In this document: positions 1-64,000 of the stretch, in pieces
How positions within the stretch are numbered: the first letter of the stretch is position 1
Layout: every line of letters begins with the position of its first letter
DNA from: an uncultured Aquimarina sp.
GTDB lineage: Bacteria > Bacteroidota > Bacteroidia > Flavobacteriales > Flavobacteriaceae
DNA: 64,000 nt
Reading direction: 5' to 3'
NCBI RefSeq assembly: GCF_947492405.1
Contig: NZ_CANLMP010000002.1
Location: 62,001-126,000, forward strand
Translations under genes and position numbers: made by a program
The notes under the pieces: model-generated
Databases searched by the model: none
The model's input: only the letters and a program-made list of their open reading frames with translations
Told to the model about the DNA's origin: nothing

Positions 1-19
1 AGTTAAACAATCGTAACTA

Positions 20-1078
20 ATGATGAAAACCGTTCTACTAATAGAAGATGATACTGTACTTAGAGAAAACACTGCCGAACTTCTGGAGCTTTCGGACTAT
101 AATGTGATTACTTCTCCTAATGGTAAACTAGGTATTACGAAGGCAAAAGAGCAAAACCCGGATATTATTGTATGTGACATCATGATGCCAGAAATTGATG
201 GTTATGGAGTTTTGGAAGCCTTATCGCATGATTTAAGCACAAATCAAATACCGTTTATTTTCTTATCTGCAAAAACCGAACATAAAGAAATACGAAAAGG
301 AATGGATTTAGGTGCAGATGATTATCTAACCAAACCTTTTGATGAAGACGAACTACTAAGTGCTATAGAAAGCCGTTTGGCAAAAGCTCAGATCATTTCT
401 AAAATATTAAAAGAACAATCCCAAGAACCTAATCAGGATTCAGAAGATGGTCTAAGAAACTTACATGAACTCAAAAACTTTTTTGATGATTATGGTACTA
501 TTTCTCAATATAAAAAAGGCGAATCTATTTTTAAAGAAGGTGATCATTCTAATACCATTTATCTTATCCTAAAAGGTGTTGTAAAAACACACAAAATGGA
601 CATAAATGGTAAGGAACTTATTACGGCATTGTTTAAAGAAGATGATTTTTTAGGTTTTACCTCATTTATGGATAATACACCTTATCAGGAATCAGCCACG
701 GCAGTAGAAGAAACGGAACTTGCTGGTGTATCCAAAATGGATTTAAAAGACATATTAGAAAAAAGCAAAAATATTTCTTTAGAACTCATGGAATTGCTCA
801 GTGATAATCTTTCTGAAATAAAAGAACAATTATTACAAATGGCATATAGCTCTGTACGAAAAAAGACGGCACAAACCATTTTACAATTTGCTCAGATATT
901 AAATAAAAAACCAGAAGAGAGTATTAAAATATCCAGAAACGATCTAGCTAGCGTTGCCGGTATCGCCACAGAAAGTCTAATCCGCACATTATCTACCTTT
1001 AAAAAAGACGGACTTATAGAAATTGAAGGACGTAACATTAAAATTTTGGATCTACGGAGACTTCAACTAGTAGAATAA
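20..1078 (+). CDS. Response regulator receiver fused to Crp/Fnr-type regulator
   Basis: Transcription factor of 352 aa joining a CheY-like receiver domain (residues 4-120) to a cyclic-nucleotide-binding-type domain (about 160-265) and a Crp winged helix (about 280-350). The acidic pocket E9/D10/D11, phospho-acceptor D53 in VCDIMMPE and the KPF lysine are visible. The recognition helix reads ATESLIRTLSTFKK, keeping the Glu and Arg that read TGA half-sites in FNR/CRP. No FNR-style cysteine cluster is present, so input is probably phosphorylation, not an Fe-S cluster; the partner kinase is not in the window. It lies directly upstream of a Usp gene and hemN and is one candidate binder of the TGA-N6-TCA boxes. 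The start could be either of two adjacent ATGs. Confidence 0.9.
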   Translation: MMKTVLLIEDDTVLRENTAELLELSDYNVITSPNGKLGITKAKEQNPDIIVCDIMMPEIDGYGVLEALSHDLSTNQIPFIFLSAKTEHKEIRKGMDLGADDYLTKPFDEDELLSAIESRLAKAQIISKILKEQSQEPNQDSEDGLRNLHELKNFFDDYGTISQYKKGESIFKEGDHSNTIYLILKGVVKTHKMDINGKELITALFKEDDFLGFTSFMDNTPYQESATAVEETELAGVSKMDLKDILEKSKNISLELMELLSDNLSEIKEQLLQMAYSSVRKKTAQTILQFAQILNKKPEESIKISRNDLASVAGIATESLIRTLSTFKKDGLIEIEGRNIKILDLRRLQLVE

Positions 1079-1089
1079 AATATCTAAAC

Positions 1090-1132
1090 TGATTTTTGTC
1101 ATACTTTTCATAAATACATCCTAATACATTTG
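1090..1132 (+). promoter_or_regulatory. FNR-type box and -7 element upstream of usp-hemN
   Basis: The palindrome TGATTTTTGTCA lies at 1090-1101 and a perfect flavobacterial -7 element TACATTTG at 1125-1132. Box start to -7 start is 35 nt, the same spacing as at seven other loci here, which places the box centre near -41.5 as for class II FNR/CRP activation. Confidence 0.75.
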
Positions 1133-1153
1133 TTATGTTAGAAAGTATTAAAA

Positions 1154-1993
1154 ATGAAGAATATCCTTATTCCGACCGATTTTTCGGAAAACTCCTGGAA
1201 TTCGATTACTTACGCTTTGTCGTTTTTTAAAAAAGTAAAATGTAATTTCCATTTGTTGCATGTCTCTCCTTATCGGCAAGTGATAGGAAGTGATTCTTTT
1301 TTCGAATCCAAAGATCAAGTTGTCGAAAAAGTTACTCACAGTGATAAAGAGCAAATGCGATTATTACTAAAAAAAATCCAAAAACTATCTTTAAACAACA
1401 AGCACCGTTTCTATACTGTTAATGAACATATCTTTTTTGTAGATACAATTAGAAAACAAGTTGAAGAAAAAAACATTGATTTTATAGTGATGGGTACTAA
1501 AGGTGCATCTGGATTAAAAGAAAAAACGATTGGAAGTAATACAGGTGATGTGATTACAAAGGTAAAATGCCCTGTACTGGTTATTCCGGAAAAAGCAACA
1601 TATAACAACATACATGAAATTGCTTTCCCAACGGATTACAACATCTTTTATAAGGATCGAATACTGAATACTATATCAAAAGTCCTAAACCTTAATAACG
1701 CAGCATTGCGGGTATTACACATTTCCAAAAAAGAACAAGAACTCACCGACTTACAAAAACAGCATAAAGACTTTCTAAACGATTACTTTGAGGATAATGC
1801 AGAACATAGCTTCCATTTTTTATCCAATCCTAATATCGAACAAGCCGTACAATGCTTTGTAGAAAGCAGAAATATTGGCATGATCACTATGGTCGCCAAA
1901 AACCTCAATTTTTTTCAGAGAATCCTATTTCACCCAACTGTAGAAAAGATAAGTTATCATATCAGTATTCCCTTTTTAGTATTACACGAATAA
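1154..1993 (+). CDS. Universal stress protein, tandem UspA domains
   Basis: Cytoplasmic UspA-family protein of 279 aa with two UspA folds, each about 140 aa. The first half keeps the start motif ILIPTDFSENSWNS and the ATP-loop pattern MGTKGASG...GSNTG near residues 115-135, so it probably binds nucleotide. The second half ends in the usual IPFLVLHE strand but lacks the glycine loop. The gene is preceded by an FNR-type box and followed 21 nt later by hemN, so the two are probably co-transcribed. It is one of eight paralogues in the window. The exact role is unknown; association with low oxygen is inferred from the promoter and neighbours. Confidence 0.92.
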   Translation: MKNILIPTDFSENSWNSITYALSFFKKVKCNFHLLHVSPYRQVIGSDSFFESKDQVVEKVTHSDKEQMRLLLKKIQKLSLNNKHRFYTVNEHIFFVDTIRKQVEEKNIDFIVMGTKGASGLKEKTIGSNTGDVITKVKCPVLVIPEKATYNNIHEIAFPTDYNIFYKDRILNTISKVLNLNNAALRVLHISKKEQELTDLQKQHKDFLNDYFEDNAEHSFHFLSNPNIEQAVQCFVESRNIGMITMVAKNLNFFQRILFHPTVEKISYHISIPFLVLHE

Positions 1994-2014
1994 AAATCCA
2001 ATAAAATTAATTAT

Positions 2015-3379
2015 ATGAATGCTAATTTAGTAGATAAATATAATGTTCCTGGACCCAGGTACACCAGTTATCCTACAGTTCCATATTGGGACAATGATAC
2101 CTTTTCATTAAAACACTGGACTCGATCCGTTAAAAAGTCTTTTACACAAAGTAATGACTCGGACGGAATCAGTTTATACATTCACTTACCTTTTTGTGAA
2201 AGCATGTGTACTTTTTGCGGCTGCAATAAGCGAATTACCAAAAAACATAATGTAGAAATACCATATATCAATTCCCTTTTAAAAGAATGGCAATTATATC
2301 TGAATCTACTCGATTCTAAACCAAAGATCAAAGAATTACATTTGGGTGGCGGAACCCCTACGTTCTTCTCTCCGGAAAACTTGGAATACTTAATCAAAGG
2401 GTTATTTTGGTCTGCTAAATCTGCTTCAGCATGTGAATTTAGTTTTGAAGGACATCCAAACAATACAACTCGAGAACATCTACAGGCTTTATATGATGTA
2501 GGTTTTAGAAGAGTAAGTTTTGGAGTACAGGATTATAATGAAATCGTTCAGAAAGCAATTCATCGCGTTCAACCATTCGAGAATGTAAAATATGTTACTG
2601 AGGTAGCTAGAAAAATCGGTTATACTTCTATAGGTCACGACATCATTTTTGGTCTACCTTTTCAGACAGAAGAAGCTGTTATTCATACGATCCGTAAGAC
2701 CAAAGAACTTTTACCGGATCGACTGGCTTTTTATAGTTATGCGCATGTTCCATGGCAAAAAGGTAATGGACAACGTGGATTTAATGAATCAGACCTTCCT
2801 AGCGGAGAACAAAAACGAAGACAATATGAAATAGGTAAAGAACTATTATCTAAAGTCGGCTACGAAGAAATAGGGATGGATCATTTCGCTCTAAAAAGTG
2901 ACGCTCTATATCAATCCATGGAGAATAAAAGCTTACATCGCAATTTTATGGGCTACACGGTTTCTAAAACTAAAATGATGATCGGTTTAGGCGTATCTTC
3001 TATCAGTGATAGCTGGTATGGTTTTGCTCAAAATGTAAAAGGCTTAGAAGAATACCAAAATTTAGTCAATGATGGAATCATTCCGGTATACAGAGGTCAT
3101 ATGCTAACTCAGCAAGATGAAGTTATTAGACAACATATATTAAATCTAATGTGTCATTTTAAAACGGATTGGAGTAAAAACCTGCTTCACTTTGATAAAT
3201 TAGCAGATGTATCGATGCGTTTAAAGGAAATGGAGAAAGATGGATTGGTAGAAATTGCCAGCCACGGCATTAAAGTTACTAAAAAAGGACGACCATTTGT
3301 TCGGAATATCTGTATGGCTTTTGATTTAAGGTTACAACATAATAAACCCGAAACTCAATTGTTTTCTATGACTGTCTAA
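2015..3379 (+). CDS. hemN: Oxygen-independent coproporphyrinogen III oxidase
   Basis: Radical-SAM enzyme that decarboxylates coproporphyrinogen III to protoporphyrinogen IX without oxygen, a step of haem synthesis. The 454-aa length is normal for HemN. The N-terminus has YNVPGPRYTSYPT, and the [4Fe-4S] motif C-x3-C-x2-C is at C61/C65/C68 followed by C70, as in true HemN and unlike HemW. LHLGGGTPTF and the HemN C-terminal domain (about 370-440) are also present. It lies downstream of usp, under the FNR-type box at 1090, next to the cbb3 genes whose haems it would help supply. Confidence 0.95.
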   Translation: MNANLVDKYNVPGPRYTSYPTVPYWDNDTFSLKHWTRSVKKSFTQSNDSDGISLYIHLPFCESMCTFCGCNKRITKKHNVEIPYINSLLKEWQLYLNLLDSKPKIKELHLGGGTPTFFSPENLEYLIKGLFWSAKSASACEFSFEGHPNNTTREHLQALYDVGFRRVSFGVQDYNEIVQKAIHRVQPFENVKYVTEVARKIGYTSIGHDIIFGLPFQTEEAVIHTIRKTKELLPDRLAFYSYAHVPWQKGNGQRGFNESDLPSGEQKRRQYEIGKELLSKVGYEEIGMDHFALKSDALYQSMENKSLHRNFMGYTVSKTKMMIGLGVSSISDSWYGFAQNVKGLEEYQNLVNDGIIPVYRGHMLTQQDEVIRQHILNLMCHFKTDWSKNLLHFDKLADVSMRLKEMEKDGLVEIASHGIKVTKKGRPFVRNICMAFDLRLQHNKPETQLFSMTV

Positions 3380-3394
3380 GTAATCCATTTTTTA

Positions 3395-4099
3395 TTAAAA
3401 GCAGTCAAAACTTGAAGATATTATTTCTGTGGATTGTTTTGGTGAAACATATGGAATACCTAATCCCATTCCACGTAAAACAAACAATAATCCAATCAAA
3501 ACCACAAACACCGGAATTGCTTTTTGAATATGTTTTCGTATCCAATTTCCTTTAAACAAGTTCCCCACATACACAACTACTGTCATTAGTGGAATGGTCC
3601 CTAATCCAAAAAATAATACATACATACTACTCTCTGCAATACTTCCTAAAGCAATAGCAGCAAAAACAGCCATATATACTAACCCACAAGGAAGAAAACC
3701 GTTCAAAAACCCGATGGTCAGAAAGGTATCTGGTGTTTTCTTTTTAAGTTCTTTTCCTAAAGCATTCTTTACTTTAGATATCATCTTATATATAGGTTTA
3801 GAAAAATTATATTTCATAAGTAATGGTGATGGAATCAAAACCAATAAAATCATTAAGACTCCTATACCAATCGATAGTCCTTGTTGCATTCCAAAAATAT
3901 TCAGGCTTTTTCCTATAAATCCAAAAAATAATCCAATAATACTATACGCAAGCAAACGACCCAAATGATATAGGGAGAGCTGAAAAAACTTCTTCAAATG
4001 ATTCTTATGATCTAAAGGCAGCATAAAAGCAATAGGACCACACATGCCAACGCAATGAAAACTTCCTAAAAGCCCTAATATGAATGCTGAAACTAACAT
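3395..4099 (-). CDS. Sulfite exporter TauE/SafE (DsbD_2-like) membrane protein of the cco operon
   Basis: Integral membrane protein of 234 aa with about six hydrophobic segments. It opens with GLLGSFHCVGMCGPIAF, a His-Cys-x3-Cys signature typical of the DsbD_2/UreH-like family found next to fixH in many cbb3 loci. The start codon immediately follows the fixH stop, so translation is probably coupled. A role in copper or thiol handling during oxidase assembly is inferred from context; the substrate is unknown. Confidence 0.8.
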   Translation of the reverse strand: MLVSAFILGLLGSFHCVGMCGPIAFMLPLDHKNHLKKFFQLSLYHLGRLLAYSIIGLFFGFIGKSLNIFGMQQGLSIGIGVLMILLVLIPSPLLMKYNFSKPIYKMISKVKNALGKELKKKTPDTFLTIGFLNGFLPCGLVYMAVFAAIALGSIAESSMYVLFFGLGTIPLMTVVVYVGNLFKGNWIRKHIQKAIPVFVVLIGLLFVLRGMGLGIPYVSPKQSTEIISSSFDCF

Positions 4100-4546
4100 C
4101 TAATACGTAAATGATTCTTTAAATAAATAAGAAGTATTCTCATACTCCCAATTCACCGTAATATTCCATCGTCCTTCTATAAGTTGATTCTTGGGAACCA
4201 ATATTTCGGAACTTTGAAGCGTGATTGGAATTTCGAAATCCAACTTTTTATTTGATGGTCTATATAAAGAAATAGTTCCTGATAGTTTAGTGTAGCTTTT
4301 ATCTTTGGGAAACGCCACTAGTAATCCTTCTGCTATCTTTTTTACTTCTATATTATTCTGTAGTGCGTTTCCATTTTCTTCGGCATTGATTTCTTGCTGA
4401 AAAGCTAGTTCTTGTTTGTAGTAATCTTCAGTTACCAAATCGTGCTCAAACTTTTTGTCAGTATTCATTCTTATCACAAAGAATAATATGAAACTGATAA
4501 ATCCTATAAATACCAGCACAATAGCTGTACCCCAGTTTATTTTCAT
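4100..4546 (-). CDS. ccoH: FixH/CcoH family cbb3 oxidase assembly protein
   Basis: Protein of 148 aa with one N-terminal membrane anchor (residues 5-26) and a periplasmic domain. The N-terminal INWGTAIVLVFIGF, the DLVTEDYYKQELAFQQEI stretch and the beta-rich end are hallmarks of FixH. FixH/CcoH proteins stabilise the cbb3 complex and act with the CcoI copper pump. It lies between ccoG and the TauE-like gene in one minus-strand run. Confidence 0.85.
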   Translation of the reverse strand: MKINWGTAIVLVFIGFISFILFFVIRMNTDKKFEHDLVTEDYYKQELAFQQEINAEENGNALQNNIEVKKIAEGLLVAFPKDKSYTKLSGTISLYRPSNKKLDFEIPITLQSSEILVPKNQLIEGRWNITVNWEYENTSYLFKESFTY

Positions 4547-4675
4547 CTTTTCATTTTTTCATTTCAAAACAGGACTAAGGAATCAAGATTGAAAATAAAT
4601 CTCTTTTCCCGTTAACCCCTTATAGCTTGTCCTGTTTCATAAGTTTATTTTCAGTTTATAACTATCAACTAACAA

Positions 4676-6100
4676 CTATCTATAGCTTCTTGGTCCTAGA
4701 AAAGCTGTTGTTGTTGTTTCTACCAGTTCGTCATTAGAATACACTCCTATTTTCACTTTATCCTTATCTCCACTTAAGGCAGATGCATTAATTTCTATGA
4801 ATAGTGTTCCTTCAGCCAGGCCTTGTTTAGGCACTGTGAAGTTTTTATGAGTTACCAACTCAATAGTTCCTTTATGGGATAATAATTCAAAATGAACGTT
4901 TTCAATCTCATCTATGGTTTTATTCACCAGTTTATAGGTATACACATTACTGATAATATTATTATCTTTTCTCTCATAGAGCTGCCCTGGTAATCTTAAA
5001 ATATTGGCTTCTATATCATTTCTTAAAAAAGACATTCCTAAAAAAACACCCGTCAATATCACCATTACCGCTGTATATCCTTTGAGACGTGGTGTAAACT
5101 TAAATTTCTCCTTTTTTGCTATATTATCTTCACTAGCATAGCGAATCAATCCTTTTGGAAGATTTACACTTTCCATCATATGATCACAGGCATCGATACA
5201 TGCGGTACAGTTTACACATTCTAATTGTGTCCCGTTACGAATATCTATTCCTGTAGGACATACGTGCACACATTGGAAACAGTCAATACAATCCCCTTTT
5301 CCTGTAGTAGGTCTCTCTTCATTTTTCTTAAACTTTGCACGACCAGCTTCTTTTTCTCCACGCTTATAATCATAAGCAACTACAATAGATTTAGCATCTA
5401 ACAAAACTCCTTGCAACCTACCATATGGACAGGCTATGATACAAACCTGTTCTCTAAACCAAGCAAAGACAAAATAAAAAACTCCCGTAAATATGAGCAA
5501 GGAGATTAATGTACTCACATGTTTAAAAGGACCGTCAACAAAAACATATTCGATAAGTTCATCACTACCGATCAAATAAGCTAAAAACACATTGGCGATC
5601 AAGAATGAAATAATAAAAAAAACGAACCACTTAAGTGCACGTTTTTTAATTTTATCAGCATTCCATGATTGCTTATCAAGACGTATTTGTTTTCCTCGAT
5701 CTCCTTCGATCCAATATTCTATTCTTCGGAAAACCATTTCCATAAAAATGGTTTGCGGACATATCCAACCACAAAACAATCTTCCAAAAGCTACTGTAAA
5801 AAGGGTAATAAAAACAACTCCGATAATCATCGAAATCACAAATAGATGAAAATCTTGTGGCCAAAAAGGTGCTCCAAAAATATTGAAACGACGTTCTAAA
5901 ACATTGAATAACAAAAATTGGTTTCCATCAATTTTGATAAATGGAGCCGAAAATAAAAAGATCAACAAACCATAGCTTACCCATTTGCGGTACTCATAAA
6001 ATTTACCACTAGGTTTTTTAGGATATACCCAAGCACGTTTTCCTTCTTCGTTTATCGTACCGATAGAATCTCTGAATGTTTCGTTTTCTGATGCTTCCAA
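4676..6100 (-). CDS. ccoG: cbb3 oxidase accessory Fe-S membrane protein CcoG
   Basis: Polyferredoxin-like membrane protein of 474 aa (RdxA/FixG family) implicated in cupric-ion reduction during cbb3 assembly. It shows FCGWICPQT, a CIIACPYGRLQG motif, two ferredoxin-type clusters (CIDCFQCVHVCPTGID and CVNCTACIDACD) at about 265-305, four or five membrane helices, a further helix near 345 and an Ig-like FixG C-terminal domain. It follows ccoP after 135 nt that contain a dispersed repeat, and lies upstream of ccoH. Confidence 0.93.
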   Translation of the reverse strand: MEASENETFRDSIGTINEEGKRAWVYPKKPSGKFYEYRKWVSYGLLIFLFSAPFIKIDGNQFLLFNVLERRFNIFGAPFWPQDFHLFVISMIIGVVFITLFTVAFGRLFCGWICPQTIFMEMVFRRIEYWIEGDRGKQIRLDKQSWNADKIKKRALKWFVFFIISFLIANVFLAYLIGSDELIEYVFVDGPFKHVSTLISLLIFTGVFYFVFAWFREQVCIIACPYGRLQGVLLDAKSIVVAYDYKRGEKEAGRAKFKKNEERPTTGKGDCIDCFQCVHVCPTGIDIRNGTQLECVNCTACIDACDHMMESVNLPKGLIRYASEDNIAKKEKFKFTPRLKGYTAVMVILTGVFLGMSFLRNDIEANILRLPGQLYERKDNNIISNVYTYKLVNKTIDEIENVHFELLSHKGTIELVTHKNFTVPKQGLAEGTLFIEINASALSGDKDKVKIGVYSNDELVETTTTAFLGPRSYR

Positions 6101-6154
6101 TTGGGAAATTATTTTCTATTATTTATTGTTATTATTTATGACACCTTCGTTTCT

Positions 6155-6180
6155 GTCACATCGAGCGGAGTCGAGATGAC
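6155..6180. repeat. Short dispersed intergenic repeat (TCGAGCGGAGTCGAGA type)
   Basis: The ccoP-ccoG gap contains GTCACATCGAGCGGAGTCGA and flanking bases, the same family as the inverted pair at 7416-7493. Such GAGCGGAGTCGAGA-type elements are common intergenic repeats in flavobacterial genomes (general recollection, not checked). Confidence 0.6.
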
Positions 6181-6235
6181 GGTTAACTAATCTCATCATC
6201 AAGTATTGATGTAATTGTATTCAACTTTTTAATTA

Positions 6236-7192
6236 CTAATTAGATACTACCACAGCAGTAGAATCAACCACTTTTTCAGGAGTTTCTTCTTCTAGAACAT
6301 CTTCCTTTGCTGCTTCCGGATCGATCCAAATTTCACCTTGCGCTTCTTTGGGTTCTGCTGGAGTTGTTCCACCTAACGTAATCACATAACTTGCTACCTG
6401 AGCCATTTCTGCTGGTTTCAAGGTTTGTTTCCAAGCTACCATTCCTTTTCCATCTCGGCCTCCTTCAGAAATCGTACGGAATACATTTTTGATTCCTCCA
6501 CCTAAAATCCAATTCGGGTCTGTAAGGTTAGGTCCAATACCTCCTCCTCCATCTGCTTTATGACAGGCAACACAATTAGTAGTAAAAATGGCTTTTCCGG
6601 CACTTATATCAGAAGCTTCAGTGAGTAATACCACGGTATTTACATCTACCAGGTCTTTAGCCGTTTTTTTATATTCTTCTATGGCTATCAAGGCTTCAGC
6701 AACTTCAGTTTCATATTCTTCTGTCTGGGTATAATCATTGAACACATGAAAACGTGCTAAATAAATTACTCCAAATAAAATTGTCGCATAAAAACCATAT
6801 ACCCACCAAGGTGGAAGATTATTATCCAATTCTTTAATACCATCATAATTATGGTCCAAAATAATTTCACCTTCCTCTTCTACAGGTTTACTATCCAATA
6901 ATTTTAGATAGGTATCCTTAACCCAACGAAATTGCTTTTCTTTTTTAGCATTTTGAGCTACTAAATAGCGTTCCTGAGCTTCGGGTTTCAGTGATTTAAA
7001 TAGCACACTGCGCAGCGCTTCTACACAAATTTCAATAGCGATAGCAAATAATAAAATTATTCCCATAGCTACCCAAGTCATGGGTTCTTTAATGAATGCT
7101 GATTCTTCTCCGGAATCCACTGCCCATTCTATTAAAAAATAGGCTACTAATAGAAAGATAATCACTCTTATATAGGATACTGTACTTCTCAT
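6236..7192 (-). CDS. ccoP: cbb3-type cytochrome c oxidase subunit III (CcoP), one-haem form
   Basis: Membrane-bound c-type cytochrome of 318 aa that passes electrons to the CcoNO core. It has two hydrophobic segments near residues 9-60, a third near 130-145 preceded by LPPWWVYGFY as in CcoP N-terminal domains, and a single haem c site NCVACHK near residue 207. Classical proteobacterial CcoP has two CxxCH motifs; only one is here, as I recall for Bacteroidota CcoP. The C-terminus is rich in Glu. Its ATG overlaps the ccoQ stop region by 4 nt, indicating coupled translation. Confidence 0.92.
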   Translation of the reverse strand: MRSTVSYIRVIIFLLVAYFLIEWAVDSGEESAFIKEPMTWVAMGIILLFAIAIEICVEALRSVLFKSLKPEAQERYLVAQNAKKEKQFRWVKDTYLKLLDSKPVEEEGEIILDHNYDGIKELDNNLPPWWVYGFYATILFGVIYLARFHVFNDYTQTEEYETEVAEALIAIEEYKKTAKDLVDVNTVVLLTEASDISAGKAIFTTNCVACHKADGGGGIGPNLTDPNWILGGGIKNVFRTISEGGRDGKGMVAWKQTLKPAEMAQVASYVITLGGTTPAEPKEAQGEIWIDPEAAKEDVLEEETPEKVVDSTAVVVSN

Positions 7193-7380
7193 AGTATTAG
7201 CTCGTTTTCGTTTTCTGTTTCAAATGGAATCTCACTTACTTCTTTTATATGTTCTTTTTTTGCTGAAATTACCCACCAGAATAAGGCAGTAAAAAAAATG
7301 AAAAATATGAGTAGGGATATTATAGGATATATCTCTATACCTTCTATACTTTCCAAATGTCCTTTTATGAATTTAAACAT
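7189..7380 (-). CDS. ccoQ: CcoQ-like small subunit of cbb3 oxidase
   Basis: Single-pass membrane protein of 63 aa with a hydrophobic helix at about 20-40 (IISLLIFFIFFTALFWWVI) and an acidic tail. Size, position immediately before ccoP and the 4-nt overlap with it support CcoQ, which stabilises CcoP in the complex. Sequence alone would not identify it; the call rests on context. Confidence 0.75.
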   Translation of the reverse strand: MFKFIKGHLESIEGIEIYPIISLLIFFIFFTALFWWVISAKKEHIKEVSEIPFETENENELIL

Positions 7381-7415
7381 GGTATATAGTGTTTTCTAAT
7401 TGTAAAATTTCTTTC

Positions 7416-7493
7416 TCTGTCACATAGAGCGCAGTCGAGATGTCATCAATCCTCTATGCACTAATTATTCTCGACTCCGCTCGAATAGACAGA
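7416..7493. repeat. Imperfect inverted repeat between ccoNO and ccoQ
   Basis: Two arms of about 25 nt face each other: TCTGTCACATAGAGCGCAGT... at 7416-7440 and its near reverse complement at 7469-7493, with about five mismatches. Transcribed within the operon it would form a long hairpin in the 143-nt ccoNO-ccoQ gap. It belongs to the same family as the repeat at 6155. Confidence 0.65.
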
Positions 7494-7523
7494 AAACTGG
7501 TCATCATGTTCTAGTATGACTTA

Positions 7524-9716
7524 TTATTCTGAACTCACGGTTTCGTTTTTAACCTTTATATCAGTTCCTAATCGCTGTATATAAGCAATCAAGGCGATTA
7601 CTTCTCTATCTCTCATTTCGGTAAAATCCAATCCATTTTCTTTTGCATATTTTTTATCTGCTTCATAGGTTTTAGCAAAATCAGGATCATCATATAGGTT
7701 TTTCTCTATTTGTGTAGCCTGTTCGTTCATCCATTTTTGAGCTTTGGCAATTTCTTCTGGTGTATAAGGAACTCCAAGTGTAACCATGGCTTCCATTTTG
7801 GATTCGGTATCGGATCGATCTAATTTATTTTTAAGTAACCACTTATAGCTCGGCATAATCGAACCTGACGAAGTACTTTGCGGATCATAAAAATGATTCA
7901 AATGCCAATTGTCAGAGTATTTACCTCCTATACGCATCAGATCAGGTCCGGTACGTTTACTTCCCCAAAGGAAAGGATGGTCGTATACATATTCGCCAGC
8001 CTTAGAGTATTCTCCGTATCGTTCTACTTCACTACGAAAAGGCCTGATCATTTGCGAGTGACAAGACACGCAACTTTCTCTGATATAGAGATCTCTACCT
8101 TCTAATTCTAATGGCGTATATGGTTTAACACTGGTAATGGTTGGTATATTAGAATCTACCATCAATGTTGGAACGATTTGCACTGCACCACCAATAAGGA
8201 TTGCAATAGTCGCAAAAATGGTCAACTTCACTGGTCTTCTTTCTAACCAAGTATGGTATCCTTCTTTTGCTGTTCTATGTTTCGTTACTTTAGTTAATGG
8301 AGCAGCTTCTGCTAATTCATCAGTAACCGTAGCTCCAGCTCTAATGGTTTTAATCACGTTGTACAGCATAATAAACATCCCGAAGATGAACATACTACCG
8401 CCGATTGCTCTCATCCAATACATTGGAATAATTTCGTTTACAGTTTCTAAGAAGTTACCATATACTAAGCTTCCGTCTGGATTAAATTGTTTCCACATAG
8501 AAGCTTGTACAAATCCTGCTACATACATGGGTAATGCATACATAATGATACCCAATGTACCGATCCAGAAATGTGCGTTTGCTAATCCTGTAGACCATAA
8601 TTTGGTTTTAAATAATTTCGGAATTAACCAATATGCCATCCCAAAGGTGAAGAAACCATTCCAGGCTAAAGCTCCTACGTGAACGTGCGCAATAACCCAA
8701 TCACTAAAATGTGCAATCGCATTTACATTTTTTAAGGAAAGCATAGGCCCTTCAAACGTTGCCATACCATATCCTGTAATCGCTACAACCATAAATTTAA
8801 GCACAGGATCTGTACGCACTTTATCCCAGGCACCACGCAACGTTAATAATCCGTTGATCATACCACCCCAAGAAGGTGCTATCAGCATAATCGAGAAAGC
8901 TACTCCCAAATTTTGTGCCCAATCCGGTAAGGAAGAATATAACAAGTGATGTGGACCTGCCCAGATATAGATAAATATCAAGGACCAAAAGTGAACAATA
9001 GATAATCGATAAGAATATACCGGTCTATTTGCTGCTTTTGGAACAAAATAATACATCAATCCTAAGAACGGAGTCGTTAGGAAAAATGCTACTGCATTAT
9101 GCCCATACCACCATTGTACTAAAGCATCCTGAACACCTGCGTATACTGAATAACTTTTTAGCGCACTTACTGGTAATGCCAAACTATTAAAAATGTGCAG
9201 CACAGCAACCGTTACTACCGTAGCCAGATAAAACCAAATTGCTACATATAGGTGGCGTTGTCTTCGTTTAAGAATGGTACCAATCAGGTTCCAACCAAAT
9301 ACCACCCAAATAACTGCGATGGCGATATCAAAAGGCCATTCTAACTCTGCATATTCTTTAGAACTTGTGTATCCCAGCGGCAACGTAATGGCTGCTCCTA
9401 CGATGATCAACTGCCAACACCAAAAATTAATAGTACTAAGTGTATCATTAAACATTCGCGTTTTTAGCAATCGTTGTGTAGAATAATACACTCCGGCAAA
9501 TATGGCATTCCCTACAAAAGCGAAAATTACCGCATTGGTATGTAACGGACGTAATCGCCCAAAACTCAACCACGAGATACCATCGGTAAGATTAGGGAAT
9601 AAAAACATAAATGCCAGCAGTAATCCGACTGACATCCCTACAATACCCCAAAGGAGTGTGGCATACAAGAATTTTTTTACGATTTTATTATCATAATAGA
9701 ATTGTTCCATTTTCAT
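7524..9716 (-). CDS. ccoNO: Fused cbb3 cytochrome c oxidase subunits I and II
   Basis: Catalytic core of the high-affinity cbb3 terminal oxidase. The first ~480 residues are a 12-helix CcoN haem-copper subunit with conserved histidines in [36 protein letters not shown] and [11 protein letters not shown]. The last ~240 residues are CcoO, with haem c motif [12 protein letters not shown] near residue 549. I place the start at [10 protein letters not shown] (9716), 1 nt after the ccoS stop. The frame runs 38 codons further upstream but that part overlaps ccoS and looks non-coding. N-O fusion is familiar in Bacteroidota. Confidence 0.95.
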
Positions 9717-9717
9717 A

Positions 9718-9912
9718 TTATACTTGATTGTTATTAGCGGGTACTGAAGATTTTTCTTTGGATTCTTTGACCAGTTCATCGTCAAAAAGCATTCTGATAG
9801 ATGGTGTATAGGTATCATCATATTGCCCATTCTTTACGGAAAGAATAAAAGCCACAAAAAACACAATGGCTACAACGATACTGATGGTTAGCAAAACATA
9901 AATAACACCCAT
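9718..9912 (-). CDS. ccoS: cbb3-type oxidase assembly protein CcoS
   Basis: Small membrane protein of 64 aa with one N-terminal helix (residues 3-26) and the CcoS signature [21 protein letters not shown]. CcoS is needed to insert haem and copper into the oxidase. It is first in the operon here; ccoI, usually adjacent, lies 6 kb away across inserted cargo. Confidence 0.9.
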
Positions 9913-9931
9913 ATAGCATTTAATTATGTGC

Positions 9932-9974
9932 CAAAAGTATGTGTGAACATTTTCTTAAAAAATGACATTTATCA
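9932..9974 (-). promoter_or_regulatory. FNR-type box and -7 element of the cco operon
   Basis: The palindrome TGACATTTATCA (plus-strand 9963-9974) and, on the minus strand, a perfect -7 element TACTTTTG starting 35 nt from the box edge (9939 down to 9932). Start of transcription would be about 15 nt before ccoS. This is the strongest functional anchor for the box, since cbb3 operons are classic FNR-type targets. Confidence 0.78.
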
Positions 9975-10204
9975 GGTTTTGGTATGCTAGTTTGTGGTAG
10001 GATTTGATACTATTAGCTATGTTAATCAACATAACGTAGAAAAGATTCGATCAGAGAAATACTAAAAATGGTTTTTGTAATTGGAGTGTTTTTGGAGTAA
10101 AACTGCAGAAGTAAACTTTATTATACGTCTTTAAATGGTTACAGTTGGATATATAAGAGAAATATGCGTAATATTATACGTGTTAGCAACAAGCAAAACA
10201 AATA

Positions 10205-10738
10205 ATGCAAGATTATATTGATTTAGCAGAAAAGAATGGAGTGACTTTATCGAGTGAAGGTGCCTGTCAATTTTGCGGTGCAGCTACAAAACGTGGAATT
10301 CACGAATGCTTAGAAATTTTCAATCTTGGATTTCAAGAAATTGATTTTTCAAATATTGAAAACCACATATATAGATTTCTTATTGTTGATGCACACACAT
10401 TACAACATCCAGAAATTCACGGTAGGTGGAATAATCATTTTCACCTGTCAAGACTTCATTTGATTTTTGAATACGGTATAAAGTGGACTTATGAACTTTC
10501 ACCAAAGCTTAGTGATTATCTGAATAAATACAAAGTTCATAAACAGAATGAATATCTGAACCCACCCGAAATACTTAAAAGAGGAAATATTACAACAACA
10601 GATATTAAAAAGAAATCAACCAACGAAACTGAATGTAAAGATTTGATAAAAAAGTGGGCATTTGATGTCTACTATAAATGGAGTAATTCTCATAATGTAG
10701 TAGATAAAATTGCTAAAGGATTTTTAAAACATAAATAG
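10205..10738 (+). CDS. DUF5946-like hypothetical protein
   Basis: Cytoplasmic protein of 177 aa with no signal peptide. The N-terminal CQFCGA zinc-finger-like pair and the motif YRFLIVDAHTLQHPEIHGRW followed by His-rich FHLSRLHLIFE resemble DUF5946 proteins as I remember them. Function is unknown. It is the first gene of the cargo block separating ccoS from ccoI and is flanked by short sequences (GTGTTAGCAACAAGC before, CTAACACGGTATATAGC after) of the kind often found around accessory genes in flavobacteria. Confidence 0.7.
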   Translation: MQDYIDLAEKNGVTLSSEGACQFCGAATKRGIHECLEIFNLGFQEIDFSNIENHIYRFLIVDAHTLQHPEIHGRWNNHFHLSRLHLIFEYGIKWTYELSPKLSDYLNKYKVHKQNEYLNPPEILKRGNITTTDIKKKSTNETECKDLIKKWAFDVYYKWSNSHNVVDKIAKGFLKHK

Positions 10739-10871
10739 AAAAGTCAATTACTAACACGGTATATAGCAAATAGGACATTCGGTGTTTTGAGAAAGTCCAG
10801 TGCTATTAACTAAAGCCGCCAAATCGTTGATTTGCTTTTAAAATGAATAAATAATCTTAAATTAAATATTT

Positions 10872-11297
10872 ATGATAACAATAAATCCATACATCTACTT
10901 TAATGGAAATTGTGAACAAGCATTTGCTTTTTATGAATCAGTCTTTCGTAAAGAAATCAGTCATATTAGTAAATACAAAGACGTGCCAAAACCAACAAGA
11001 AATATTTTTCAGGAAACTGATGAAAAAATTATGCATGTCACTTTACCTCTGAGCAAAGAAACAATGCTAAATGGTTCAGACAACTCATTAGCATATAAAG
11101 AAATGGTACAGTATAAAACCTTTACTCTTATCATTCACACCGATAGCAAAGAAGAGGTTGACCGATTATTTGGTGAGCTTTCTCAAAACGGACAAATAAA
11201 AGTACCTGTAGGTTTGACCTTCTGGGGTGCATACTATGGCCAGTGTATTGATAAATTCGGTATAAGTTGGAAAATAACTTTAGCATCAGAAAATTAG
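10872..11297 (+). CDS. VOC superfamily (PhnB-like) protein
   Basis: Protein of 141 aa of the vicinal-oxygen-chelate fold, PhnB/glyoxalase-like branch. Features are INPYIYFNGNCEQAFAFYESVF at the start, IMHVTLPL in the middle, and a second half with FTLIIHTDSKEEVDRLFGEL and FWGAYYGQCIDKFGISWKI. No enzymatic activity can be assigned; many such proteins are metal-dependent isomerases or resistance proteins. It stands alone within the accessory block. Confidence 0.82.
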   Translation: MITINPYIYFNGNCEQAFAFYESVFRKEISHISKYKDVPKPTRNIFQETDEKIMHVTLPLSKETMLNGSDNSLAYKEMVQYKTFTLIIHTDSKEEVDRLFGELSQNGQIKVPVGLTFWGAYYGQCIDKFGISWKITLASEN

Positions 11298-11385
11298 CAT
11301 AAATCTTCTATAAATAAAGGAGATATGAAAAAATTTAAATAACAATTGATATTATATAATTATTTGACTCTTATCAGAAACGGAT

Positions 11386-11754
11386 ATGAGATACGACCCA
11401 ATAATTAAAAAAATTGAAAGTAAATTAGAATCATCTATTCATTTTTCTGACTATGATTTTGGAGGAAGAGATGGCCAAAAATGCCCACGACCTGATAAAA
11501 CTGAATGGTTAACCGAACAATTCATTACTTTAATGAATAAATTAAAAGACTTTCTTAAAAATGATCCTGATCAAAATCTACTCAATGAATTTTTATTGAG
11601 TGAAATAAAAAATATAGATTCTTCTGTATTCTTAAAGGAAGAATTTGAACTCCTAATTTGGAAATATATGGAAAACCCATTCTTTTTATTAGATAACAGA
11701 ACCGTGTATGACTATTTTGAAAAAAACAAAAGTCTATTAAAATATTATGATTAA
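11386..11754 (+). CDS. Hypothetical protein
   Basis: Predicted soluble 122-aa acidic protein, mostly helical, beginning MRYDPIIKKIESKLESS and ending YDYFEKNKSLLKYYD. I recognise no family. A small cytoplasmic acidic orphan among immunity-like genes could itself be an immunity protein, but that is only context. Confidence 0.6.
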   Translation: MRYDPIIKKIESKLESSIHFSDYDFGGRDGQKCPRPDKTEWLTEQFITLMNKLKDFLKNDPDQNLLNEFLLSEIKNIDSSVFLKEEFELLIWKYMENPFFLLDNRTVYDYFEKNKSLLKYYD

Positions 11755-11865
11755 TGGATTATTGAACTTGTAGACATAAATTCAATTCGAAAAACTGGGG
11801 CATAAATTAATAAAACAAAAAAGCACCTAAAACCCTGTTTACCATTCTATTAAAAACAATCAACT

Positions 11866-12846
11866 ATGAAAACACTTTTTAAACTATTCTTTTTGCTCTT
11901 TTTCACCCTTTTTAGTATAAAGTCTTTTTCCCAGAAAATGGTTGAATATTACGAACCAGTAAAAAATGATAGCCTTAGAGTTGGAACGGGTGAAAATGAC
12001 TTTTTGCCTTTTATTCAAAAAGGATATACGCTATTGATTCCTGAAAAAAGGAAAATTAAAGGTGTACTCATTTTCCTTGAAGATTCAAGGTATGACAAAA
12101 AGAATAGGAGCTCAAAGCAAATGTATAATCAAGCATCTGAAAAAGACTTTGCGGTATTGTCAGTTTCAACCGAAATTCCTCTTGACTTTTACTTTTCTGA
12201 ATCCTCTATAATTTCTACGCATACACTAATTCAGGAAGTCTTTAATAAACATAATTTGCCAAATGAAAATATTTTCTTTTTAGGAGCAAGTTTAGCAGGA
12301 CATAGAGCAATGCGATATATTAAGTTTATGAAAGAGGGAGGTTTCGAGTTTCAACTCAACATAAAAGGTATTGTTATTTGCAATTTCACACTAGATTTTA
12401 CAAGAAAATGGTATCAACATAAACGTGATATCAGAATTAACCGGATTGATCTTTGGGAACCAAAATTTATAAATTATTTACTAGAAAAACATTTGAAAGG
12501 TACGCCTAAAACTAATCCAGAGAGTTATCACGATTTCTCATCATACAGTTACTTTGATGAAAAAAATAAAAATATTAAGGTTTACAAAAGCTACAATATT
12601 AGAGCGTATATAGAACCTGCAATAAAGTATAAATTAACAAATCAACTAAGAACCTTGTATGAGAATAATTCAACAGATATTGTTGGTTTTTTAGCCGAGT
12701 TGGAACTATTAGGAAATAAAAATACCGAATTAATTGTTTTACAGCCTGAAGATAATACATCGTCAAAAAAGAATACGCAATCAACCTGGGATGCAATAAA
12801 TAAATATGAACTTATGAATTGGATTCTAAAGCAAACGGAAATATAA
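11866..12846 (+). CDS. Secreted alpha/beta-hydrolase-like protein
   Basis: Exported protein of 326 aa; residues 1-23 form a signal peptide ending in KSFSQ. The region FFLGASLAGHRAMRYI (near residue 145) fits a nucleophile elbow G-x-S-x-x-G of the alpha/beta hydrolase fold, and YTLLIPEKRKIKGVLIFLED resembles the first strands of that fold. A partner Asp/His cannot be assigned with certainty. Substrate is unknown. Confidence 0.68.
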   Translation: MKTLFKLFFLLFFTLFSIKSFSQKMVEYYEPVKNDSLRVGTGENDFLPFIQKGYTLLIPEKRKIKGVLIFLEDSRYDKKNRSSKQMYNQASEKDFAVLSVSTEIPLDFYFSESSIISTHTLIQEVFNKHNLPNENIFFLGASLAGHRAMRYIKFMKEGGFEFQLNIKGIVICNFTLDFTRKWYQHKRDIRINRIDLWEPKFINYLLEKHLKGTPKTNPESYHDFSSYSYFDEKNKNIKVYKSYNIRAYIEPAIKYKLTNQLRTLYENNSTDIVGFLAELELLGNKNTELIVLQPEDNTSSKKNTQSTWDAINKYELMNWILKQTEI

Positions 12847-13026
12847 CTGCGTACAACATTGTATACGAAATCAGAGCAGTTAAGTGATCAATCGAATGAT
12901 TCTTTTATTTTTGGTAAAGCATATGCTTGCAAAAAGCAAAAGTTAGTAATGAATGTGCAAATAATGTAGATGGTTTGGTTACATTCTACACAACTACAAA
13001 ATATAAATTAAACATTAAAAGGAACT

Positions 13027-13773
13027 ATGAGCTTGTTTAAAAAACTATTTGGAAAATCTGAAAAAAATAATGAAAATGAGATTAATCAATCAGACTTTTC
13101 ATTAATCAGTAAAACTGATTTTAAGACTTTCAAGGATTTGGTAGAGCAGAATGCTGGTCTTTCTTTTGAAAAACAACAAAATTTCAATGATTTAACCGGA
13201 GGTTTAGCTTGGAATATAGACCTAAATACTGCAACATTATCTTTTGGAAATCTCGATTTTCCTATTGAAGTAATTGGCTCTTTGTCTTTCAATGATTATT
13301 CTTGGATGTGGGGATGGGCTAACACGAAAAGTGGAATCCCTGAAAACCTTTTGAATAGTTCTTTAAATATCAAAAAAATTGGAGAGGAAAGACAGATTGA
13401 AGAATTTACGAAAGGTCATTTTAGTGTAGAAGAAGGATTTGAACATAAAATGGGGATAGTTGCAAGTGGATTACTTAATACCGATGCATATTTTTGTGCA
13501 AACTATGGACAAGGGACGATGGTTTTAACCTTGAAAAGTGATAAAATCCCAAAAATTGATGAGAACAAACTGGAGAAAGTTTTGACTACTTTCCGGCAAG
13601 TAATAAGCGGAATAGATTTAAACCATAAAGAGGCTTTTAAAAATTATTTGATTGATCGTAGTTTTGTATTAAAAATATCTGATAACAAAATTGAAGGCCT
13701 AAAAAACAATAAAATTTTAATTGGTGAATTTGACCAACTGAATAGATTAACAGCACTTAATGGAAAAATATAA
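13027..13773 (+). CDS. DUF6882-like protein
   Basis: Cytoplasmic protein of 248 aa. It carries IGSLSFNDYSWMWGWANT near residue 90 and a later NYGQGTMVLTL, which I recall from DUF6882 proteins, often found near polymorphic-toxin immunity genes. The N-terminus (MSLFKKLFGKSEKNNEN) is basic and not a signal peptide. It is followed 15 nt later by an NTF2-type gene, so the two are likely one unit. Confidence 0.65.
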   Translation: MSLFKKLFGKSEKNNENEINQSDFSLISKTDFKTFKDLVEQNAGLSFEKQQNFNDLTGGLAWNIDLNTATLSFGNLDFPIEVIGSLSFNDYSWMWGWANTKSGIPENLLNSSLNIKKIGEERQIEEFTKGHFSVEEGFEHKMGIVASGLLNTDAYFCANYGQGTMVLTLKSDKIPKIDENKLEKVLTTFRQVISGIDLNHKEAFKNYLIDRSFVLKISDNKIEGLKNNKILIGEFDQLNRLTALNGKI

Positions 13774-13788
13774 ACTTTTGTTAGTAGT

Positions 13789-14178
13789 ATGAAAACACCA
13801 TCTGAAATCACAAAAGATTTTTTTTTAGATTATAAAGAGTGGAATGATTTCGCCTCTAAAACTTCAGAAAATAATGATGAAAATTCTGATCACAAAATAA
13901 GAAAAATGTATGATGATTTGATTTTAAAATTTTGTGATTCTGAAAAAAAATACCAAGGGCTTGCTTATGGAAGTGAGTCGTCTCATTGTATAGAACAAGA
14001 GCAAATAATAGAAGAATTAATTAGTGAAGATAAAGCAATTGTAAAAACTCTTTTTAAAAATAAAAAATTTGATTTTATACAACATAATTATGAATATCAT
14101 TTTGAAAAAGTCAAAGATAGGTGGATTTTAAATGAAGTTTACTTAGTCGATGATGATGGACAATATGAATGTTTATAA
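13789..14178 (+). CDS. Possible NTF2-fold immunity-like protein
   Basis: Acidic 129-aa protein. The pattern of an N-terminal helix pair, AYGSESSHCIEQEQIIEE in the middle and a final strand FEKVKDRWILNEVYLVDDDG fits small NTF2-fold proteins, including immunity proteins of contact-dependent toxins. No cognate toxin is seen nearby, so it would be an orphan. Family assignment is tentative. Confidence 0.5.
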   Translation: MKTPSEITKDFFLDYKEWNDFASKTSENNDENSDHKIRKMYDDLILKFCDSEKKYQGLAYGSESSHCIEQEQIIEELISEDKAIVKTLFKNKKFDFIQHNYEYHFEKVKDRWILNEVYLVDDDGQYECL

Positions 14179-14245
14179 TGATTTGGTAAAAAATATTACA
14201 AATAATTACAGAATCAAAAATGAGTATACTTTAAAGAACATTCTG

Positions 14246-14455
14246 ATGGATAAAATAGTAACTGACTTTTCCTTCGAACTTCTTATTTGTCAAATAATGA
14301 TATTACTTTCAATTGGATTGTGGATTTATTGTCTTATCCATATTTTGAAAAACAGATTTAGTAAAAACGATAAAACAATTTGGATTTTAGTAGTTCTTTT
14401 AATTCCTTTTATAGGTTCTCTACTATATCTATTTATTGGAAAAAAGAAAAGATAG
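14246..14455 (+). CDS. Small PLDc_N-domain membrane protein
   Basis: Two-helix membrane protein of 69 aa from the start chosen here (MDKIVTDFSFELL). The second helix and end, TIWILVVLLIPFIGSLLYLF followed by IGKKKR, match the phospholipase D nuclease N-terminal (PLDc_N) domain, which also occurs as a free small protein. The frame extends to 14150, which would overlap the previous gene by 29 nt; the shorter form fits the usual domain length. Confidence 0.65.
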   Translation: MDKIVTDFSFELLICQIMILLSIGLWIYCLIHILKNRFSKNDKTIWILVVLLIPFIGSLLYLFIGKKKR

Positions 14456-14603
14456 CTGTCAAAAAGTTTATTTGTAAATAAGTATATGAAATATTTCTCT
14501 TATATATTAGGTCAACTATTATAGTTTTAACTGCCCCATCCTCAAAAAATCACCACCTAAATTCTTTTATTTTTCCCAAAAAACATCTCAAAACACCTTT
14601 TTT

Positions 14604-14633
14604 TTGTTAAAAAGTGTTAAAATAGTACCTTTT
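14604..14633 (+). promoter_or_regulatory. Possible promoter of the tandem small-ORF array
   Basis: TTG at 14604-14606 and TACCTTTT at 14626-14633, 19 nt apart, approximate the flavobacterial TTG / TAnnTTTG promoter. The predicted start near 14640 leaves a leader of about 65 nt before the first small ORF. Confidence 0.45.
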
Positions 14634-14706
14634 TATACATAGTACTGTAACAAAACTAAAACATCTGCGTCTAGTAAGTATATAACAATTTAAAACAATA
14701 GAAATT

Positions 14707-14793
14707 ATGAGAACATTAGACAATAATCAAATCACGAAAAAATTAAACAACACTAACGGAAATATCTGGAACAACAAAAGACGTTATAGATAG
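14707..14793 (+). CDS. Tandem small ORF copy 1 (28 aa, basic)
   Basis: First of four head-to-tail ORFs encoding 28-aa peptides. The invariant core is NQITKKLNNTNGNIWN followed by an invariant basic end KRRYR. No signal peptide or membrane segment is visible. This copy has DNN at residues 5-7 and N at residue 23. Comparison of copies shows mostly third-position changes, which supports translation. Family not recognised. Confidence 0.65.
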   Translation: MRTLDNNQITKKLNNTNGNIWNNKRRYR

Positions 14794-14830
14794 TCAATCA
14801 AAAATTATTAATCAATTAAAAAATAAGATC

Positions 14831-14917
14831 ATGAGAACTTTAAACAACAATCAAATCACGAAAAAATTAAATAACACTAACGGAAATATCTGGAACGCAA
14901 AAAGACGTTATAGATAG
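14831..14917 (+). CDS. Tandem small ORF copy 2 (28 aa, basic)
   Basis: Second copy, with NNN at residues 5-7 and A at residue 23 where the other copies have N or S. The codon change around residue 23 (GCA against AGC) looks like two compensating single-base indels that keep the frame, a sign that the frame is selected. The spacer to copy 3 contains a 6-bp hairpin (14948-14962). Confidence 0.65.
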   Translation: MRTLNNNQITKKLNNTNGNIWNAKRRYR

Positions 14918-14947
14918 TCAATCAAAAAATATTTATCAATCAACCTG

Positions 14948-14962
14948 TCCGCCTCTGGTGGA
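14948..14962. repeat. Hairpin TCCGCC-TCT-GGTGGA in the spacer between copies 2 and 3
   Basis: Six-base-pair stem (one G-U pair in RNA) with a 3-nt loop, GC-rich in an AT-rich setting. It recurs at 15104-15118 with an identical stem and one loop change. It could act as an RNA-stabilising or attenuating element. Confidence 0.55.
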
Positions 14963-14986
14963 TCATCAATCAAAAAATCAGAAATC

Positions 14987-15073
14987 ATGAGAACTTTAGA
15001 CAGCAATCAAATCACGAAAAAATTAAACAACACGAACGGAAATATCTGGAACAGCAAAAGACGTTATAGATAG
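14987..15073 (+). CDS. Tandem small ORF copy 3 (28 aa, basic)
   Basis: Third copy, DSN at residues 5-7 and S at residue 23. Against copy 4 it differs at six bases, five of them silent and one causing T3 to I. The invariant core and KRRYR end are intact. Confidence 0.65.
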   Translation: MRTLDSNQITKKLNNTNGNIWNSKRRYR

Positions 15074-15103
15074 TCAATCAAAAAATATTCATCAATCAAC
15101 CTG

Positions 15104-15118
15104 TCCGCCTCGGGTGGA
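15104..15118. repeat. Hairpin TCCGCC-TCG-GGTGGA in the spacer between copies 3 and 4
   Basis: Second occurrence of the spacer hairpin. The stem is identical to that at 14948 and only the loop differs (TCG against TCT). The surrounding spacer (ATCAATCAACCTG before, TCATCAATCAAAAAA after) is also shared. Confidence 0.55.
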
Positions 15119-15141
15119 TCATCAATCAAAAAACAAAAATT

Positions 15142-15228
15142 ATGAGAATTTTAGATAGCAATCAAATCACAAAAAAATTAAATAACACTAACGGAAATAT
15201 TTGGAACAGCAAAAGACGTTATAGATAG
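15142..15228 (+). CDS. Tandem small ORF copy 4 (28 aa, basic)
   Basis: Fourth copy, starting MRILDSNQ and otherwise identical in protein to copy 3. It is the last of the near-identical set and is followed 37 nt later by a longer related ORF. Confidence 0.65.
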   Translation: MRILDSNQITKKLNNTNGNIWNSKRRYR

Positions 15229-15265
15229 TAAATCAAAAAATATTCATCAATCAAAACTAATCATC

Positions 15266-15415
15266 ATGAGGACATTACAAAATATAAGAAATAGAACAAG
15301 AAATAGTGCAACTCCACAATATAATAAGTTTGTAAACTACATCACACAATTCTACGATTATGAAGGAAACATTATTACCGGAAATAAACGATACACCTAT
15401 CAGTTGGAACGATAA
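15266..15415 (+). CDS. Related 49-aa small ORF ending the array
   Basis: Small basic peptide starting MRTLQNIRNRTRN. Its late segment EGNIITGNKRYTY aligns with NGNIWNNKRRYR of the 28-aa copies, so it is probably a diverged, longer family member. A strong terminator hairpin begins 4 nt after its stop, so the array looks like one transcription unit. Confidence 0.6.
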   Translation: MRTLQNIRNRTRNSATPQYNKFVNYITQFYDYEGNIITGNKRYTYQLER

Positions 15416-15418
15416 AAC

Positions 15419-15468
15419 AAAAAGCTGAATTTTAGGATCCATTCCAAAATTCAGCTTTATTTTTTATA
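15419..15468. terminator. Bidirectional intrinsic terminator
   Basis: A perfect 13-bp inverted repeat (AAAGCTGAATTTT at 15421-15433 and its complement at 15446-15458), a 12-nt loop, a T-run after it and A-run before it. It ends the small-ORF array and, on the other strand, the ccoI-pdxH unit. Confidence 0.85.
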
Positions 15469-15479
15469 CTTATTAAAAC

Positions 15480-16094
15480 TTAAAACTCCCTGCTTTTCGT
15501 ATACCTAACTCTCTTACCCCATCCAAAATCAGATTGAAGTTTATAGCTGGTAATCCTTTTGGAACCTACCGATGGGTCATGCTCGTTAAATTCTATATGA
15601 GAAGGTTTGATTATATATCCTCCCCAATATTCGGGTTTAGGGATTTCTTTTCCTTGATATTTCGTTTCATATTTCTTTAAACGATCTTCTAGTATTTTTC
15701 TAGAAGCAATTACTTCGCTTTGGTTAGATGCCCAAGCACTTAACTTACTCCCTTCTGGTCGAGATTCGAAATATCCCTCTGATAAATTTTCTGGAAGCTT
15801 TTCTGCCTTGCCGGAAATAAGGACTTCTCGTTTTGATTTTATCCAGTTAAACAAAACAGAAACTCTATCATCATTTGCTATCGCCATTCCCTTCTCACTG
15901 TTATAATTCGTAAAGAATATAAAACCTTCCCAGGTAAAACGTTTAAGCAGTACAATTCTACTTTTAGGAAAACCATCTAATCCTTTAGTTGATAATAACA
16001 TGGCATTAGCTTCATCTTCTGGATGTGCTTTATCTACTTCATGAAACCACTGCTGAAAATGTTCTATTGGGTTATGATCATCAGCTATATTCAT
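15480..16094 (-). CDS. pdxH: Pyridoxamine 5'-phosphate oxidase-like protein
   Basis: FMN enzyme family that makes pyridoxal 5'-phosphate. Matches include PKSRIVLLKRF, FFTNYNSEKGMAI, FESRPEGSKLSAWASNQS and PEYWGGYIIKPSHIEF. I choose the start at MNIADDHNP because this ATG overlaps the ccoI stop as ATGA; eleven more upstream codons exist. The C-terminus is odd: the family's LHDR substrate motif and RLAP-type end are replaced by SVGSKRITSYK and RVRYTKSREF. It may be a divergent paralogue with altered activity. No frameshift restoring LHDR was found in the other frames. Confidence 0.8.
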   Translation of the reverse strand: MNIADDHNPIEHFQQWFHEVDKAHPEDEANAMLLSTKGLDGFPKSRIVLLKRFTWEGFIFFTNYNSEKGMAIANDDRVSVLFNWIKSKREVLISGKAEKLPENLSEGYFESRPEGSKLSAWASNQSEVIASRKILEDRLKKYETKYQGKEIPKPEYWGGYIIKPSHIEFNEHDPSVGSKRITSYKLQSDFGWGKRVRYTKSREF

Positions 16095-18490
16095 GATTCT
16101 TGAAGTTTTATTTTCCTCCCGTTCCAATTGGTCAAGATCGTTACATAAACAACTACAGAAATAGAGCTTAAAGGCATTAGTATAGCGGCAATAATTGGAG
16201 ATAATTGCCCTGTAATGGCATAATATAAACCTATACTATTGTACAGGAATGACAAGACAAAACTTGATTTGATAATCTTGATTGCCTTTTTGGAAATCTT
16301 AAGATACTTAGGGATTTTGTCAAATTGAGAAGCATCTAAAATTGCATCACAAGCAGGAGAAAATACATTTACGTTTTCTGAAACTGCGATACCCACATTA
16401 CTTTGAGCCAAAGCACCGGCATCATTTAGTCCATCACCGATCATAATTACTTTTCTTGCTGAATCTTGTAATGATTTGATATAATTCAGTTTATCATCTG
16501 GTTTTTGATTAAATAATAGCGAGGTGTTTTTCGGTAGTAATTCTGCCAAATGATCTTTTTCTCCTTCATTATCACCAGATAGTATAGATAATTTATATCC
16601 TTTGGTTAAGGTATCAAAAACCTTCTTTACATTCTTTCTATATTGATTATGGAAAACATATCTTCCTTTATATTCATTGTTTGCACTTATATGAACATTG
16701 GTATTTTGTAATGCTGAAAATTCGTAGTTTCCAACAAAATTCGAAGAACCTATTTTTATCGTACTTTCTGCCAACTTAGCTTCAATCCCTTTACCAATAT
16801 ACTCGTGGTATTCATCAAGTATGTGTATATCTTGCTCCTCTAAAATAATATACAACGCTCTACTAAGCGGATGATTAGATGCTCTTAACGTATTTTTGAG
16901 TAAAGATTCTTCTTCCTGAGTTAGCGCTATTCCTTCATATTCTACTTCACTTGTAGTATTAGTGGTTATAGTTCCTGTTTTGTCAAAAATTATACTATTC
17001 GTATGCGCTAACTGTTCTATAACATCTGCATTTTTAAGATAGAACTTATTCTTTCCAAAAATCCGTAGCATATTTCCCAGCGCAAAAGGTCTAGCCAATG
17101 CCAATGCGCAAGGACACGCAATAATTAATACGGCAGTAAATACATTAATAGCTTTTGTTGCATCAACGAACAACCAAAAAGTCGTTGCAATGATTGCTAT
17201 GCTTAAAATAACAATGGTGAAATATTTACTAATAATATCTGTAAGATTGGTAAAAGATGCAGACTTGTCTTTGTTAAACACATCATTACTCCATAATCTG
17301 GTAAGATAACTTTGCTCTACGGTTTTAATAGCTTCAATTTCTATAGCTCCATATAATTGCTTGCCTCCTGCAAAGAGTTTGTCACCGGATATTTTAGTAA
17401 CTGATTCGCTTTCTCCAGTAACAAAACTATAATCGATTTTTGCCTCTCCAGTAATTAATATGGCATCTACCGGTATTAATTCTCCATTGCGTATCAGCAG
17501 TCTATCCCCTTCTTGAATATCATACACCTGAATACTCTCTTCTCTATTTTTTTTCTCAAAAACTAACCGAGTGACCGCAATCGGAAAATACGATTTATAA
17601 TCTCTTTCAAAAGATAAAAAAGAATAGGTTTTCTGTTGGAAAAACTTACCTAATAATAAGAAAAACACCAACCCTGTAAGACTATCAAAAAAACCAGTTC
17701 CCCAATCAAATATAACCTCAAAGGTACTTCTTAGAAAAAGTACTGCAATTCCCAATGCAATGGGTACATCTATGTTTAATATCTTGGATCTTAGCCCTTT
17801 AAATGCAGAAATAAAATAATCCTGTGCAGCATATAATACAACTGGTAATGAAAATGCAAACATCAACCATCGAAATACATATTTATATTGTTCTAACCAG
17901 TATTCTGAGACCTCAAAATATTCGGGAAACGACAAGAACATTACGTTACCAAAGGCAAATCCGGCAATACCTAATTTGTATATCAAACTCCTGTTAATAT
18001 GTTTTTCCCCTTCAGAATAATCATCAAGGCTGATATAGGGTTCATACCCAATTGAATTAAGTAGCATCACTACTTCTTTCAGAGATGTTTTTTCATTATT
18101 AAAAGTAATTCGAACGGTTTTCTTCGGAAAATTAACCTGAGAATTGGCTATGGAAGGCTCTAGTTTATGTAAATTTTCTAATATCCAGATACATGAACTA
18201 CAGTGTATGTGAGGAATATATAATGTAATAATCTCAGTGGTACCATCACTAAACTCAATTAGTTTTTCAGCAATAGCAGGAGTATCGAGATAATCGTATT
18301 TTCTTTCAATTTCTCCAGGAATGGCACCAGGAGCTGATTGTAAATCATAATAACAGGATAAATCATTACTCGAAAAAATATCATATACAGTTTTACACCC
18401 ATGGCAACAGAATGTTTTTTGATCAAAAGTAATGGCTAACGCATCACAATCGTTACCACAGTGATAACACGTGGATTCTATCATACTCAT
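16091..18490 (-). CDS. ccoI: Copper-transporting P1B-type ATPase for cbb3 assembly (CcoI/FixI)
   Basis: Membrane P-type ATPase that exports copper for loading the cbb3 oxidase. From the start MSMIESTCYHCG it is 799 aa. An N-terminal Cys-rich zinc-finger-like segment (CYHCGNDC...CCHGC) typical of CcoI/FixI leads to a heavy-metal domain with HCSSCIWIL, then eight helices, CPC near residue 458 (IACPCALALA), DKTGT near 500, an HPLSRAL motif and GDGLND near 686. The frame opens 16 codons earlier, but that part overlaps the predicted promoter. pdxH is translationally coupled downstream. Confidence 0.94.
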   Translation of the reverse strand: MSMIESTCYHCGNDCDALAITFDQKTFCCHGCKTVYDIFSSNDLSCYYDLQSAPGAIPGEIERKYDYLDTPAIAEKLIEFSDGTTEIITLYIPHIHCSSCIWILENLHKLEPSIANSQVNFPKKTVRITFNNEKTSLKEVVMLLNSIGYEPYISLDDYSEGEKHINRSLIYKLGIAGFAFGNVMFLSFPEYFEVSEYWLEQYKYVFRWLMFAFSLPVVLYAAQDYFISAFKGLRSKILNIDVPIALGIAVLFLRSTFEVIFDWGTGFFDSLTGLVFFLLLGKFFQQKTYSFLSFERDYKSYFPIAVTRLVFEKKNREESIQVYDIQEGDRLLIRNGELIPVDAILITGEAKIDYSFVTGESESVTKISGDKLFAGGKQLYGAIEIEAIKTVEQSYLTRLWSNDVFNKDKSASFTNLTDIISKYFTIVILSIAIIATTFWLFVDATKAINVFTAVLIIACPCALALARPFALGNMLRIFGKNKFYLKNADVIEQLAHTNSIIFDKTGTITTNTTSEVEYEGIALTQEEESLLKNTLRASNHPLSRALYIILEEQDIHILDEYHEYIGKGIEAKLAESTIKIGSSNFVGNYEFSALQNTNVHISANNEYKGRYVFHNQYRKNVKKVFDTLTKGYKLSILSGDNEGEKDHLAELLPKNTSLLFNQKPDDKLNYIKSLQDSARKVIMIGDGLNDAGALAQSNVGIAVSENVNVFSPACDAILDASQFDKIPKYLKISKKAIKIIKSSFVLSFLYNSIGLYYAITGQLSPIIAAILMPLSSISVVVYVTILTNWNGRKIKLQES

Positions 18491-18501
18491 TTTATTTACT
18501 A

Positions 18502-18575
18502 CAAAAATGAAAAAGACTCTAAGTATATCATATGACAAAAATCATAGTTTTAAGGCTATTAAGGATTTAGTTTTG
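18502..18575. promoter_or_regulatory. Divergent FNR-type promoter between ccoI and usp
   Basis: One box TGACAAAAATCA (18533-18544) serves both strands. Toward usp, TAGTTTTG starts at 18568, 35 nt from the box start. Toward ccoI, CATTTTTG (one mismatch to TAnnTTTG) starts at 18509 on the minus strand, also 35 nt from the box edge. The predicted ccoI leader is only about 7-13 nt. Confidence 0.75.
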
Positions 18576-18597
18576 GCATATCACCATAATACTACTG

Positions 18598-19512
18598 ATG
18601 ATGAAAAAGATTTTATTACCTACAGATTTTTCAGATAACTCCTGGAATGCCATTGATTATGCTACGGAGCTTTTTAAAGAAGAAGCCTGTACTTTTTACC
18701 TTTTAAATGTATATAGTAAAATCATTTATGAATCAGTACATCTTTCTGATATACCATCCGAGCGTAGTATTGAAAACACTGTAAAAGCTAATGCAGTAAC
18801 GAATTTGGAACATTTAAAAAAGACCATTGAACATATAAGTCCTAATCAAAAGCACCAATTCGAAATAATTGCAGCATTAGGATCTCTAACAGAGGTAACA
18901 GAAGAGGTTGTAGCTTCTAAAAAAATTGATCTCATCATTATGGGAACTAAAGGTGCGACCGGGGCAAAAGAAATATTTATGGGAAGTAATACAGTGCGTA
19001 TCATTAATACTGTAAAAAAGTGTCCTGTTTTAGCAATACCGGATGGTTTTACTTTTATCTCCAAACCATCTGAAATTACTTTTGCTACCGATTTTACTCA
19101 TTTTTATAGCAAAGAAGAGCTGAGACCATTATTGGATCTGGCGAAATCTTTTAACGCGGCTATCAGAATCGTTTATGTGCAACAAGAAGAAGGTGTTTTA
19201 AACGAAGAACAAAAATTCAATTTAGGTATGTTACAAAAATATTTTAAAGATATAACGTATTATCAGCATACCTTAACCAAAAGGGATTCCATTTCAAAAT
19301 CACTTAAAGTTTTTACAGAAGAACTTGATATATACCTATTAGCAATGCTAAACTATTCTCATAGTTTTGTTGATAAACTAACTAGAGAACCCGTAATAAA
19401 AAGTGTTGCATTCCATACTCAAATACCTCTTTTAGTAATACCTGAATTAGGTATGAGTGCTTCTTTTTCTAAAACAGTCAAAAAAACTTCTAAACTAGAA
19501 GGAATACGATAA
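18598..19512 (+). CDS. Universal stress protein, tandem UspA domains
   Basis: Protein of 304 aa with two UspA domains. The first domain keeps ILLPTDFSDNSWNAIDYA and the nucleotide loop MGTKGATGAKEIFMGSNT; the second ends in TQIPLLVIPEL. A basic tail of about 22 aa (SASFSKTVKKTSKLEG) extends past the fold. Start may be the first or second of two adjacent ATGs. It shares a divergent FNR-type box with ccoI. Confidence 0.92.
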   Translation: MMKKILLPTDFSDNSWNAIDYATELFKEEACTFYLLNVYSKIIYESVHLSDIPSERSIENTVKANAVTNLEHLKKTIEHISPNQKHQFEIIAALGSLTEVTEEVVASKKIDLIIMGTKGATGAKEIFMGSNTVRIINTVKKCPVLAIPDGFTFISKPSEITFATDFTHFYSKEELRPLLDLAKSFNAAIRIVYVQQEEGVLNEEQKFNLGMLQKYFKDITYYQHTLTKRDSISKSLKVFTEELDIYLLAMLNYSHSFVDKLTREPVIKSVAFHTQIPLLVIPELGMSASFSKTVKKTSKLEGIR

Positions 19513-19596
19513 AAGTATCCCTATTCATTTCTATTTCTCGCCAGAAAACTTCAGGTAAAAATTATCAAAAAAATAAAGTAAAGATTGTGTTAAAAA

Positions 19597-19668
19597 CACC
19601 CCTCCAACCTCCCTTCAAAGGGAGACTTTTTAGCTACCTTTCTTTGAAGGAAGGGTTGGGGATGGATG
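19597..19668. repeat. Intergenic inverted repeat (CCCTCCAACCTCCCTTCAAAG type)
   Basis: Left arm CCCCTCCAACCTCCCTTCAA (19599-19618, continuing AG) and right arm CTTTGAAGGAAGGGTTGGGG (19642-19661) pair with one or two mismatches. A related, more degenerate copy lies at 34908-34988. It resembles the common CCTCCCTTCAAAGG intergenic repeats of flavobacteria and may also terminate transcription after usp. Confidence 0.7.
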
Positions 19669-19689
19669 TTTACCAAAAAAGCATGACCT

Positions 19690-19926
19690 TCAAAAGATTC
19701 GACTTTTATCCTTAACTATCGAGCGATCTTCATAAAAATCTTCGAAAGTTTTATATGTGGTATACTTGTCGGTAAACACTGCATATACCATGAGTACAAC
19801 CATTATCTGACCAATACAGGTAAGATAAAACACCCAGCTAAAAGCGATATTCATTAGTACCATAATGGTAATAAACAGCAATAGAATTGAAGTAATAACA
19901 ACCATTAACATCCCGGAGATTCTCAT
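19690..19926 (-). CDS. Small two-helix membrane protein
   Basis: Protein of 78 aa with two hydrophobic helices (about 5-28 and 31-52) and a soluble acidic/basic C-terminus (TTYKTFEDFYEDRSIVKDKS). Family not recognised. It lies alone on the minus strand among plus-strand usp genes; the FNR-type box at 20002 has no matching -7 element toward this gene. Confidence 0.6.
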   Translation of the reverse strand: MRISGMLMVVITSILLLFITIMVLMNIAFSWVFYLTCIGQIMVVLMVYAVFTDKYTTYKTFEDFYEDRSIVKDKSRIF

Positions 19927-20001
19927 GTTTTTCTTTTCTTAAAATTTAAAAAAAACAAATAAGAAATACTCTTAACGATTAGCCAAAACATGAATAGTAG
20001 C

Positions 20002-20044
20002 TGACAAAAATCATAGTTTCTATGCTTATAGTTATCTAGTTTTG
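20002..20044 (+). promoter_or_regulatory. FNR-type box and -7 element upstream of three usp genes
   Basis: TGACAAAAATCA at 20002-20013 and a perfect -7 element TAGTTTTG at 20037-20044, 35 nt from box start. The box is identical to the one at 18533, including the following TAGTTT. Confidence 0.75.
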
Positions 20045-20069
20045 AGAGAACATCTAATAATAGCGGATA

Positions 20070-20918
20070 ATGAGAAAAATATTGATTCCTACAGATTTTT
20101 CAGAAAATGCGATGAACGCAATTCGATATGCTGTGGAGCTATTTAAATATGAAAAGAGTGAATTTTTGATCTTTCATGCATACGCAGACGAAGTTTATGA
20201 CCATAATACGTTAGTCTCTCGAATAATCTTGGAAGAATTGAAAAAAGAGGTTCGTAAGAAATCAGATGAAGAGCTAACCAAAATACTATCAGTACTGCAT
20301 AAGGTTTCTCCTAATCCAAGACACGAATACAAAACTTTATCGGTTTTTGGAACACTTGTAGATGAAGCTAATGATCTGGTGGATCAGGAAAATATTGATA
20401 TACTAATTATGGCTACCAGAGGTCAAACAGATGATCGTAAAATTACCTTTGGGAGTAACACCTTACAGGTGCTCAAATATGTAAAGTGCCCTGTATTAGC
20501 AATACCGATAAACTGCATGTATACGCAACCAAAAAACATTCTCCTTCCTACTGATTATATGTTACCATACAAAAGACGAGAATTAAAATTGCTGAGTACA
20601 TTGACTAAAAGCTTTAGATCTTCTATTAATTTTTTACATATTTCTAAATATAAAAAACTGTCGCTACGGCAGGAAGACAACAAAGCCTTTTTAAAAGAGT
20701 GTTTACCCGATGTAGACTTATCTTTTCATACAACCGATGAAACCGATATTACCACTGCTATTAATCAATATGTAGAAAAAAATGACATCAACCTGTTAGT
20801 TATGATAAATTCCAGGCATTCGTATCTGGAGTGTGTACTATATCAATCGACAATAGATAAGATTGGACTACACATCAAAATACCATTTCTAACTATGCAA
20901 AACTTACAACGAAATTAA
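20070..20918 (+). CDS. Universal stress protein, tandem UspA domains
   Basis: Protein of 282 aa, first of a close run of three usp genes. The opening ILIPTDFSENAMNAIRYA is typical. The ATP-loop region is altered: MATRGQTDDRKITFGSNT replaces the MGTKGATG pattern, so nucleotide binding may differ from its neighbours. The second domain lacks the glycine loop and ends in IKIPFLTMQ. It is followed 12 nt later by the next usp. Confidence 0.9.
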   Translation: MRKILIPTDFSENAMNAIRYAVELFKYEKSEFLIFHAYADEVYDHNTLVSRIILEELKKEVRKKSDEELTKILSVLHKVSPNPRHEYKTLSVFGTLVDEANDLVDQENIDILIMATRGQTDDRKITFGSNTLQVLKYVKCPVLAIPINCMYTQPKNILLPTDYMLPYKRRELKLLSTLTKSFRSSINFLHISKYKKLSLRQEDNKAFLKECLPDVDLSFHTTDETDITTAINQYVEKNDINLLVMINSRHSYLECVLYQSTIDKIGLHIKIPFLTMQNLQRN

Positions 20919-20930
20919 ATTAAAGTAATT

Positions 20931-21848
20931 ATGAAACGGATCTTATTACCTACCGATTTTTCTGACAATGCATTTAATGCTATACGATATGCAATGCAAT
21001 TTTTTAAGAATGAAGAATGTACATTTTATCTCCTTCATACGTTTACACCCGTATCTTATAACGTAGGATATCTTGTAGAAAACCCCATGCCTTATGGCCT
21101 GGAAGATATTGCTATGATGAATTCAAAAAGAGATATCGAACGCACAGAAGAAAAAATAAAAAAGGAGTTTAATAACCCAAAACATAGTTTTGAGAGAATT
21201 TCTGCTTTTAATATGCTCATTAATGAGATTAAAGACACCGTGGATCGTTATAACATTGATATGATAGTTATGGGTACTAAAGGAGCTACGGGAGCAAAAG
21301 AAATTTTTATAGGAACGCATACCATGTATACTATAAAAAAAGTGAAGTGTCCTGTTCTAGCAATCCCTTCCGGTTTTGAGTATGAGGAACCCAAAGAGAT
21401 ATTATTTCCAACAGATTATCATCTTAGCCCTACTAATAGGTACCTACCATTAATCAAGGACATGTGTAATCTACATACATCAAGACTTCATATACTTAAT
21501 GCTTATTATGGCATTCCTTTGGATAAAAATCAAAAAGATACTAAAGATTTTATGGATACTTATTTTGAAGAAAATGCTCATGTTTTTCATATTGCTGACG
21601 GTATGGATGTGATTGAAGCGGTAGAAGATTTTCAAAAAATGAATATCATAAACTTACTCGTAATGGTGCATAATAAGCATTCATTTTTTGAAAACTTGTT
21701 ATTCAAACCGGTGATAAACCAAATAGCTTATCACACGAATATCCCATTTTTAGTAATTCCATCAGAAAAGAGAATCGGATCTAGCCAACAAACTAATCCT
21801 ACTAATGAAAAGAGAAAGAAAAAAGAGGATGAAGGTTTAGCAGTCTAA
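20931..21848 (+). CDS. Universal stress protein, tandem UspA domains
   Basis: Protein of 305 aa with two UspA domains. MGTKGATGAKEIFIGTHT near residues 112-130 is the nucleotide loop, with THT replacing the usual SNT. A hydrophilic charged tail (NPTNEKRKKKEDEG) follows the second domain. Spacing of 12 nt to the upstream usp indicates one transcript. Confidence 0.9.
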   Translation: MKRILLPTDFSDNAFNAIRYAMQFFKNEECTFYLLHTFTPVSYNVGYLVENPMPYGLEDIAMMNSKRDIERTEEKIKKEFNNPKHSFERISAFNMLINEIKDTVDRYNIDMIVMGTKGATGAKEIFIGTHTMYTIKKVKCPVLAIPSGFEYEEPKEILFPTDYHLSPTNRYLPLIKDMCNLHTSRLHILNAYYGIPLDKNQKDTKDFMDTYFEENAHVFHIADGMDVIEAVEDFQKMNIINLLVMVHNKHSFFENLLFKPVINQIAYHTNIPFLVIPSEKRIGSSQQTNPTNEKRKKKEDEGLAV

Positions 21849-21892
21849 CAAAAATGAGCATAGTCTTAACCTATATAAATACTTGCTAAAAG

Positions 21893-22744
21893 ATGAAAAA
21901 AATACTCGTTACAACTGATTTTTCTGATAGGGCCTGGAATGCACTTGTATATGCAATTGATTTATATCGCGATGTTCCTTGCGAGTTTCATATACTTAAC
22001 ACATACGATCTTAACGCGGTGAGATTAGTTACTACATTAAGCTCGCAGAGGGTTGGATATTTTTATGAATCTATTAAGGTAGAATCTGAAGAGAGGTTAA
22101 AAATGACTTTAGAGGATATCAATAATTCTAAGACTGCTGAGCATCATACTTTCAAAACTATATCAAAATCCGGTATCTTGAAGAAGATTTTACAACAAAT
22201 GACGGAAAAGAATCAATTTGATCTTATCATAATGAGTTCTAAAGGAACGACAGGATCAAAACAGGTTTTCCTGGGAAGTAATGTAAAGAAAGTATTAGAA
22301 AATGATTTTCATTGTCCTATTCTCATAATTCCTGAAGATGCTTATTTCCAAGGAATTAAAAACATCGCTTTTGCAACAGATTTTGAACGAATATACCATA
22401 AGTCCGAAATTAAACCCATTATTGATGTCGCAAAACAAAACAATGCTACTGTGCGAATGATCCATGTCTATGATGAACCAAAACTAAGTACCGTTCAAAA
22501 TTACAACTCTACAACGTTGGAAAACTTTTTTAAAAATGTAAAATTTGATTTTCATGTAATCCCTGAGTTTTCAACCATAGAAAAAGGAATACAAGCTTTC
22601 ATAGAAGAATTAGAAATAGATCTATTAACGATGATCAAATACGAACATAGTTTTATTGAGCGTTTAACCAGGGAAGCTGTTATTAAGAAAGTCACATTCA
22701 ATACTAAAATTCCTTTCTTAGTTATTCCAGCAGATCATATTTAA
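21893..22744 (+). CDS. Universal stress protein, tandem UspA domains
   Basis: Protein of 283 aa. The nucleotide loop is a variant, MSSKGTTGSKQVFLGSNVKK, and the second domain ends in TKIPFLVIPAD. It starts 44 nt after the preceding usp. A degenerate copy of the FNR-type box may lie in that gap but fails the palindrome, so it is probably read from the promoter at 20002. Confidence 0.9.
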   Translation: MKKILVTTDFSDRAWNALVYAIDLYRDVPCEFHILNTYDLNAVRLVTTLSSQRVGYFYESIKVESEERLKMTLEDINNSKTAEHHTFKTISKSGILKKILQQMTEKNQFDLIIMSSKGTTGSKQVFLGSNVKKVLENDFHCPILIIPEDAYFQGIKNIAFATDFERIYHKSEIKPIIDVAKQNNATVRMIHVYDEPKLSTVQNYNSTTLENFFKNVKFDFHVIPEFSTIEKGIQAFIEELEIDLLTMIKYEHSFIERLTREAVIKKVTFNTKIPFLVIPADHI

Positions 22745-22801
22745 AAAACAATTATTATTTAATAAACAAGGCTTACATTATCCTTCAAGTCTCTTTAGAT
22801 A

Positions 22802-22844
22802 TGAGAATTGTCATAGTATTCCTGATATTTTGGAAATAATTTTA
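22802..22844 (+). promoter_or_regulatory. FNR-type box and -7 element upstream of usp
   Basis: TGAGAATTGTCA at 22802-22813 keeps TGA-N6-TCA with a weaker inner palindrome. TAATTTTA at 22837-22844 begins 35 nt from the box start and matches TAnnTTTG except the last base. Confidence 0.65.
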
Positions 22845-22870
22845 TGGTATAAATCATAAAACTTAGAACC

Positions 22871-23719
22871 ATGAAAAGAATACTTGTTCCCACAGATTTT
22901 TCAAATAATGCATACAGTGCTCTTTTTTATGCTACCCGATTATTTCAGGAACACGAATGCCAATTTTATATTTTAAATACTTTCGAAGTCAATACTCCTG
23001 TATTAACCGGTAGAATGGATACAAGCAAAGGAGATTTATTATATCAAAAACTGAGTGGCAAATCCAACGATGGATTGACACAAACATTTCATTCAATTAC
23101 TAAAGACACTGAAGACCTCGACCATACTTTTGAAACTATCTCTGTTTCTAAAGATCTAACAGAAACAATTAATAAAACTATTAAAAAGAAGAATATAGAT
23201 CTGGTAGTTATGGGTACTAAAGGAGCCACTGGAGCTACTTCCCTTTTTATGGGTAGTAACACGGTTAAAGTAGTTCAAAAAATCCATAATTGTTCTGTTT
23301 TGGTAGTGCCAGACGAATATGATTTCGAAAAACCTATGGAGATTGCCTTTCCATCTGATTTTAGACGATTTTACATAACACAAGAACTAAAGCCATTAAT
23401 CGATATTGCTTCTTTATTTGGCTCTAATATCAGAATCTTTCATATCCATGAAGACGAAAAATTAGATGATATACAGGAACACAATTACCATTCTTTAAAA
23501 AATCATTTAGCGGATTTTACACATAGCATTCATTGGATATCAAAAGAAGGGCAAAAAGCAAGATTAATTAATGATTTTATCGATGAATTGGATATTGATT
23601 TATTGGTAATGGTCAATTATCGACATAGTCTAATGGAAAGTATAACAAATGAACCCGTTATCAAAAAACTAGGATTTCATGCATCCGTTCCTTTTCTAGT
23701 TATACCGGATGCTAGCTGA
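22871..23719 (+). CDS. Universal stress protein, tandem UspA domains
   Basis: Protein of 282 aa with intact nucleotide loop MGTKGATGATSLFMGSNT in the first domain and a glycine-loop-free second domain ending in ASVPFLVIPDA. It has its own FNR-type box. The next usp's box starts at 23717, overlapping this gene's stop codon. Confidence 0.92.
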   Translation: MKRILVPTDFSNNAYSALFYATRLFQEHECQFYILNTFEVNTPVLTGRMDTSKGDLLYQKLSGKSNDGLTQTFHSITKDTEDLDHTFETISVSKDLTETINKTIKKKNIDLVVMGTKGATGATSLFMGSNTVKVVQKIHNCSVLVVPDEYDFEKPMEIAFPSDFRRFYITQELKPLIDIASLFGSNIRIFHIHEDEKLDDIQEHNYHSLKNHLADFTHSIHWISKEGQKARLINDFIDELDIDLLVMVNYRHSLMESITNEPVIKKLGFHASVPFLVIPDAS

Positions 23720-23759
23720 CAATTATCATAGTTTTCAACTGATTTGGACAATATATTTA
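23717..23759 (+). promoter_or_regulatory. FNR-type box and -7 element upstream of usp and two small genes
   Basis: TGACAATTATCA at 23717-23728 overlaps the stop codon of the preceding usp. TATATTTA at 23752-23759 starts 35 nt from the box start and differs from TAnnTTTG only in the last base. Confidence 0.7.
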
Positions 23760-23786
23760 CATCATTAATCTTTAAAACCTATTCTA

Positions 23787-24638
23787 ATGAAAAAGAAGAT
23801 CTTATTGCCGACAGATTTTTCTAAAAATGCATGGAATGCTATAAGCTACGCTATTGAACTTTACAAGAATGAGGAATGCGATTTCTATGTACTCAATGTA
23901 TTTAATGCCACCGGTTATGCTTTAGAAAGTATGATGATTCCTGAACCGGGAGAAAAAAAATATGATGAAGCCAAGGAAAAGTCAGAAAAAGGGTTAGGTA
24001 AAATTTTAGAACGACTTTCTTTTAGGGATGATTATCCACTTCATAATTTTTTTATGGTCTCTCAATTTAACAGTTTATTAGAAGCTATAAAAGATCTAGT
24101 TGATAAACAAGACATAGAAATGGTTATTATGGGAACCAAAGGAGCTACCAATGCCAGCGATGTTGTCTATGGTAGTAATACCGTTTTGGTTATGGAAAAA
24201 GTTAGAAACTGCCCAGTTATGGCAATTCCAGAAGATGTCATCTATACAGAACCAAAAGAAATTGTATTCCCTACCGATTACAAAATGCAGGTTAAACGAA
24301 GAGAGTTACAATATCTCATCGAAATTGCAAAAATCACTAATGCAGCTGTATGCTTTTTATACGTTTCTAATGATGATACATTGGATGATGAACAAGCAAA
24401 TAATCAAAAATTATTAAAAGAATACTTTGACCATATACCGCACACATTTCACATCTTGCGCAATGTGGATGTAAAAGGAGGTCTAAGCGCTTTCGTAGAA
24501 AGCAGAAATAGCGACATGATCACTTTTATAAACAGAAAACATAGTTTCTTCGGAAGTATATTTTCAAGCCCCATGGTTAAAGACCTAGGATACCATTCTA
24601 GAGTACCAGTATTAGCGCTTCACGATATTAAAAATTAA
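23787..24638 (+). CDS. Universal stress protein, tandem UspA domains
   Basis: Protein of 283 aa. The loop reads MGTKGATNASDVVYGSNT, with Asn for one glycine of the usual GATG. The second domain ends in SRVPVLALHDI. It heads a unit with the two small genes that follow (gaps 11 and 65 nt). Confidence 0.9.
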   Translation: MKKKILLPTDFSKNAWNAISYAIELYKNEECDFYVLNVFNATGYALESMMIPEPGEKKYDEAKEKSEKGLGKILERLSFRDDYPLHNFFMVSQFNSLLEAIKDLVDKQDIEMVIMGTKGATNASDVVYGSNTVLVMEKVRNCPVMAIPEDVIYTEPKEIVFPTDYKMQVKRRELQYLIEIAKITNAAVCFLYVSNDDTLDDEQANNQKLLKEYFDHIPHTFHILRNVDVKGGLSAFVESRNSDMITFINRKHSFFGSIFSSPMVKDLGYHSRVPVLALHDIKN

Positions 24639-24649
24639 ATCTACTAGTT

Positions 24650-25051
24650 ATGAAAAGTACAGGAGTATGGATGGATAAGGAAAAAGCTTATATCATCGAC
24701 ATAAAAGAAAATGATGAAGACATGACCACGATTTTTTCTGAAATAGAAGATTATCGTATTCACGGAGGCTCAGGAACTCGGTTTAAAGGAGGCCCTCAAG
24801 ATGTAGTTCATGATAGCAAATATCTGGAACGCGAAAAGAATCAATTCAAAGCATATTTTAAAAAAATAATACCTCATATAAAAAATGCAGACACGATTGT
24901 AATTTATGGCCCCGCAGAAGCCGGTGAAAAATTCAATAAAGAATTAACAGAAAATTACAAAGATATCGGCAAGAGAGTTAAAGCTGTTCTCAAAGCCGAC
25001 AGTATGACCGAGAATCAAACAAAATCTTTGATCCGTGAATATTTCAAATAA
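24650..25051 (+). CDS. Small eRF1/Pelota-like (translational machinery/host-attachment type) protein
   Basis: Cytoplasmic 133-aa protein. VWMDKEKAYIIDI at the start, TIVIYGPAEAGEKFNKEL in the middle and the final ESLT-type helix with IREYF resemble short bacterial proteins annotated as translational machinery or host-attachment proteins, which share an eRF1 domain 3-like fold with a GPA/K motif. The biochemical role is not established. Its position 11 nt after usp suggests a stress role, perhaps at ribosomes. Confidence 0.6.
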   Translation: MKSTGVWMDKEKAYIIDIKENDEDMTTIFSEIEDYRIHGGSGTRFKGGPQDVVHDSKYLEREKNQFKAYFKKIIPHIKNADTIVIYGPAEAGEKFNKELTENYKDIGKRVKAVLKADSMTENQTKSLIREYFK

Positions 25052-25116
25052 GTTGTAATTAGATATCTAGTCCAACAAATGATAATATTCGCTTTATAAA
25101 TTTAAAAAATAAAACC

Positions 25117-25530
25117 ATGGCAAGCGAAATAAACATAGTAAACAAAGATCTTAGAGATATCCATTTTGACACCCTAGAATCAAAGTCTAGCCTACAGTTT
25201 ATTGACGATGAAGTGTTATTCATCAATCAATTACTACATTCTTATGTTTTTGAACCTACTACTCCTAATCTTTTTGAACGATTGCAAGAATTCAAACAAG
25301 AGATAAATAACGTAAAAAAAGAGATAGAAGAATTAAATGAAGAAATCCGAAAACACGAAAGTGAACTAGGTGGTATGCTCGAATGTGATACGATTTCTTG
25401 TGATCATTATTACTATGAAGAACATAAGTCGTTAAAAAATCGTTTTAATGCGTTTTACAGAAACTTTAGAAAACTAAAATCAGAAGTATTTAGCTATGCG
25501 GGTGGAATTCTAAAAAACAATAAAAAATAA
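25117..25530 (+). CDS. Coiled-coil hypothetical protein
   Basis: Predicted all-helical 137-aa protein with a strong coiled coil at about residues 55-85 (EINNVKKEIEELNEEIRKHE) and two cysteines at 86-92 (LECDTISCDHYYYEEH). It resembles the gene at 26217 in length, helix layout and a central nearly matching FINQLLHSY / FLEELIENY motif, so the two are probably distant paralogues flanking hsp20. Function unknown. Confidence 0.65.
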   Translation: MASEINIVNKDLRDIHFDTLESKSSLQFIDDEVLFINQLLHSYVFEPTTPNLFERLQEFKQEINNVKKEIEELNEEIRKHESELGGMLECDTISCDHYYYEEHKSLKNRFNAFYRNFRKLKSEVFSYAGGILKNNKK

Positions 25531-25539
25531 CCAACAAAC

Positions 25540-25582
25540 TGATAATTGTCATTTTTTTAAGCACGATAAGCCTCTATTTTTA
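25540..25582 (+). promoter_or_regulatory. FNR-type box and -7 element upstream of hsp20
   Basis: TGATAATTGTCA at 25540-25551 and TATTTTTA at 25575-25582, again 35 nt apart. The -7 element differs from TAnnTTTG only in the last base. Confidence 0.7.
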
Positions 25583-25623
25583 GAACACTTAAAGTAAACA
25601 CTAATAATTAAAACCTAAACAAA

Positions 25624-26067
25624 ATGTCTATAATTAAATTTAACAGAAACAGGTTTCCTTGGTTTAATGATACCATATCTAATTGGATGGATACTGATAA
25701 TTTCTTTGCAGATGATTTTTTTGTCAAAAACAGAAATTTGCCAGCAATGAATGTAAAAGAACATAAGGATGATTTTGAAATTGAACTAGCAGTTCCGGGG
25801 TTTTCAAAAAAAGATATTGAAGTAACCATGGAAGATGATGTATTACACATCTGTGCAGAAAAAAGTACGGAAGATGTAGAAGAAGATAAAGAGTACACTA
25901 GAAAAGAGTTCAGTTATAGCTCTTTTGATAGAAAGTTACAATTACCTAATAGTGTAGATCAAAATGAAGCAGTGAAAGCTACATATGAAAATGGAGTTCT
26001 TACGCTAAATCTATTAAAAAAAGAAGAAGCGAAAGAACAACCTAAAAAAGTAATTGAGATAGAATAA
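25624..26067 (+). CDS. Hsp20/alpha-crystallin family small heat-shock protein
   Basis: ATP-independent chaperone of 147 aa. The alpha-crystallin domain covers about residues 37-130 (MNVKEHKDDFEIELAVPGFS, then ENGVLTLNLLKKEEA with the conserved NGVLTL motif) and the C-terminal VIEIE stands in for the IxI/V anchor. It forms a single-gene unit between an FNR-type box and a strong terminator. Confidence 0.93.
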   Translation: MSIIKFNRNRFPWFNDTISNWMDTDNFFADDFFVKNRNLPAMNVKEHKDDFEIELAVPGFSKKDIEVTMEDDVLHICAEKSTEDVEEDKEYTRKEFSYSSFDRKLQLPNSVDQNEAVKATYENGVLTLNLLKKEEAKEQPKKVIEIE

Positions 26068-26079
26068 TCTCAGTTTATT

Positions 26080-26117
26080 AGCAGAAAATAATTTTGGGGA
26101 AGTTATTTTCTGCTTTA
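26080..26117 (+). terminator. Intrinsic terminator after hsp20
   Basis: A perfect 12-bp stem, AGCAGAAAATAA (26080-26091) with TTATTTTCTGCT (26103-26114), an 11-nt loop and a short T-rich end. Confidence 0.85.
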
Positions 26118-26216
26118 TTCATATGTGTTAATACTATAAAATAAATACAGCACTATTTCTAACAGCCTTCATAGCGTTTATATCTGATTCTAAAATAAAC
26201 CATAAAATGCGAACAG

Positions 26217-26660
26217 ATGAAATCGAAAAAACCAAATATCAAATATATAGAATGGAAAAGCCCGGAAGAGTTGCACGAGGCTTCTCTTAATTGGATCTCT
26301 GAGCTAAAATTTATTAAGGATGAGCAGCATTTTTTAGAGGAACTTATAGAAAACTACACCATACAATTAATCTCAGGAAAAACTTTTGAAAAAAGCAGTG
26401 AAATAGTTAATGAACTGGCACTTAATAGAAAACAAATTAATCCTTTGCTAAAAAAAGTAATAAGACACTTCAATGAACTTACCATATTAGTAGATGGTAT
26501 TGATCAGCCAAAAGAAGAAAAAAAATACAAAGAAAATCATCAGGAATTATTAGTAGAAGTAAGTACATATTTTGAAAGTTATAAAGAAACCAAAAGAAGA
26601 ATTTTTGACCTTATTAAAGCTATCGTCAAAAAAGGTAAACAAAAACGTTTATTGAATTAG
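26217..26660 (+). CDS. Helical hypothetical protein, distant paralogue of the 25117 gene
   Basis: All-helical, charged 147-aa protein (MKSKKPNIKYIEWKSPEELH...IVKKGKQKRLLN), probably cytoplasmic. The layout parallels the coiled-coil protein on the other side of hsp20. It begins a run of four tightly spaced genes (gap 12, then overlaps of 8 and 20 nt) that ends with ldhA. No FNR-type box is seen upstream. Confidence 0.65.
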   Translation: MKSKKPNIKYIEWKSPEELHEASLNWISELKFIKDEQHFLEELIENYTIQLISGKTFEKSSEIVNELALNRKQINPLLKKVIRHFNELTILVDGIDQPKEEKKYKENHQELLVEVSTYFESYKETKRRIFDLIKAIVKKGKQKRLLN

Positions 26661-26672
26661 ATATACAGACTT

Positions 26673-27185
26673 TTGATACCAATACTAAAAAAAATACTGT
26701 TCATTCTTATAGTTCTGTTTCTAGGATTCTGGGCTTGGTATGAATATACGTATTCTATGGATACAGTAATACCTTTTGAGGTTAATGATCCAAGGGCCAA
26801 AACAAAAGTTTTAATTGCTTCTCAAGGGAGTAAGTTTAAGGATTCTTTAGTACAAGGGATTTTAAGAAGATATGAAAAAGACACCATTTATTTTAAGGTA
26901 ATAGATGTCTATACATTGTTTACGGTGAATCTTGAAAAATGGGATGCCTTAATATTTATTAACTCCTGGGAGTATGGTAGTCCTCCGAGAAATGTAAAAA
27001 AGTTTATAAAGAATCATCCTGATCAATTAGATAAGCTTATCATTTTATCCACTGTAGGCAGTAGTAATATTGCTCTAAAAGATGTTGACGTGATTTCTGG
27101 TGAATCTATTATTGAAAAAACATCTCAATACACAGATACTCTAGTAAATAGGCTTAATCAAATAATAAAAAGAAACAATGAATAA
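26673..27185 (+). CDS. Membrane-anchored flavodoxin-fold-like protein
   Basis: Protein of 170 aa starting at TTG, chosen because the next ATG would remove the N-terminal membrane helix (residues 4-26). The rest, with KTKVLIASQGSKFKDSLVQG, WDALIFINSWEYGSPP and LIILSTVGSS, follows the alternating pattern and phosphate-loop and YGSPP motifs of flavodoxin-like folds. Its redox partner is unknown. It overlaps the next gene by 8 nt. Confidence 0.65.
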   Translation: MIPILKKILFILIVLFLGFWAWYEYTYSMDTVIPFEVNDPRAKTKVLIASQGSKFKDSLVQGILRRYEKDTIYFKVIDVYTLFTVNLEKWDALIFINSWEYGSPPRNVKKFIKNHPDQLDKLIILSTVGSSNIALKDVDVISGESIIEKTSQYTDTLVNRLNQIIKRNNE

Positions 27186-27849
27186 ACTAAACATATATAT
27201 CATCTTAATAGTTGCGGGATTTTTAGTGAGCTGCTCGTCTAGTGAGCTTGTCGAAGTATGGAAAAATCCTGAAATTGATAGTTTTGAAGCTAATAAAGTA
27301 TTGGTGATTGGAATGACTTCTGACACCGATGGGAGAAAAGTATTTGAAAAGAAACTTACCCAAGCACTTAAAAAGAACGGAGTAAAATCAGAAAGAAGTC
27401 TTGATTTTTTTGAAAAATCATTTACTAAATCGCCAAAAACCGAAGAAGAGCTACTATCTATTGAGAGTAAACTTCTGGAAGCAGGTTTTGATGCCATTTT
27501 GTTATCCAAAGTACTAGCGGTAGAAGAAAAAGTAACTGTGACACAAGCCTATAGAAACTTGGATAAAGACTTCAAAAGTTTTAAAGACGACTATTATCAG
27601 AATCAAGAGATCTATTACGAAGACGGGTATTATTCAGCGTATGAAGTCTACCATGCAGAAACATCTTTATATTGCATCTGCCCCGATAAGGAAAGAGAAT
27701 TAATCTGGAAAGGATCTATAGATATTACAGAGCCTGAAAATGTAAGGAAAGCCGTTGGAGATTATGTAAAAGTATTGATTTGGGCTCTAAAAGGACAAAA
27801 ACTCTTAATCATTGAAGAAGAAATCAACGATGAAGATATTGATATATAG
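27178..27849 (+). CDS. Lipoprotein, DUF4136-like
   Basis: Exported lipoprotein of 223 aa with lipobox FLVSC at residue 19. Mature part begins SSSELVEVWKNPE and has the VLVIGMTSDTDGRKVFEKKL strand-helix seen in outer-membrane DUF4136-type lipoproteins. It contains tyrosine-rich YYQNQEIYYEDGYYSAYEVY. Function unknown. It overlaps its neighbours on both sides, so it is co-translated with ldhA. Confidence 0.7.
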   Translation: MNKLNIYIILIVAGFLVSCSSSELVEVWKNPEIDSFEANKVLVIGMTSDTDGRKVFEKKLTQALKKNGVKSERSLDFFEKSFTKSPKTEEELLSIESKLLEAGFDAILLSKVLAVEEKVTVTQAYRNLDKDFKSFKDDYYQNQEIYYEDGYYSAYEVYHAETSLYCICPDKERELIWKGSIDITEPENVRKAVGDYVKVLIWALKGQKLLIIEEEINDEDIDI

Positions 27850-28834
27850 CGCTAAGGATTTTGAAATCCCTTTTCTAGAAAAAGCAAACAAGGATGTATA
27901 TCAGATCAAGTATATCCCTGAAAGACTTACTTCCGAAACAGCCATGCTTGCTTTAGGGTTTAATGTTGTATCGATTTTTTCGTCAGATGATGCTTCATCT
28001 AAGGTATTGGAACTACTAAAAGACTTTGGTGTTAAGTATATCACATTGCGTTCTGCAGGTTATGACAACATACATCTAAAAACTGCTCAAAAACTAGGGA
28101 TCAAAGTAGCAAATGTACCAGAATACTCCCCTAATGCTATTGCAGAACATGCAGTGGCCCTATTATTAGCATTGAATCGTAAACTGGTTTTATCTAATGA
28201 ACAAGTAACTTCTTACAATTTTTCTCTAAGCGATCTTGTAGGATTTGACCTTAATAATAAAACAGTTGGAATCATTGGAACAGGCAAAATCGGAAAGGTC
28301 ATCGCTAAAATAATGCTTGGATTCGGGTGTAAGGTTATAGCACAGGATATTAATGCAGACAAAGGTTTTGCAAAACAATATGATATCGAGTATGTGACAT
28401 TACCAAATTTGTGTGAACAATCAGATATTATTATGCTAAGTGTACCTCTTACTTCAGAAACTCATTATATGATTGATGCTGATCTCATTCAGCTAATGAA
28501 ACGAGAGGTATTTATCATCAATATTGCCAGAGGAGCCGTTGTGAATACTTCGGAAATTGTAGAAGCGCTAAAATGGAATAGAATTACCGCTTACGGAATT
28601 GATGTTTATGAATATGAACAGAGTCTATTTTTCTATGATCGTTCCAAAGACAAACCAAATGACACATTATTACAACAATTAATCGATTTACCTAATGTTC
28701 TTATTACACCTCATCAAGCTTTTGCAACCAAAGAAGCCTTGACTAATATTGCAGAAACCACCTTTTATAATATTGACTGCTGGCAACAAAATAGAACTCC
28801 CGAAAATGAACTTTCTATGGAATTAGTGCGGTAA
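27830..28834 (+). CDS. ldhA: D-lactate dehydrogenase (2-hydroxyacid dehydrogenase family)
   Basis: NAD-dependent enzyme of 334 aa that reduces pyruvate to D-lactate. It has the substrate Arg in TLRSAGYDN, the Rossmann motif GIIGTGKIGK, the DVYEYEQSLFFYD segment typical of LdhA, and the catalytic His in ITPHQAF. I choose ATG 27830 (MKILIYSAKDFE), six codons inside the open frame. Lactate formation fits the low-oxygen theme. It overlaps the preceding lipoprotein gene by 20 nt and, tail to tail, the YeeE gene by 12 nt. Confidence 0.85.
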   Translation: MKILIYSAKDFEIPFLEKANKDVYQIKYIPERLTSETAMLALGFNVVSIFSSDDASSKVLELLKDFGVKYITLRSAGYDNIHLKTAQKLGIKVANVPEYSPNAIAEHAVALLLALNRKLVLSNEQVTSYNFSLSDLVGFDLNNKTVGIIGTGKIGKVIAKIMLGFGCKVIAQDINADKGFAKQYDIEYVTLPNLCEQSDIIMLSVPLTSETHYMIDADLIQLMKREVFIINIARGAVVNTSEIVEALKWNRITAYGIDVYEYEQSLFFYDRSKDKPNDTLLQQLIDLPNVLITPHQAFATKEALTNIAETTFYNIDCWQQNRTPENELSMELVR

Positions 28835-29236
28835 TTTATTTTTCAGTAATCCATAGATAAAAGTACCTACTATTGAGGCTAAAATTACAATAAGAATCGG
28901 CAAATATCCTGCGCCTGCCAATACAAACATTGGACCTGGACAAGCTCCTGCCAATGCCCAACCTAATCCAAAAATAATTCCTCCTAAGATATAACGGCTA
29001 AAGTTTTTTTCTTTTGGAGCGATTACAATCTTCTCTCCATAAACCGATTTCATTTTAAATCTTTTAATCAATTGAATAACGATAATTCCAAGTCCTACAG
29101 CAGATCCAATAATTCCATACATATGAAAAGATGCGAATTGAAACATTTCATAAATCCTGAACCAAGAAGCTGCTTCAGATTTAAATAAAACAATTCCGAA
29201 AAAAACACCAATAACTAAATAGATAATTGTACGCAT
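28823..29236 (-). CDS. YeeE/YedE-type sulfur transporter, second half (DUF6691)
   Basis: Membrane protein of 137 aa with four hydrophobic segments, containing GLGWALAGACPGPMFVLAGAGY, the Cys-containing G-A-C-P-G motif of the thiosulfate/sulfur transporter family. With the gene at 29240 it makes a two-gene YeeE/YedE unit, in which each half supplies one inverted repeat. It likely moves thiosulfate or a related sulfur compound. Confidence 0.82.
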   Translation of the reverse strand: MRTIIYLVIGVFFGIVLFKSEAASWFRIYEMFQFASFHMYGIIGSAVGLGIIVIQLIKRFKMKSVYGEKIVIAPKEKNFSRYILGGIIFGLGWALAGACPGPMFVLAGAGYLPILIVILASIVGTFIYGLLKNKLPH

Positions 29237-29239
29237 TTT

Positions 29240-29797
29240 TTAAAATATTAAAGGGAATATTAAATGAACCATCGCTAAACCACCAATAAAAAATCCAACA
29301 ACAGCAAAAAGAGATGGCAACTGTAAATTACTCAAACCTGAAATCGCATGACCAGAGGTACAACCTCCTGCATAACGAGCACCAAAACCTACCAATAATC
29401 CACCTACAATAAGGAATATTAAGCCTTTTGGGTTCGTAAAAACATCTTCAGAAAATAGCATCTCTGGCATATACGCATCGCCTGCACTAGTAAAACCTTT
29501 AGTATGAAGATCGTTAACAGTTTCTGGATTAAGATTCACTGCAATATCTTTTGATAAATAGTTTTCAGCGATAAAACCTCCTAAAACAACACCTAAAACC
29601 ACAACAAGATTCCAGCGTTGTGATTTCCAATCAAATCTAAAAAAATCAGTAGTTTTTCCAGCTCCACAAATAGTGCACATCGTCCTTAAGTTAGAAGACA
29701 TACCTAGTTTTTTTCCGATCATTAACAACATAAACATTACTAAAGTTATTAATGGTCCTGAAACATACCAAGGCCAAGGTTCATATATCCAATTCAT
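29240..29797 (-). CDS. YeeE/YedE-type sulfur transporter, first half
   Basis: Membrane protein of 185 aa with five hydrophobic segments. The signature GARYAGGCTSGHAISGLSNLQ carries the conserved Cys on the transport path. The adjacent CTICGAGKTTDFFRF segment is typical of the Bacteroidota two-gene form. It starts behind a GTAAC-N4-GTTAC box and is followed 3 nt later by its partner. Confidence 0.85.
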   Translation of the reverse strand: MNWIYEPWPWYVSGPLITLVMFMLLMIGKKLGMSSNLRTMCTICGAGKTTDFFRFDWKSQRWNLVVVLGVVLGGFIAENYLSKDIAVNLNPETVNDLHTKGFTSAGDAYMPEMLFSEDVFTNPKGLIFLIVGGLLVGFGARYAGGCTSGHAISGLSNLQLPSLFAVVGFFIGGLAMVHLIFPLIF

Positions 29798-29815
29798 CTG
29801 TTTACTAATTTCTTG

Positions 29816-29859
29816 TAAAGAACCTGTATTTTTCAGAAGAAGTAAGTAACTTTTGTTAC
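29816..29859 (-). promoter_or_regulatory. GTAAC-type box upstream of the yeeE pair
   Basis: GTAACTTTTGTTAC at 29846-29859. At the position where the other three boxes have a -7 element, this one has only GTTCTTTA (29823 down to 29816), keeping TTTA, so the promoter match is weak although the palindrome is clear. Confidence 0.5.
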
Positions 29860-29915
29860 ACTCAGCATATTATGCTATATAAAAAATGTGATTATAAATG
29901 GTAATGTTAAAAAAC

Positions 29916-30119
29916 CTATTTAACCTTACAGGTATTTAACCCGACAATCGAGTATAAAGGACAAAAACTAACAAAACTGGTAAGTGCAAATATCACAGAA
30001 AGTCCTAAAAGCACATAACCCAACGTACCTTGTATAACTCCTGTAAAGTACAATGTACCAATCACAACGGCTACTACTATTCTTATAATGCGGTCTAAAC
30101 CGCCCATATTCTTTTTCAT
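29916..30119 (-). CDS. DUF2892 (YgaP-like membrane) protein
   Basis: Membrane protein of 67 aa with two helices. It has the family pattern N-x-G-x-x-DR-x-IR at the start (NMGGLDRIIRIV) and FCPLYSIVGLNTCKV at the end. Such domains accompany rhodanese genes and persulfide detoxification clusters. Two cysteines at the end are conserved in the family. Confidence 0.85.
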   Translation of the reverse strand: MKKNMGGLDRIIRIVVAVVIGTLYFTGVIQGTLGYVLLGLSVIFALTSFVSFCPLYSIVGLNTCKVK

Positions 30120-30135
30120 ATACTTATATTTTATG

Positions 30136-30228
30136 TTAAAAAAATTCTATAATTAGCACTACTCCAGCCACAATACCCGAACATATAACACAAACAATCA
30201 GTAATTTAAATCCTTTATGTATACGCAT
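30136..30228 (-). CDS. Possible 30-aa single-pass membrane peptide
   Basis: A 30-codon frame encoding MRIHKGFKLL followed by a hydrophobic stretch of about 19 residues (IVCVICSGIVAGVVLIIEF). It lies 16 nt before the DUF2892 gene on the same strand, inside the predicted transcript from the GTAAC box at 30394. Translation is unproven. Confidence 0.45.
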   Translation of the reverse strand: MRIHKGFKLLIVCVICSGIVAGVVLIIEFF

Positions 30229-30363
30229 ACATTATTTTGTTTTTAGGTTTTATCCATCGATACATATCAAACAGCTAACAAATAAGTATCTTGAAATAAA
30301 TTAACAATTGTTTCTCATAAAAGAGTTGAGTATCATTTTTGACTTTCTCAAATTAGCTTGAAA

Positions 30364-30407
30364 CAAATTTATTTAGGAGAATCAACAAAAGATGTGACAA
30401 TTGTTAC
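30364..30407 (-). promoter_or_regulatory. GTAAC-type box and -7 element upstream of the DUF2892 unit
   Basis: GTGACAATTGTTAC at 30394-30407 and, on the minus strand, perfect TAAATTTG from 30371 to 30364. The geometry equals that of the boxes at 33843 and 34722. The same box would not suit the plus-strand methyltransferase, because its -7 position falls inside that gene. Confidence 0.65.
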
Positions 30408-30423
30408 AACTAAGATTGTTTTT

Positions 30424-31029
30424 ATGATGCATACCGAAAAGCTAAGAAATGAACTAGGAAATATAGATATCTATATATTAGATCAACTATTAAAAGAGCG
30501 CTATTCACAAAATGATAAAATTCTGGATGCCGGTTGCGGAAGTGGTAGAAATATACATTGGTTTTATAAAAATAGATTTAATGTATATGCGGTAGACAAA
30601 GAAATTGAACAGATCGAATACTTGAAACTTGTATATCCGGACTGGAGCGATCAGTTTTGTAGTGCTTCTTTAGAACAATTACCCTACAATGATACTTTTT
30701 TTGATCATATTATCTGTAGTGCAGTGTTACATTTTGCTACAAGCACGAATCACTTTAGAACTATGTTTTCAGAACTTATACGTGTATTAAAACCTACAGG
30801 AAGTTTATTTATAAGAATGACTTCTGATATTGGAATTGAAAATAAAGTAACTCATCTAAAAGAAGGTGTTTATAGATTAGGTGACGAGTCTGATCGATTT
30901 TTACTGACTAAAGATTTGCTATCTCTTATAATGGATGAGCATCAATTATCATTTTTGGAGCCTTTAAAATCTACTAATGTTCATGACCTTAGGTCTATGT
31001 CTACTTTAGTACTTCAGAAGAATGGTTAA
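30424..31029 (+). CDS. Class I SAM-dependent methyltransferase
   Basis: Protein of 201 aa with motif I ILDAGCGSGRN, then VYAVDKEIEQIEY, LEQLPYNDTFFDHIIC and LIRVLKPTGSLFIRM, the order of a Methyltransf_11/25 domain. I choose the ATG pair at 30424/30427; a longer frame opens with TTG at 30358 but its extra 22 residues are unlike the family. Substrate unknown. It sits within the sulfur island, so a thiol or chalcogen acceptor is conceivable but unproven. Confidence 0.8.
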   Translation: MMHTEKLRNELGNIDIYILDQLLKERYSQNDKILDAGCGSGRNIHWFYKNRFNVYAVDKEIEQIEYLKLVYPDWSDQFCSASLEQLPYNDTFFDHIICSAVLHFATSTNHFRTMFSELIRVLKPTGSLFIRMTSDIGIENKVTHLKEGVYRLGDESDRFLLTKDLLSLIMDEHQLSFLEPLKSTNVHDLRSMSTLVLQKNG

Positions 31030-31167
31030 ATAAGATTAATACCATTTCTCACTTAAAATTACCCGCTAAAATTTACTCTTTTTCGTTGATGCTTCAAAAT
31101 AAAATTTAATCATAGCTAAGGCTATGCTTGCACTTTCTTTTTTGCCTAACCAAAAAATAGCTGTATT

Positions 31168-31842
31168 TTATTTGTGTAATTTTAAATCAGAACTGGTATA
31201 ACCTTTATCAATCAGTTCAATAACACCTTGTCTTAAAAGTATAAAGCCTTCTTGTTCTAGTTTTTTGAGTAATCGGGATATCACTTCTCTAGAAGAGCCT
31301 AAATCATAAGCGATATGTTGGTGTGTAGTATTTAGTGTATTACGACCTTTTAGCTTAGCCTCTTTTTTTAGATATTCTAATAGCCTTATATCCTTATTAG
31401 AAAATGTTAGTATTTCTATGACATTTAATAATTCTTCGAATTTAAGATTAAAAAGATCATAAATAAATTCGTTCCACTTGGGATATTTTTTTGCGATGGC
31501 CAGTGCTTTATCTGCTGGGATAATTACTACTTCAGAATCTTCTTCGATAACTGCCTTTACCTTACTTGTTTCATTCTTTATTAAAGTGGTTACAGACATC
31601 ACACAACTTTCTCCAGGTTTTATATAATATAATAAAACTTCATTTCCATTAGCTTGTTCTTCTTTAAAGACTTTTGCTAGCCCCGAAATAAGTAATGGAA
31701 TTACCTTTATATACGATCCTTGTTTTAAAATTATTGTTCCAGCGTCAAATGTATGAATACTACTAATCGCAACAAGTTCTGCTTTTAATGCTGGCATTGT
31801 TGCCAACTTTGGGAAATACGTATCTAGCGCTTTTGAGATCAA
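31168..31842 (-). CDS. Crp/Fnr family transcription regulator
   Basis: Regulator of 224 aa with a cyclic-nucleotide-binding-like domain (about 20-130) and a Crp winged helix with recognition helix DLGSSREVISRLLKKLE. The single Cys in GESCVMSV could be a redox or sulfur sensor; no Fe-S cysteine set is present. It is the last gene of the MBL-rhodanese operon and the best local candidate to bind the GTAAC-N4-GTTAC boxes. Confidence 0.9.
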   Translation of the reverse strand: MISKALDTYFPKLATMPALKAELVAISSIHTFDAGTIILKQGSYIKVIPLLISGLAKVFKEEQANGNEVLLYYIKPGESCVMSVTTLIKNETSKVKAVIEEDSEVVIIPADKALAIAKKYPKWNEFIYDLFNLKFEELLNVIEILTFSNKDIRLLEYLKKEAKLKGRNTLNTTHQHIAYDLGSSREVISRLLKKLEQEGFILLRQGVIELIDKGYTSSDLKLHK

Positions 31843-31891
31843 TAGGAACTATTTTTTACTAATTTAATCAATAATTTATCTCTATCTCAGA

Positions 31892-32335
31892 CTATCTTTT
31901 TGGGTTCTCATTCCAGGCTTTATATCCTCCTTTAAAATCATATATTTTTTTAAAACCTAAAGTAACTAGCAACTTAGCTGCTCGGTGACTTCTCCAACCA
32001 GAATAACAATAGATATACACAGGTTTTTCTTTATCTAATTTCTGAAAATCTAGAATAAATTTTTCTTTGTCCGCAACACTAATATTAATTGCATCATCAA
32101 TATATCCAGCATTATACTCTTTAAGAGTTCGAATATCCACAAGCTGAACATCTTTATGTATTACTTTTTCATTTATCGTATGAATATCTACAATGATAAT
32201 TTTATCATTCTCTATTGTAGTATTGGATTTTTCATTTCCAGAAATTTGTTGAGAAAAAGCACCGGAAAAACTAAATAATAAAAGAACTAAACACAGAATA
32301 CATTTTATTAATTTGGAATTTACTAGGTATATCAT
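31892..32335 (-). CDS. Secreted rhodanese-like protein
   Basis: Protein of 147 aa with an N-terminal signal peptide (residues 1-29, ending GAFSQ) and one rhodanese domain. The active-site loop CYSGWRSHR carries the catalytic Cys at about residue 110, and RTLKEYNAGYIDDAINI is the typical second motif. It probably handles sulfane sulfur in the periplasm. It follows the MBL-rhodanese gene by 3 nt. Confidence 0.88.
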   Translation of the reverse strand: MIYLVNSKLIKCILCLVLLLFSFSGAFSQQISGNEKSNTTIENDKIIIVDIHTINEKVIHKDVQLVDIRTLKEYNAGYIDDAINISVADKEKFILDFQKLDKEKPVYIYCYSGWRSHRAAKLLVTLGFKKIYDFKGGYKAWNENPKR

Positions 32336-32338
32336 ATT

Positions 32339-33751
32339 TTATTTTAATGTACTTGGGCATACATAGGCCGTAGTTTCTATTCCAGCTTCTTTCATTGCAG
32401 AAAAACCACCTGCAACATCAATAAGATTATGTATACCTCTACTTTTTAATATAGATGCCGCAATTACAGATCTATATCCACCAGCACAGTGTATATAGAA
32501 TGATTTACCTTCTGGGAAATCGTTCATATAATCATTGATAAAATCCAGTGGTGAGTTATTAGCCGTATCCAGATGTTCTGCAACAAATTCACTTTCTTTT
32601 CTTACATCAAAAACTGCTGTCTCTTCTGTATCAAGTTTATTTTTAAGTTCCTTTGCTGTTATTGATGATATTGTATCATACTCTTTCCCTGCGTTTTTCC
32701 AGGCTTCTATTCCTCCTTTTAGATATCCTAGTGTTTTATCAAATCCTACACGAGATAATCTGGTAATTGTTTCTTCCTCTTTACCTTCTGGAGTTACCAA
32801 TAAAATAGGCTGTTCTACATCAGCAATCAAAGCACCTACCCAGGGAGCAAAACCTCCTTGGATTCCAATAAATATAGATCTGGGAATATGTCCTTTTATG
32901 TACTCACTTTGATGTCTTACATCCAATACAATCGCGCCTGTTTCATTAGCCAATATTTCGAATTCTTCCGGTGATAATGGTTTAGTTCCTCTTTCTAGGA
33001 CTTCGTTGATATCTTCATACCCTTCTTTATTCATCTTCACATTTAAAGGGAAATACTGTGGAGGTGGTAATAAACCTTCTGTCACTTCTTTTACAAATTC
33101 TTCTTTAGTCATATCAGCACGTAACGCATAATTCATTCGCTTCTGGTTTCCTAAAGTGTCTACGGTTTCTTTCATCATATTTTTACCACAAGCAGAACCT
33201 GCTCCGTGCGCTGGATATACGATTACCTCATCGGCCAAAGGCATAATTTTATTCCTCAAACTGTCGAACAATGTTTCAGCTAGTTCTTCCTGTGTCATAT
33301 GAGCAGCTTTTTGCGCCAAATCAGGGCGTCCTACATCACCTAAAAACAATGTATCTCCACTAAAAATAGCGTGATCTTTACCATTTTTATCTCTTAGCAA
33401 ATAGGTGGTACTTTCCATCGTATGACCTGGCGTATGTAGTGCTATTATTGTAAGATCTCCTACGATAAACTCCTGTCCATCTGTTGCAATTGTAGCTTCA
33501 AAAGATGGATTAGCATTTGGTCCATAAATAATCTCTGCGCCAGTTTCTTTAGCCAGTGTTACATGACCACTTACAAAATCAGCATGAAAATGTGTTTCGA
33601 AAATATATTTGATTTTCGCTCCATCATTCTTAGTTCTTTCTATATATGGCTTTACTTCTCTCAGAGGATCTATAATCGCCACCTCTCCCGCACTTTCTAT
33701 ATAATAAGCGCCTTGTGCAAGACATCCTGTATATATTTGTTCTATCTTCAT
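32339..33751 (-). CDS. MBL-fold persulfide dioxygenase/rhodanese fusion
   Basis: Cytoplasmic protein of 470 aa. The first ~240 residues are an ETHE1-like metallo-beta-lactamase domain with HFHADFVSGH at 54-63, HTPGHT and SGDTLFLGDVGRPD. Two rhodanese domains follow. The first has no catalytic Cys (loop VTPEGKEEET), the second has CAGGYRS and looks active. The fusion would oxidise glutathione-like persulfide to sulfite and transfer sulfane sulfur. It starts downstream of a GTAAC box. Confidence 0.92.
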   Translation of the reverse strand: MKIEQIYTGCLAQGAYYIESAGEVAIIDPLREVKPYIERTKNDGAKIKYIFETHFHADFVSGHVTLAKETGAEIIYGPNANPSFEATIATDGQEFIVGDLTIIALHTPGHTMESTTYLLRDKNGKDHAIFSGDTLFLGDVGRPDLAQKAAHMTQEELAETLFDSLRNKIMPLADEVIVYPAHGAGSACGKNMMKETVDTLGNQKRMNYALRADMTKEEFVKEVTEGLLPPPQYFPLNVKMNKEGYEDINEVLERGTKPLSPEEFEILANETGAIVLDVRHQSEYIKGHIPRSIFIGIQGGFAPWVGALIADVEQPILLVTPEGKEEETITRLSRVGFDKTLGYLKGGIEAWKNAGKEYDTISSITAKELKNKLDTEETAVFDVRKESEFVAEHLDTANNSPLDFINDYMNDFPEGKSFYIHCAGGYRSVIAASILKSRGIHNLIDVAGGFSAMKEAGIETTAYVCPSTLK

Positions 33752-33812
33752 CTGTTTTATTTTCTATTGTACTTCTCATAAATGGAAGTCCACTGTTTCT
33801 ATTATTGAGCTC

Positions 33813-33856
33813 CAAAAATACGACTCCTATTATCTTTTTACAGTAACAATTGTTAC
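33813..33856 (-). promoter_or_regulatory. GTAAC-type box and -7 element upstream of the MBL-rhodanese operon
   Basis: Perfect palindrome GTAACAATTGTTAC at 33843-33856 and a perfect minus-strand -7 element TATTTTTG from 33820 to 33813. Box centre to -7 start is 29.5 nt, the same as for the TGA-N6-TCA boxes. Confidence 0.72.
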
Positions 33857-33879
33857 AAAATACAAAATCAAAATTAAGG

Positions 33880-34680
33880 TTATGTCAATTCCTTGATAAG
33901 TATATAAATCCCCATCCCTAAAACAAACCAACCGAATCCTTTTTTTAGTTTTTCGCCTTCTATAAAATTAGACAGGTACATTCCTATAAAAATTCCGATA
34001 ATAGAAATTCCTGTAAATACTATTAGAAAACTCCAATCAATAGCTAAATTTCCTATATCTCCTAAAAATCCAATTAATGACTTAATTGCAATAATTAATA
34101 ATGATGTTGCAACTGCTTTTTTCATGGGTAATCTTGCGAATAAAACCAATGCCGGAATTATTAAAAACCCGCCTCCTGCTCCAACAATTCCGGTTAACGT
34201 TCCTACTACAATACCTTCTATTACAATCAATGGATAATTGTAGGATACTGTCTCTTCTTTTTCTGTTGTTTCTTTTCTATTTTTTATCATAGAAATAGAA
34301 GCCATTAACATGATGATTGCAAAAAATGCCATGATCCCAATATCTTTGGTAATGGTAAAATCAACTATGGAAAAAAGTTCGTTGGGTATTATAGGAACTA
34401 AAAATTTTCTCGTTAAATACACCGCAATAAAAGCAGGAATAGAAAATATAATGGCAGTTCTGAAGCTAATCAATCCTTTTCTTAGGTTGCTAACTGCTCC
34501 AACTAAGGCTGAAGATCCTACAACAAATAATGAATACGCGGTGGCAGTAACAGGATTGATATGCATTAGGTACACAAAAACAGGTACTGTAAGTATAGAG
34601 CCACCACCACCGATTAAACCTAATACAATCCCTATGGTCAATGCTCCAAAATATCCTAGAACTTCTGTTACTTCCATCAA
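33880..34680 (-). CDS. Sulfite exporter TauE/SafE family permease
   Basis: Membrane protein of 266 aa with about eight helices in two repeats, each opening with a glycine-rich turn (GLIGGGGSILTVPVFVYL and GIVGAGGGFLIIPALVL). Members export sulfite or organosulfonates. Placed after a persulfide dioxygenase that would yield sulfite, export of sulfite is the natural reading. Start is either of two adjacent ATGs. Confidence 0.88.
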   Translation of the reverse strand: MMEVTEVLGYFGALTIGIVLGLIGGGGSILTVPVFVYLMHINPVTATAYSLFVVGSSALVGAVSNLRKGLISFRTAIIFSIPAFIAVYLTRKFLVPIIPNELFSIVDFTITKDIGIMAFFAIIMLMASISMIKNRKETTEKEETVSYNYPLIVIEGIVVGTLTGIVGAGGGFLIIPALVLFARLPMKKAVATSLLIIAIKSLIGFLGDIGNLAIDWSFLIVFTGISIIGIFIGMYLSNFIEGEKLKKGFGWFVLGMGIYILIKELT

Positions 34681-34691
34681 TTATTTTTTGG

Positions 34692-34735
34692 TAAAAATAA
34701 TCTCAGGTTAGGGTGGTCACAGTAACATTGGTTAC
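34692..34735 (-). promoter_or_regulatory. GTAAC-type box and -7 element upstream of tauE
   Basis: GTAACATTGGTTAC at 34722-34735 and minus-strand TATTTTTA from 34699 to 34692, with the same box-to--7 distance as the sites at 33843 and 30394. Confidence 0.68.
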
Positions 34736-34800
34736 AGAGCTCTTAAAAATTAGAACGATTGTATAAAAAAATTATAATTTATTTTAGATTCCGGTGTGTT

Positions 34801-34988
34801 ATATTGAGCTTGTCGAAATGTAGGCTTGAATATATTTTCAATAGTAATTAAATATATTTCTTTAGTAATAATCAGCTATTGATTTTCAATTTCAGAATGT
34901 TACACTGACCCCTTCTCTTGAGGGAAGGTTGGGATGGGTGTTTCTTTAAAAACATCCTCCTCGATCCTCCTTCAAAGGAGGAAGCAGA
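34801..34988. repeat. Intergenic repeats in a gene-free stretch
   Basis: The 34681-35101 gap has no gene. Beyond the GTAAC box it holds ATTGAGCTTGTCGAAATG (34804-34821), a common flavobacterial-type repeat, and at 34908-34988 a degenerate pair of CCTTC/GAAGG arms (GACCCCTTCTCTTGAGGGAA... CTCCTTCAAAGGAGGAAG) related to the repeat at 19597. I see nothing else in it. Confidence 0.55.
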
Positions 34989-35101
34989 AACTACAGACAC
35001 AACGAATTTTAGCTTAAACACTGGATAAAATTTTATTGGATGACTCAGACTGACAACTATAATTCTTAACTAAGAGACATTGTCAAATTTATACCTCAGC
35101 T

Positions 35102-35734
35102 TCAAAGATTTATAATTTCAATACTATTGCGGTTTAGTTTTATCTTTCCTTCTACTTCTAATTTTTTAAGTAATCTGGATATCACCACCCGAGAAGTGTG
35201 TAAGTCATAGGCAATTTCCTGATGGGTATTATTCACTACATTTTCATTATTAACTTTGGTTTTATCCTTTAGATATTTCAGTAATCGTTCATCCATTTTT
35301 AGAAAAGCAATGCTATCAATGGTTTCAATAGCTTCCATAAGTCGTTTATGGTAACTTTCGAAAACAAAATTTCTCCACGATTTATACTTGGCGGTCCATT
35401 CTTCCATTTTTCCGACAGGAATCATAATCAATTTAGCATCCGTTTCTGCAATTGCTTTGATCTCACTTTTATGATGACCGATACAACACGACAATGTCAT
35501 CGCACAGGTATCTCCTCTTTCCAGAAAGTAAAGTAACAGTTCATCACCATCATGATCTTCTCTTAAAATTTTAATCGCCCCACTAATAATAAGCGGCATC
35601 GATTTGATATAACTTCCTGGTTTTATGAGTTCAATACCTTCAGAAACTTCCTTAAACATAGCAACGTTATTAATTTCTTCTAATAGCTCATTTTCAAAAA
35701 GATGCCCGTAACTATTCTTAAGTTCTTGAATCAT
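35102..35734 (-). CDS. Crp/Fnr family transcription regulator
   Basis: Regulator of 210 aa related to the one at 31168. The sensor domain contains two cysteines in DTCAMTLSCCIGHHKSE; the DNA-binding helix is DLHTSRVVISRLLKKLE. Val replaces the Glu normally found after Arg in SREVISR, so its base preference may differ. It is last in the usp-cls-patatin unit, 8 nt after the patatin gene. Confidence 0.9.
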   Translation of the reverse strand: MIQELKNSYGHLFENELLEEINNVAMFKEVSEGIELIKPGSYIKSMPLIISGAIKILREDHDGDELLLYFLERGDTCAMTLSCCIGHHKSEIKAIAETDAKLIMIPVGKMEEWTAKYKSWRNFVFESYHKRLMEAIETIDSIAFLKMDERLLKYLKDKTKVNNENVVNNTHQEIAYDLHTSRVVISRLLKKLEVEGKIKLNRNSIEIINL

Positions 35735-35742
35735 AATTCTTA

Positions 35743-36522
35743 TTACTGTTTTTGATTCTCAAAATATACTGCTAATTGTTGTTTTGCTTCCTGATATCCA
35801 ACATCGAATATTTTATCCAGATTACCACTGCTAAAAATTCCGTGATTTGCCAGTTCCCTTGGTTGAATGATAAGATCACAGTGCTTAAATTTTGTTTCAG
35901 AATTAGGCATCGCACGTAAGTAGTATGCTCGTTGCATCACATTATAGGAATGTTTAAAATCCGAAATTTTAGGCTTTTTTATAGGCGTAACATCGATCCC
36001 TATAATTATATCGCACTGTTTCTGTAAGGGCTCTATCGGAAAGTTATCTAAAATCCCTCCATCAGAATATAGCTGTCTGTTTATTTTTACCGGAGAAAAC
36101 ATTCCAGGAAAAGCAGCAGAAGCTAATATCGGTCTTATCAGTTCTCCTGTACTAAAAACCATAGTAGTCCCTTCTACCAGATCCGTAGCTGTTACAAACA
36201 ATTTTTTCTCCAGACTTTCGAAAGTGTTTTTAGGAAAGTAGGTTATCAGATCATCAAAAAACTTCTCTGAATCCAAAAACCCAGCTTTTTTTCTGGTAAA
36301 TCTATTTAGTTTAAACAATGGTGTTTTACTAAAAAACTTCTTGATTTCTTCTATAGCATAACCACCGGCGTATAAAGCGCCTACAATGGCTCCTGCACTT
36401 GTTCCAGAAACAAAATTGGGATGTATCCCTGCTTCTTCCAGTGCTTTTATAGCTCCTAAATGTGCTACTCCTTTAAATCCTCCTCCGGAGAGTACCAAAC
36501 CTATATTTTTTGATGCTTCCAT
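35743..36522 (-). CDS. Patatin-like phospholipase
   Basis: Cytoplasmic or membrane-associated 259-aa serine hydrolase with oxyanion loop GGGFKGVAHLGA, nucleophile S42 in GTSAG and catalytic Asp in YSDGGILDNFP: the complete Ser-Asp dyad of RssA/patatin enzymes. It probably releases fatty acids from phospholipids. It sits 13 nt after cls, which suggests joint membrane-lipid remodelling. Confidence 0.92.
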   Translation of the reverse strand: MEASKNIGLVLSGGGFKGVAHLGAIKALEEAGIHPNFVSGTSAGAIVGALYAGGYAIEEIKKFFSKTPLFKLNRFTRKKAGFLDSEKFFDDLITYFPKNTFESLEKKLFVTATDLVEGTTMVFSTGELIRPILASAAFPGMFSPVKINRQLYSDGGILDNFPIEPLQKQCDIIIGIDVTPIKKPKISDFKHSYNVMQRAYYLRAMPNSETKFKHCDLIIQPRELANHGIFSSGNLDKIFDVGYQEAKQQLAVYFENQKQ

Positions 36523-36535
36523 TACACTTGTTTTT

Positions 36536-37957
36536 CTACAAAACCGGACTAAAAATTTTAGCTACTCCTTCTTTTAGCTTTTCTATCCAAGGTCTCTTTA
36601 CAAAAGTAGCATAGTCTAACTGAATACTCTGTTCACAATCCCTTAAAAAATCATTTTTCAGTTCCATGGCAAACGCATCATCATATACCGCCACATTTAC
36701 TTCATAATTTTGCTCAAAACTTCTGATATCAAGATTAGCAGTACCTACAGAAGAAACTGTATCATCAGCAACAATCGTTTTGCTATGTACAAAACCATTA
36801 GAAAACAAATAAATTTTAACTCCAGCTTGTAATAATCTCTCAAAATAAGATCTTACACACCATCTTACAATACTATTATCTGATTTATCCGAAAGAAGTA
36901 GCCTGACTTCTACTCCACTTAATGCAGCTACTTTTAAAGCTTCCAGAATTGCTTCTCCAGGAATGATATATGGATTAGCGATATATACATAATCTTTTGC
37001 TTCGTTAATCAATGAAAAATATAATTGCATCGTAGCAGAAAAATCTTCATCCGGACCACTATGAACGGTTTGGGCAGTCATATTACCCACTTTTCTATAG
37101 GTTGTAAAATAAGATGGGCTTAAAATATCTTCGTGATTACTGATCAGATACCAATCCATTACAAAAATTGCCTGTAAACTATGTACAACAGGACCTTCTA
37201 ACTGTAAATGCATATCATGCCAGATTCCTAAATTAGGATCCCCTTTTACGTACTTATCAGAAACATTGATCCCACCGGTAAAAGCTATTTTATTATCTAT
37301 CACAATAATTTTACGATGATTTCTATAATTTATAGATGATAAAAATTTACCAAACTTAACCGGTAAAAAACTATAGATCTCCACTCCTGCTTTCTGAAGT
37401 TTTCGGATATACTTTTTGCTTAAGGATCTGCTACCGATTCCATCATAGAGAATACGGATCTGAACACCTTCTTTTACCTTTTGTTCAAAAAGTTCGAACA
37501 GCCCTTCTGCCAAATGGCCATCTTCAAAAATATAATACTGTAGATGAATAAAGTGTTCCGCTTTTTGTAAACTTTCGAATATTGCCTTAAATGTAGCATC
37601 ACCATTTTTTAGAAGCCTCAGCTGATTTCCTGCGCTAGGTGCAAAACTGCAGTTCATGGTAATGAGCTTGATTAACTTTTCATGTTCCTGATATTCCTCT
37701 TCTGTTACAGGTTCGTAATGACTTTCTGCTTTTTCTAAATAGGCAATAATTTCATCGGTTCTTTTTAACTGAAATAGTTTATTTTTTCTTCGGTTTCTTC
37801 CTAACAGCAAATAGAACAACATTCCGCCAACAGGAATTGTAAAAATAGCCAGCATCCAAGCCAAGGTTTTGGTGGGACGCATGCCATACAATATAAGTTT
37901 AATAACAATTACTATTCCTGCTAAAAAATACAGGATAAGAAAAGCAGCATACAGCAT
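36536..37957 (-). CDS. cls: Cardiolipin synthase
   Basis: Membrane enzyme of 473 aa joining two phosphatidylglycerols to cardiolipin. Two N-terminal helices (PLDc_N domain, about 1-60) precede two HKD phospholipase D motifs, HRKIIVIDNKIAFTGG near 215 and HSKTIVADDTVSSVGTAN near 395. It follows a usp gene by 23 nt and precedes patatin. Confidence 0.94.
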   Translation of the reverse strand: MLYAAFLILYFLAGIVIVIKLILYGMRPTKTLAWMLAIFTIPVGGMLFYLLLGRNRRKNKLFQLKRTDEIIAYLEKAESHYEPVTEEEYQEHEKLIKLITMNCSFAPSAGNQLRLLKNGDATFKAIFESLQKAEHFIHLQYYIFEDGHLAEGLFELFEQKVKEGVQIRILYDGIGSRSLSKKYIRKLQKAGVEIYSFLPVKFGKFLSSINYRNHRKIIVIDNKIAFTGGINVSDKYVKGDPNLGIWHDMHLQLEGPVVHSLQAIFVMDWYLISNHEDILSPSYFTTYRKVGNMTAQTVHSGPDEDFSATMQLYFSLINEAKDYVYIANPYIIPGEAILEALKVAALSGVEVRLLLSDKSDNSIVRWCVRSYFERLLQAGVKIYLFSNGFVHSKTIVADDTVSSVGTANLDIRSFEQNYEVNVAVYDDAFAMELKNDFLRDCEQSIQLDYATFVKRPWIEKLKEGVAKIFSPVL

Positions 37958-37980
37958 TTTATGACAAATTTTTTAAAGCA

Positions 37981-38817
37981 TCAATTATGCATAATCAGCA
38001 ACGGAACCCTGGTGCCATAACTTATCTTAGAAGTTTCTGAACCCTGAAAAAAGCGTTCCAAAAAGGTTTCCCTATGGATAAACATAGCGTTCATATCTAC
38101 ATTCATAATTTGTACAAAACTATCGATCGCTAATGGCGTAGGCACATTGGTAATAGAATGAAAGGTATGATTAATATCTTTAAAAAAGTCTTTTAAATGC
38201 TTTTTATCATCAAACTCAGCAACGGTAACCGTATCGTCTTCTTTTATTTTTAGGATTCTTAAAGATGCTTTATACTTGACTAATGTATCCATTAAGGGTT
38301 CAATGTTCTCCGTACTAAAGTAATCATTATAATCAATAGTATATTGTACGTTTTTTATATTTTCAAAAATATATCCTTGTGGGATCACTAGTACCGGACA
38401 ATCTACCTTACGTATTACATTAAGCGTATTACTACCAAAAACAACTTCTCTGGCACCTGTAGCCCCATTAGTGCCCATAACGATAAGATCAATATCTTTT
38501 GATTTTACTGCTTGTTTAATCGCATCAGTAAAAACATCATAATCCGTACTTGCATGAAAGGTATAATTTTCATGCTCAATTTCTTCTTTTAGCGCCTCTA
38601 TGAGTGTGCTCAGTTTTTCTTTGGATCCCTGTATAACCGATTGATGGATCGATGTATTGGCTGGTGCAGCCATGAGATCATCCATCATATAATTAGAAGC
38701 TTTCTGTACATTCAGTACGTGAAATGTGCAGAGTTCATTCTTAAAGAATTCCAGCGCATAATTAATCGCATTTCTTGCATTTTCTGAAAAGTCGGTAGGA
38801 AGCAGGATGTTTTTCAT
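37981..38817 (-). CDS. Universal stress protein, tandem UspA domains
   Basis: Protein of 278 aa from MKNILLPTDFSENARN. The nucleotide loop is MGTNGATGAREVVFGSNT. The frame extends seven codons upstream to 38838, but the predicted -7 element lies there, so the shorter start is right. It heads the usp-cls-patatin-crp unit and is the only usp of the window on the minus strand. Confidence 0.92.
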   Translation of the reverse strand: MKNILLPTDFSENARNAINYALEFFKNELCTFHVLNVQKASNYMMDDLMAAPANTSIHQSVIQGSKEKLSTLIEALKEEIEHENYTFHASTDYDVFTDAIKQAVKSKDIDLIVMGTNGATGAREVVFGSNTLNVIRKVDCPVLVIPQGYIFENIKNVQYTIDYNDYFSTENIEPLMDTLVKYKASLRILKIKEDDTVTVAEFDDKKHLKDFFKDINHTFHSITNVPTPLAIDSFVQIMNVDMNAMFIHRETFLERFFQGSETSKISYGTRVPLLIMHN

Positions 38818-38837
38818 GATCTGATGATTTAATACCA

Positions 38838-38880
38838 TAAAAATACTGTAGCTGCAGTGGAGGAACTATGATATTTGTCA
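38838..38880 (-). promoter_or_regulatory. FNR-type box and -7 element upstream of usp-cls-patatin-crp
   Basis: Plus-strand TGATATTTGTCA at 38869-38880 reads TGACAAATATCA toward the operon. Minus-strand TATTTTTA runs from 38845 to 38838, 35 nt from the box edge. This defines the usp start at 38817. Confidence 0.72.
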
Positions 38881-39207
38881 GCTTGGTTTTATAGATATGA
38901 TGAGAACCTTGGTTGATCCAAAGTAAGCTATTTTGTTCTTGTAACTCCTATTAAATAAAATACAAGTAAAATCGCTAATAATCTTAGAATATATTTTAAT
39001 CGTCGTTTTATTGAACTTTTTACTAGAAACCAGGGAATAAAACTTATCAAGTTCAAAAAACCGGTTCATTGTATAAGTTTACCAATTAACACTTAAATGA
39101 ACCATTGTTATTTGTTTAACATCCTTATCGTGAATACAAAAATAAAGGGAAAAAACAGCCTTTTAAATTTATTTTATTAACTTAGAAGCAACAAAAAATT
39201 ATGAATC

Positions 39208-39245
39208 ACCCCATATCCAGACAAACTCTAGATATGGGGTTATTT
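39208..39245 (+). terminator. Hairpin, possible terminator
   Basis: A perfect 10-bp inverted repeat ACCCCATATC (39208-39217) and GATATGGGGT (39231-39240) with a 13-nt loop, followed by TATTTGTTT. No clear gene precedes it, so it may mark the end of a decayed gene. Confidence 0.6.
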
Positions 39246-39271
39246 GTTTAAAATAATAAATTACTGATAAT

Positions 39272-39404
39272 ATGATTACAGAATATCCAAATTATCACCA
39301 AGAGAACGCATACAACAATAAAGGCTTTTTTTAAATACCCTGATTGCGATTATGAATGGGGAGAATCATTTGATGAAGCACAAATCAAAAATCTATATAA
39401 ATGA
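39272..39404 (+). pseudogene. Small frameshifted gene remnant
   Basis: A short frame from ATG 39272 stops after about 20 codons at a run of seven T (GGCTTTTTTTAAATA). In the next frame the sequence continues as a protein-like KYPDCDYEWGESFDEAQIK and ends in LYK at 39404. Losing or gaining one base at the T-run would join them. Family not recognised. Confidence 0.4.
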
Positions 39405-39424
39405 TTAATATTATGGAATAAATA

Positions 39425-40312
39425 ATGAAAATTAATAAGTTATATAATAGTATCGTTTTGTTATTTATCGTTCTAATTGGAACTTTTAGTTTTCTAGATG
39501 GTCTTAGTAGTTCTATTGATTTTATAACTTTTCCGATTGCTTTAGGTGGAACTTTAAGTATTGTTATTTTGGTTTTATTAGCTCAATATTATTTAAGAAG
39601 AAATAAGATTACATGGCAAGCAAATTCGGGGTCTCCAATGCGATTAAAAAAAATAGGTAAAAAGATTTATTTAACACTATTAGCTATTATTATTGGTTTG
39701 TGGATTCCTTTATTTTTAAAAAAAGTTAGTCCTTCTGATGTTTTCATTGATGATAGATTTGTAGAATCTACGGCTGATGGCCTTGTTAGAGGCTTTTTAT
39801 TTGATGATTTAAAAGCTAATCGAAATGATAAGATAAAGTTTTATTTCACAAGTAAGGATATTGATGATCCTGTCTTTATTGATCTCCATTTAAGTGATAA
39901 TAAAGAAATCTGTTTTTTCAGTATTCCTGGAGATGAATATTGTCCTTTTAGTGTTGTTATTGATGGGAATAAGAATTTTCAATTAAATCTTATGATTAAG
40001 GATACTGAAGGAAATGTTTTATTAGAGATTAATAAAAACAAAGCCATTATTAATAAAAAAAATCTATATACTATTTCATGTAATGATAGAGAATTTGAGG
40101 TGAAGGATAATAATAACAATTTAATTTGTCAATTTAGATACCTTGGTAATAATGAGTTTATATTTAGAGGTTTACTAAGTTTTAATGAGCGTTGGATTGT
40201 ATTTACTGATGATTATATGTATATAGCTAAAGATAGGACAGATTCCGAATTATATAGAAGTTTATCTGATAATTTACCTCGATTAGATGCTTCATTGGAC
40301 TGGTGTAGATAA
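39425..40312 (+). CDS. Hypothetical membrane protein
   Basis: Protein of 295 aa with three hydrophobic helices (about 9-26, 34-56, 78-98) and a C-terminal soluble domain of about 190 aa rich in Asp, Asn and Ile (DVFIDDRFVESTADGLVRGF...). Family not recognised. It is the first full gene of the cassette-like block that continues to 43.4 kb. Confidence 0.6.
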   Translation: MKINKLYNSIVLLFIVLIGTFSFLDGLSSSIDFITFPIALGGTLSIVILVLLAQYYLRRNKITWQANSGSPMRLKKIGKKIYLTLLAIIIGLWIPLFLKKVSPSDVFIDDRFVESTADGLVRGFLFDDLKANRNDKIKFYFTSKDIDDPVFIDLHLSDNKEICFFSIPGDEYCPFSVVIDGNKNFQLNLMIKDTEGNVLLEINKNKAIINKKNLYTISCNDREFEVKDNNNNLICQFRYLGNNEFIFRGLLSFNERWIVFTDDYMYIAKDRTDSELYRSLSDNLPRLDASLDWCR

Positions 40313-40367
40313 AGATAATCATTTAAAGAAAAATATTAAAAACAGAATATTAAAGTTTAATAAACCG

Positions 40368-40727
40368 ATGAAAAAACATATAGATTTTCTAAATGATATA
40401 TTAAATAATGAATTAGACAAATTGAAAGAAAGTCTATTTTCTAAAAAATTGCCTATTCAAATTTCAAAAGAGGAAAAAGAAAGATTAGAAAATTCTTCAA
40501 TGGAATTGGATCATTATCAAAGTCACGTTCTAGGTTGTAAATGGGAGAGTGAAAAATTATTTAAAGAACGAATCATTGAATACGCCAATAAAGCCAATGA
40601 TCAAGATTTTTCAAAAAGACTAGCAATTCAATTTATCAATATTACTTTATTGTTTAATCGCAGAGCTGAAGAAGAAATAAATTTGTATTGGAGTTCGAAT
40701 CCTAAAAAAATAGAAGTCGTAGATTAA
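40368..40727 (+). CDS. Hypothetical helical protein
   Basis: Soluble 119-aa protein from MKKHIDFLNDILN, mostly helical and charged, ending NPKKIEVVD. The frame opens earlier at 40287 but that part covers the end of the previous gene and a common spacer, so ATG 40368, inside the spacer's CCGATG, is preferred. Family not recognised. Confidence 0.58.
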   Translation: MKKHIDFLNDILNNELDKLKESLFSKKLPIQISKEEKERLENSSMELDHYQSHVLGCKWESEKLFKERIIEYANKANDQDFSKRLAIQFINITLLFNRRAEEEINLYWSSNPKKIEVVD

Positions 40728-40751
40728 AAGTTCAATAAATCGATAGTTAAG

Positions 40752-41156
40752 ATGAAGTACATTATATCCCTAATAATTCTGTGTTGGTATTCTAATTGTA
40801 AAGCGCAGGAAGTATTATTTAATGATGAAGAGCCAGATAATAGTGATTTAGTAATTATTTCCGAAACTATTAAGAGTGATTGGAATTTAATTACTTTTAC
40901 TCAAAAATTTGATAATGAAAAAGTTGAAGTTTTTGTTGATCAAAATTCAGTATATAAAGGATCGGTATCGACTGACCCTCGTTTCGGATCGGCCCGAGGA
41001 GTTATACTTGACCGAAAATGTGATTCAATATTAGTTGTTATTAATAATGAAAAAATTCAATTAAAAAATAGCAATGAGTATCGATTTATTTACATAATAA
41101 AAAATGACAAGAAGTATACCGTAGAATTTAGAAAAAAACCTTATGTTTTTTACTGA
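40752..41156 (+). CDS. Hypothetical secreted protein
   Basis: Protein of 134 aa with an N-terminal signal peptide (about 1-18, ending NCKAQ). The mature part has beta-rich segments (WNLITFTQKFDNEKVEVFVD, FGSARGVILDRKCDSILVVI). Family not recognised. A common spacer lies before it and another at 41233. Confidence 0.58.
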   Translation: MKYIISLIILCWYSNCKAQEVLFNDEEPDNSDLVIISETIKSDWNLITFTQKFDNEKVEVFVDQNSVYKGSVSTDPRFGSARGVILDRKCDSILVVINNEKIQLKNSNEYRFIYIIKNDKKYTVEFRKKPYVFY

Positions 41157-41248
41157 TCATTGGAATTTGAACCGAAAAATTTCTTTAAATGAAACCATCT
41201 TATATGATGAAAAGCTTAAATTATATAAATAGAAAAGTTCAATAAACA

Positions 41249-41545
41249 ATGGAAAATAATTATAACGATAATCGTCCAAAAGGGTCAGGTATTCTTGTTT
41301 TAATCTTTGGAATAGTGCTTTTATCTATTGGTTCTTATTACTTGATTTTAAGTAATCCTATTCCCGTAGATAAAGATTTTCTGTTAAAAGTTTTTTTGAT
41401 AGTAAATGGGATTCTTTTGATTATATGGGCAATAGAGAGACTGTATAACAGTAAAGGTGGTTGGTTTAGAGTTGGAAGAGATACTATTCAATTTTTAATA
41501 GCAGTAATATCTGCAATTATAGCAATAATGGCTTTAGTTAATTAA
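41249..41545 (+). CDS. Small three-helix membrane protein
   Basis: Protein of 98 aa with hydrophobic helices at about 13-31, 46-62 and 80-97 and a basic loop (ERLYNSKGGWFRVGRD). Its ATG overlaps the end of the spacer at 41233. The 92 nt before it contain only a short frame ending LKLYK that may be a gene remnant. Family not recognised. Confidence 0.55.
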   Translation: MENNYNDNRPKGSGILVLIFGIVLLSIGSYYLILSNPIPVDKDFLLKVFLIVNGILLIIWAIERLYNSKGGWFRVGRDTIQFLIAVISAIIAIMALVN

Positions 41546-41584
41546 AAAGCTTAATAAACCGATGGAATACAGATTATAAATGAA

Positions 41585-42037
41585 ATGAACCAATTGATAA
41601 TAAAATGGAATAGCTATAAGGTTAAGTTTCTTATTGAACTCAAATATTTACATTATACGTTGAGAGAAGTTCTAGGTTTAAAAACAATTGGTTATAATAA
41701 ATATAATAATCTAGTGCTTTTTAAATTGTTGAAGAAATATGAACTTCCCTTTTTTAGTATGCATGTAGCTACAACTAATCAAGATTTAAGAATCTCCAAT
41801 ATTGAAGAGATTCACGATTATGGCTTAAGACTTGAAAAAGAAGAGTATCTATCATTTATTACTAATATGCAAGATGGACAGGTAAGAATTGTAGTTGGGG
41901 AAAGCATGAGTAGCTTTATAAATGATTTTCAAAAATCAGAAATAGAAAATCTAGTACAAAAAAGATTTAGCAATGGAGAAATACTCGCCGGATTAGAAGA
42001 AGGAATGAAGCAAGTGTATTTTTACATATCAAATTAA
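41585..42037 (+). CDS. Hypothetical protein
   Basis: Soluble 150-aa protein beginning MNQLIIKWNSYKVKFLIELK, with no signal peptide. It contains GLRLEKEEYLSFITNMQDGQ and a final ILAGLEEGMKQVYFYI. Family not recognised. Spacers lie 16 nt before and 6 nt after. Confidence 0.55.
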   Translation: MNQLIIKWNSYKVKFLIELKYLHYTLREVLGLKTIGYNKYNNLVLFKLLKKYELPFFSMHVATTNQDLRISNIEEIHDYGLRLEKEEYLSFITNMQDGQVRIVVGESMSSFINDFQKSEIENLVQKRFSNGEILAGLEEGMKQVYFYISN

Positions 42038-42074
42038 TAATAGTAAAAGTTTAGTAAACCGATAAAATTATTAC

Positions 42075-42252
42075 GATGGAAGCTTTTAAGTATTTGCTAG
42101 TTTTTATAATTACATTGGCTTTAGTAGGTTATGGCATTTATGCTTTAATTAGAGGTCTGATTTCTAAAGATAAGAAGGCAATATTAGTAAGTTTACTATT
42201 TATCATTGCTCCATTAATATCTGCGTACTTTTATTTTTTAAGAACAGAATAG
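42075..42252 (+). CDS. Possible small two-helix membrane protein, frame uncertain
   Basis: The stretch from MEAFKYLLVFIITLA to ISAYFYFLRTE reads as a 58-aa protein with two hydrophobic helices. By my base count the length is one off a multiple of three, around the T-run near 42119-42122, so the gene may be frameshifted there or my count may be wrong. It lies between two common spacers, as a cassette gene would. Confidence 0.38.
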
Positions 42253-42293
42253 TTTAAAAATAAAATTCAATAAACCGATAAAATTATTTAGAT

Positions 42294-42443
42294 ATGAAAA
42301 CAATAAAAACGATCGAAAAATTATCTAATTTCAAGAAACTGGATAGAGGTTTAAAATTTAAAGTAAAAGGAGGTACAGATCTCCCAAGAGATAGGAATAA
42401 CGTTCAGAACCCATTCAAAATAAAAGTGAAATCAATACATTGA
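42294..42443 (+). CDS. Double-glycine-leader peptide, possible bacteriocin/RiPP precursor
   Basis: Peptide of 49 aa. The first 27 residues, with KLSNFKKLDRGLKFKVKGG, have the leader shape of Bacteroidota natural-product precursors that are cut after GG by a C39-type peptidase transporter. The remaining 22 residues (TDLPRDRNNVQNPFKIKVK and SIH) would be the core; it has no Cys and only one Ser and one Thr. No modifying enzyme or C39 transporter occurs in the window. Confidence 0.55.
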   Translation: MKTIKTIEKLSNFKKLDRGLKFKVKGGTDLPRDRNNVQNPFKIKVKSIH

Positions 42444-42508
42444 AATTATAAATAAACGATGATTAAATACATAGATGCACATATAGATAAAAACTAATAA
42501 AGGATATT

Positions 42509-42955
42509 ATGAAATACTCAAAACTATTAGCTCTGTGCATAATAATTTTGCTTCCAATGTTGGTATTATCACAAGAAATATCAAAAGTGGATAGAGCGAA
42601 AAATATTGTAGCGGCAGTAAATCAAAAAGATGCAAAGCTATATATTGAAAATTTTACCAAAGATGTAAAAATCTATATGTACAGTGAGGACGGAGCCTTC
42701 GATCTAAAGGTTGATGGTATCGAGGCATTATATAAAAACCGAGCAGCACATCTTAAGAAACATCCTGATGTTCGTAATGAAATTCAGCATTTAGCAGAAA
42801 TAGATAACCGACTTGTTATGCACGATAGAGTATGGCTAACTCCAAAACATACAACCGGTAGTGATATTGTAGAGATTTTTACGTTTGACGAATCCGGTAA
42901 AATTTCGCGAGTAGATGTATTACAGCAAAGTAATCTGTTTAGTCAAGAGCAATAG
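42509..42955 (+). CDS. Secreted SnoaL/NTF2-like protein
   Basis: Protein of 148 aa with a signal peptide (1-21, ending MLVLSQ) and an NTF2-like fold: helices at DRAKNIVAAVNQKDAKLYIENF, then DIVEIFTFDESGKISRVDVL, a SnoaL-type end. Usually a small ligand-binding or accessory protein; ligand unknown. Confidence 0.72.
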   Translation: MKYSKLLALCIIILLPMLVLSQEISKVDRAKNIVAAVNQKDAKLYIENFTKDVKIYMYSEDGAFDLKVDGIEALYKNRAAHLKKHPDVRNEIQHLAEIDNRLVMHDRVWLTPKHTTGSDIVEIFTFDESGKISRVDVLQQSNLFSQEQ

Positions 42956-42978
42956 AAATCATAGAGACTAAATAATTG

Positions 42979-43236
42979 ATGAACCAAAATATAAAAAACT
43001 TGCTTGGATTTTTTTCAGGAATTATACTAGCCATTGCATTCCTAGCGATCGGTGTTATACTAACTAATATATTGGAGCATGGATTTTGGGCTTTATTATC
43101 TGTTATTTTAATCCCGGTTTCTGGATTCATCTTTTTTCTTTCTAAGAAAAAGTATATTGGCTTTGGCATGTTCTTTTCGGCCATTCCAATAATAATACTA
43201 ACTTTTTTGTTTATTCAAATAAGTAAATTACATTAA
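42979..43236 (+). CDS. Small three-helix membrane protein
   Basis: Protein of 85 aa with helices at about 6-28, 33-49 and 58-78, starting MNQNIKNLLGFFSG. A TTG codon directly before the ATG keeps the frame open but is not needed. The stop codon merges into the spacer at 43235. Family not recognised. Confidence 0.58.
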   Translation: MNQNIKNLLGFFSGIILAIAFLAIGVILTNILEHGFWALLSVILIPVSGFIFFLSKKKYIGFGMFFSAIPIIILTFLFIQISKLH

Positions 43237-43250
43237 AATTTAATAAACAG

Positions 43251-43376
43251 ATGATTGAAGTGCTACTTAATTTGATTGCAGAGTATATTGGAGGAAATAA
43301 AAGGTTAGGAATAACACTTGCAATCCTTATTATACTTTTTTTCATAGGTTTTTCAATTTACCTTAAAATTCAGTAA
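43251..43376 (+). CDS. Possible 41-aa single-pass membrane peptide
   Basis: A complete frame starting MIEVLLNLIAEYIGGNKRLG with a C-terminal hydrophobic helix (ITLAILIILFFIGFSIYL). Its ATG is at the end of one common spacer and its stop lies inside the next, exactly the arrangement of the neighbouring genes. Confidence 0.5.
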   Translation: MIEVLLNLIAEYIGGNKRLGITLAILIILFFIGFSIYLKIQ

Positions 43377-43388
43377 ACAAATACAACA

Positions 43389-44105
43389 ATTTAGGTTTCC
43401 CTTCTGGAAGCGCAACATTCTACAATAGTTAATTTTGTTTAAACATTTTCAGCTCTTTATATAAAATTTTAAAGATATCAAGAGTTCCAAGTTACTATCA
43501 TTAGCGTTTTGCGAAATTTTTGTTTAGCCTTCAAACAAAGGCATCAAACGTTTCACAAAAAACACAGTAAATACTTCATAATAGTCTTAATAGCCTCATA
43601 AATTTCATACATTGTCTAAAAATTCATAGAAATAATTAAAAACTTTTTGAGCGCATATTTTATGAGCTTTATGAGTTGTTATATTATAATCCCCAGAGAA
43701 TGACTATAATCAATAGATAAACAAAAAATTTATTATGGCAAGTCAGTTTGTATAGTCCGGAATTTACAACTGTGCCTTTGGGGATCTTATTTTCTAAATG
43801 TAAATCCTATTATACTTTTTTACTAAAAAACTTATCTGCAAAAATAGACACCAAACTAATATACTTAATACTCCATAATTGGAACTATTTTTCAAAATCA
43901 GTAACATATCATTTCTTCTAATTACTTAAGCTAAAGCCATAAAAGATTGATTCTAATTCTGTTTTAAACTCTATCAACAAATATAGTTGTGTTTAATGCA
44001 AATCTTCAAAAGTCTTCGTAGCCCTTTTTTCTCTCTCATTTAAAAAAACCTGTGAATAATAAAGATTACTTTTTCATAACTTTTACTTATGCAAAACATT
44101 ATAAA
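43389..44105. other. Gene-free stretch
   Basis: About 700 nt of AT-rich sequence with stops in all frames at short intervals and no frame I would call. No spacer copies occur after 43388, so the cassette-like block ends here. A 102-codon frame on the minus strand near 44040-44348 overlaps the next gene and looks fortuitous. Confidence 0.5.
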
Positions 44106-44143
44106 TATAAATAAAAATATATGAAATAATCCATACACCTTTG
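44106..44143 (+). promoter_or_regulatory. AT-rich 17-mer and -7-like element upstream of a small membrane gene
   Basis: TATAAATAAAAATATAT (44106-44122) lies 30 nt before CACCTTTG (44136-44143), a -7-like element that keeps TTTG. The identical 17-mer with the same 30-nt spacing to GACCTTTG recurs at 45444. Confidence 0.5.
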
Positions 44144-44157
44144 CAAAAACAAAACAA

Positions 44158-44397
44158 ATGAGAGATTTACATTTAAAGAAAAAACAATCGAAAAAAGTAC
44201 GGGTGATTTCATTAAACAAGAACAAGAAAATAGCATCACCTGCGATCTTGAGTCTAATCATAATCTTTATATTCTTTTTTACTTTTATTCCACTTTCTAT
44301 AAGAAACAACAATCTTTTTTTAACAGAAATGCTACTTTCTGGAAGCATAATATGTTTGTTATGCCTACAAAACTCCTTGCCTAAAACAAAGAGATGA
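44158..44397 (+). CDS. Small basic two-helix membrane protein
   Basis: Protein of 79 aa with a very basic N-terminus (LKKKQSKKVRVISLNKNKK), helices at about 28-46 and 56-70, and a basic end. Family not recognised. It precedes sbtA by 54 nt in the same direction and carries the 17-mer promoter element. Confidence 0.55.
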   Translation: MRDLHLKKKQSKKVRVISLNKNKKIASPAILSLIIIFIFFFTFIPLSIRNNNLFLTEMLLSGSIICLLCLQNSLPKTKR

Positions 44398-44451
44398 ACA
44401 CCTTACTATTTTTCACATAAACAACTATTATAAAATCATAGTAACAACTAT

Positions 44452-45417
44452 ATGGATTTACATTTGCTTATAGATAATTTGACGAACCCTGCATTGCTTT
44501 TTTTCTTCCTGGGTATTATCGCAGTTCAACTTAAAAGTGATCTTAACATTCCGGAAAACTCTTCAAAATTTATTTCACTTTATCTTTTACTTTCAATTGG
44601 TTTTAAGGGAGGTCAGGAACTTTCGCATAGCACATTTAATGCAGAAATACTATGGTCCTTACTTTTTGGGATATTTCTGGCTATTTTCATTCCAGTATAT
44701 ACATATTTTATATTACGAAGAAAATTTAGTCTCGAAAATGCAGGAGCCATTGCAGCATCTTATGGTTCTGTAAGTGCCGTAACCTTTGTAACTACCATAT
44801 CATTTTTAGAAATAGAAAACATTGCGTTTAGCGGTCATATGGTTGCGGTTATGGCATTAATGGAGGCCCCATCTATAATGGTCGGATTACTCTTAGTTAC
44901 AATCTTCAAAAAAAATAAAAACGAAGACAAAATTCCTGTAAAAACTGTATTGCATCACGCATTAACTAATGGTAGTGTTCTACTTATAATAGGTAGTTTA
45001 ATTGTAGGTTTATTTGCAAGTGAGGCGCAAGCAGAAGGAATCAAACCTTTTACTACAGACATATTTAAAGGGTTTCTGGCTGTTTTTCTTCTGGATATGG
45101 GAATTACTAGTGGTCGTAAACTTTCTGATTTTATTAAAAAGGGATGGTTTGCTTTTCTATTTGCGATCATTATACCTGTCATAAACGGCTGTATTGTTGC
45201 GGTAGTAAGTGGTCTTTTTAGTTCTGGAGAAGGAAATAGATTGTTATTTGCCATACTCGCTGCTAGTGCATCTTATATCGCCGTACCCGCAGCTATGAAA
45301 TTAGCACTTCCAAAAGCAAATCCTAGTCTTTATATTCCAATGGCTCTGGCAATTACGTTTCCTTTTAATATAACATTAGGAATGCCTCTATATCTATGCA
45401 TTATTCAAATAACATAA
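44452..45417 (+). CDS. sbtA: Sodium-dependent bicarbonate permease, SbtA family
   Basis: Membrane protein of 321 aa with about ten helices. NPALLFFFLGIIAVQLKSDL at the start, YLLLSIGFKGGQEL, YGSVSAVTFVTTI and SASYIAVPAAMKLALP are hallmarks of SbtA-type Na+/HCO3- symporters first known from cyanobacteria and also present in many heterotrophs. The usual PII-like partner SbtB is not evident; small genes flank it on both sides. Confidence 0.85.
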   Translation: MDLHLLIDNLTNPALLFFFLGIIAVQLKSDLNIPENSSKFISLYLLLSIGFKGGQELSHSTFNAEILWSLLFGIFLAIFIPVYTYFILRRKFSLENAGAIAASYGSVSAVTFVTTISFLEIENIAFSGHMVAVMALMEAPSIMVGLLLVTIFKKNKNEDKIPVKTVLHHALTNGSVLLIIGSLIVGLFASEAQAEGIKPFTTDIFKGFLAVFLLDMGITSGRKLSDFIKKGWFAFLFAIIIPVINGCIVAVVSGLFSSGEGNRLLFAILAASASYIAVPAAMKLALPKANPSLYIPMALAITFPFNITLGMPLYLCIIQIT

Positions 45418-45443
45418 TAATAATTTATAATTAAGATAAAATA

Positions 45444-45481
45444 TATAAATAAAAATATATAACATATTAACTCGACCTTTG
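45444..45481 (+). promoter_or_regulatory. AT-rich 17-mer and -7-like element upstream of the 100-aa gene
   Basis: TATAAATAAAAATATAT (45444-45460) and GACCTTTG (45474-45481), 30 nt apart, matching the arrangement at 44106 exactly. Start of transcription would be about 30-35 nt before the ATG. Confidence 0.5.
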
Positions 45482-45524
45482 TACAACAGTTTAAAATAAA
45501 TTTTAATAAGAAATTATAATAGCT

Positions 45525-45827
45525 ATGGAAACAGCAACAATGGAAGTAAAAACAGACCAAAAAATAAACTTAATTGATGGTCACTTTACAGCATCAGAAG
45601 CAGCAGACATTATTAACGCTGTACTTAATATAAAAATCAACTTTCATAAATTGCATCGATTATCAATTACTGAAGGAAATGCTGGGGATGAATGTGAATA
45701 TGATAGCGGAAGAATAGACGAGTTATTGCAAGAGCAAGTTATAGCAAAAGAGTTTTTTAATCAAGCAAGATTAGATGGAAAAAAACTTAAAATGAATAGT
45801 ATAATCAATATTTCTGTCGAAGACTAG
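45525..45827 (+). CDS. Hypothetical small acidic protein downstream of sbtA
   Basis: Soluble 100-aa protein with GHFTASEAADIINAVLNIKINFHKL, then a charged second half ending INISVED. Family not recognised. It is not an obvious PII/SbtB fold. A shared promoter element with the gene at 44158 and a terminator right after suggest a co-regulated single-gene unit tied to bicarbonate uptake. Confidence 0.65.
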   Translation: METATMEVKTDQKINLIDGHFTASEAADIINAVLNIKINFHKLHRLSITEGNAGDECEYDSGRIDELLQEQVIAKEFFNQARLDGKKLKMNSIINISVED

Positions 45828-45900
45828 ATATTAGAATTAGTCTAATAGTTGAACATTTAATATTTTTTGTTCTGTCTAGTTAATAAACTTAATGTAAAAG

Positions 45901-45935
45901 AAGAGAGTTTCTTACTATAAGAGACTCTTTTTTTA
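45901..45935 (+). terminator. Intrinsic terminator
   Basis: AGAGTTTCTT and AAGAGACTCT form a stem of about nine pairs with a short loop (ACTAT) followed by a run of seven T. Confidence 0.8.
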
Positions 45936-46056
45936 TTATTACTAACTTAATCAATAGTATTATTCGTCTATTATTCATTTTTTAAAAGATAATAAAACGA
46001 TGATTATGAATATTTAATAATTCGAATAGAAATTATTAAATCCATTCTCGCATAGT

Positions 46057-46064
46057 TATCTTTG
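46057..46064 (+). promoter_or_regulatory. -7 element just upstream of the deacylase gene
   Basis: TATCTTTG matches TAnnTTTG perfectly, but it is only 6 nt before the ATG and no TTG stands at the usual -33 position. If used, the mRNA would be nearly leaderless. Confidence 0.35.
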
Positions 46065-46069
46065 TTTAT

Positions 46070-47116
46070 ATGATTAAGACTAGCACTTTTTTATTCACTA
46101 TTCTATTTGCTTCAACTTTTGCAATAGCGCAAAAACCTTTTGTTTTTCAAAATAAATCCATTGCTTCTGGTAGTAAACATCATTTTAAGATACCCGTAAC
46201 CAGTAAGAAGGATAGCACCTTTATTCCTGTTACCATATTTCACGGTTCAAAACCAGGACCAGTTCTAGGTATTACAGCTGGAATTCACGGTTATGAATAC
46301 CCGCCTATCCTTGCTGCCCAACAATTAAATCAAAAAATTGACCCAAAACAATTATCCGGAACCATTATTTTAGTTCAAATAGCTAATATTCCTGCATTTT
46401 TAGGCAGAAGTCCATTTTTAAATCCATTGGATGATAAGAATTTAAATCGCTCTTTTCCTGGGGATTCCAATGGTTCAATAACTCAACGCATTGCAGATAT
46501 CATTACGACAGAAGTAATTGCCAAATCAGATTTTTTTGTAGATATGCACGCAGGAGATGCTCCAGAAGATTTACGTTCGTATAATGCTTGGTATCAAAGT
46601 AAAGCGCTTCCTGAAGTTTCGAAAAAAGGTCGAGCAATGGCCCTGGCAATGGGGTTTGACTATTCAATTATTTTTAATATCCCTGAAGAAAGACTCAAAG
46701 AACCTAGTTTATATTGTTCTCAAGAAGCTTTTCACCGTAAAATACCATCAGTGGATATTGAATGTGGAAGATTAGGTATCCCCAGTAAAACTAAAACTGA
46801 TCGAATTGTGAACGGAATGTTTTCTTTATTCGAACATCTACAAATGTTAGATATCGGTGCTACATCTTCTAAAATCAGGCCAACAGTTATAGCTAAGAGA
46901 TTTACAATCAAAAGTAAATCAACTGGTCTTTTTTATACCAAAAAAAAAGCCGGCGATTTTATTAAAAAGGGAGAGTCAGTGGGTTACATTACTGATTTTT
47001 TTGGTAACACTTTAGAAAATATCAAAGCACCACAAAGCGGAATGATCTTATATATGATCGGCACTCCCCCTATTAATAAGGATGACACTATTATGAATAT
47101 TGGCATCCTACCTTAA
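46070..47116 (+). CDS. Secreted succinylglutamate desuccinylase/aspartoacylase-like zinc deacylase
   Basis: Zinc metallohydrolase of the M14/AspA family, 348 aa. It has a signal peptide (1-20, ending TFAIAQ), then GITAGIHGYEYPP (zinc His and Glu), LNRSFPGD, and VDMHAGDAPEDL (third zinc ligand His). SVDIECGRLG and the C-terminal beta domain with GMILYMIGTPPI are also typical. It would deacylate an N-acyl substrate in the periplasm. It converges with the permease gene, 7 nt apart. Confidence 0.88.
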   Translation: MIKTSTFLFTILFASTFAIAQKPFVFQNKSIASGSKHHFKIPVTSKKDSTFIPVTIFHGSKPGPVLGITAGIHGYEYPPILAAQQLNQKIDPKQLSGTIILVQIANIPAFLGRSPFLNPLDDKNLNRSFPGDSNGSITQRIADIITTEVIAKSDFFVDMHAGDAPEDLRSYNAWYQSKALPEVSKKGRAMALAMGFDYSIIFNIPEERLKEPSLYCSQEAFHRKIPSVDIECGRLGIPSKTKTDRIVNGMFSLFEHLQMLDIGATSSKIRPTVIAKRFTIKSKSTGLFYTKKKAGDFIKKGESVGYITDFFGNTLENIKAPQSGMILYMIGTPPINKDDTIMNIGILP

Positions 47117-47123
47117 GTTCATA

Positions 47124-48470
47124 TTATAATCGTTTTATCATTGGTATCGAAAGTATTATCATAACAATTGACGCTATTATAAGTGGTATAATAGTTTTTA
47201 TTGGCTTTAAAGTTATCTTTGTCTTATAATATTCTGGCACAAATTGACTCCAATCCATAGTGTTAGCAAGTTGACCTTCGAATATTTTTGGATAAAAAAA
47301 CAATCTTAATTTTTCATGAAATTCGTCGGTGGCATTAAGATATTCTAATTGTTGACTCATACTAGTTCCCGCCAATTGATTAAAAGTTAATTGCAAATGC
47401 ATATTAGGAATTACGGACGCAATTTGGACGCTCTTGTTTTCACGTAATCTAATTTTCTCGCTAAAAGCATTTTGCTCCTTTTCTGAATCGTCATCTCCCA
47501 TCTGTTGCATAGCGTAATACCACAACCAATTAAATCCATCCGTAGGATATCCATATTTCTTAAATTGTGGATAATGCTGATAAAACTTCTCAATGGTAGC
47601 GCGCTTGTCAGTATCCCATTTAACGTGATAGCCATCCCTTTGTGCTATGGCTGTGCTCAAAGCTTCTGGCACAGGATATTTTGCAGTCACATATGCATTG
47701 ATTCCAGCAGGCACAAGAATAAGTAACACCAGCCAAACAGATAAAAGTAACAAAGCATTAAAGCCAGAGGATTTTTTAAAACTTATGATAAAAAAACTAA
47801 CTGTAAACCAGAAAAGTATGTAAAGTATAGATAAACCTAATATCCAAAAAAAGTGAATGTCCAGAGATAAGTTCAGGACTAATTTTGCAACAAAAAAAAG
47901 AAAAATTAATATTACATATAATAGCATCAATCGTATCAAAAGTTTAGAGATGATAAATCTAAGTTTAGATTTTGACTGAATAGCGACCAATCGCCAAGTA
48001 CCTGTTTCTGTTTCTTCGGAAACAGCATTAAAAGTCAACACAATTACCAATAATGGAAATAAATAAATGATCACAAAAGAAAGGTCGAGATTACCAGATT
48101 GCAGGTTCATTGGGTTTACCAAATCAGTATCATACTTTTGAGCTTCAAAGGTTTTAATTGTGATCCTTTTTACCGTTGGATGTACATCTGACTGACCAAT
48201 TGATAATCCAGCAAGTGGATTTAAGTTATTGATATGGGCAAAGTTTGCATAATATAACAGTAATCCTAAATCATCATTATGCAACGATACTTGTCGGTCA
48301 AAATGTCGCTCTTGGTACGTTTTTACCTCAGCAATAGTATCTTGTTGTCTTTCTAAATGTTTATTACCAATCACGATTCCTACTATGCCTAATAGTGTTA
48401 TCAATACTAAGCTTATCCATACTTCTTTGGATCGAATACATTGTTGTAAAAATAACTTATATAACATCAT
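47124..48470 (-). CDS. ABC-2-type permease (DUF3526-like), second subunit
   Basis: Membrane protein of 448 aa from MMLYKLFLQQ. It has an N-terminal helix, a large periplasmic loop (about 45-150), four to five central helices, another loop and a last helix, the layout of NosY/DUF3526-type ABC permeases. The start at 48470 gives an ATGA overlap with the upstream permease; 19 further upstream codons belong to that overlap region. It contains the permease core motif LTFNAVSEETETGTWRLV. Confidence 0.82.
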   Translation of the reverse strand: MMLYKLFLQQCIRSKEVWISLVLITLLGIVGIVIGNKHLERQQDTIAEVKTYQERHFDRQVSLHNDDLGLLLYYANFAHINNLNPLAGLSIGQSDVHPTVKRITIKTFEAQKYDTDLVNPMNLQSGNLDLSFVIIYLFPLLVIVLTFNAVSEETETGTWRLVAIQSKSKLRFIISKLLIRLMLLYVILIFLFFVAKLVLNLSLDIHFFWILGLSILYILFWFTVSFFIISFKKSSGFNALLLLSVWLVLLILVPAGINAYVTAKYPVPEALSTAIAQRDGYHVKWDTDKRATIEKFYQHYPQFKKYGYPTDGFNWLWYYAMQQMGDDDSEKEQNAFSEKIRLRENKSVQIASVIPNMHLQLTFNQLAGTSMSQQLEYLNATDEFHEKLRLFFYPKIFEGQLANTMDWSQFVPEYYKTKITLKPIKTIIPLIIASIVMIILSIPMIKRL

Positions 48471-49918
48471 ATTGCTTTTGCTCTTTTTGAAATGAATAGT
48501 ATTAAAAATATAGTCCCTACTGCCCAAAACAAGATAGATAGTAATGCAGGAAAAGCTTCTTTTACAGAACTGGTAAATGCGATTGGTTTGTGCCTAAAAT
48601 CCTGAAAATCTTCCCAATGTTCATGCTCAACTACATGAGATTTACCTTCAGAACCGCTTTCTTTTTTAGGACTGATATATTCCATTTGCAATTCATTCAT
48701 AGTTTGTGCTAATTGATATCGATAATCATCCGCTTTATCTTGAAAATCCATGTAAGATGAAAAATCGGTCCCAGACATCGTCATTGATATCAATTTTATC
48801 GCTGTAAAAGGATTAACAAACGATGAAAATCGAGTTATATCATTTTGGTTTTTATAAATGTTTACCAATTTAGCCTGATGTTTTCTATACAAAGTAGCTG
48901 TTATTTTTTCGCCCTCTCGCATTACAAAACCAGAATAGTTAAAAGGCAGATCAGTTACCTTGCTAACATTATGAACTGTCAATACAGAATCTCTTAAGTG
49001 ATTATAATGTGGGTCATTAGGATTATGACTATCTCCTTTTTGGATCACTTCTTTTTCGATAGCAGATTGAAAGGCCAATTTACTAGGAGTAGGAAACCAA
49101 TAGTTGCCCATCGCTTGTGCAGATTTCGGTAATAAGATTACTAACAAAAGCCAAATTCCTAATAATCGCAATAAAGCATTTTTTGGCGCATTACTAATCG
49201 CCGATACTATAACAGTAATAGAAGATATCATAAAAAGGAATATCAAATAACTTATGCCAATTATAAATAAACGTAACCATCTAAAGTCGTTTAGTTCTGA
49301 GGGTTCAAATAGTAAGAGTGTAATAATTACTACTAAAAGAATAGGTATAAAAAACAATAAAGAAATTGCAAAAAGTCCAATAGATTTACCGAATAATATC
49401 TCTTTCCAGGTGGCACCTTGGGATAAAAGAATTTTTAAAGTCCCGTTCTGTTTATCCTTTGCAACGCTTGAAAAACCTGTAAAAAAAAGTACTAAAGGTA
49501 ATACCAACTGTAGTAATAACGCTAAACTCAATTCACCAAATCGTAGCATGCCTGTAGAAAATGTAGCTTCAGAAAAGTTTACACTATTTTGTCGATGTGC
49601 TTCTAAAAAAACGGTACTTCCTGTAAAACTTTCTAATCCGTAATCAAATATTCCCAAGGTAGGGTGTATTCGAAATGCAAATGTCCCAAAATGTGCCATT
49701 CGATGTGGATGTTTATCAGGATTTGCTTCCCAACTTTGTCTTGCTTTAACCTGGTGCTCCTGTCGAATATTATTTTGAGTGTTATGATTTTTTATACCGC
49801 TAACAGCTGAATACGCTGTTAACAGTATAAAAATTAAAAATAATAGATAAAAACTTTTGGGAGCTGTCGCATTACGCCAAAAGTGAACTGCGAATAATCG
49901 AATATTTGCCCATTGCAT
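48467..49918 (-). CDS. ABC-2-type permease (DUF3526-like), first subunit
   Basis: Membrane protein of 483 aa similar in layout to the next gene: first helix near 20-40, large external loop, helices at about 135-275, second loop and last helix. FFTGFSSVAKDKQNGTLKILLS is the intracellular coupling segment shared with its partner (AVSEETETGTWRLV). The pair probably forms a heterodimer with the ATPase at 52431. Confidence 0.82.
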   Translation of the reverse strand: MQWANIRLFAVHFWRNATAPKSFYLLFLIFILLTAYSAVSGIKNHNTQNNIRQEHQVKARQSWEANPDKHPHRMAHFGTFAFRIHPTLGIFDYGLESFTGSTVFLEAHRQNSVNFSEATFSTGMLRFGELSLALLLQLVLPLVLFFTGFSSVAKDKQNGTLKILLSQGATWKEILFGKSIGLFAISLLFFIPILLVVIITLLLFEPSELNDFRWLRLFIIGISYLIFLFMISSITVIVSAISNAPKNALLRLLGIWLLLVILLPKSAQAMGNYWFPTPSKLAFQSAIEKEVIQKGDSHNPNDPHYNHLRDSVLTVHNVSKVTDLPFNYSGFVMREGEKITATLYRKHQAKLVNIYKNQNDITRFSSFVNPFTAIKLISMTMSGTDFSSYMDFQDKADDYRYQLAQTMNELQMEYISPKKESGSEGKSHVVEHEHWEDFQDFRHKPIAFTSSVKEAFPALLSILFWAVGTIFLILFISKRAKAI

Positions 49919-49922
49919 CTTT

Positions 49923-52406
49923 TTAGAATTTATAAGTTGTAGTTAGCAATACATTTCGGGGAGCTCCCGGAAAAAGTCTGGTTGCATTTAGAGCACCATT
50001 CCAATACGTTTCATCAAACAAATTATTAAGCTTTAACGCAATCTGCATATCAATACCTGTTGGACGATAATATAAAGCTGCATCAAACACAGTGTATGAT
50101 GGCAATACAATACGATCTCCATACCAAGACAAACGATCTCCACGATATACCATACCTAAACCTACTCCAATATTTTTTAGAGCTCCACTTGTAAAATCAT
50201 ATCGCCCCCAAAAATTAGCACTATGCTCAGGCGCTCCTCCAATACGTTCTCCAATTAATGCAGGATCATCATCTTCTATAATTTCTGCATCTATAAAGGC
50301 ATAGGAAGCACTTAGTTGAAAATTAGGTAACACATACCCATTTACATCTAATTCAAATCCTCGACTTCGTTGCTCTCCACGTTCTGTTAATACAGATTCA
50401 TCATTTGGGTCTTGCTGTAATAGATTTTTTTGAGTTATTTGATACACAGCTGCATTCACAGTTAATTTACCGCCTAAAAATTCTCCTTTACTCCCAAATT
50501 CTATATTATTACTTTCTAAAGGATCAAAACTAGCAGGAGAGTCTGCCCAGAAAAAGGTTTCTGTAGCAGGCGAAAGTGTGACTGTGTTAGATTGTGGTTG
50601 AAACCCTTCTACATAAGAAGCATATACACTAATCGCCTCTGTAGCTTCATACGTTAATCCTATTCTAGGAATAAAAGCTTCGTTTTTATATGATTGCTCA
50701 TTGTTTGATTTATAATTGAATATATCTTCGTACCAATCATACCGAAGATTCAGAAGAGCAGAAAACTTACCTATCTTAAATTGGTTTTGAATATAAATAC
50801 CGTTTGAAGTAGTAAGGTTTGCTGGAATTGCAAATTCTGAAGTAATATACCCTGAAGTTTCTCTTGCTGTATTATTAGGATTGGCAAGATCGAAATGAGC
50901 TACATTAGGCCTTGGAGCAGTTACTCCATCAATATCTATAGTTTCAAATTGATCTGCTTCTGCAGGATCGAACGAAGTCGCTGTACCATTTAATCTTCGG
51001 TAACGACGAGCTCCATTAGAAGCTCCACCGACAGTTCTTTCCCATCTGCTACCATCATACCCAACCAAAAGCTTATTAGTAAAAGTATCATTTTCAAGAT
51101 CAAAATTGATATATGCGGTATAGTTATCCGTTATCCAGAACTGTTGTCTTTCTGTGTAGCGTAATTCGGCCAATGTAGGTATCGCATTTCCATCTATGTC
51201 CACTGCAGCAGAACCTGCCACACGATGTTCTGCAAGGTCTTCTTCCCAGGTTTGTTTCATATAGGAAGCATTAAATCCTATATCATCAGTAATCTGCTTA
51301 CTAAAATTGCTAATCACCATAAACTCTTTGGAAGCATAAAAATCATTAGCCGCGGCTACATTAGTAGTGATATCCGTACTATTTAGATCAAATTGACCAT
51401 TGATAGCTCCAAAAAGCGGTTGACCACGATCAAGATTTCCTACTCCATTACTATAGATCATTTCCACATTAAGAGCGGTAGTAGTATTAGGTAAAAAAGT
51501 AATGGAAGGTGCGATTAAAAATTGATTGTTTTGCACCAAGTCTCTGAAAGACCTAGCTTCTTGTACGGCTGTATTAAAACGATATAATAATGTTCCTGAA
51601 TCATTTAATGATCCTGTAAAATCTGCCGTTGCCCTTAATGTTCCGAAACTTCCGACTGTGGCGCTTACTTCATTTCTTTTTTCTTTTAATGGTTTTTTAG
51701 TTACTAAATTAACAGATCCTCCTGGATCTACACTCGAAAAAGTTACGGAAGACGGACCTTTAATAACTTCTGCTCTTTCTATATGAGATGTAATAGGTTG
51801 CAGAAAATAATATTGACGAGTTCTCATACCATTAATGAGCTGACCATCTTCTGCCTGAGTAATACCTCGAATGTTAAAATGATTGTAGAAACCTGTATGT
51901 GTAACACTACTAGCAGTTTTTATAGCATCTGCTATCTGAAACGCTTGGCGATCGTTAATTAGTTCTTTGGTAATTGTAGAAACTGCTTGTGGTAGCTCTT
52001 TATTCTTAATCGCTACTTTAGTAGATGAAAAAGAATAATCACTATTGTAATCCGTTCTAGGACGACCAACAATTTCGACGCTTTGAAGCTGCTCTGTTCC
52101 TTCCTCTAACCTAATAGTTCCTATATTATTAGAACTACTCCCTGTTTCTAAAGTGTTTTTATAAGGTTGAAAACCTAAGTAACGTACTTCAATAGTATAC
52201 GTTCCCGAAGGGGCATTTATTTCGAATTTTCCTGAGTTATCCGTAAGTTTCCCGAAAGTATTGTCTTTGTTTTTTAATAAAATTGAAGCCCCTACGATAG
52301 GAACATCTTGAGTGTCGACGATGGTTCCTGTTATCTGCACTTGCGCAAAAGTTACGTAACTAAATAACAGAAATAAAAGTTTGGGTAATAATTTAAAAAG
52401 TTTCAT
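49923..52406 (-). CDS. TonB-dependent siderophore-type receptor
   Basis: Outer-membrane receptor of 827 aa: signal peptide (1-21, ending TFAQ), carboxypeptidase-regulatory-like domain (about 22-105), plug domain (about 125-235, with GMRTRQYYFLQP and VTFSSVDPGGSVNLVTKKP) and a 22-strand barrel ending in TTYKF with the usual terminal Phe. The plug is of the FhuA/ferrichrome-like siderophore class. It is encoded between the ATPase and the two permeases, 4 nt before the first permease. Confidence 0.92.
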   Translation of the reverse strand: MKLFKLLPKLLFLLFSYVTFAQVQITGTIVDTQDVPIVGASILLKNKDNTFGKLTDNSGKFEINAPSGTYTIEVRYLGFQPYKNTLETGSSSNNIGTIRLEEGTEQLQSVEIVGRPRTDYNSDYSFSSTKVAIKNKELPQAVSTITKELINDRQAFQIADAIKTASSVTHTGFYNHFNIRGITQAEDGQLINGMRTRQYYFLQPITSHIERAEVIKGPSSVTFSSVDPGGSVNLVTKKPLKEKRNEVSATVGSFGTLRATADFTGSLNDSGTLLYRFNTAVQEARSFRDLVQNNQFLIAPSITFLPNTTTALNVEMIYSNGVGNLDRGQPLFGAINGQFDLNSTDITTNVAAANDFYASKEFMVISNFSKQITDDIGFNASYMKQTWEEDLAEHRVAGSAAVDIDGNAIPTLAELRYTERQQFWITDNYTAYINFDLENDTFTNKLLVGYDGSRWERTVGGASNGARRYRRLNGTATSFDPAEADQFETIDIDGVTAPRPNVAHFDLANPNNTARETSGYITSEFAIPANLTTSNGIYIQNQFKIGKFSALLNLRYDWYEDIFNYKSNNEQSYKNEAFIPRIGLTYEATEAISVYASYVEGFQPQSNTVTLSPATETFFWADSPASFDPLESNNIEFGSKGEFLGGKLTVNAAVYQITQKNLLQQDPNDESVLTERGEQRSRGFELDVNGYVLPNFQLSASYAFIDAEIIEDDDPALIGERIGGAPEHSANFWGRYDFTSGALKNIGVGLGMVYRGDRLSWYGDRIVLPSYTVFDAALYYRPTGIDMQIALKLNNLFDETYWNGALNATRLFPGAPRNVLLTTTYKF

Positions 52407-52430
52407 TGTGTTAATTGATGTGTTTTATGT

Positions 52431-53126
52431 TTAGATCGTTTTTAAGTATAATTCTTGTAATTGGGTTGCATTGATAGCGTCCGTGTTTGATGTGTGAACT
52501 AATTGTCCTTCTTTCATGATGCCTATTTTGGTCCCCACGTTTACTGCATTAAAAATATCGTGAGTAGCCATGAAGATAGCTTTCCCTTCATTGCTAAGTT
52601 CTTTGCATATTTTAGTAAACTCTAATGTTGCTTTGGGATCAAGACCAGAAATAGGTTCGTCCATAAAAATATAATCAGCATTTTTAGAGAGTGCGATAGC
52701 AATACCTACTTTTTGGCGCATTCCTTTAGAATAAGATGATAGTTTGTTTTGATGAGCAGTTTCTTGAAGACCGGCTTTTGATAAAAAATCAGACAACTCG
52801 GAACTTTTATATTTAAACCCAGCCAACCTACTAAAGAAGTTAAGATTCTCTACACCCGAAAGATTACCATATAATTGGACAACCTCGGGGATGTATGCTA
52901 TCATTTTAGTGGTTTTATTACTATTAGATCTAACAGTAATTCCATTGATCAAAGCCTCACCACTGGAAGGTTCAATTAGCCCTAAAAACAGATTGATTGT
53001 CGTTGTTTTACCAGCTCCGTTTTGACCTAGTAAACAAAAAATTTCTCCTTTGTCAACCGATAAATTCAGTTGACTAAGTGCTGAGTGCTTACCATATGTT
53101 TTGGTAAGATTGATTGCTTTTAGCAT
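52431..53126 (-). CDS. ABC transporter ATP-binding protein
   Basis: Cytoplasmic ATPase of 231 aa with Walker A GQNGAGKTTT, signature YSKGMRQKVGIA, Walker B YIFMDEPISGLDP and switch His in ATHD. It belongs with the two DUF3526-type permeases and heads the operon, 24 nt before the TonB receptor. Confidence 0.93.
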   Translation of the reverse strand: MLKAINLTKTYGKHSALSQLNLSVDKGEIFCLLGQNGAGKTTTINLFLGLIEPSSGEALINGITVRSNSNKTTKMIAYIPEVVQLYGNLSGVENLNFFSRLAGFKYKSSELSDFLSKAGLQETAHQNKLSSYSKGMRQKVGIAIALSKNADYIFMDEPISGLDPKATLEFTKICKELSNEGKAIFMATHDIFNAVNVGTKIGIMKEGQLVHTSNTDAINATQLQELYLKTI

Positions 53127-53221
53127 ATGTATGATGTAAAATAAATTTGACGATTCGTGTTTGTAATTTCGGTTAGAACCGATAATAATTTGGATATAAA
53201 AGAAGAAGGACTAAAACCAAA

Positions 53222-53250
53222 CGTATAATACGATAATACACTATTATACG
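53222..53250. promoter_or_regulatory. Inverted repeat upstream of the ABC/TonB operon
   Basis: A perfect 9-bp inverted repeat CGTATAATA (53222-53230) / TATTATACG (53242-53250) with an 11-nt spacer, about 100 nt before the ATPase start. It could be an operator for a metal-responsive repressor; no partner site is proven. Confidence 0.45.
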
Positions 53251-53362
53251 TAGTATATAATTCGGTATGTTACAGTATCAATAACAAATGAGAATACATA
53301 ACAGTTATGATGCAAAAAACTCACATCATTCTTAAAACTTAAATAAACGACTGGTATATCCT

Positions 53363-53668
53363 TTATACAAAAGGCGGAGGCTTATTATAAATAAAAGTTG
53401 GAGAAACAATCTTTTCCTGCGGAGTATTGTATTGGGATACTACAACAAACGAACTTGGTATACTTTGCTGATCATTTTCTGTATAGAAATTACTATCATT
53501 GATTAAATCAAACTGATGAGCATCAACAATAATATCACAAAGTTCACAAGAAATGGAAGTATCATCATCTGATAGATGGCTTAAAGCGTGCAGATTTGCC
53601 ACTCTTGGGGCAAGAAATGCAGCTGTAAACAACAGCGTAATGATATGTGTAAGTACACGTTTGTGCAT
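53363..53668 (-). CDS. Small secreted Cys/His protein near the ABC/TonB operon
   Basis: Protein of 101 aa with a signal peptide (about 1-25) and a mature part containing HALSHLSDDDTSISCELCDI followed by IVDAHQFDL: a C-x2-C pair and several histidines, resembling DUF2946-like metal-associated small proteins. The end is proline-rich (YNKPPPFV). It lies 236 nt upstream of the ABC/TonB operon in the same direction and may be part of its regulon. Metal binding is inferred only. Confidence 0.6.
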   Translation of the reverse strand: MHKRVLTHIITLLFTAAFLAPRVANLHALSHLSDDDTSISCELCDIIVDAHQFDLINDSNFYTENDQQSIPSSFVVVSQYNTPQEKIVSPTFIYNKPPPFV

Positions 53669-53975
53669 CCCCGCAATTTCAGAAATAATAAAATAGAATT
53701 TTTTGTTTTAACAAAACTTTAAATCGTTCATTAGGTTTCATTTAACCAATTCCTTAGTGTTTTATCTCAACTGCGCAAGAAGAATTTGAATTTCTGAATG
53801 AGTAGAAATTTATTCGTATCAGAAAGAATATTTTATAGAGAATCAATAGAGCATAGCAGAATTACAGCTCGATCAAAAATAGATAGTTATAACAAATTTT
53901 AGTTTAGATTACATCGTCTGCTTAAGGATATTTTAAACAACACTATCTTTTCTATTATGTAAAGTTAAGACCATA

Positions 53976-54009
53976 AAAAAATCCTTGAAATAGTATTTCA
54001 AGGATTTTT
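53976..54009. terminator. Bidirectional intrinsic terminator
   Basis: AAAAATCCTTGAAA and TTTCAAGGATTTTT form a perfect stem of 14 pairs with loop TAGTA and A/T runs on both sides. It ends the lipoprotein gene at 54028. The rest of the 53669-54027 gap holds no gene I can support. Confidence 0.85.
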
Positions 54010-54027
54010 CTAGTATGATTAGAAATT

Positions 54028-54534
54028 TTACTGCTCAGAGTTTTCTTCTGTTGCCTTCTCCTGATCTTCTTTTATCATTTTTTCATCTTCTTCTGTTATT
54101 CGCTTATGCTCAGCTGTTATACTTTTATGCTCTTTCTCCATGTTTTCATGTTCAGCTTTCATAGACTCATGTTCCTTTGTCATTTGCTCAAGTGTAATCT
54201 CACCAGAAGTATGTTTTGTTTCTAGTTCAGCATGTTTTTCGATCAATACTTTATGTGCAGCAATAAGTTCATTATGTTTAGCTAACAAGGCCTTATGGTT
54301 CTTTTCTGTTACCAGGTGAATGGAATCATTTTCGATAGCTTTATGAGCAGCTTCCATTTGTTGATGATCATCTTTCATAGAATTGTGTTCTGCTTCCATT
54401 TTACTATGAGACTCTTCCATTTCAGAATGTTCAGTTACCATTGCTTTATGCTCAGGAGCTTCAGCAGGGTTTTGTTTACAGGATACAAATAAAAGAACTG
54501 CTGCAATTACTGTTAATTTACTAAATGTTTTCAT
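54028..54534 (-). CDS. His/Met-heptad coiled-coil lipoprotein
   Basis: Exported lipoprotein of 168 aa with lipobox LFVSC at residue 19. Almost the whole mature chain is a coiled coil in which His recurs every seven residues with Met, Ile or Leu three positions later (EHSEMEESHSKMEAEH, then DHQQMEAAH; later KHNELIAAH, EHESMKAEHENMEKEH). A His and Met ladder on one helix face could bind Cu, Zn or haem. I know no characterised relative. A terminator follows and a Fur-family gene is divergent. Confidence 0.8.
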   Translation of the reverse strand: MKTFSKLTVIAAVLLFVSCKQNPAEAPEHKAMVTEHSEMEESHSKMEAEHNSMKDDHQQMEAAHKAIENDSIHLVTEKNHKALLAKHNELIAAHKVLIEKHAELETKHTSGEITLEQMTKEHESMKAEHENMEKEHKSITAEHKRITEEDEKMIKEDQEKATEENSEQ

Positions 54535-54758
54535 GATTTTCGGTTAATTGGTTTACGTTTTTAAATCTTTTATAAAACTAATTTTTTACTAAATTATTTT
54601 AATATTTCTTTTTAATATCAAAATAACTACACCTTCTTAATACTAATCGAATTAAAAAAGATTCTATTTTGTATAAAATAAACTAGATAAAAACATAGTA
54701 TTAAAGGATGGCTTTTTTCTATTTTATCAAAAAAAATCTCTAATGACTAAAAAATTAC

Positions 54759-54774
54759 TACTTTAGATAAAGTA
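54759..54774. promoter_or_regulatory. Palindrome upstream of the Fur-family gene
   Basis: TACTTTAGATAAAGTA is a perfect 6-4-6 palindrome ending 21 nt before the fur-family ATG. The position fits autoregulation. It could also serve the divergent His/Met lipoprotein gene, 225 nt away. Confidence 0.45.
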
Positions 54775-54795
54775 AAGGAGTTTGAATACTGTACC

Positions 54796-55179
54796 ATGGA
54801 AATCAAAAAATCAAGAAATACTGAAAAGCAAAATCTTGTTAAGAAAATCCTTTCTGAAACAGAACATGCTATGTCTGCGGAAGATATTATGGCTGCAATA
54901 CCTATAAAAGTTAATAAGACAACTATCTATAGAATTTTAGATCGATTTGCTGATAAGGGAGAGGTTCATTTCGTAACAGGCAAAAATGGTAAAGCATATT
55001 ATGCGCTTTGTAATGGCTGTGGAACATCTCATAAGATTCATAATCACATACATTTTGAATGTCAAATATGTAAAGAGGTAACTTGTCAACCTAATACACT
55101 ACATATTCCAAATTTAGAAGGTTTTACAATTCAAGAGACGCAGTTCCTGGTAATCGGTATTTGTAATAAGTGTAAATAA
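54796..55179 (+). CDS. Fur family metal-responsive regulator, Zur-like
   Basis: Metal-sensing repressor of 127 aa. The winged helix (about 1-75) includes KVNKTTIYRILDRFADKGEV. The dimer/metal domain has HKIHNHIHFECQICKEVTC, with a C-x2-C structural zinc pair (CQIC) matched by C-x2-C in CNKC at the end, plus an extra CNGC. Short length and many Cys/His favour Zur- or PerR-like function over Fur; this is inference. Confidence 0.85.
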   Translation: MEIKKSRNTEKQNLVKKILSETEHAMSAEDIMAAIPIKVNKTTIYRILDRFADKGEVHFVTGKNGKAYYALCNGCGTSHKIHNHIHFECQICKEVTCQPNTLHIPNLEGFTIQETQFLVIGICNKCK

Positions 55180-55183
55180 AAAT

Positions 55184-55213
55184 GAAACCACCTGCTCTCC
55201 AGCCGATGGTTTC
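55184..55213. terminator. Weak hairpin between convergent genes
   Basis: GAAACCA (55184-55190) and TGGTTTC (55207-55213) pair perfectly, 7 bp with a 16-nt loop, in the gap between the Fur-family gene and the convergent subtilase gene. There is no strong T-run. Confidence 0.4.
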
Positions 55214-55255
55214 GTAACTACACGTGTCCCAACTTAAAAACAAAGACTATGTCTT

Positions 55256-56524
55256 TTATCTTACAGCAATAGGATAGTTTTCTCCTCTGTTACTTACAGT
55301 ACCAGATGTTCTTGGTCCATTATTTCTAGCATGCATAATTCCTGCTACGTGAGGTGATGCCATTGAAGTTCCGCTTAATGTAGCATAACCTCCATTTAAA
55401 TATGTACTTCTTACACTACTACCAGTAGCGATTACATCCACAGGGTTCATATTATAATTTGAGAAAGATGAAAATCCTCGATTACAAGTCATGGAAGCCA
55501 CTGTATAAATATTCGTTCCGTTCACACAAGCTGGTTGGTAATTCGCCGAATTAGCACTACTATTTCCTGCAGCAATTGCTACTCTTGTTCCTGCGTTTCC
55601 TAAAGCCAATAATGCACTTCTGTAAGAAGAATTACTTGAACACCCAGATCCAAAAAATCCTCCTAAACTTAGATTAGCTACATCTCCAGCTAAATCATAT
55701 GTACCAACGTGATTTATTCCTGATAATATCGTAGCAGTACTACTACCGCCATTACATCCAAAAACTCTTACAGGTACTACACTTGCACCAGCAGAAACAC
55801 CTATAACGCCAATACCATTATTAATAGCTGCTGCTGTTCCAGCCACGTGAGTTCCGTGTCCGTTACAATCATTAGCAGATCCTCCTACAAAAGATCTTGC
55901 ATATGTAGTATTGGTAATTACATTTAGATCTGGATGGTCTAAATCGATACCACTATCAATTACCCAAATCCATTCGTCTCTACCTGCACCATTAGCAGCT
56001 CCTCCAGCTCTTGTGATACCACAAGGAGTTTGTTGCGCCATTTTTTGTGACATTTTTCCATCAATTACCTCTTCCACTTCGAACTTTGGCAGTTCTACAA
56101 CTCGATTATACTCGATTGCAGCTATGCTAGGATCTTTAGATAATTTTTGGAATTCATTATCTCCAAGTTTAATAGCCATTCCAGAAATTTTGGTAGTATA
56201 ATAGCTAAGTACTTTCGACTGATCCAAATTATTTTCTGATAAAATAGTATTCATTCTTTTAATGGATACTTCAGAAATGTCTCGAACTGATTTTGATTTT
56301 TCTTCTCTACTCGTAAAAGATCGTTTTTCTAAAACTTTCGATGCCGGTACGATTTGAGAATCTTTAAATACTATGATGTACTCCCCAGGAATTATTTTCC
56401 CTTCTGTACTACTAGGTTCTACAATCGATTCTACCGCTCCATCGGAGAGATTTTCATTTTGACAAGAAGTCATTACTAATGCTGCAAGTAGTGTGCCTAC
56501 AGCTAGTTTACCTAAATTTTTCAT
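55256..56524 (-). CDS. S8 family serine peptidase (subtilisin-like) lipoprotein
   Basis: Exported protease of 422 aa. Lipobox ALVMTSC ends at residue 21. An I9 inhibitor prodomain (about 44-140, PGEYIIVFKDS) precedes the catalytic domain with Asp near 190 (WVIDSGID), His near 223 (NGHGTHVAGT) and Ser in SGTSMASPHVAG. It is a proteinase-K-like subtilase with no extra C-terminal secretion domain. It shares a divergent intergenic region with the gene at 56988. Confidence 0.93.
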   Translation of the reverse strand: MKNLGKLAVGTLLAALVMTSCQNENLSDGAVESIVEPSSTEGKIIPGEYIIVFKDSQIVPASKVLEKRSFTSREEKSKSVRDISEVSIKRMNTILSENNLDQSKVLSYYTTKISGMAIKLGDNEFQKLSKDPSIAAIEYNRVVELPKFEVEEVIDGKMSQKMAQQTPCGITRAGGAANGAGRDEWIWVIDSGIDLDHPDLNVITNTTYARSFVGGSANDCNGHGTHVAGTAAAINNGIGVIGVSAGASVVPVRVFGCNGGSSTATILSGINHVGTYDLAGDVANLSLGGFFGSGCSSNSSYRSALLALGNAGTRVAIAAGNSSANSANYQPACVNGTNIYTVASMTCNRGFSSFSNYNMNPVDVIATGSSVRSTYLNGGYATLSGTSMASPHVAGIMHARNNGPRTSGTVSNRGENYPIAVR

Positions 56525-56655
56525 ATTGAGTTTAATTTGTGTTAAGGATCAAATGTATAAATTCAAATGAAAAATTCATTATGGCAAAACCACAAGCTAA
56601 GTTGTTGGTATACAAAAAATAAGAAGGAATTTATATCATATCAAAATACATTATT

Positions 56656-56668
56656 GCAATTTTGTTGC
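56656..56668. promoter_or_regulatory. GCAA-N5-TTGC element upstream of the subtilase
   Basis: GCAATTTTGTTGC, an imperfect palindrome on the subtilase side of the 463-nt divergent gap (56525-56987). It shares the GCAA-N5-TTGC frame, and GTTGC exactly, with the element at 56893. Confidence 0.4.
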
Positions 56669-56892
56669 TTTAGCAAAAACAATGTATTAGCAAGTATTTA
56701 ACCAGAAAAATCTTTCAATACATATTTTGTAGGAAATTTCCATAAATCAATAATTAATCTATTAACATATTTTAACAATAATTAACTATTAATTAACATG
56801 TTACACAAATAAATCAGATGTATTAATCCCAATCAACTTTACCTACATAAGTAATTTATCCAATCATAAATTTCATTAATATTTTACTTAAA

Positions 56893-56929
56893 GCAACAAT
56901 GTTGCGTTTAATAAATAATACTATATTTG
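56893..56929 (+). promoter_or_regulatory. GCAA-N5-TTGC operator overlapping a promoter
   Basis: GCAACAATGTTGC (56893-56905) is a perfect palindrome apart from its centre and contains the TTG (56902-56904) of a flavobacterial promoter whose -7 element TATATTTG (56922-56929) follows after 17 nt. An operator over -33 suggests repression. Confidence 0.5.
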
Positions 56930-56987
56930 TTATGATCTAAAAACGTATCCCATTGAGGCTACCAAATTTTAAAATAGCAGAAAGTGT

Positions 56988-57524
56988 ATGATTTTTAATA
57001 TTCCGGAATCTGGCAATTGTCTGTTTATGATTTGCCCGACAGACAATATAGAAAGTGTTTTAAGGCAGACTTACGATTGTCAAGCATTTTTCTATACTGC
57101 CCTTGGAGCTAATTTTAGATGGGATATTGATACTGAGCAGAGTCTTATTACATTAATTGAGAATCAAAAAATTACTCAGCTAATTTTTATAACAAAATAC
57201 ACGAACCTTTTCTATAGGGAAATACTTGAACCAGAAATTGAACCTTTTTTTAATGTTAATGAGACATTATTACAAGTAGATAAAACTTTGCCAGATTACT
57301 TCCTAAGCCAAAGTCATCCAATTTTAAGAATGATGCTTTTTGCTTCTCGTCATTTACAAAGACAACAAAAGAATATACTGGAAACCCCTATACTCGGAAA
57401 AGCTTTAAAACATAATATGATTACTACACAGAGCTTTGTATATCACCCCAATAATCATTCTTTTTATCCTCCAAGAATAATCGAAAAGAAAGTTTTACTA
57501 TATGGTAAATTATCTCCTAACTAA
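56988..57524 (+). CDS. Hypothetical protein behind a GCAAC operator
   Basis: Soluble 178-aa protein starting MIFNIPESGNCLFMICPTDN. It has FFYTALGANFRWDIDTEQSL, ITQLIFITKYTNLFYREILE and LRMMLFASRHLQRQQKNILE. The alternation is that of an alpha/beta fold. The family is not recognised and no catalytic residues can be assigned. It is divergent from the subtilase gene. Confidence 0.68.
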   Translation: MIFNIPESGNCLFMICPTDNIESVLRQTYDCQAFFYTALGANFRWDIDTEQSLITLIENQKITQLIFITKYTNLFYREILEPEIEPFFNVNETLLQVDKTLPDYFLSQSHPILRMMLFASRHLQRQQKNILETPILGKALKHNMITTQSFVYHPNNHSFYPPRIIEKKVLLYGKLSPN

Positions 57525-57644
57525 ATACTGATGTTATTATCTATTATCCTAAACAAATGATATTCTATTTTATCAAATACTATTTAAAGATGTACAGTAA
57601 TAAATTAATTCTTGTTATTAGAAAGATGAAAAACACTTTTAAAT

Positions 57645-58598
57645 ATGTATAAACTAATAAAGATTTATTTAATCCTTTCGATTTTTTTTAGTTCTTGTAA
57701 TAAGCAAGAAAAAAAAGAAGATTCCGAGGTTATCATCGATCGAAAAAAAATTGATGCAACTTTCAATAAGGATGTATCTAAGTTACTATTAGATCATTTA
57801 TACGTAGTTGTCGATAGTATTACTTATGAAAAATTGATAAAAAACAACAATTGGAAAAACAAATATGCTTCTATAGATCTAGGATTACCAGACTTTGCTC
57901 CTGTACATTATAAAGCATCTACTTGTTATTTAAGAGGACATCAGCATTATATCGAAATTTTAAGTCCAAAAAACCGCTATAATGAACCTATAGGAAAAAG
58001 CGGAATTGGTTTCTCTTTAAAAAATAACGACGAGCATTTTCACCTGGGTGTTAAACCTAAATTAAAAGCAACAAAAGACTCATTTCTTTATGCTACCGAA
58101 ACTGTAGAGATGTCGTTAGGAAATCATAATCAGACTTGGTTTAAGGCTTTTTATACGCCTAGCCCTGGTACATCTTTACATACTTGGTATGGTTTTTATA
58201 ATCCAGCTTTTTTAGACAACCTTAACGGAAAGAGCCATACCACATACTCGCGCGAAACATTCCTTGAATCAACTTATACTGATCAAAAACTTTTTAACGG
58301 AATTAAAGAAATTCACTTAAGTTGTATACCAGATGATTACCGTCGCGTAACCCAAGAACTAAGGCATTTAGGCTGTAAACTTTTAAACAAAAATGGAAAT
58401 ACCCTTTCCATAGCCAGTGGTGACATTACAATTAACATAGCACCTTCTAACCAAGTTGAGTACAGTCAAATTACAAAAATAATTTGTCGATTAAACAATA
58501 AAGACAACAGTACTACCCAATTAGGGAATATTACCATAACCAATCAAGGAAATGAATCTATATGGAATTTTGATGCACTTCATAAAAATAACCTTTAA
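57645..58598 (+). CDS. DUF5829-like lipoprotein
   Basis: Lipoprotein of 317 aa with lipobox IFFSSC at about residue 18. LLLDHLYVVVDSITYEKLI, YLRGHQHYIEILSPKNRY and GIGFSLKNNDE give the VOC-like arrangement that I recall for DUF5829. Metal-ligand-like His/Glu are present (HLYVVVD, HYIEI). The 3' end overlaps only the non-coding lead of the next gene, which starts 34 nt later. Confidence 0.72.
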   Translation: MYKLIKIYLILSIFFSSCNKQEKKEDSEVIIDRKKIDATFNKDVSKLLLDHLYVVVDSITYEKLIKNNNWKNKYASIDLGLPDFAPVHYKASTCYLRGHQHYIEILSPKNRYNEPIGKSGIGFSLKNNDEHFHLGVKPKLKATKDSFLYATETVEMSLGNHNQTWFKAFYTPSPGTSLHTWYGFYNPAFLDNLNGKSHTTYSRETFLESTYTDQKLFNGIKEIHLSCIPDDYRRVTQELRHLGCKLLNKNGNTLSIASGDITINIAPSNQVEYSQITKIICRLNNKDNSTTQLGNITITNQGNESIWNFDALHKNNL

Positions 58599-58632
58599 AA
58601 AAGCATTTAATACTATTTTAAAATTAAACAAA

Positions 58633-59460
58633 ATGAACAAAAAAACTCACTATCAAATTATTACAATATTCTTATTATTTCTTACAATTACCTCTTGTAA
58701 GCAAGAAAAAAAGGCTGAAGAAACTACCAACGAGCTAGAAGCCGAAATTACTGAAGAAGTAGAAGTAGTACAACCTAAAATTACATTAGAGAAATTAGAA
58801 GGTTCCCCTACTTATGCTGATGCTGCACTTATTTTAGATACTTCAGAAGAAATAATTGCTAAGAAATCTGGAGAAATGGATTTTTCTTTTAACGTAGAAA
58901 ATTATGAGTTAGGTGCTCAAACTAAAGGCCCAAATGTGGAAAAACTAGCGAATTCTGGTAAAGGGCAACATATTCATTTTATCCTGAATAATCAGCCGTA
59001 CTCCGCACATTATGAACCAAGTTTCAAAAAAGAAATTCCTGATGGGATTCATCATCTGGTTGCTTTTTTAAGCCGTTCATTCCATGAATCAGTAAAGAAT
59101 GAAAATTCTGTAGTTGTTCGTAAACTAATAGTTGGAGAAAAACCTGAGGATAAATTAAGCCTTGATATGGAAGCACCAACATTAATTTATAGCAGACCTA
59201 AAGGTGAATATTCTGGAAAAGATACAAAGGAAATATTACTAGATTTCTTTGTTCTAAATACAAAACTTTCTAAAGAGGGAAATAAAGTTCGTGCAAAAAT
59301 TAACGATAAAGAATTTACAATCACAGAATGGGTTCCTCACGTTATCAAAGGACTACCTATAGGAGAAGTTACTATTCAATTAGAGTTAATTGATGAATCA
59401 GGCACTTTAATTCCAGGACCATTTAACAGTGTAACTCGTACTGTAATATTAAAAGAATAA
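58633..59460 (+). CDS. Hypothetical lipoprotein upstream of the CobW GTPase
   Basis: Lipoprotein of 275 aa from MNKKTHYQIITIF with lipobox TITSC. A Glu-rich linker (ETTNELEAEITEEVEVVQ) precedes a beta-rich domain with GKGQHIHFILNNQPYSAHYE and GIHHLVAFLSRSFHESVK. The clustered His residues (QHIHF, AHYE, IHHL, FHES) could bind metal. The frame opens earlier at 58552 but ATG 58633 restores a normal signal sequence. It precedes the GTPase by 27 nt. Confidence 0.7.
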   Translation: MNKKTHYQIITIFLLFLTITSCKQEKKAEETTNELEAEITEEVEVVQPKITLEKLEGSPTYADAALILDTSEEIIAKKSGEMDFSFNVENYELGAQTKGPNVEKLANSGKGQHIHFILNNQPYSAHYEPSFKKEIPDGIHHLVAFLSRSFHESVKNENSVVVRKLIVGEKPEDKLSLDMEAPTLIYSRPKGEYSGKDTKEILLDFFVLNTKLSKEGNKVRAKINDKEFTITEWVPHVIKGLPIGEVTIQLELIDESGTLIPGPFNSVTRTVILKE

Positions 59461-59487
59461 ATAGGCTTTAAACAAAAAATCAAATCA

Positions 59488-60699
59488 ATGAAAAAACTAC
59501 CTGTAACTGTATTGAGTGGATTTCTTGGTGCAGGAAAGACAACGCTGTTAAATCATATTTTACACAACAAAGAAGGATTAAAAGTTGCTGTCATCGTTAA
59601 TGACATGAGTGAAATCAATATTGATGTGCAGCTTGTTAAAAATGAAAACACGCTTTCTAGAACCGAAGAAAAACTTGTAGAAATGTCTAATGGTTGTATC
59701 TGCTGTACATTAAGGGAAGATCTAATGGTAGAGGTAGAAAAGCTAGCCAAAGAACAACGTTTTGATTATTTGATTATAGAAAGTACCGGAATTTCTGAAC
59801 CTATTCCCGTAGCACAAACTTTTAGTTTCGCTAGTGAAGATGGACAACTGGATTTAAGCCGGTTTAGTTATGTAGATACTATGGTTACCGTTGTAGATGG
59901 CTATAATTTTCTAAAGGATTTCTCTAGTCCACAATATTTAACAGATAGAAACCTCACTAATATTGAAGGAGATGATCGCACCATTGTTAATCTACTGACT
60001 GATCAAGTAGAGTTTGCAAATGTAATTTTATTAAATAAAATAGATCTTATAACAGAATCAGAATTAAGAAATTTGTATGATATCATCCATAAATTAAACC
60101 CAAATGCTCGTGTCATTCCTACCCAAAACTCTCAAATCTCTTTAGGAGAAGTGATTGATACAGGTTTATTTGATTTTGAGGAAGCAGAAACATCAGCGGG
60201 GTGGATACAAGAACTGGAAAATGAACACATCCCTGAAACCGAGGAATATGGAATTGGTTCTTTTGTTTATAGAAAATGTAAACCTTTTCACCCACAGCGA
60301 TTTTTAGATTTTGCAACGCATCACTTCCCATCAAATATTATTCGTAGCAAAGGATTATTTTGGCTTGCATCTCGTCCCAATCAAGCACTTATTTGGGGTT
60401 CTGCAGGAGGCTCACTCAAAACAGATCCGGCAGGAGTTTGGTGGGCATCAATGCCTTTTAGTGAACGAATTAGTTATTCCTCTTTTCTAGATAACCAAAA
60501 AATGATAGAAGCCGAATGGGATATTACTTTTGGTGACCGTAAAATTGAATTAGTATTTATTGGTCAAAACATTGATGTAAATCTAGTAGCTAAGCAGTTA
60601 GATGACTGCTTACTCACAGAATTAGAAATTGATCAATGGAAAAATGGAGCGTTTACTGCAAACGACGATTGGCCGATTCCTAATTATCAAGAATCATAA
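59488..60699 (+). CDS. CobW/ZNG1-type GTP-binding metallochaperone
   Basis: G3E-family GTPase of 403 aa with Walker [11 protein letters not shown] (residues 11-20), the metal-binding CICC at 70-73 in [13 protein letters not shown], Walker B-like [16 protein letters not shown] as guanine motif, and a CobW C-terminal domain (about 255-390). Such proteins deliver zinc to client enzymes under zinc limitation in several bacteria. The client here is unknown. It probably forms a unit with the preceding lipoprotein and ends at a hairpin. Confidence 0.92.
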
Positions 60700-60725
60700 A
60701 TACAACAGATATAAATGAAAGATTC

Positions 60726-60775
60726 GAAAGGAACAGTCCGGTTTGTACATAATCTTACCGGGCCTGTTTTCTTTG
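60726..60775 (+). terminator. Intrinsic terminator after the CobW gene
   Basis: GAAAGGAACAGTCCGG pairs with CCGGGCCTGTTTTCTTT through a bulged stem with a 16-nt loop. The right arm is T-rich. Confidence 0.65.
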
Positions 60776-60824
60776 AATGATAAAAACATTATTTCAAAAA
60801 CTATTAGCAGTAAATGAAGTTCAT

Positions 60825-61739
60825 TTATACTGCAATCGTACTTCCTTTAGAAACCTTACTTTTATCGCTATCAAAATAGAAATCTATTCTTCCTAAATAC
60901 AAACCATAGCACCCAACCTGATTCACGAGTACATCTTTATCTTTTCTGTTTTTTACTAAGGTCGGCTCTTTAAGAAAAGTATGTGTATGTCCTCCGATAA
61001 TAAGATCAATATTTTCTGTAGCTTTTGCAAGACTCAAATCACTCACTTTATTTGGTTCATTTTTGTAATCATATCCTAAATGTGATAAACATATTACTAA
61101 ATCACACTTTTCTTCATTTTTTAATCTAGCACTCATATCCTGTGCAATTTCTATAGGATCAAGATATTTAGTTTCCTTATATAAATCCCGCATAACGAGT
61201 CCTTCTAATGCGATCCCTAAACCAAATATTCCAATCTTAATAGTATCTTTTATTAGTATTTCATATGGTTTCACAAAAGTATCCATTACGGTATTCGTAA
61301 AATCATAGTTAGCGGAAACAAATTTAAAACCAGCGTAAGGCATCTGAGCGTGTAACCCTTCAATCCCATTATCAAAATCATGATTACCTATAGTCGCAAC
61401 ATCATATTTAAGCATACTCATCAACTTGAATTCTAGCTCACCACCATAAAAATTAAAATAAGGAGTTCCCTGAAAAATGTCACCTGCATCCAATAATAAT
61501 GTATTAGGATTCTCTTTTCTTATATTTTCGATAATTGTAGCTCTTCGAGCTACACCTCCTTTATTTGAGTTTCTTCCATCATCTGGACCAAAAGGATCTA
61601 TATGACTATGCACATCGTTGGTATGTAAGATTGTTATCTTTTTTGCTTTACTTGCAGAAAAAGATGATAAACCAGCTCCTCCAATTGTTAACAAACCTGC
61701 CGTTAATGCCGAATGTTTTACAAATTCTCTTCGTTTCAT
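60825..61739 (-). CDS. Metallophosphatase, 5'-nucleotidase catalytic half
   Basis: Exported metal-dependent phosphatase of 304 aa with a Tat-like signal (KRREFVKHSALTAGLLTIG). The metal motifs are in order: HTNDVHSHI, LLDAGDIFQG, TIGNHDFDNG, CLSHLGYD and GGHTHTF. It corresponds to the N-terminal catalytic domain of UshA-type 5'-nucleotidases only; the C-terminal substrate domain is the separate gene upstream. Confidence 0.9.
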   Translation of the reverse strand: MKRREFVKHSALTAGLLTIGGAGLSSFSASKAKKITILHTNDVHSHIDPFGPDDGRNSNKGGVARRATIIENIRKENPNTLLLDAGDIFQGTPYFNFYGGELEFKLMSMLKYDVATIGNHDFDNGIEGLHAQMPYAGFKFVSANYDFTNTVMDTFVKPYEILIKDTIKIGIFGLGIALEGLVMRDLYKETKYLDPIEIAQDMSARLKNEEKCDLVICLSHLGYDYKNEPNKVSDLSLAKATENIDLIIGGHTHTFLKEPTLVKNRKDKDVLVNQVGCYGLYLGRIDFYFDSDKSKVSKGSTIAV

Positions 61740-61751
61740 TTTTTTATTTAA

Positions 61752-62546
61752 TTAGTTGGTTTGTAAAAATCTATCATCAATCTTTGGAGCAATTGTATCT
61801 ACTTTTTTGAAATAGTCAATCATTGCATTTCGAATTTTATAATTTAACTTATGAGCGTTGTCTGCTTGCTCAAAAAAATACATTTCATCACCTCCATTGT
61901 ATAAATAATCATTAGTTGCAACGAAATAAACCTGTTCATCCTTAATTTCTGTATTATTGATCAATGCACTCACAATATTAAAATCTTTATCAACAGTTAA
62001 TTTTAATCCTGAAATAGGATGTGCTTTTCGAGATTTTTGTAAATAGGCAATCAGTTTTCTGATATGGATCCCTTTCATTTCGGCGACTATAATACTGTTC
62101 TCAAACGGCATCACTTGATAGGCAGTACGCGCCGTAATAGTACCTTTTGGTATTGCTGCACGTATCCCACCGTGGTTTAATAGCACCATATCAATTGCAT
62201 TTTTAGTCTTTGATATAAAGAAAGGATTGGATTGCTCTAAAACAATATCTGCCATTAAATTACCTATAGCTGTATTCAAAATTCCATCTTTTTTAGAGTA
62301 TGTCTCTGGAGCATACGCCAAAGCACTATCTAAAGTTTTATTTACATGTGCTCTGTATGGTTTTATAAAAGCCTCTATATCTGGGTTGCCAGTAACAGTA
62401 TCATTGATTTCAATTCTTACTCCTTCTACTTTGACAAGGTGCTCTTTTTTCTGGCAAGATGAAATCACTATTATGAATGTGAGTAAAAAAAAACTTTTAT
62501 AAATTATTTTTTTTTGCAGGTAATTATGATGTATCATTTTATTCAC
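61752..62546 (-). CDS. 5'-nucleotidase C-terminal domain lipoprotein
   Basis: Lipoprotein of 264 aa with lipobox-like VISSC near residue 30 and a 5_nucleotid_C domain: NTAIGNLMADIVLEQ, MVLLNHGGIRAAIPKGTIT, YQVMPFENSIIVAEM and YLYNGGDEMYFFEQ. It supplies the nucleoside-binding half that the catalytic gene 12 nt downstream lacks. The gene order is reversed compared with the domain order in UshA. Confidence 0.88.
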   Translation of the reverse strand: MNKMIHHNYLQKKIIYKSFFLLTFIIVISSCQKKEHLVKVEGVRIEINDTVTGNPDIEAFIKPYRAHVNKTLDSALAYAPETYSKKDGILNTAIGNLMADIVLEQSNPFFISKTKNAIDMVLLNHGGIRAAIPKGTITARTAYQVMPFENSIIVAEMKGIHIRKLIAYLQKSRKAHPISGLKLTVDKDFNIVSALINNTEIKDEQVYFVATNDYLYNGGDEMYFFEQADNAHKLNYKIRNAMIDYFKKVDTIAPKIDDRFLQTN

Positions 62547-62697
62547 GTATTGTAAAACTTGATTAATCCTTTCTCTAACAGCTAATGTAAAATTTTAATT
62601 CTATTTACTCGATAATCGATATTTAAATATTCCAAGGCTAGCTCCGAAATTAAAAAAACTAATAAATGCCTCCTAAACCTAACCTAGTGGTCATTGT

Positions 62698-63135
62698 TTA
62701 CTGCACCAATCTAGCCGTTGCTTCTTTTAATATATAATTACAGTGATCTACATCATCTACATTTAATTCCAATATTCCAGTAACTTCTATTACTTGATCT
62801 GTTTTATAGTTTTGTTTATCTTTAAAAATAACTTCTATAATAGTTTCAGGACCAGCACCTCCACAGAAAAAACAAGAAGACATAGGGTTTCTGGAAACCA
62901 TATAAAATTCTTGTTCGTAAGAAAAATCTAAGAAATACCCTCTAATAGTAATTTTATCTCCTTCATATGATTTTATAATGGGACCAAATGTTGGTTTCAA
63001 AAAATAATCATCATAATGTACGTTATAAATATTATGAAAACTAACTTCTTCTAAATCCTCCCAAGACAACTTTTGCTGGGCAATGAGATGAAATGAAATA
63101 CTCATAAAAATAAGTGATAAAAGTACTTTAGGCAT
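62698..63135 (-). CDS. Secreted hypothetical protein with CFFCGG motif, DUF3299-like
   Basis: Protein of 145 aa with a signal peptide (1-19, ending HLIAQ). ITIRGYFLDFSYEQEFYMVS and SSCFFCGGAGPETIIEV recall the small OB-fold DUF3299-type proteins linked to FtsX-like permeases; the C-x2-C could bind metal. It overlaps the permease gene by 8 nt and so is translationally coupled to it. Confidence 0.68.
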   Translation of the reverse strand: MPKVLLSLIFMSISFHLIAQQKLSWEDLEEVSFHNIYNVHYDDYFLKPTFGPIIKSYEGDKITIRGYFLDFSYEQEFYMVSRNPMSSCFFCGGAGPETIIEVIFKDKQNYKTDQVIEVTGILELNVDDVDHCNYILKEATARLVQ

Positions 63136-64000
63136 CGGCTAAAATTTTTGAAACATTTAATTTAAATAAAGAATAAGACGCTAAAATCGAAGCAAGTATC
63201 GTCATAAAAACCACTATAAGTAACATAAGAAACTCCTGCATATCTGGTGAACTGATCTCCAAATGATATTTATATGCATCCGAAGCTAAACTGGAAAATA
63301 AAACAATGCCTACTCTTCCTAGAAACCATCCTAAGACAAATCCTATTAAGGATAAAAAAAAAGCTTCTAGAAAAACTAGTTTTAATAATTGAAATGTAGT
63401 TGCTCCATACGTTCTTAATAAAGCGAGTTCATGTTTTCTTTCTCTTACTGTTTTTATAAGACCTATAAAAATACTTAAACCAGCTACTAGAAGTATTGCG
63501 ATAGCAATTCCATTTATTGCCCGAAAACCGATACCTAAAAACTTCAATAATCGGTCAATTTCGAATTTTGGGAGTGCTGCTTGTAAGGAGGTATCTTTAT
63601 TAATAGATCTAGAAAGTTGTAATGCCCCAATAGGATTCCTGAAATTTAATAATAAAGCTGTAACCTCTTTGTGCTCTTCCTTATGTTCTATATGTTCTTC
63701 CTCATGTTCATGAACCTCCCAAACACTTTCAATATTTGTTATAATAAGGTGATCTATCACTGTCCCGGTAGGTCTTAAGACACCAGTCATTATGAAAGGT
63801 TTTTCATCATGCTCCTCTACTTCATTTTGTATTAGCCCGTGGGAACTTACAAAAGAGCTTCCTATATTAAGCTTGAGTTTTTTGGCTACTTCAGCTCCAA
63901 ATATTGCTTCAAAGTTTTTTGTGTTCAATTTTCCTTCTTTTAAGGTCGCACCATATTTACCTACATATTGATCTGAGGTCCCCAGAATCCTGTAACCCAT
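63128..64000 (-). CDS. FtsX/MacB-type ABC permease, N-terminus beyond the window
   Basis: C-terminal 290 aa of a permease cut by the window edge. A periplasmic MacB_PCD region contains a strongly His/Glu-rich loop (EVHEHEEEHIEHKEEHKEV). FtsX helices follow near 165-190, 215-240 and 258-280, with ERKHELALLRTYGATTFQLL as coupling helix. The His-rich loop suggests metal sensing or transport, as in permeases of zinc-related loci. Confidence 0.85.
   Translation of the reverse strand: MGYRILGTSDQYVGKYGATLKEGKLNTKNFEAIFGAEVAKKLKLNIGSSFVSSHGLIQNEVEEHDEKPFIMTGVLRPTGTVIDHLIITNIESVWEVHEHEEEHIEHKEEHKEVTALLLNFRNPIGALQLSRSINKDTSLQAALPKFEIDRLLKFLGIGFRAINGIAIAILLVAGLSIFIGLIKTVRERKHELALLRTYGATTFQLLKLVFLEAFFLSLIGFVLGWFLGRVGIVLFSSLASDAYKYHLEISSPDMQEFLMLLIVVFMTILASILASYSLFKLNVSKILADA

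Follow-up and report, generated by a model that had tools for sequence, protein, structure and literature searches.

At a class II promoter of the Crp type the site is centred near -41 at a fixed spacing to the core promoter, and in Bacteroidota the promoter elements are a -7 element, TAnnTTTG, and a -33 element. In E. coli CRP, Glu72 and Arg82 are residues of the cAMP pocket, and laboratory specificity mutants of CAP at Glu181 exist; in FNR an N-terminal set of cysteines carries a 4Fe-4S cluster. NtcA responds to 2-oxoglutarate, and in a persulfide or sulfane-sulfur sensor the modification of reactive cysteines by sulfane sulfur alters the binding of DNA. The available parts of two papers describe CRP as reading TGTGA-N6-TCACA, with Glu181 contacting the C of a G:C pair (PMC11253593), and give for NtcA, the nitrogen regulator of cyanobacteria and a member of the CRP family, the site GTAN8TAC, with its centre near -41.5 where the promoter is activated (PMC3898017). 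Control of sulfur-oxidation genes through cysteines is a property of some proteins among BigR, SoxR/sHdrR (ArsR type), the MarR family, OxyR, PerR and AdpA; no Crp/Fnr protein is among them, and a number of them are repressors, as far as the accessible portions of that literature go.

The sulfur island and its two Crp/Fnr-family proteins

The locus considered here is a sulfur island in a 64,000-nt stretch of DNA (the window, meaning the whole stretch analysed) from an uncultured Aquimarina sp. Its genes, identified by Pfam, include those of two Crp/Fnr-family proteins, CrpA and CrpB:

28823 to 29236, minus strand: DUF6691/Sulf_transp partner of the YeeE-type half
29240 to 29797, minus strand: YeeE-type sulfur transport half (Sulf_transp)
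29916 to 30119, minus strand: DUF2892, a YgaP-like membrane domain
30424 to 31029, plus strand: divergent methyltransferase (Methyltransf_11), its ATG 16 nt from the hybrid box listed below
31168 to 31842, minus strand: CrpA, Crp/Fnr-family paralog, helix SREVISR, single Cys80
31892 to 32335, minus strand: single-domain rhodanese
32339 to 33751, minus strand: MBL-fold/two-rhodanese protein (Lactamase_B, Rhodanese)
33880 to 34680, minus strand: TauE/SafE exporter
35102 to 35734, minus strand: CrpB, Crp/Fnr family (cNMP_binding, HTH_Crp_2), helix SRVVISR, Cys77, Cys83 and Cys84

From its domain order we take the product of 32339 to 33751 to be persulfide dioxygenase-like. PF00027 and PF13545 are both above their gathering cut-offs in CrpB and likewise in CrpA, which makes both members of the Crp/Fnr superfamily. 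The AF2 model of CrpB (pLDDT 88) matches CRP-fold structures; that of CrpA was poor (pLDDT 70, 13 sequences) and was left unused. The only cysteines of the window CrpB are 77, 83 and 84, which lie before and in helix 79-86 of the model, and the only one of CrpA is Cys80. The cysteine triad and Val183 of CrpB are invariant in 15 of 15 aligned orthologs, as are Glu186 and Cys80 in 13 aligned orthologs of CrpA.

CrpB resembles E. coli CRP in fold (Foldseek E 3.3e-15, TM 0.78 for 1i5z), in the common half-site frame and in keeping equivalents of Arg180 and Arg185, but CrpB and CrpA score only 53.9 and 37.7 bits against the CRP equivalog NF008732 (cut-off 266). In one profile alignment a gap stands opposite Glu72, and Arg82 is aligned with a position that is not Arg; therefore cAMP binding by CrpB looks unlikely. 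The N-terminal cysteine set of FNR is absent from both proteins. NtcA has Val at the Glu181 place in the alignment, as CrpB does, and its operator GTAN8TAC fits the GTAACN4GTTAC box described below, to which the 35102 product would bind; however, CrpB comes from another phylum, is predicted to control sulfur genes, reaches 41.1 bits against an equivalog cut-off of 244.95 (TIGR03697), is only about 20% identical in the fold comparison and, unlike NtcA, has cysteines in the effector-pocket region. The best match of CrpB is 3dv8, a Crp/Fnr protein of Eubacterium rectale described by structure only (sequence E 2.4e-32, fold 1.8e-16), in which cysteines occupy the positions of Cys77 and Cys83 but Glu the 181 place.

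Boxes and -7 elements in the window

A sequence-only reading of this DNA had placed four GTAAC-N4-GTTAC boxes before the yeeE pair, DUF2892, the MBL-rhodanese operon and tauE. The Pfam assignments of the genes behind the boxes bear out this arrangement, and three of the boxes (29846, 33843 and 34722) are exact and the only exact palindromes in the window, but the fourth, at 30394, is GTGACAATTGTTAC, that is GTGAC-N4-GTTAC, which has one mismatch and is therefore not literally the palindrome that had been named. The boxes and their -7 elements are:

29846 to 29859, minus strand: exact palindrome before the YeeE/DUF6691 pair
30364 to 30371, minus strand: -7 element TAAATTTG of the DUF2892 promoter, 6/6 at 29.5 nt
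30394 to 30407, minus strand: hybrid box (one mismatch), reading GTAAC-AATT-GTCAC toward DUF2892, its G half-site adjoining the -7 element
33813 to 33820, minus strand: -7 element TATTTTTG of the MBL-rhodanese promoter, 6/6 at 29.5 nt
33843 to 33856, minus strand: GTAACAATTGTTAC, exact box before MBL-rhodanese/rhodanese
34692 to 34699, minus strand: -7 element TATTTTTA of the tauE promoter, 5/6 at 29.5 nt
34722 to 34735, minus strand: GTAACCAATGTTAC (minus strand), exact box before tauE

With up to one mismatch allowed the window holds seven matches against 1.32 expected, a number reached by none of 100 shuffles, and the three one-mismatch matches other than 30394 (2585, 44779 and 62780) lie inside long ORFs. 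First-order Markov sequence gives a mean of 0.025 exact palindromes per 64 kb, and three within 4.9 kb arose in 0 of 1000 such simulations. The window's own genome has 15 exact palindromes against five for the reversed control. Four of the 15 make up a regular series on its contig C8.

It had also been claimed that three of the four boxes have a -7 element starting 29.5 nt from the box centre, a spacing shared with a set of TGA-N6-TCA sites. Both statements hold: TAnnTTTG starts at that distance at 30394, 33843 and 34722, the window scan finding none there for the 29846 box, and ten TGA-N6-TCA readings in the window have a -7 element of at least 5/6 at 29.5 nt.

Conservation of the boxes and their target genes

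The spacing was followed in 80 named loci that had been gathered through CrpB itself, many of them from one genus. Among the 210 boxes in these loci 186 have, on either side, a -7 match of at least 5/6 whose distance from the centre is exactly 29.5 nt, and at least one such box is present in 76 of the 80; the other four (L127, L143, L162 and L184) have no box in the stretch examined. Complete TAnnTTTG elements up to 70 nt from a box start at 29.5 nt in 46 of 48 cases.

A lack of conservation of the boxes upstream of orthologous sulfur genes in related genomes had been named in advance as the refuting outcome, and this outcome did not occur. In the 80 loci the box with its -7 element was found at 44 of 50 TauE genes, 57 of 68 MBL-rhodanese genes, 8 of 10 DUF983 genes and 6 of 10 genes that we label SQR-like (their Pfam matches are Pyr_redox_2 and weaker ones of FAD type only), and at 0 of 69 neighbouring patatin (0/25), PLD (0/22) and USP (0/22) genes. 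Of 43 YeeE orthologs 34 have a box and 21 a box with -7 element; seven of eight methyltransferase copies have a box within 300 nt, with a -7 element facing the gene in none of the eight; and the CrpB gene itself has both in only 9 of 80 loci. Within the genus 105 box matches were counted in 37 genomes against five for the reversed control, and MBL-rhodanese orthologs have an exact box at most 300 nt upstream in 21 of 30 loci, the window's own genome included, the box being absent at the other nine (one cut by a contig end, one masked). Further targets by Pfam are cytochrome bd subunit I and a sulfite-oxidase-type molybdoenzyme, and some boxes precede a gene of the fatty-acid-hydroxylase family. 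The targets are dominated by SQR-like, MBL-rhodanese, rhodanese, YeeE, TauE, SulP and sulfite-oxidase-type genes. The box cluster in front of the sulfur genes is thereby confirmed as a real and widely conserved predicted switch site.

CrpB as the candidate reader

Co-occurrence makes the 35102 product, CrpB, the likely reader of the boxes. All 29 genomes of the genus with CrpB have the box with its -7 element, compared with two (G016 and G020) of the eight without it. Across 395 genomes of the phylum a box was found in 18 of 19 with a CrpB match of at least 300 bits, 14 of 20 at 230-300 bits, 8 of 37 at 189-230 bits and 12 of 319 without a match at 1e-55, with a control pattern matching 17 of the 395; a Fisher test compared the first class with the last. 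In the 80 named loci CrpB has the Val in 80 and the cysteine triad in 79.

This Val stands where E. coli CRP has Glu181, and CrpA keeps the Glu. Loci with only Val-type proteins have AA boxes at 178 of 194 sites and a G half-site at six; loci with only Glu-type proteins have G-containing boxes at 17 of 19 (15 of 17 when L090 and L091 are left out, a Val protein being encoded elsewhere in their genomes), and a Fisher test was run. The loci L046-L084 and L106-L185 partly represent the same genomes twice, and identical sites were removed by letters only; a locus gapped at the helix position was treated separately, and L186-L189 (GTGAC boxes) and L190 (GTAAC box), which were chosen for an earlier box match and show no regulator, were classed as 'none', outside the Glu-only count. 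Loci added later agree with the pairing, and in one genome (G238) both types occur, each next to the corresponding type of box. The exceptions are a Glu-type CrpA beside an AA box at the DUF2892 place in Aquimarina litoralis (L124) and in G016, the only CrpA genome of the genus without CrpB; one of the two pattern matches in the Glu-type genome G190 is also AA, and the same pattern gave no match in 13 further Glu-type g2 genomes of the phylum scan. On a quick tree two Glu/Val changes are enough, one of them forced by strong branches, and the sites are therefore far from independent.

The correlation supports a prediction in which Val at the CRP Glu181 place would read A:T at half-site position 3 (CRP numbering 7), and Glu in CrpA and its like would read G:C, chiefly in the half nearer the promoter, which would account for the variant box at DUF2892. 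The GTGAC half-site of 30394 goes with the Glu-helix 31168 product and the three GTAAC boxes with the Val-helix 35102 product. A single regulator for all four boxes was considered and ruled out, as 30394 differs (GTGAC half-site, Glu type).

The TGA-N6-TCA set

TGA-N6-TCA occurs 33 times in the window against 24.6 expected, and 8 of 100 shuffles reach 33, so that the number is not clearly above chance. The set with the same spacing is present in G021, in which no counterpart of 31168 or 35102 was found, and a requirement for either protein is ruled out. A further protein comes into question:

20 to 1078, plus strand: receiver-cNMP-HTH fusion (Response_reg, cNMP_binding, HTH_Crp_2), candidate reader of TGA-N6-TCA

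It keeps the Glu, has no Arg180 equivalent and is found, at an E value no higher than 1e-100, in 30 of the 37 genomes of the genus, G021 included. Since the set occurs in G021, where neither CrpA nor CrpB was found, the fusion appears the better candidate for its reader. The proposal of two Crp-type activators with distinct half-sites working on adjacent regulons survives in part: a conserved regulon, a class II-like geometry and local proteins with distinct half-sites were all found, but the four boxes are not one set and TGA-N6-TCA need not belong to 31168 or 35102. With the fusion as a candidate beside CrpA and CrpB, the number of Crp-type proteins indicated by the evidence is three instead of two.

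Proposed mechanism and alternatives

The reading preferred here, to which we give a probability of about 0.75, is that a class II activator of the Crp/Fnr family, most probably CrpB, would use the boxes as its operators. CrpB would sit on GTAAC-N4-GTTAC as a homodimer and assist RNA polymerase at the -7 element of Bacteroidota; we infer activation in preference to repression, and a transcription start about 41 nt downstream of the box centre, so that the bound protein would just cover the -33 position. The targets would be sulfide and persulfide genes (SQR-like, MBL-rhodanese, rhodanese, TauE, YeeE, SulP), and the signal may be sulfane sulfur on Cys77, Cys83 and Cys84, in the pocket where CRP holds cAMP.

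It is somewhat unlikely that the boxes answer a non-sulfur signal (oxygen, redox or nitrogen status) of which the sulfur genes are only one branch. The boxes before DUF983, cytochrome bd and fatty-acid-hydroxylase-family genes are in keeping with it, as are the invariance of Cys77 even in Glu-type relatives and the two cysteines shared with 3dv8 of Eubacterium rectale, but sulfur genes dominate the targets. An unlikely alternative is that the protein is a repressor released by reactive sulfur, like sensors of other families, since the box covers the -33 place and BigR, SoxR, PerR and MarR-type sensors are termed repressors in the portions of the literature available; however, the fixed 29.5 nt, which repressor sites do not require, and a likely centre near -41 correspond to class II activation, as in the accessible text on NtcA (PMC3898017). 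It is more doubtful still that both paralogs read the same boxes and that a CrpA-CrpB heterodimer occupies the hybrid box, giving DUF2892 a gate with two inputs. The hybrid box occurs as one copy each in 14 of the 37 genus genomes, exactly those with both proteins (14 of 14), and in none of the remaining 23, and the box is symmetric in the only genome that has CrpA alone; but A. litoralis has a symmetric box in spite of having both proteins, and hybrid boxes are usual beside Glu-type regulators for which no Val-type relative was found (L219, L220, L226-L229), so that a homodimer suffices and the heterodimer reading is weakened. Chance palindromes or a repeat, for which the counts of palindrome and control in the window's own genome and the series on C8 might speak, are hardly credible and are refuted by conservation, spacing and gene specificity.

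Returning to CrpB as a class II activator, the wider picture can be offered only tentatively: a branch of the Crp/Fnr family may sense sulfane sulfur by three cysteines, its paralogs in the island being split by Val/Glu and A/G, with a dual input at DUF2892, possibly through a heterodimer, and promoters that are separate or partly shared. The accessible portions of the literature on persulfide sensors name no sensor of the Crp/Fnr family and not this box; given that limited scope this is weak evidence of novelty. The fixed 29.5-nt spacing makes for simple target prediction in other Bacteroidota genomes, and the paralogs and sister genomes provide a natural counterpart to the classic question of CRP specificity, one residue against one base. 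For the Flavobacteriaceae and their relatives the result is a sharply defined predicted sulfide/persulfide regulon, with a candidate regulator and its cysteines named.

Boxes in the window and in the genome

Four GTAAC-N4-GTTAC boxes had been proposed by the sequence-only reading ahead of the sulfur genes; a motif scan of the window returned three as exact copies, and the fourth reads GTGAC-N4-GTTAC. The genes assigned to them match those found:

29846: exact box, before the yeeE pair
30394: GTGAC-N4-GTTAC (hybrid box, GTAAC-N4-GTCAC form), before the DUF2892 unit
33843: exact box, before the MBL-rhodanese operon
34722: exact box, before tauE

It also holds that in three of the four (30394, 33843 and 34722) a TAnnTTTG promoter element, the -7 element, starts 29.5 nt from the box centre, and none lies at that distance from box 29846 in the window sequence. 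Seven matches with at most one mismatch occur in the window against 1.32 expected by shuffling, a number reached in 0 of 100 shuffles, and exact palindromes are expected at 0.025 per window, with three inside 4.9 kb in 0 of 1000 Markov sequences. The whole assembly holds 15 exact palindromes and five copies of the reversed-letter control. Three of the 15 are the window boxes, one lies at C2:55683 upstream of a fatty-acid-hydroxylase-family gene, and four follow one another regularly along contig C8 (L012-L015) as copies of GTAACTGTAGTTAC, 333 or 666 bases apart, perhaps part of a coding repeat. In the same genome, upstream of the window (L085:3684-3697), a GTAAC palindrome with a 5/6 -7 element precedes a fatty-acid-hydroxylase-family gene, relatives of which again adjoin boxes, in the hybrid form at L132, L133 and L146. 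The hybrid box at 30394 stands 16 nt ahead of the ATG of a divergent methyltransferase gene (30394-30424), and the same site may therefore block or tune that gene too.

Conservation, spacing and target genes

The supposed conservation of boxes upstream of orthologous sulfur genes in related genomes was seen for MBL-rhodanese, TauE and YeeE. Of the MBL-rhodanese orthologs read in 30 Aquimarina loci, own genome counted, 21 have an exact box in the 300 nt ahead of them and nine lack one there, one of the nine being cut by a contig end and one masked; TauE and YeeE orthologs in the genus are preceded by the same boxes. In some genomes a second island carries an SQR-like FAD enzyme, a SulP transporter, DUF983 and the Crp/Fnr-family regulator CrpB (the 35102 product) behind boxes.

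Among 97 boxes read on both strands of 41 sequences (L046-L085 and the window), 46 of the 48 complete -7 elements within about 70 nt start at 29.5 nt, as would be expected for class II activation. In 80 named loci, gathered by CrpB and not by box, 186 of 210 boxes have at least 5/6 -7 letters at 29.5 nt on one side, and such a box is present in 76 loci. In the base frequencies of sites picked by box and -7 element a TG is seen at the proximal edge, and a -33 element cannot clearly be made out.

Genes with a box and -7 element up to 300 nt upstream in the 80 named loci. Up to 60 nt of ORF was allowed because ORF starts are uncertain; genes near a locus end or below the score threshold are omitted.
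TauE: 44/50
DUF2892: 11/13
MBL-rhodanese: 57/68
DUF983: 8/10
SQR-like: 6/10
YeeE: 21/43 (box alone, 34)
SulP: 1/3
Fatty acid hydroxylase: 3/10 (box alone, 5)
Rhodanese: 8/34
CrpB: 9/80
Methyltransferase: 0/8 (box alone, 7)
DUF6691: 0/41
CrpA (31168 product): 0/14
Patatin: 0/25
PLD: 0/22
USP: 0/22

The reversed-letter control lies upstream of none of these genes in the same loci. Two further genes identified by Pfam suit a sulfide or sulfite response: cytochrome bd oxidase subunit I, behind a box with a 6/6 -7 element (L095:4713-4726; similar promoter strings in G002, G004, G018, G026 and G029) and possibly a sulfide-tolerant respiration branch of the regulon, and a sulfite-oxidase-type molybdoenzyme behind a box with a 5/6 element (L104:4888-4901). 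ORFs similar in size to the latter come after boxes in L094, L096 and L105. Genes for CrpB and CrpA, TauE and MBL-rhodanese, together with boxes, also lie on a contig labelled Chlorobiota (L180) that has flavobacterial-like proteins, either through a binning error or by recent transfer.

The probable regulator of the boxes

CrpB (at least 200 bits) is present in 29 of 37 genus genomes, all 29 of which have a box with a -7 element; of the eight others six have none, G016 has two and the half-complete G020 one. Such matches number 105 over the 37 genomes, against five for the control pattern. In a motif scan of 395 genomes of the phylum, the Bacteroidota, the share with boxes falls with the CrpB profile score (18/19, 14/20, 8/37 and 12/319), the lowest class being near the control rate of 17/395. 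The sole high-scoring genome without a match in that scan, G089, has a box with at least a 5/6 -7 element beside its own regulator.

GTAAC-N4-GTCAC with a -7 element occurs in single copy per genome in 14 of 37 genus genomes, in which its control pattern has zero matches. CrpA (at least 377 bits; next best score 184) was found in 15, namely these 14 and G016. Sorted by regulator content, every genome with both proteins (14/14) has the hybrid box, and it is absent where only CrpB (0/15), only CrpA (0/1) or neither protein (0/7) was found. The CrpA-only genome, G016, has GTAACAATTGTTAC at the hybrid-box place. In the wider set the box is symmetric in A. litoralis (L124), where both proteins are present, and a Dokdonia (L133) has GTGAC-N4-GTCAC.

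At the place of CRP Glu181 alignment puts Val183 in CrpB and Glu186 in CrpA. The third half-site bases of boxes with a -7 element were read over L046-L245 (table), and a quick tree requires two Glu/Val changes, so that the strong residue-base counts rest on few events.

Third bases of the two half-sites by regulator type.
Val-only loci (107): AA 178, AT 9, AG 4, TA 1, GT 1, TG 1
Glu-only loci (35): AG 14, GA 2, GG 1, AA 2
Val and Glu types (26): AA 44, AG 16, GA 6, AT 2, GG 1
No regulator in view (31): AA 27, GA 7, AT 1, AC 1, AG 1
Helix gap in one protein (1): AA 3, AG 1

Both AA sites of the Glu-only class come from G016. L090 and L091 were counted Glu-only by locus and have CrpB elsewhere in their genomes; with these two left out, G is present at 15 of 17 Glu-only sites, a count that was also put to a Fisher test. 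Eighteen loci (L246-L263) were added later, chosen by regulator position: GTAAC/GTTAC occurs in 14/14 Val loci, with an extra GTAAC/GTCAC in L260 and an odd GTCAC site in L258, and the three Glu loci gave G half-sites in L251 and L262 and no box in L263. L259, with both types, has a GG box and a GTTAC/GTTAC site besides two AA boxes. Within G238 the Val protein adjoins an AA box (L250) and the Glu protein a hybrid box (L251). In the phylum scan GTGAC makes up 6/7 matches in the five Glu-type genomes of genus g2 with any match, 0/16 in its five genomes with a Val-type protein and 2/60 in 18 Val genomes.

According to one study, the G:C pair at this half-site place is contacted in CRP through its C by Glu181 and through its G by Arg185 (PMC11253593); in another the NtcA consensus is GTAN8TAC, and at canonical promoters its centre lies near -41.5 (PMC3898017). 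That consensus falls in the same frame as the box here, and by alignment NtcA, like CrpB, has Val at the Glu181 place. The pairing of Val with A and Glu with G fits these CRP contacts and this NtcA site.

The TGA-N6-TCA set

The spacing had been claimed to be identical to that of a second box set, TGA-N6-TCA, and this was upheld in genus loci without CrpA, where 24 full -7 elements lie at 29.5 nt against at most three at any other spacing; loci with CrpA gave two at 29.5 nt. In the window, the count of TGA-N6-TCA by itself does not clearly exceed chance. The set is still present (one 6/6 site, five 5/6) in G021, a genome in which neither CrpA nor CrpB was found. One guess at its reader is the following product:

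20-1078: fusion of receiver, cNMP-binding and Crp-type HTH domains (Pfam)

It occurs in 30 of 37 genus genomes, G021 among them, and was not found at the search threshold in the CrpB genomes G007, G008 and G034. Its helix, ATESLIR, with Glu and without the Arg180 equivalent, would suit a TGA half-site lacking the outer G. Near it lie genes for universal stress proteins, a radical SAM gene at 2015-3379 and, at 7524-9830, a COX1-FixO fusion oxidase.

Signal and significance

Cys77, Cys83 and Cys84 of CrpB are kept in 15/15 aligned genus orthologs and 79/80 named loci, and Cys77 is invariant across 62 relatives. In a predicted model (pLDDT 88.1, pTM 0.77) Cys77 lies directly ahead of helix 79-86, which contains the other two and aligns with the CRP cAMP phosphate pocket. 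Taken with the SQR-like, MBL-rhodanese and rhodanese targets, this makes sulfane sulfur the most likely candidate for the signal. Judged by genome comparison, this is a real, widely conserved regulon of a putative CRP-family class II-type activator, in which an NtcA-like operator would have been turned to sulfur.
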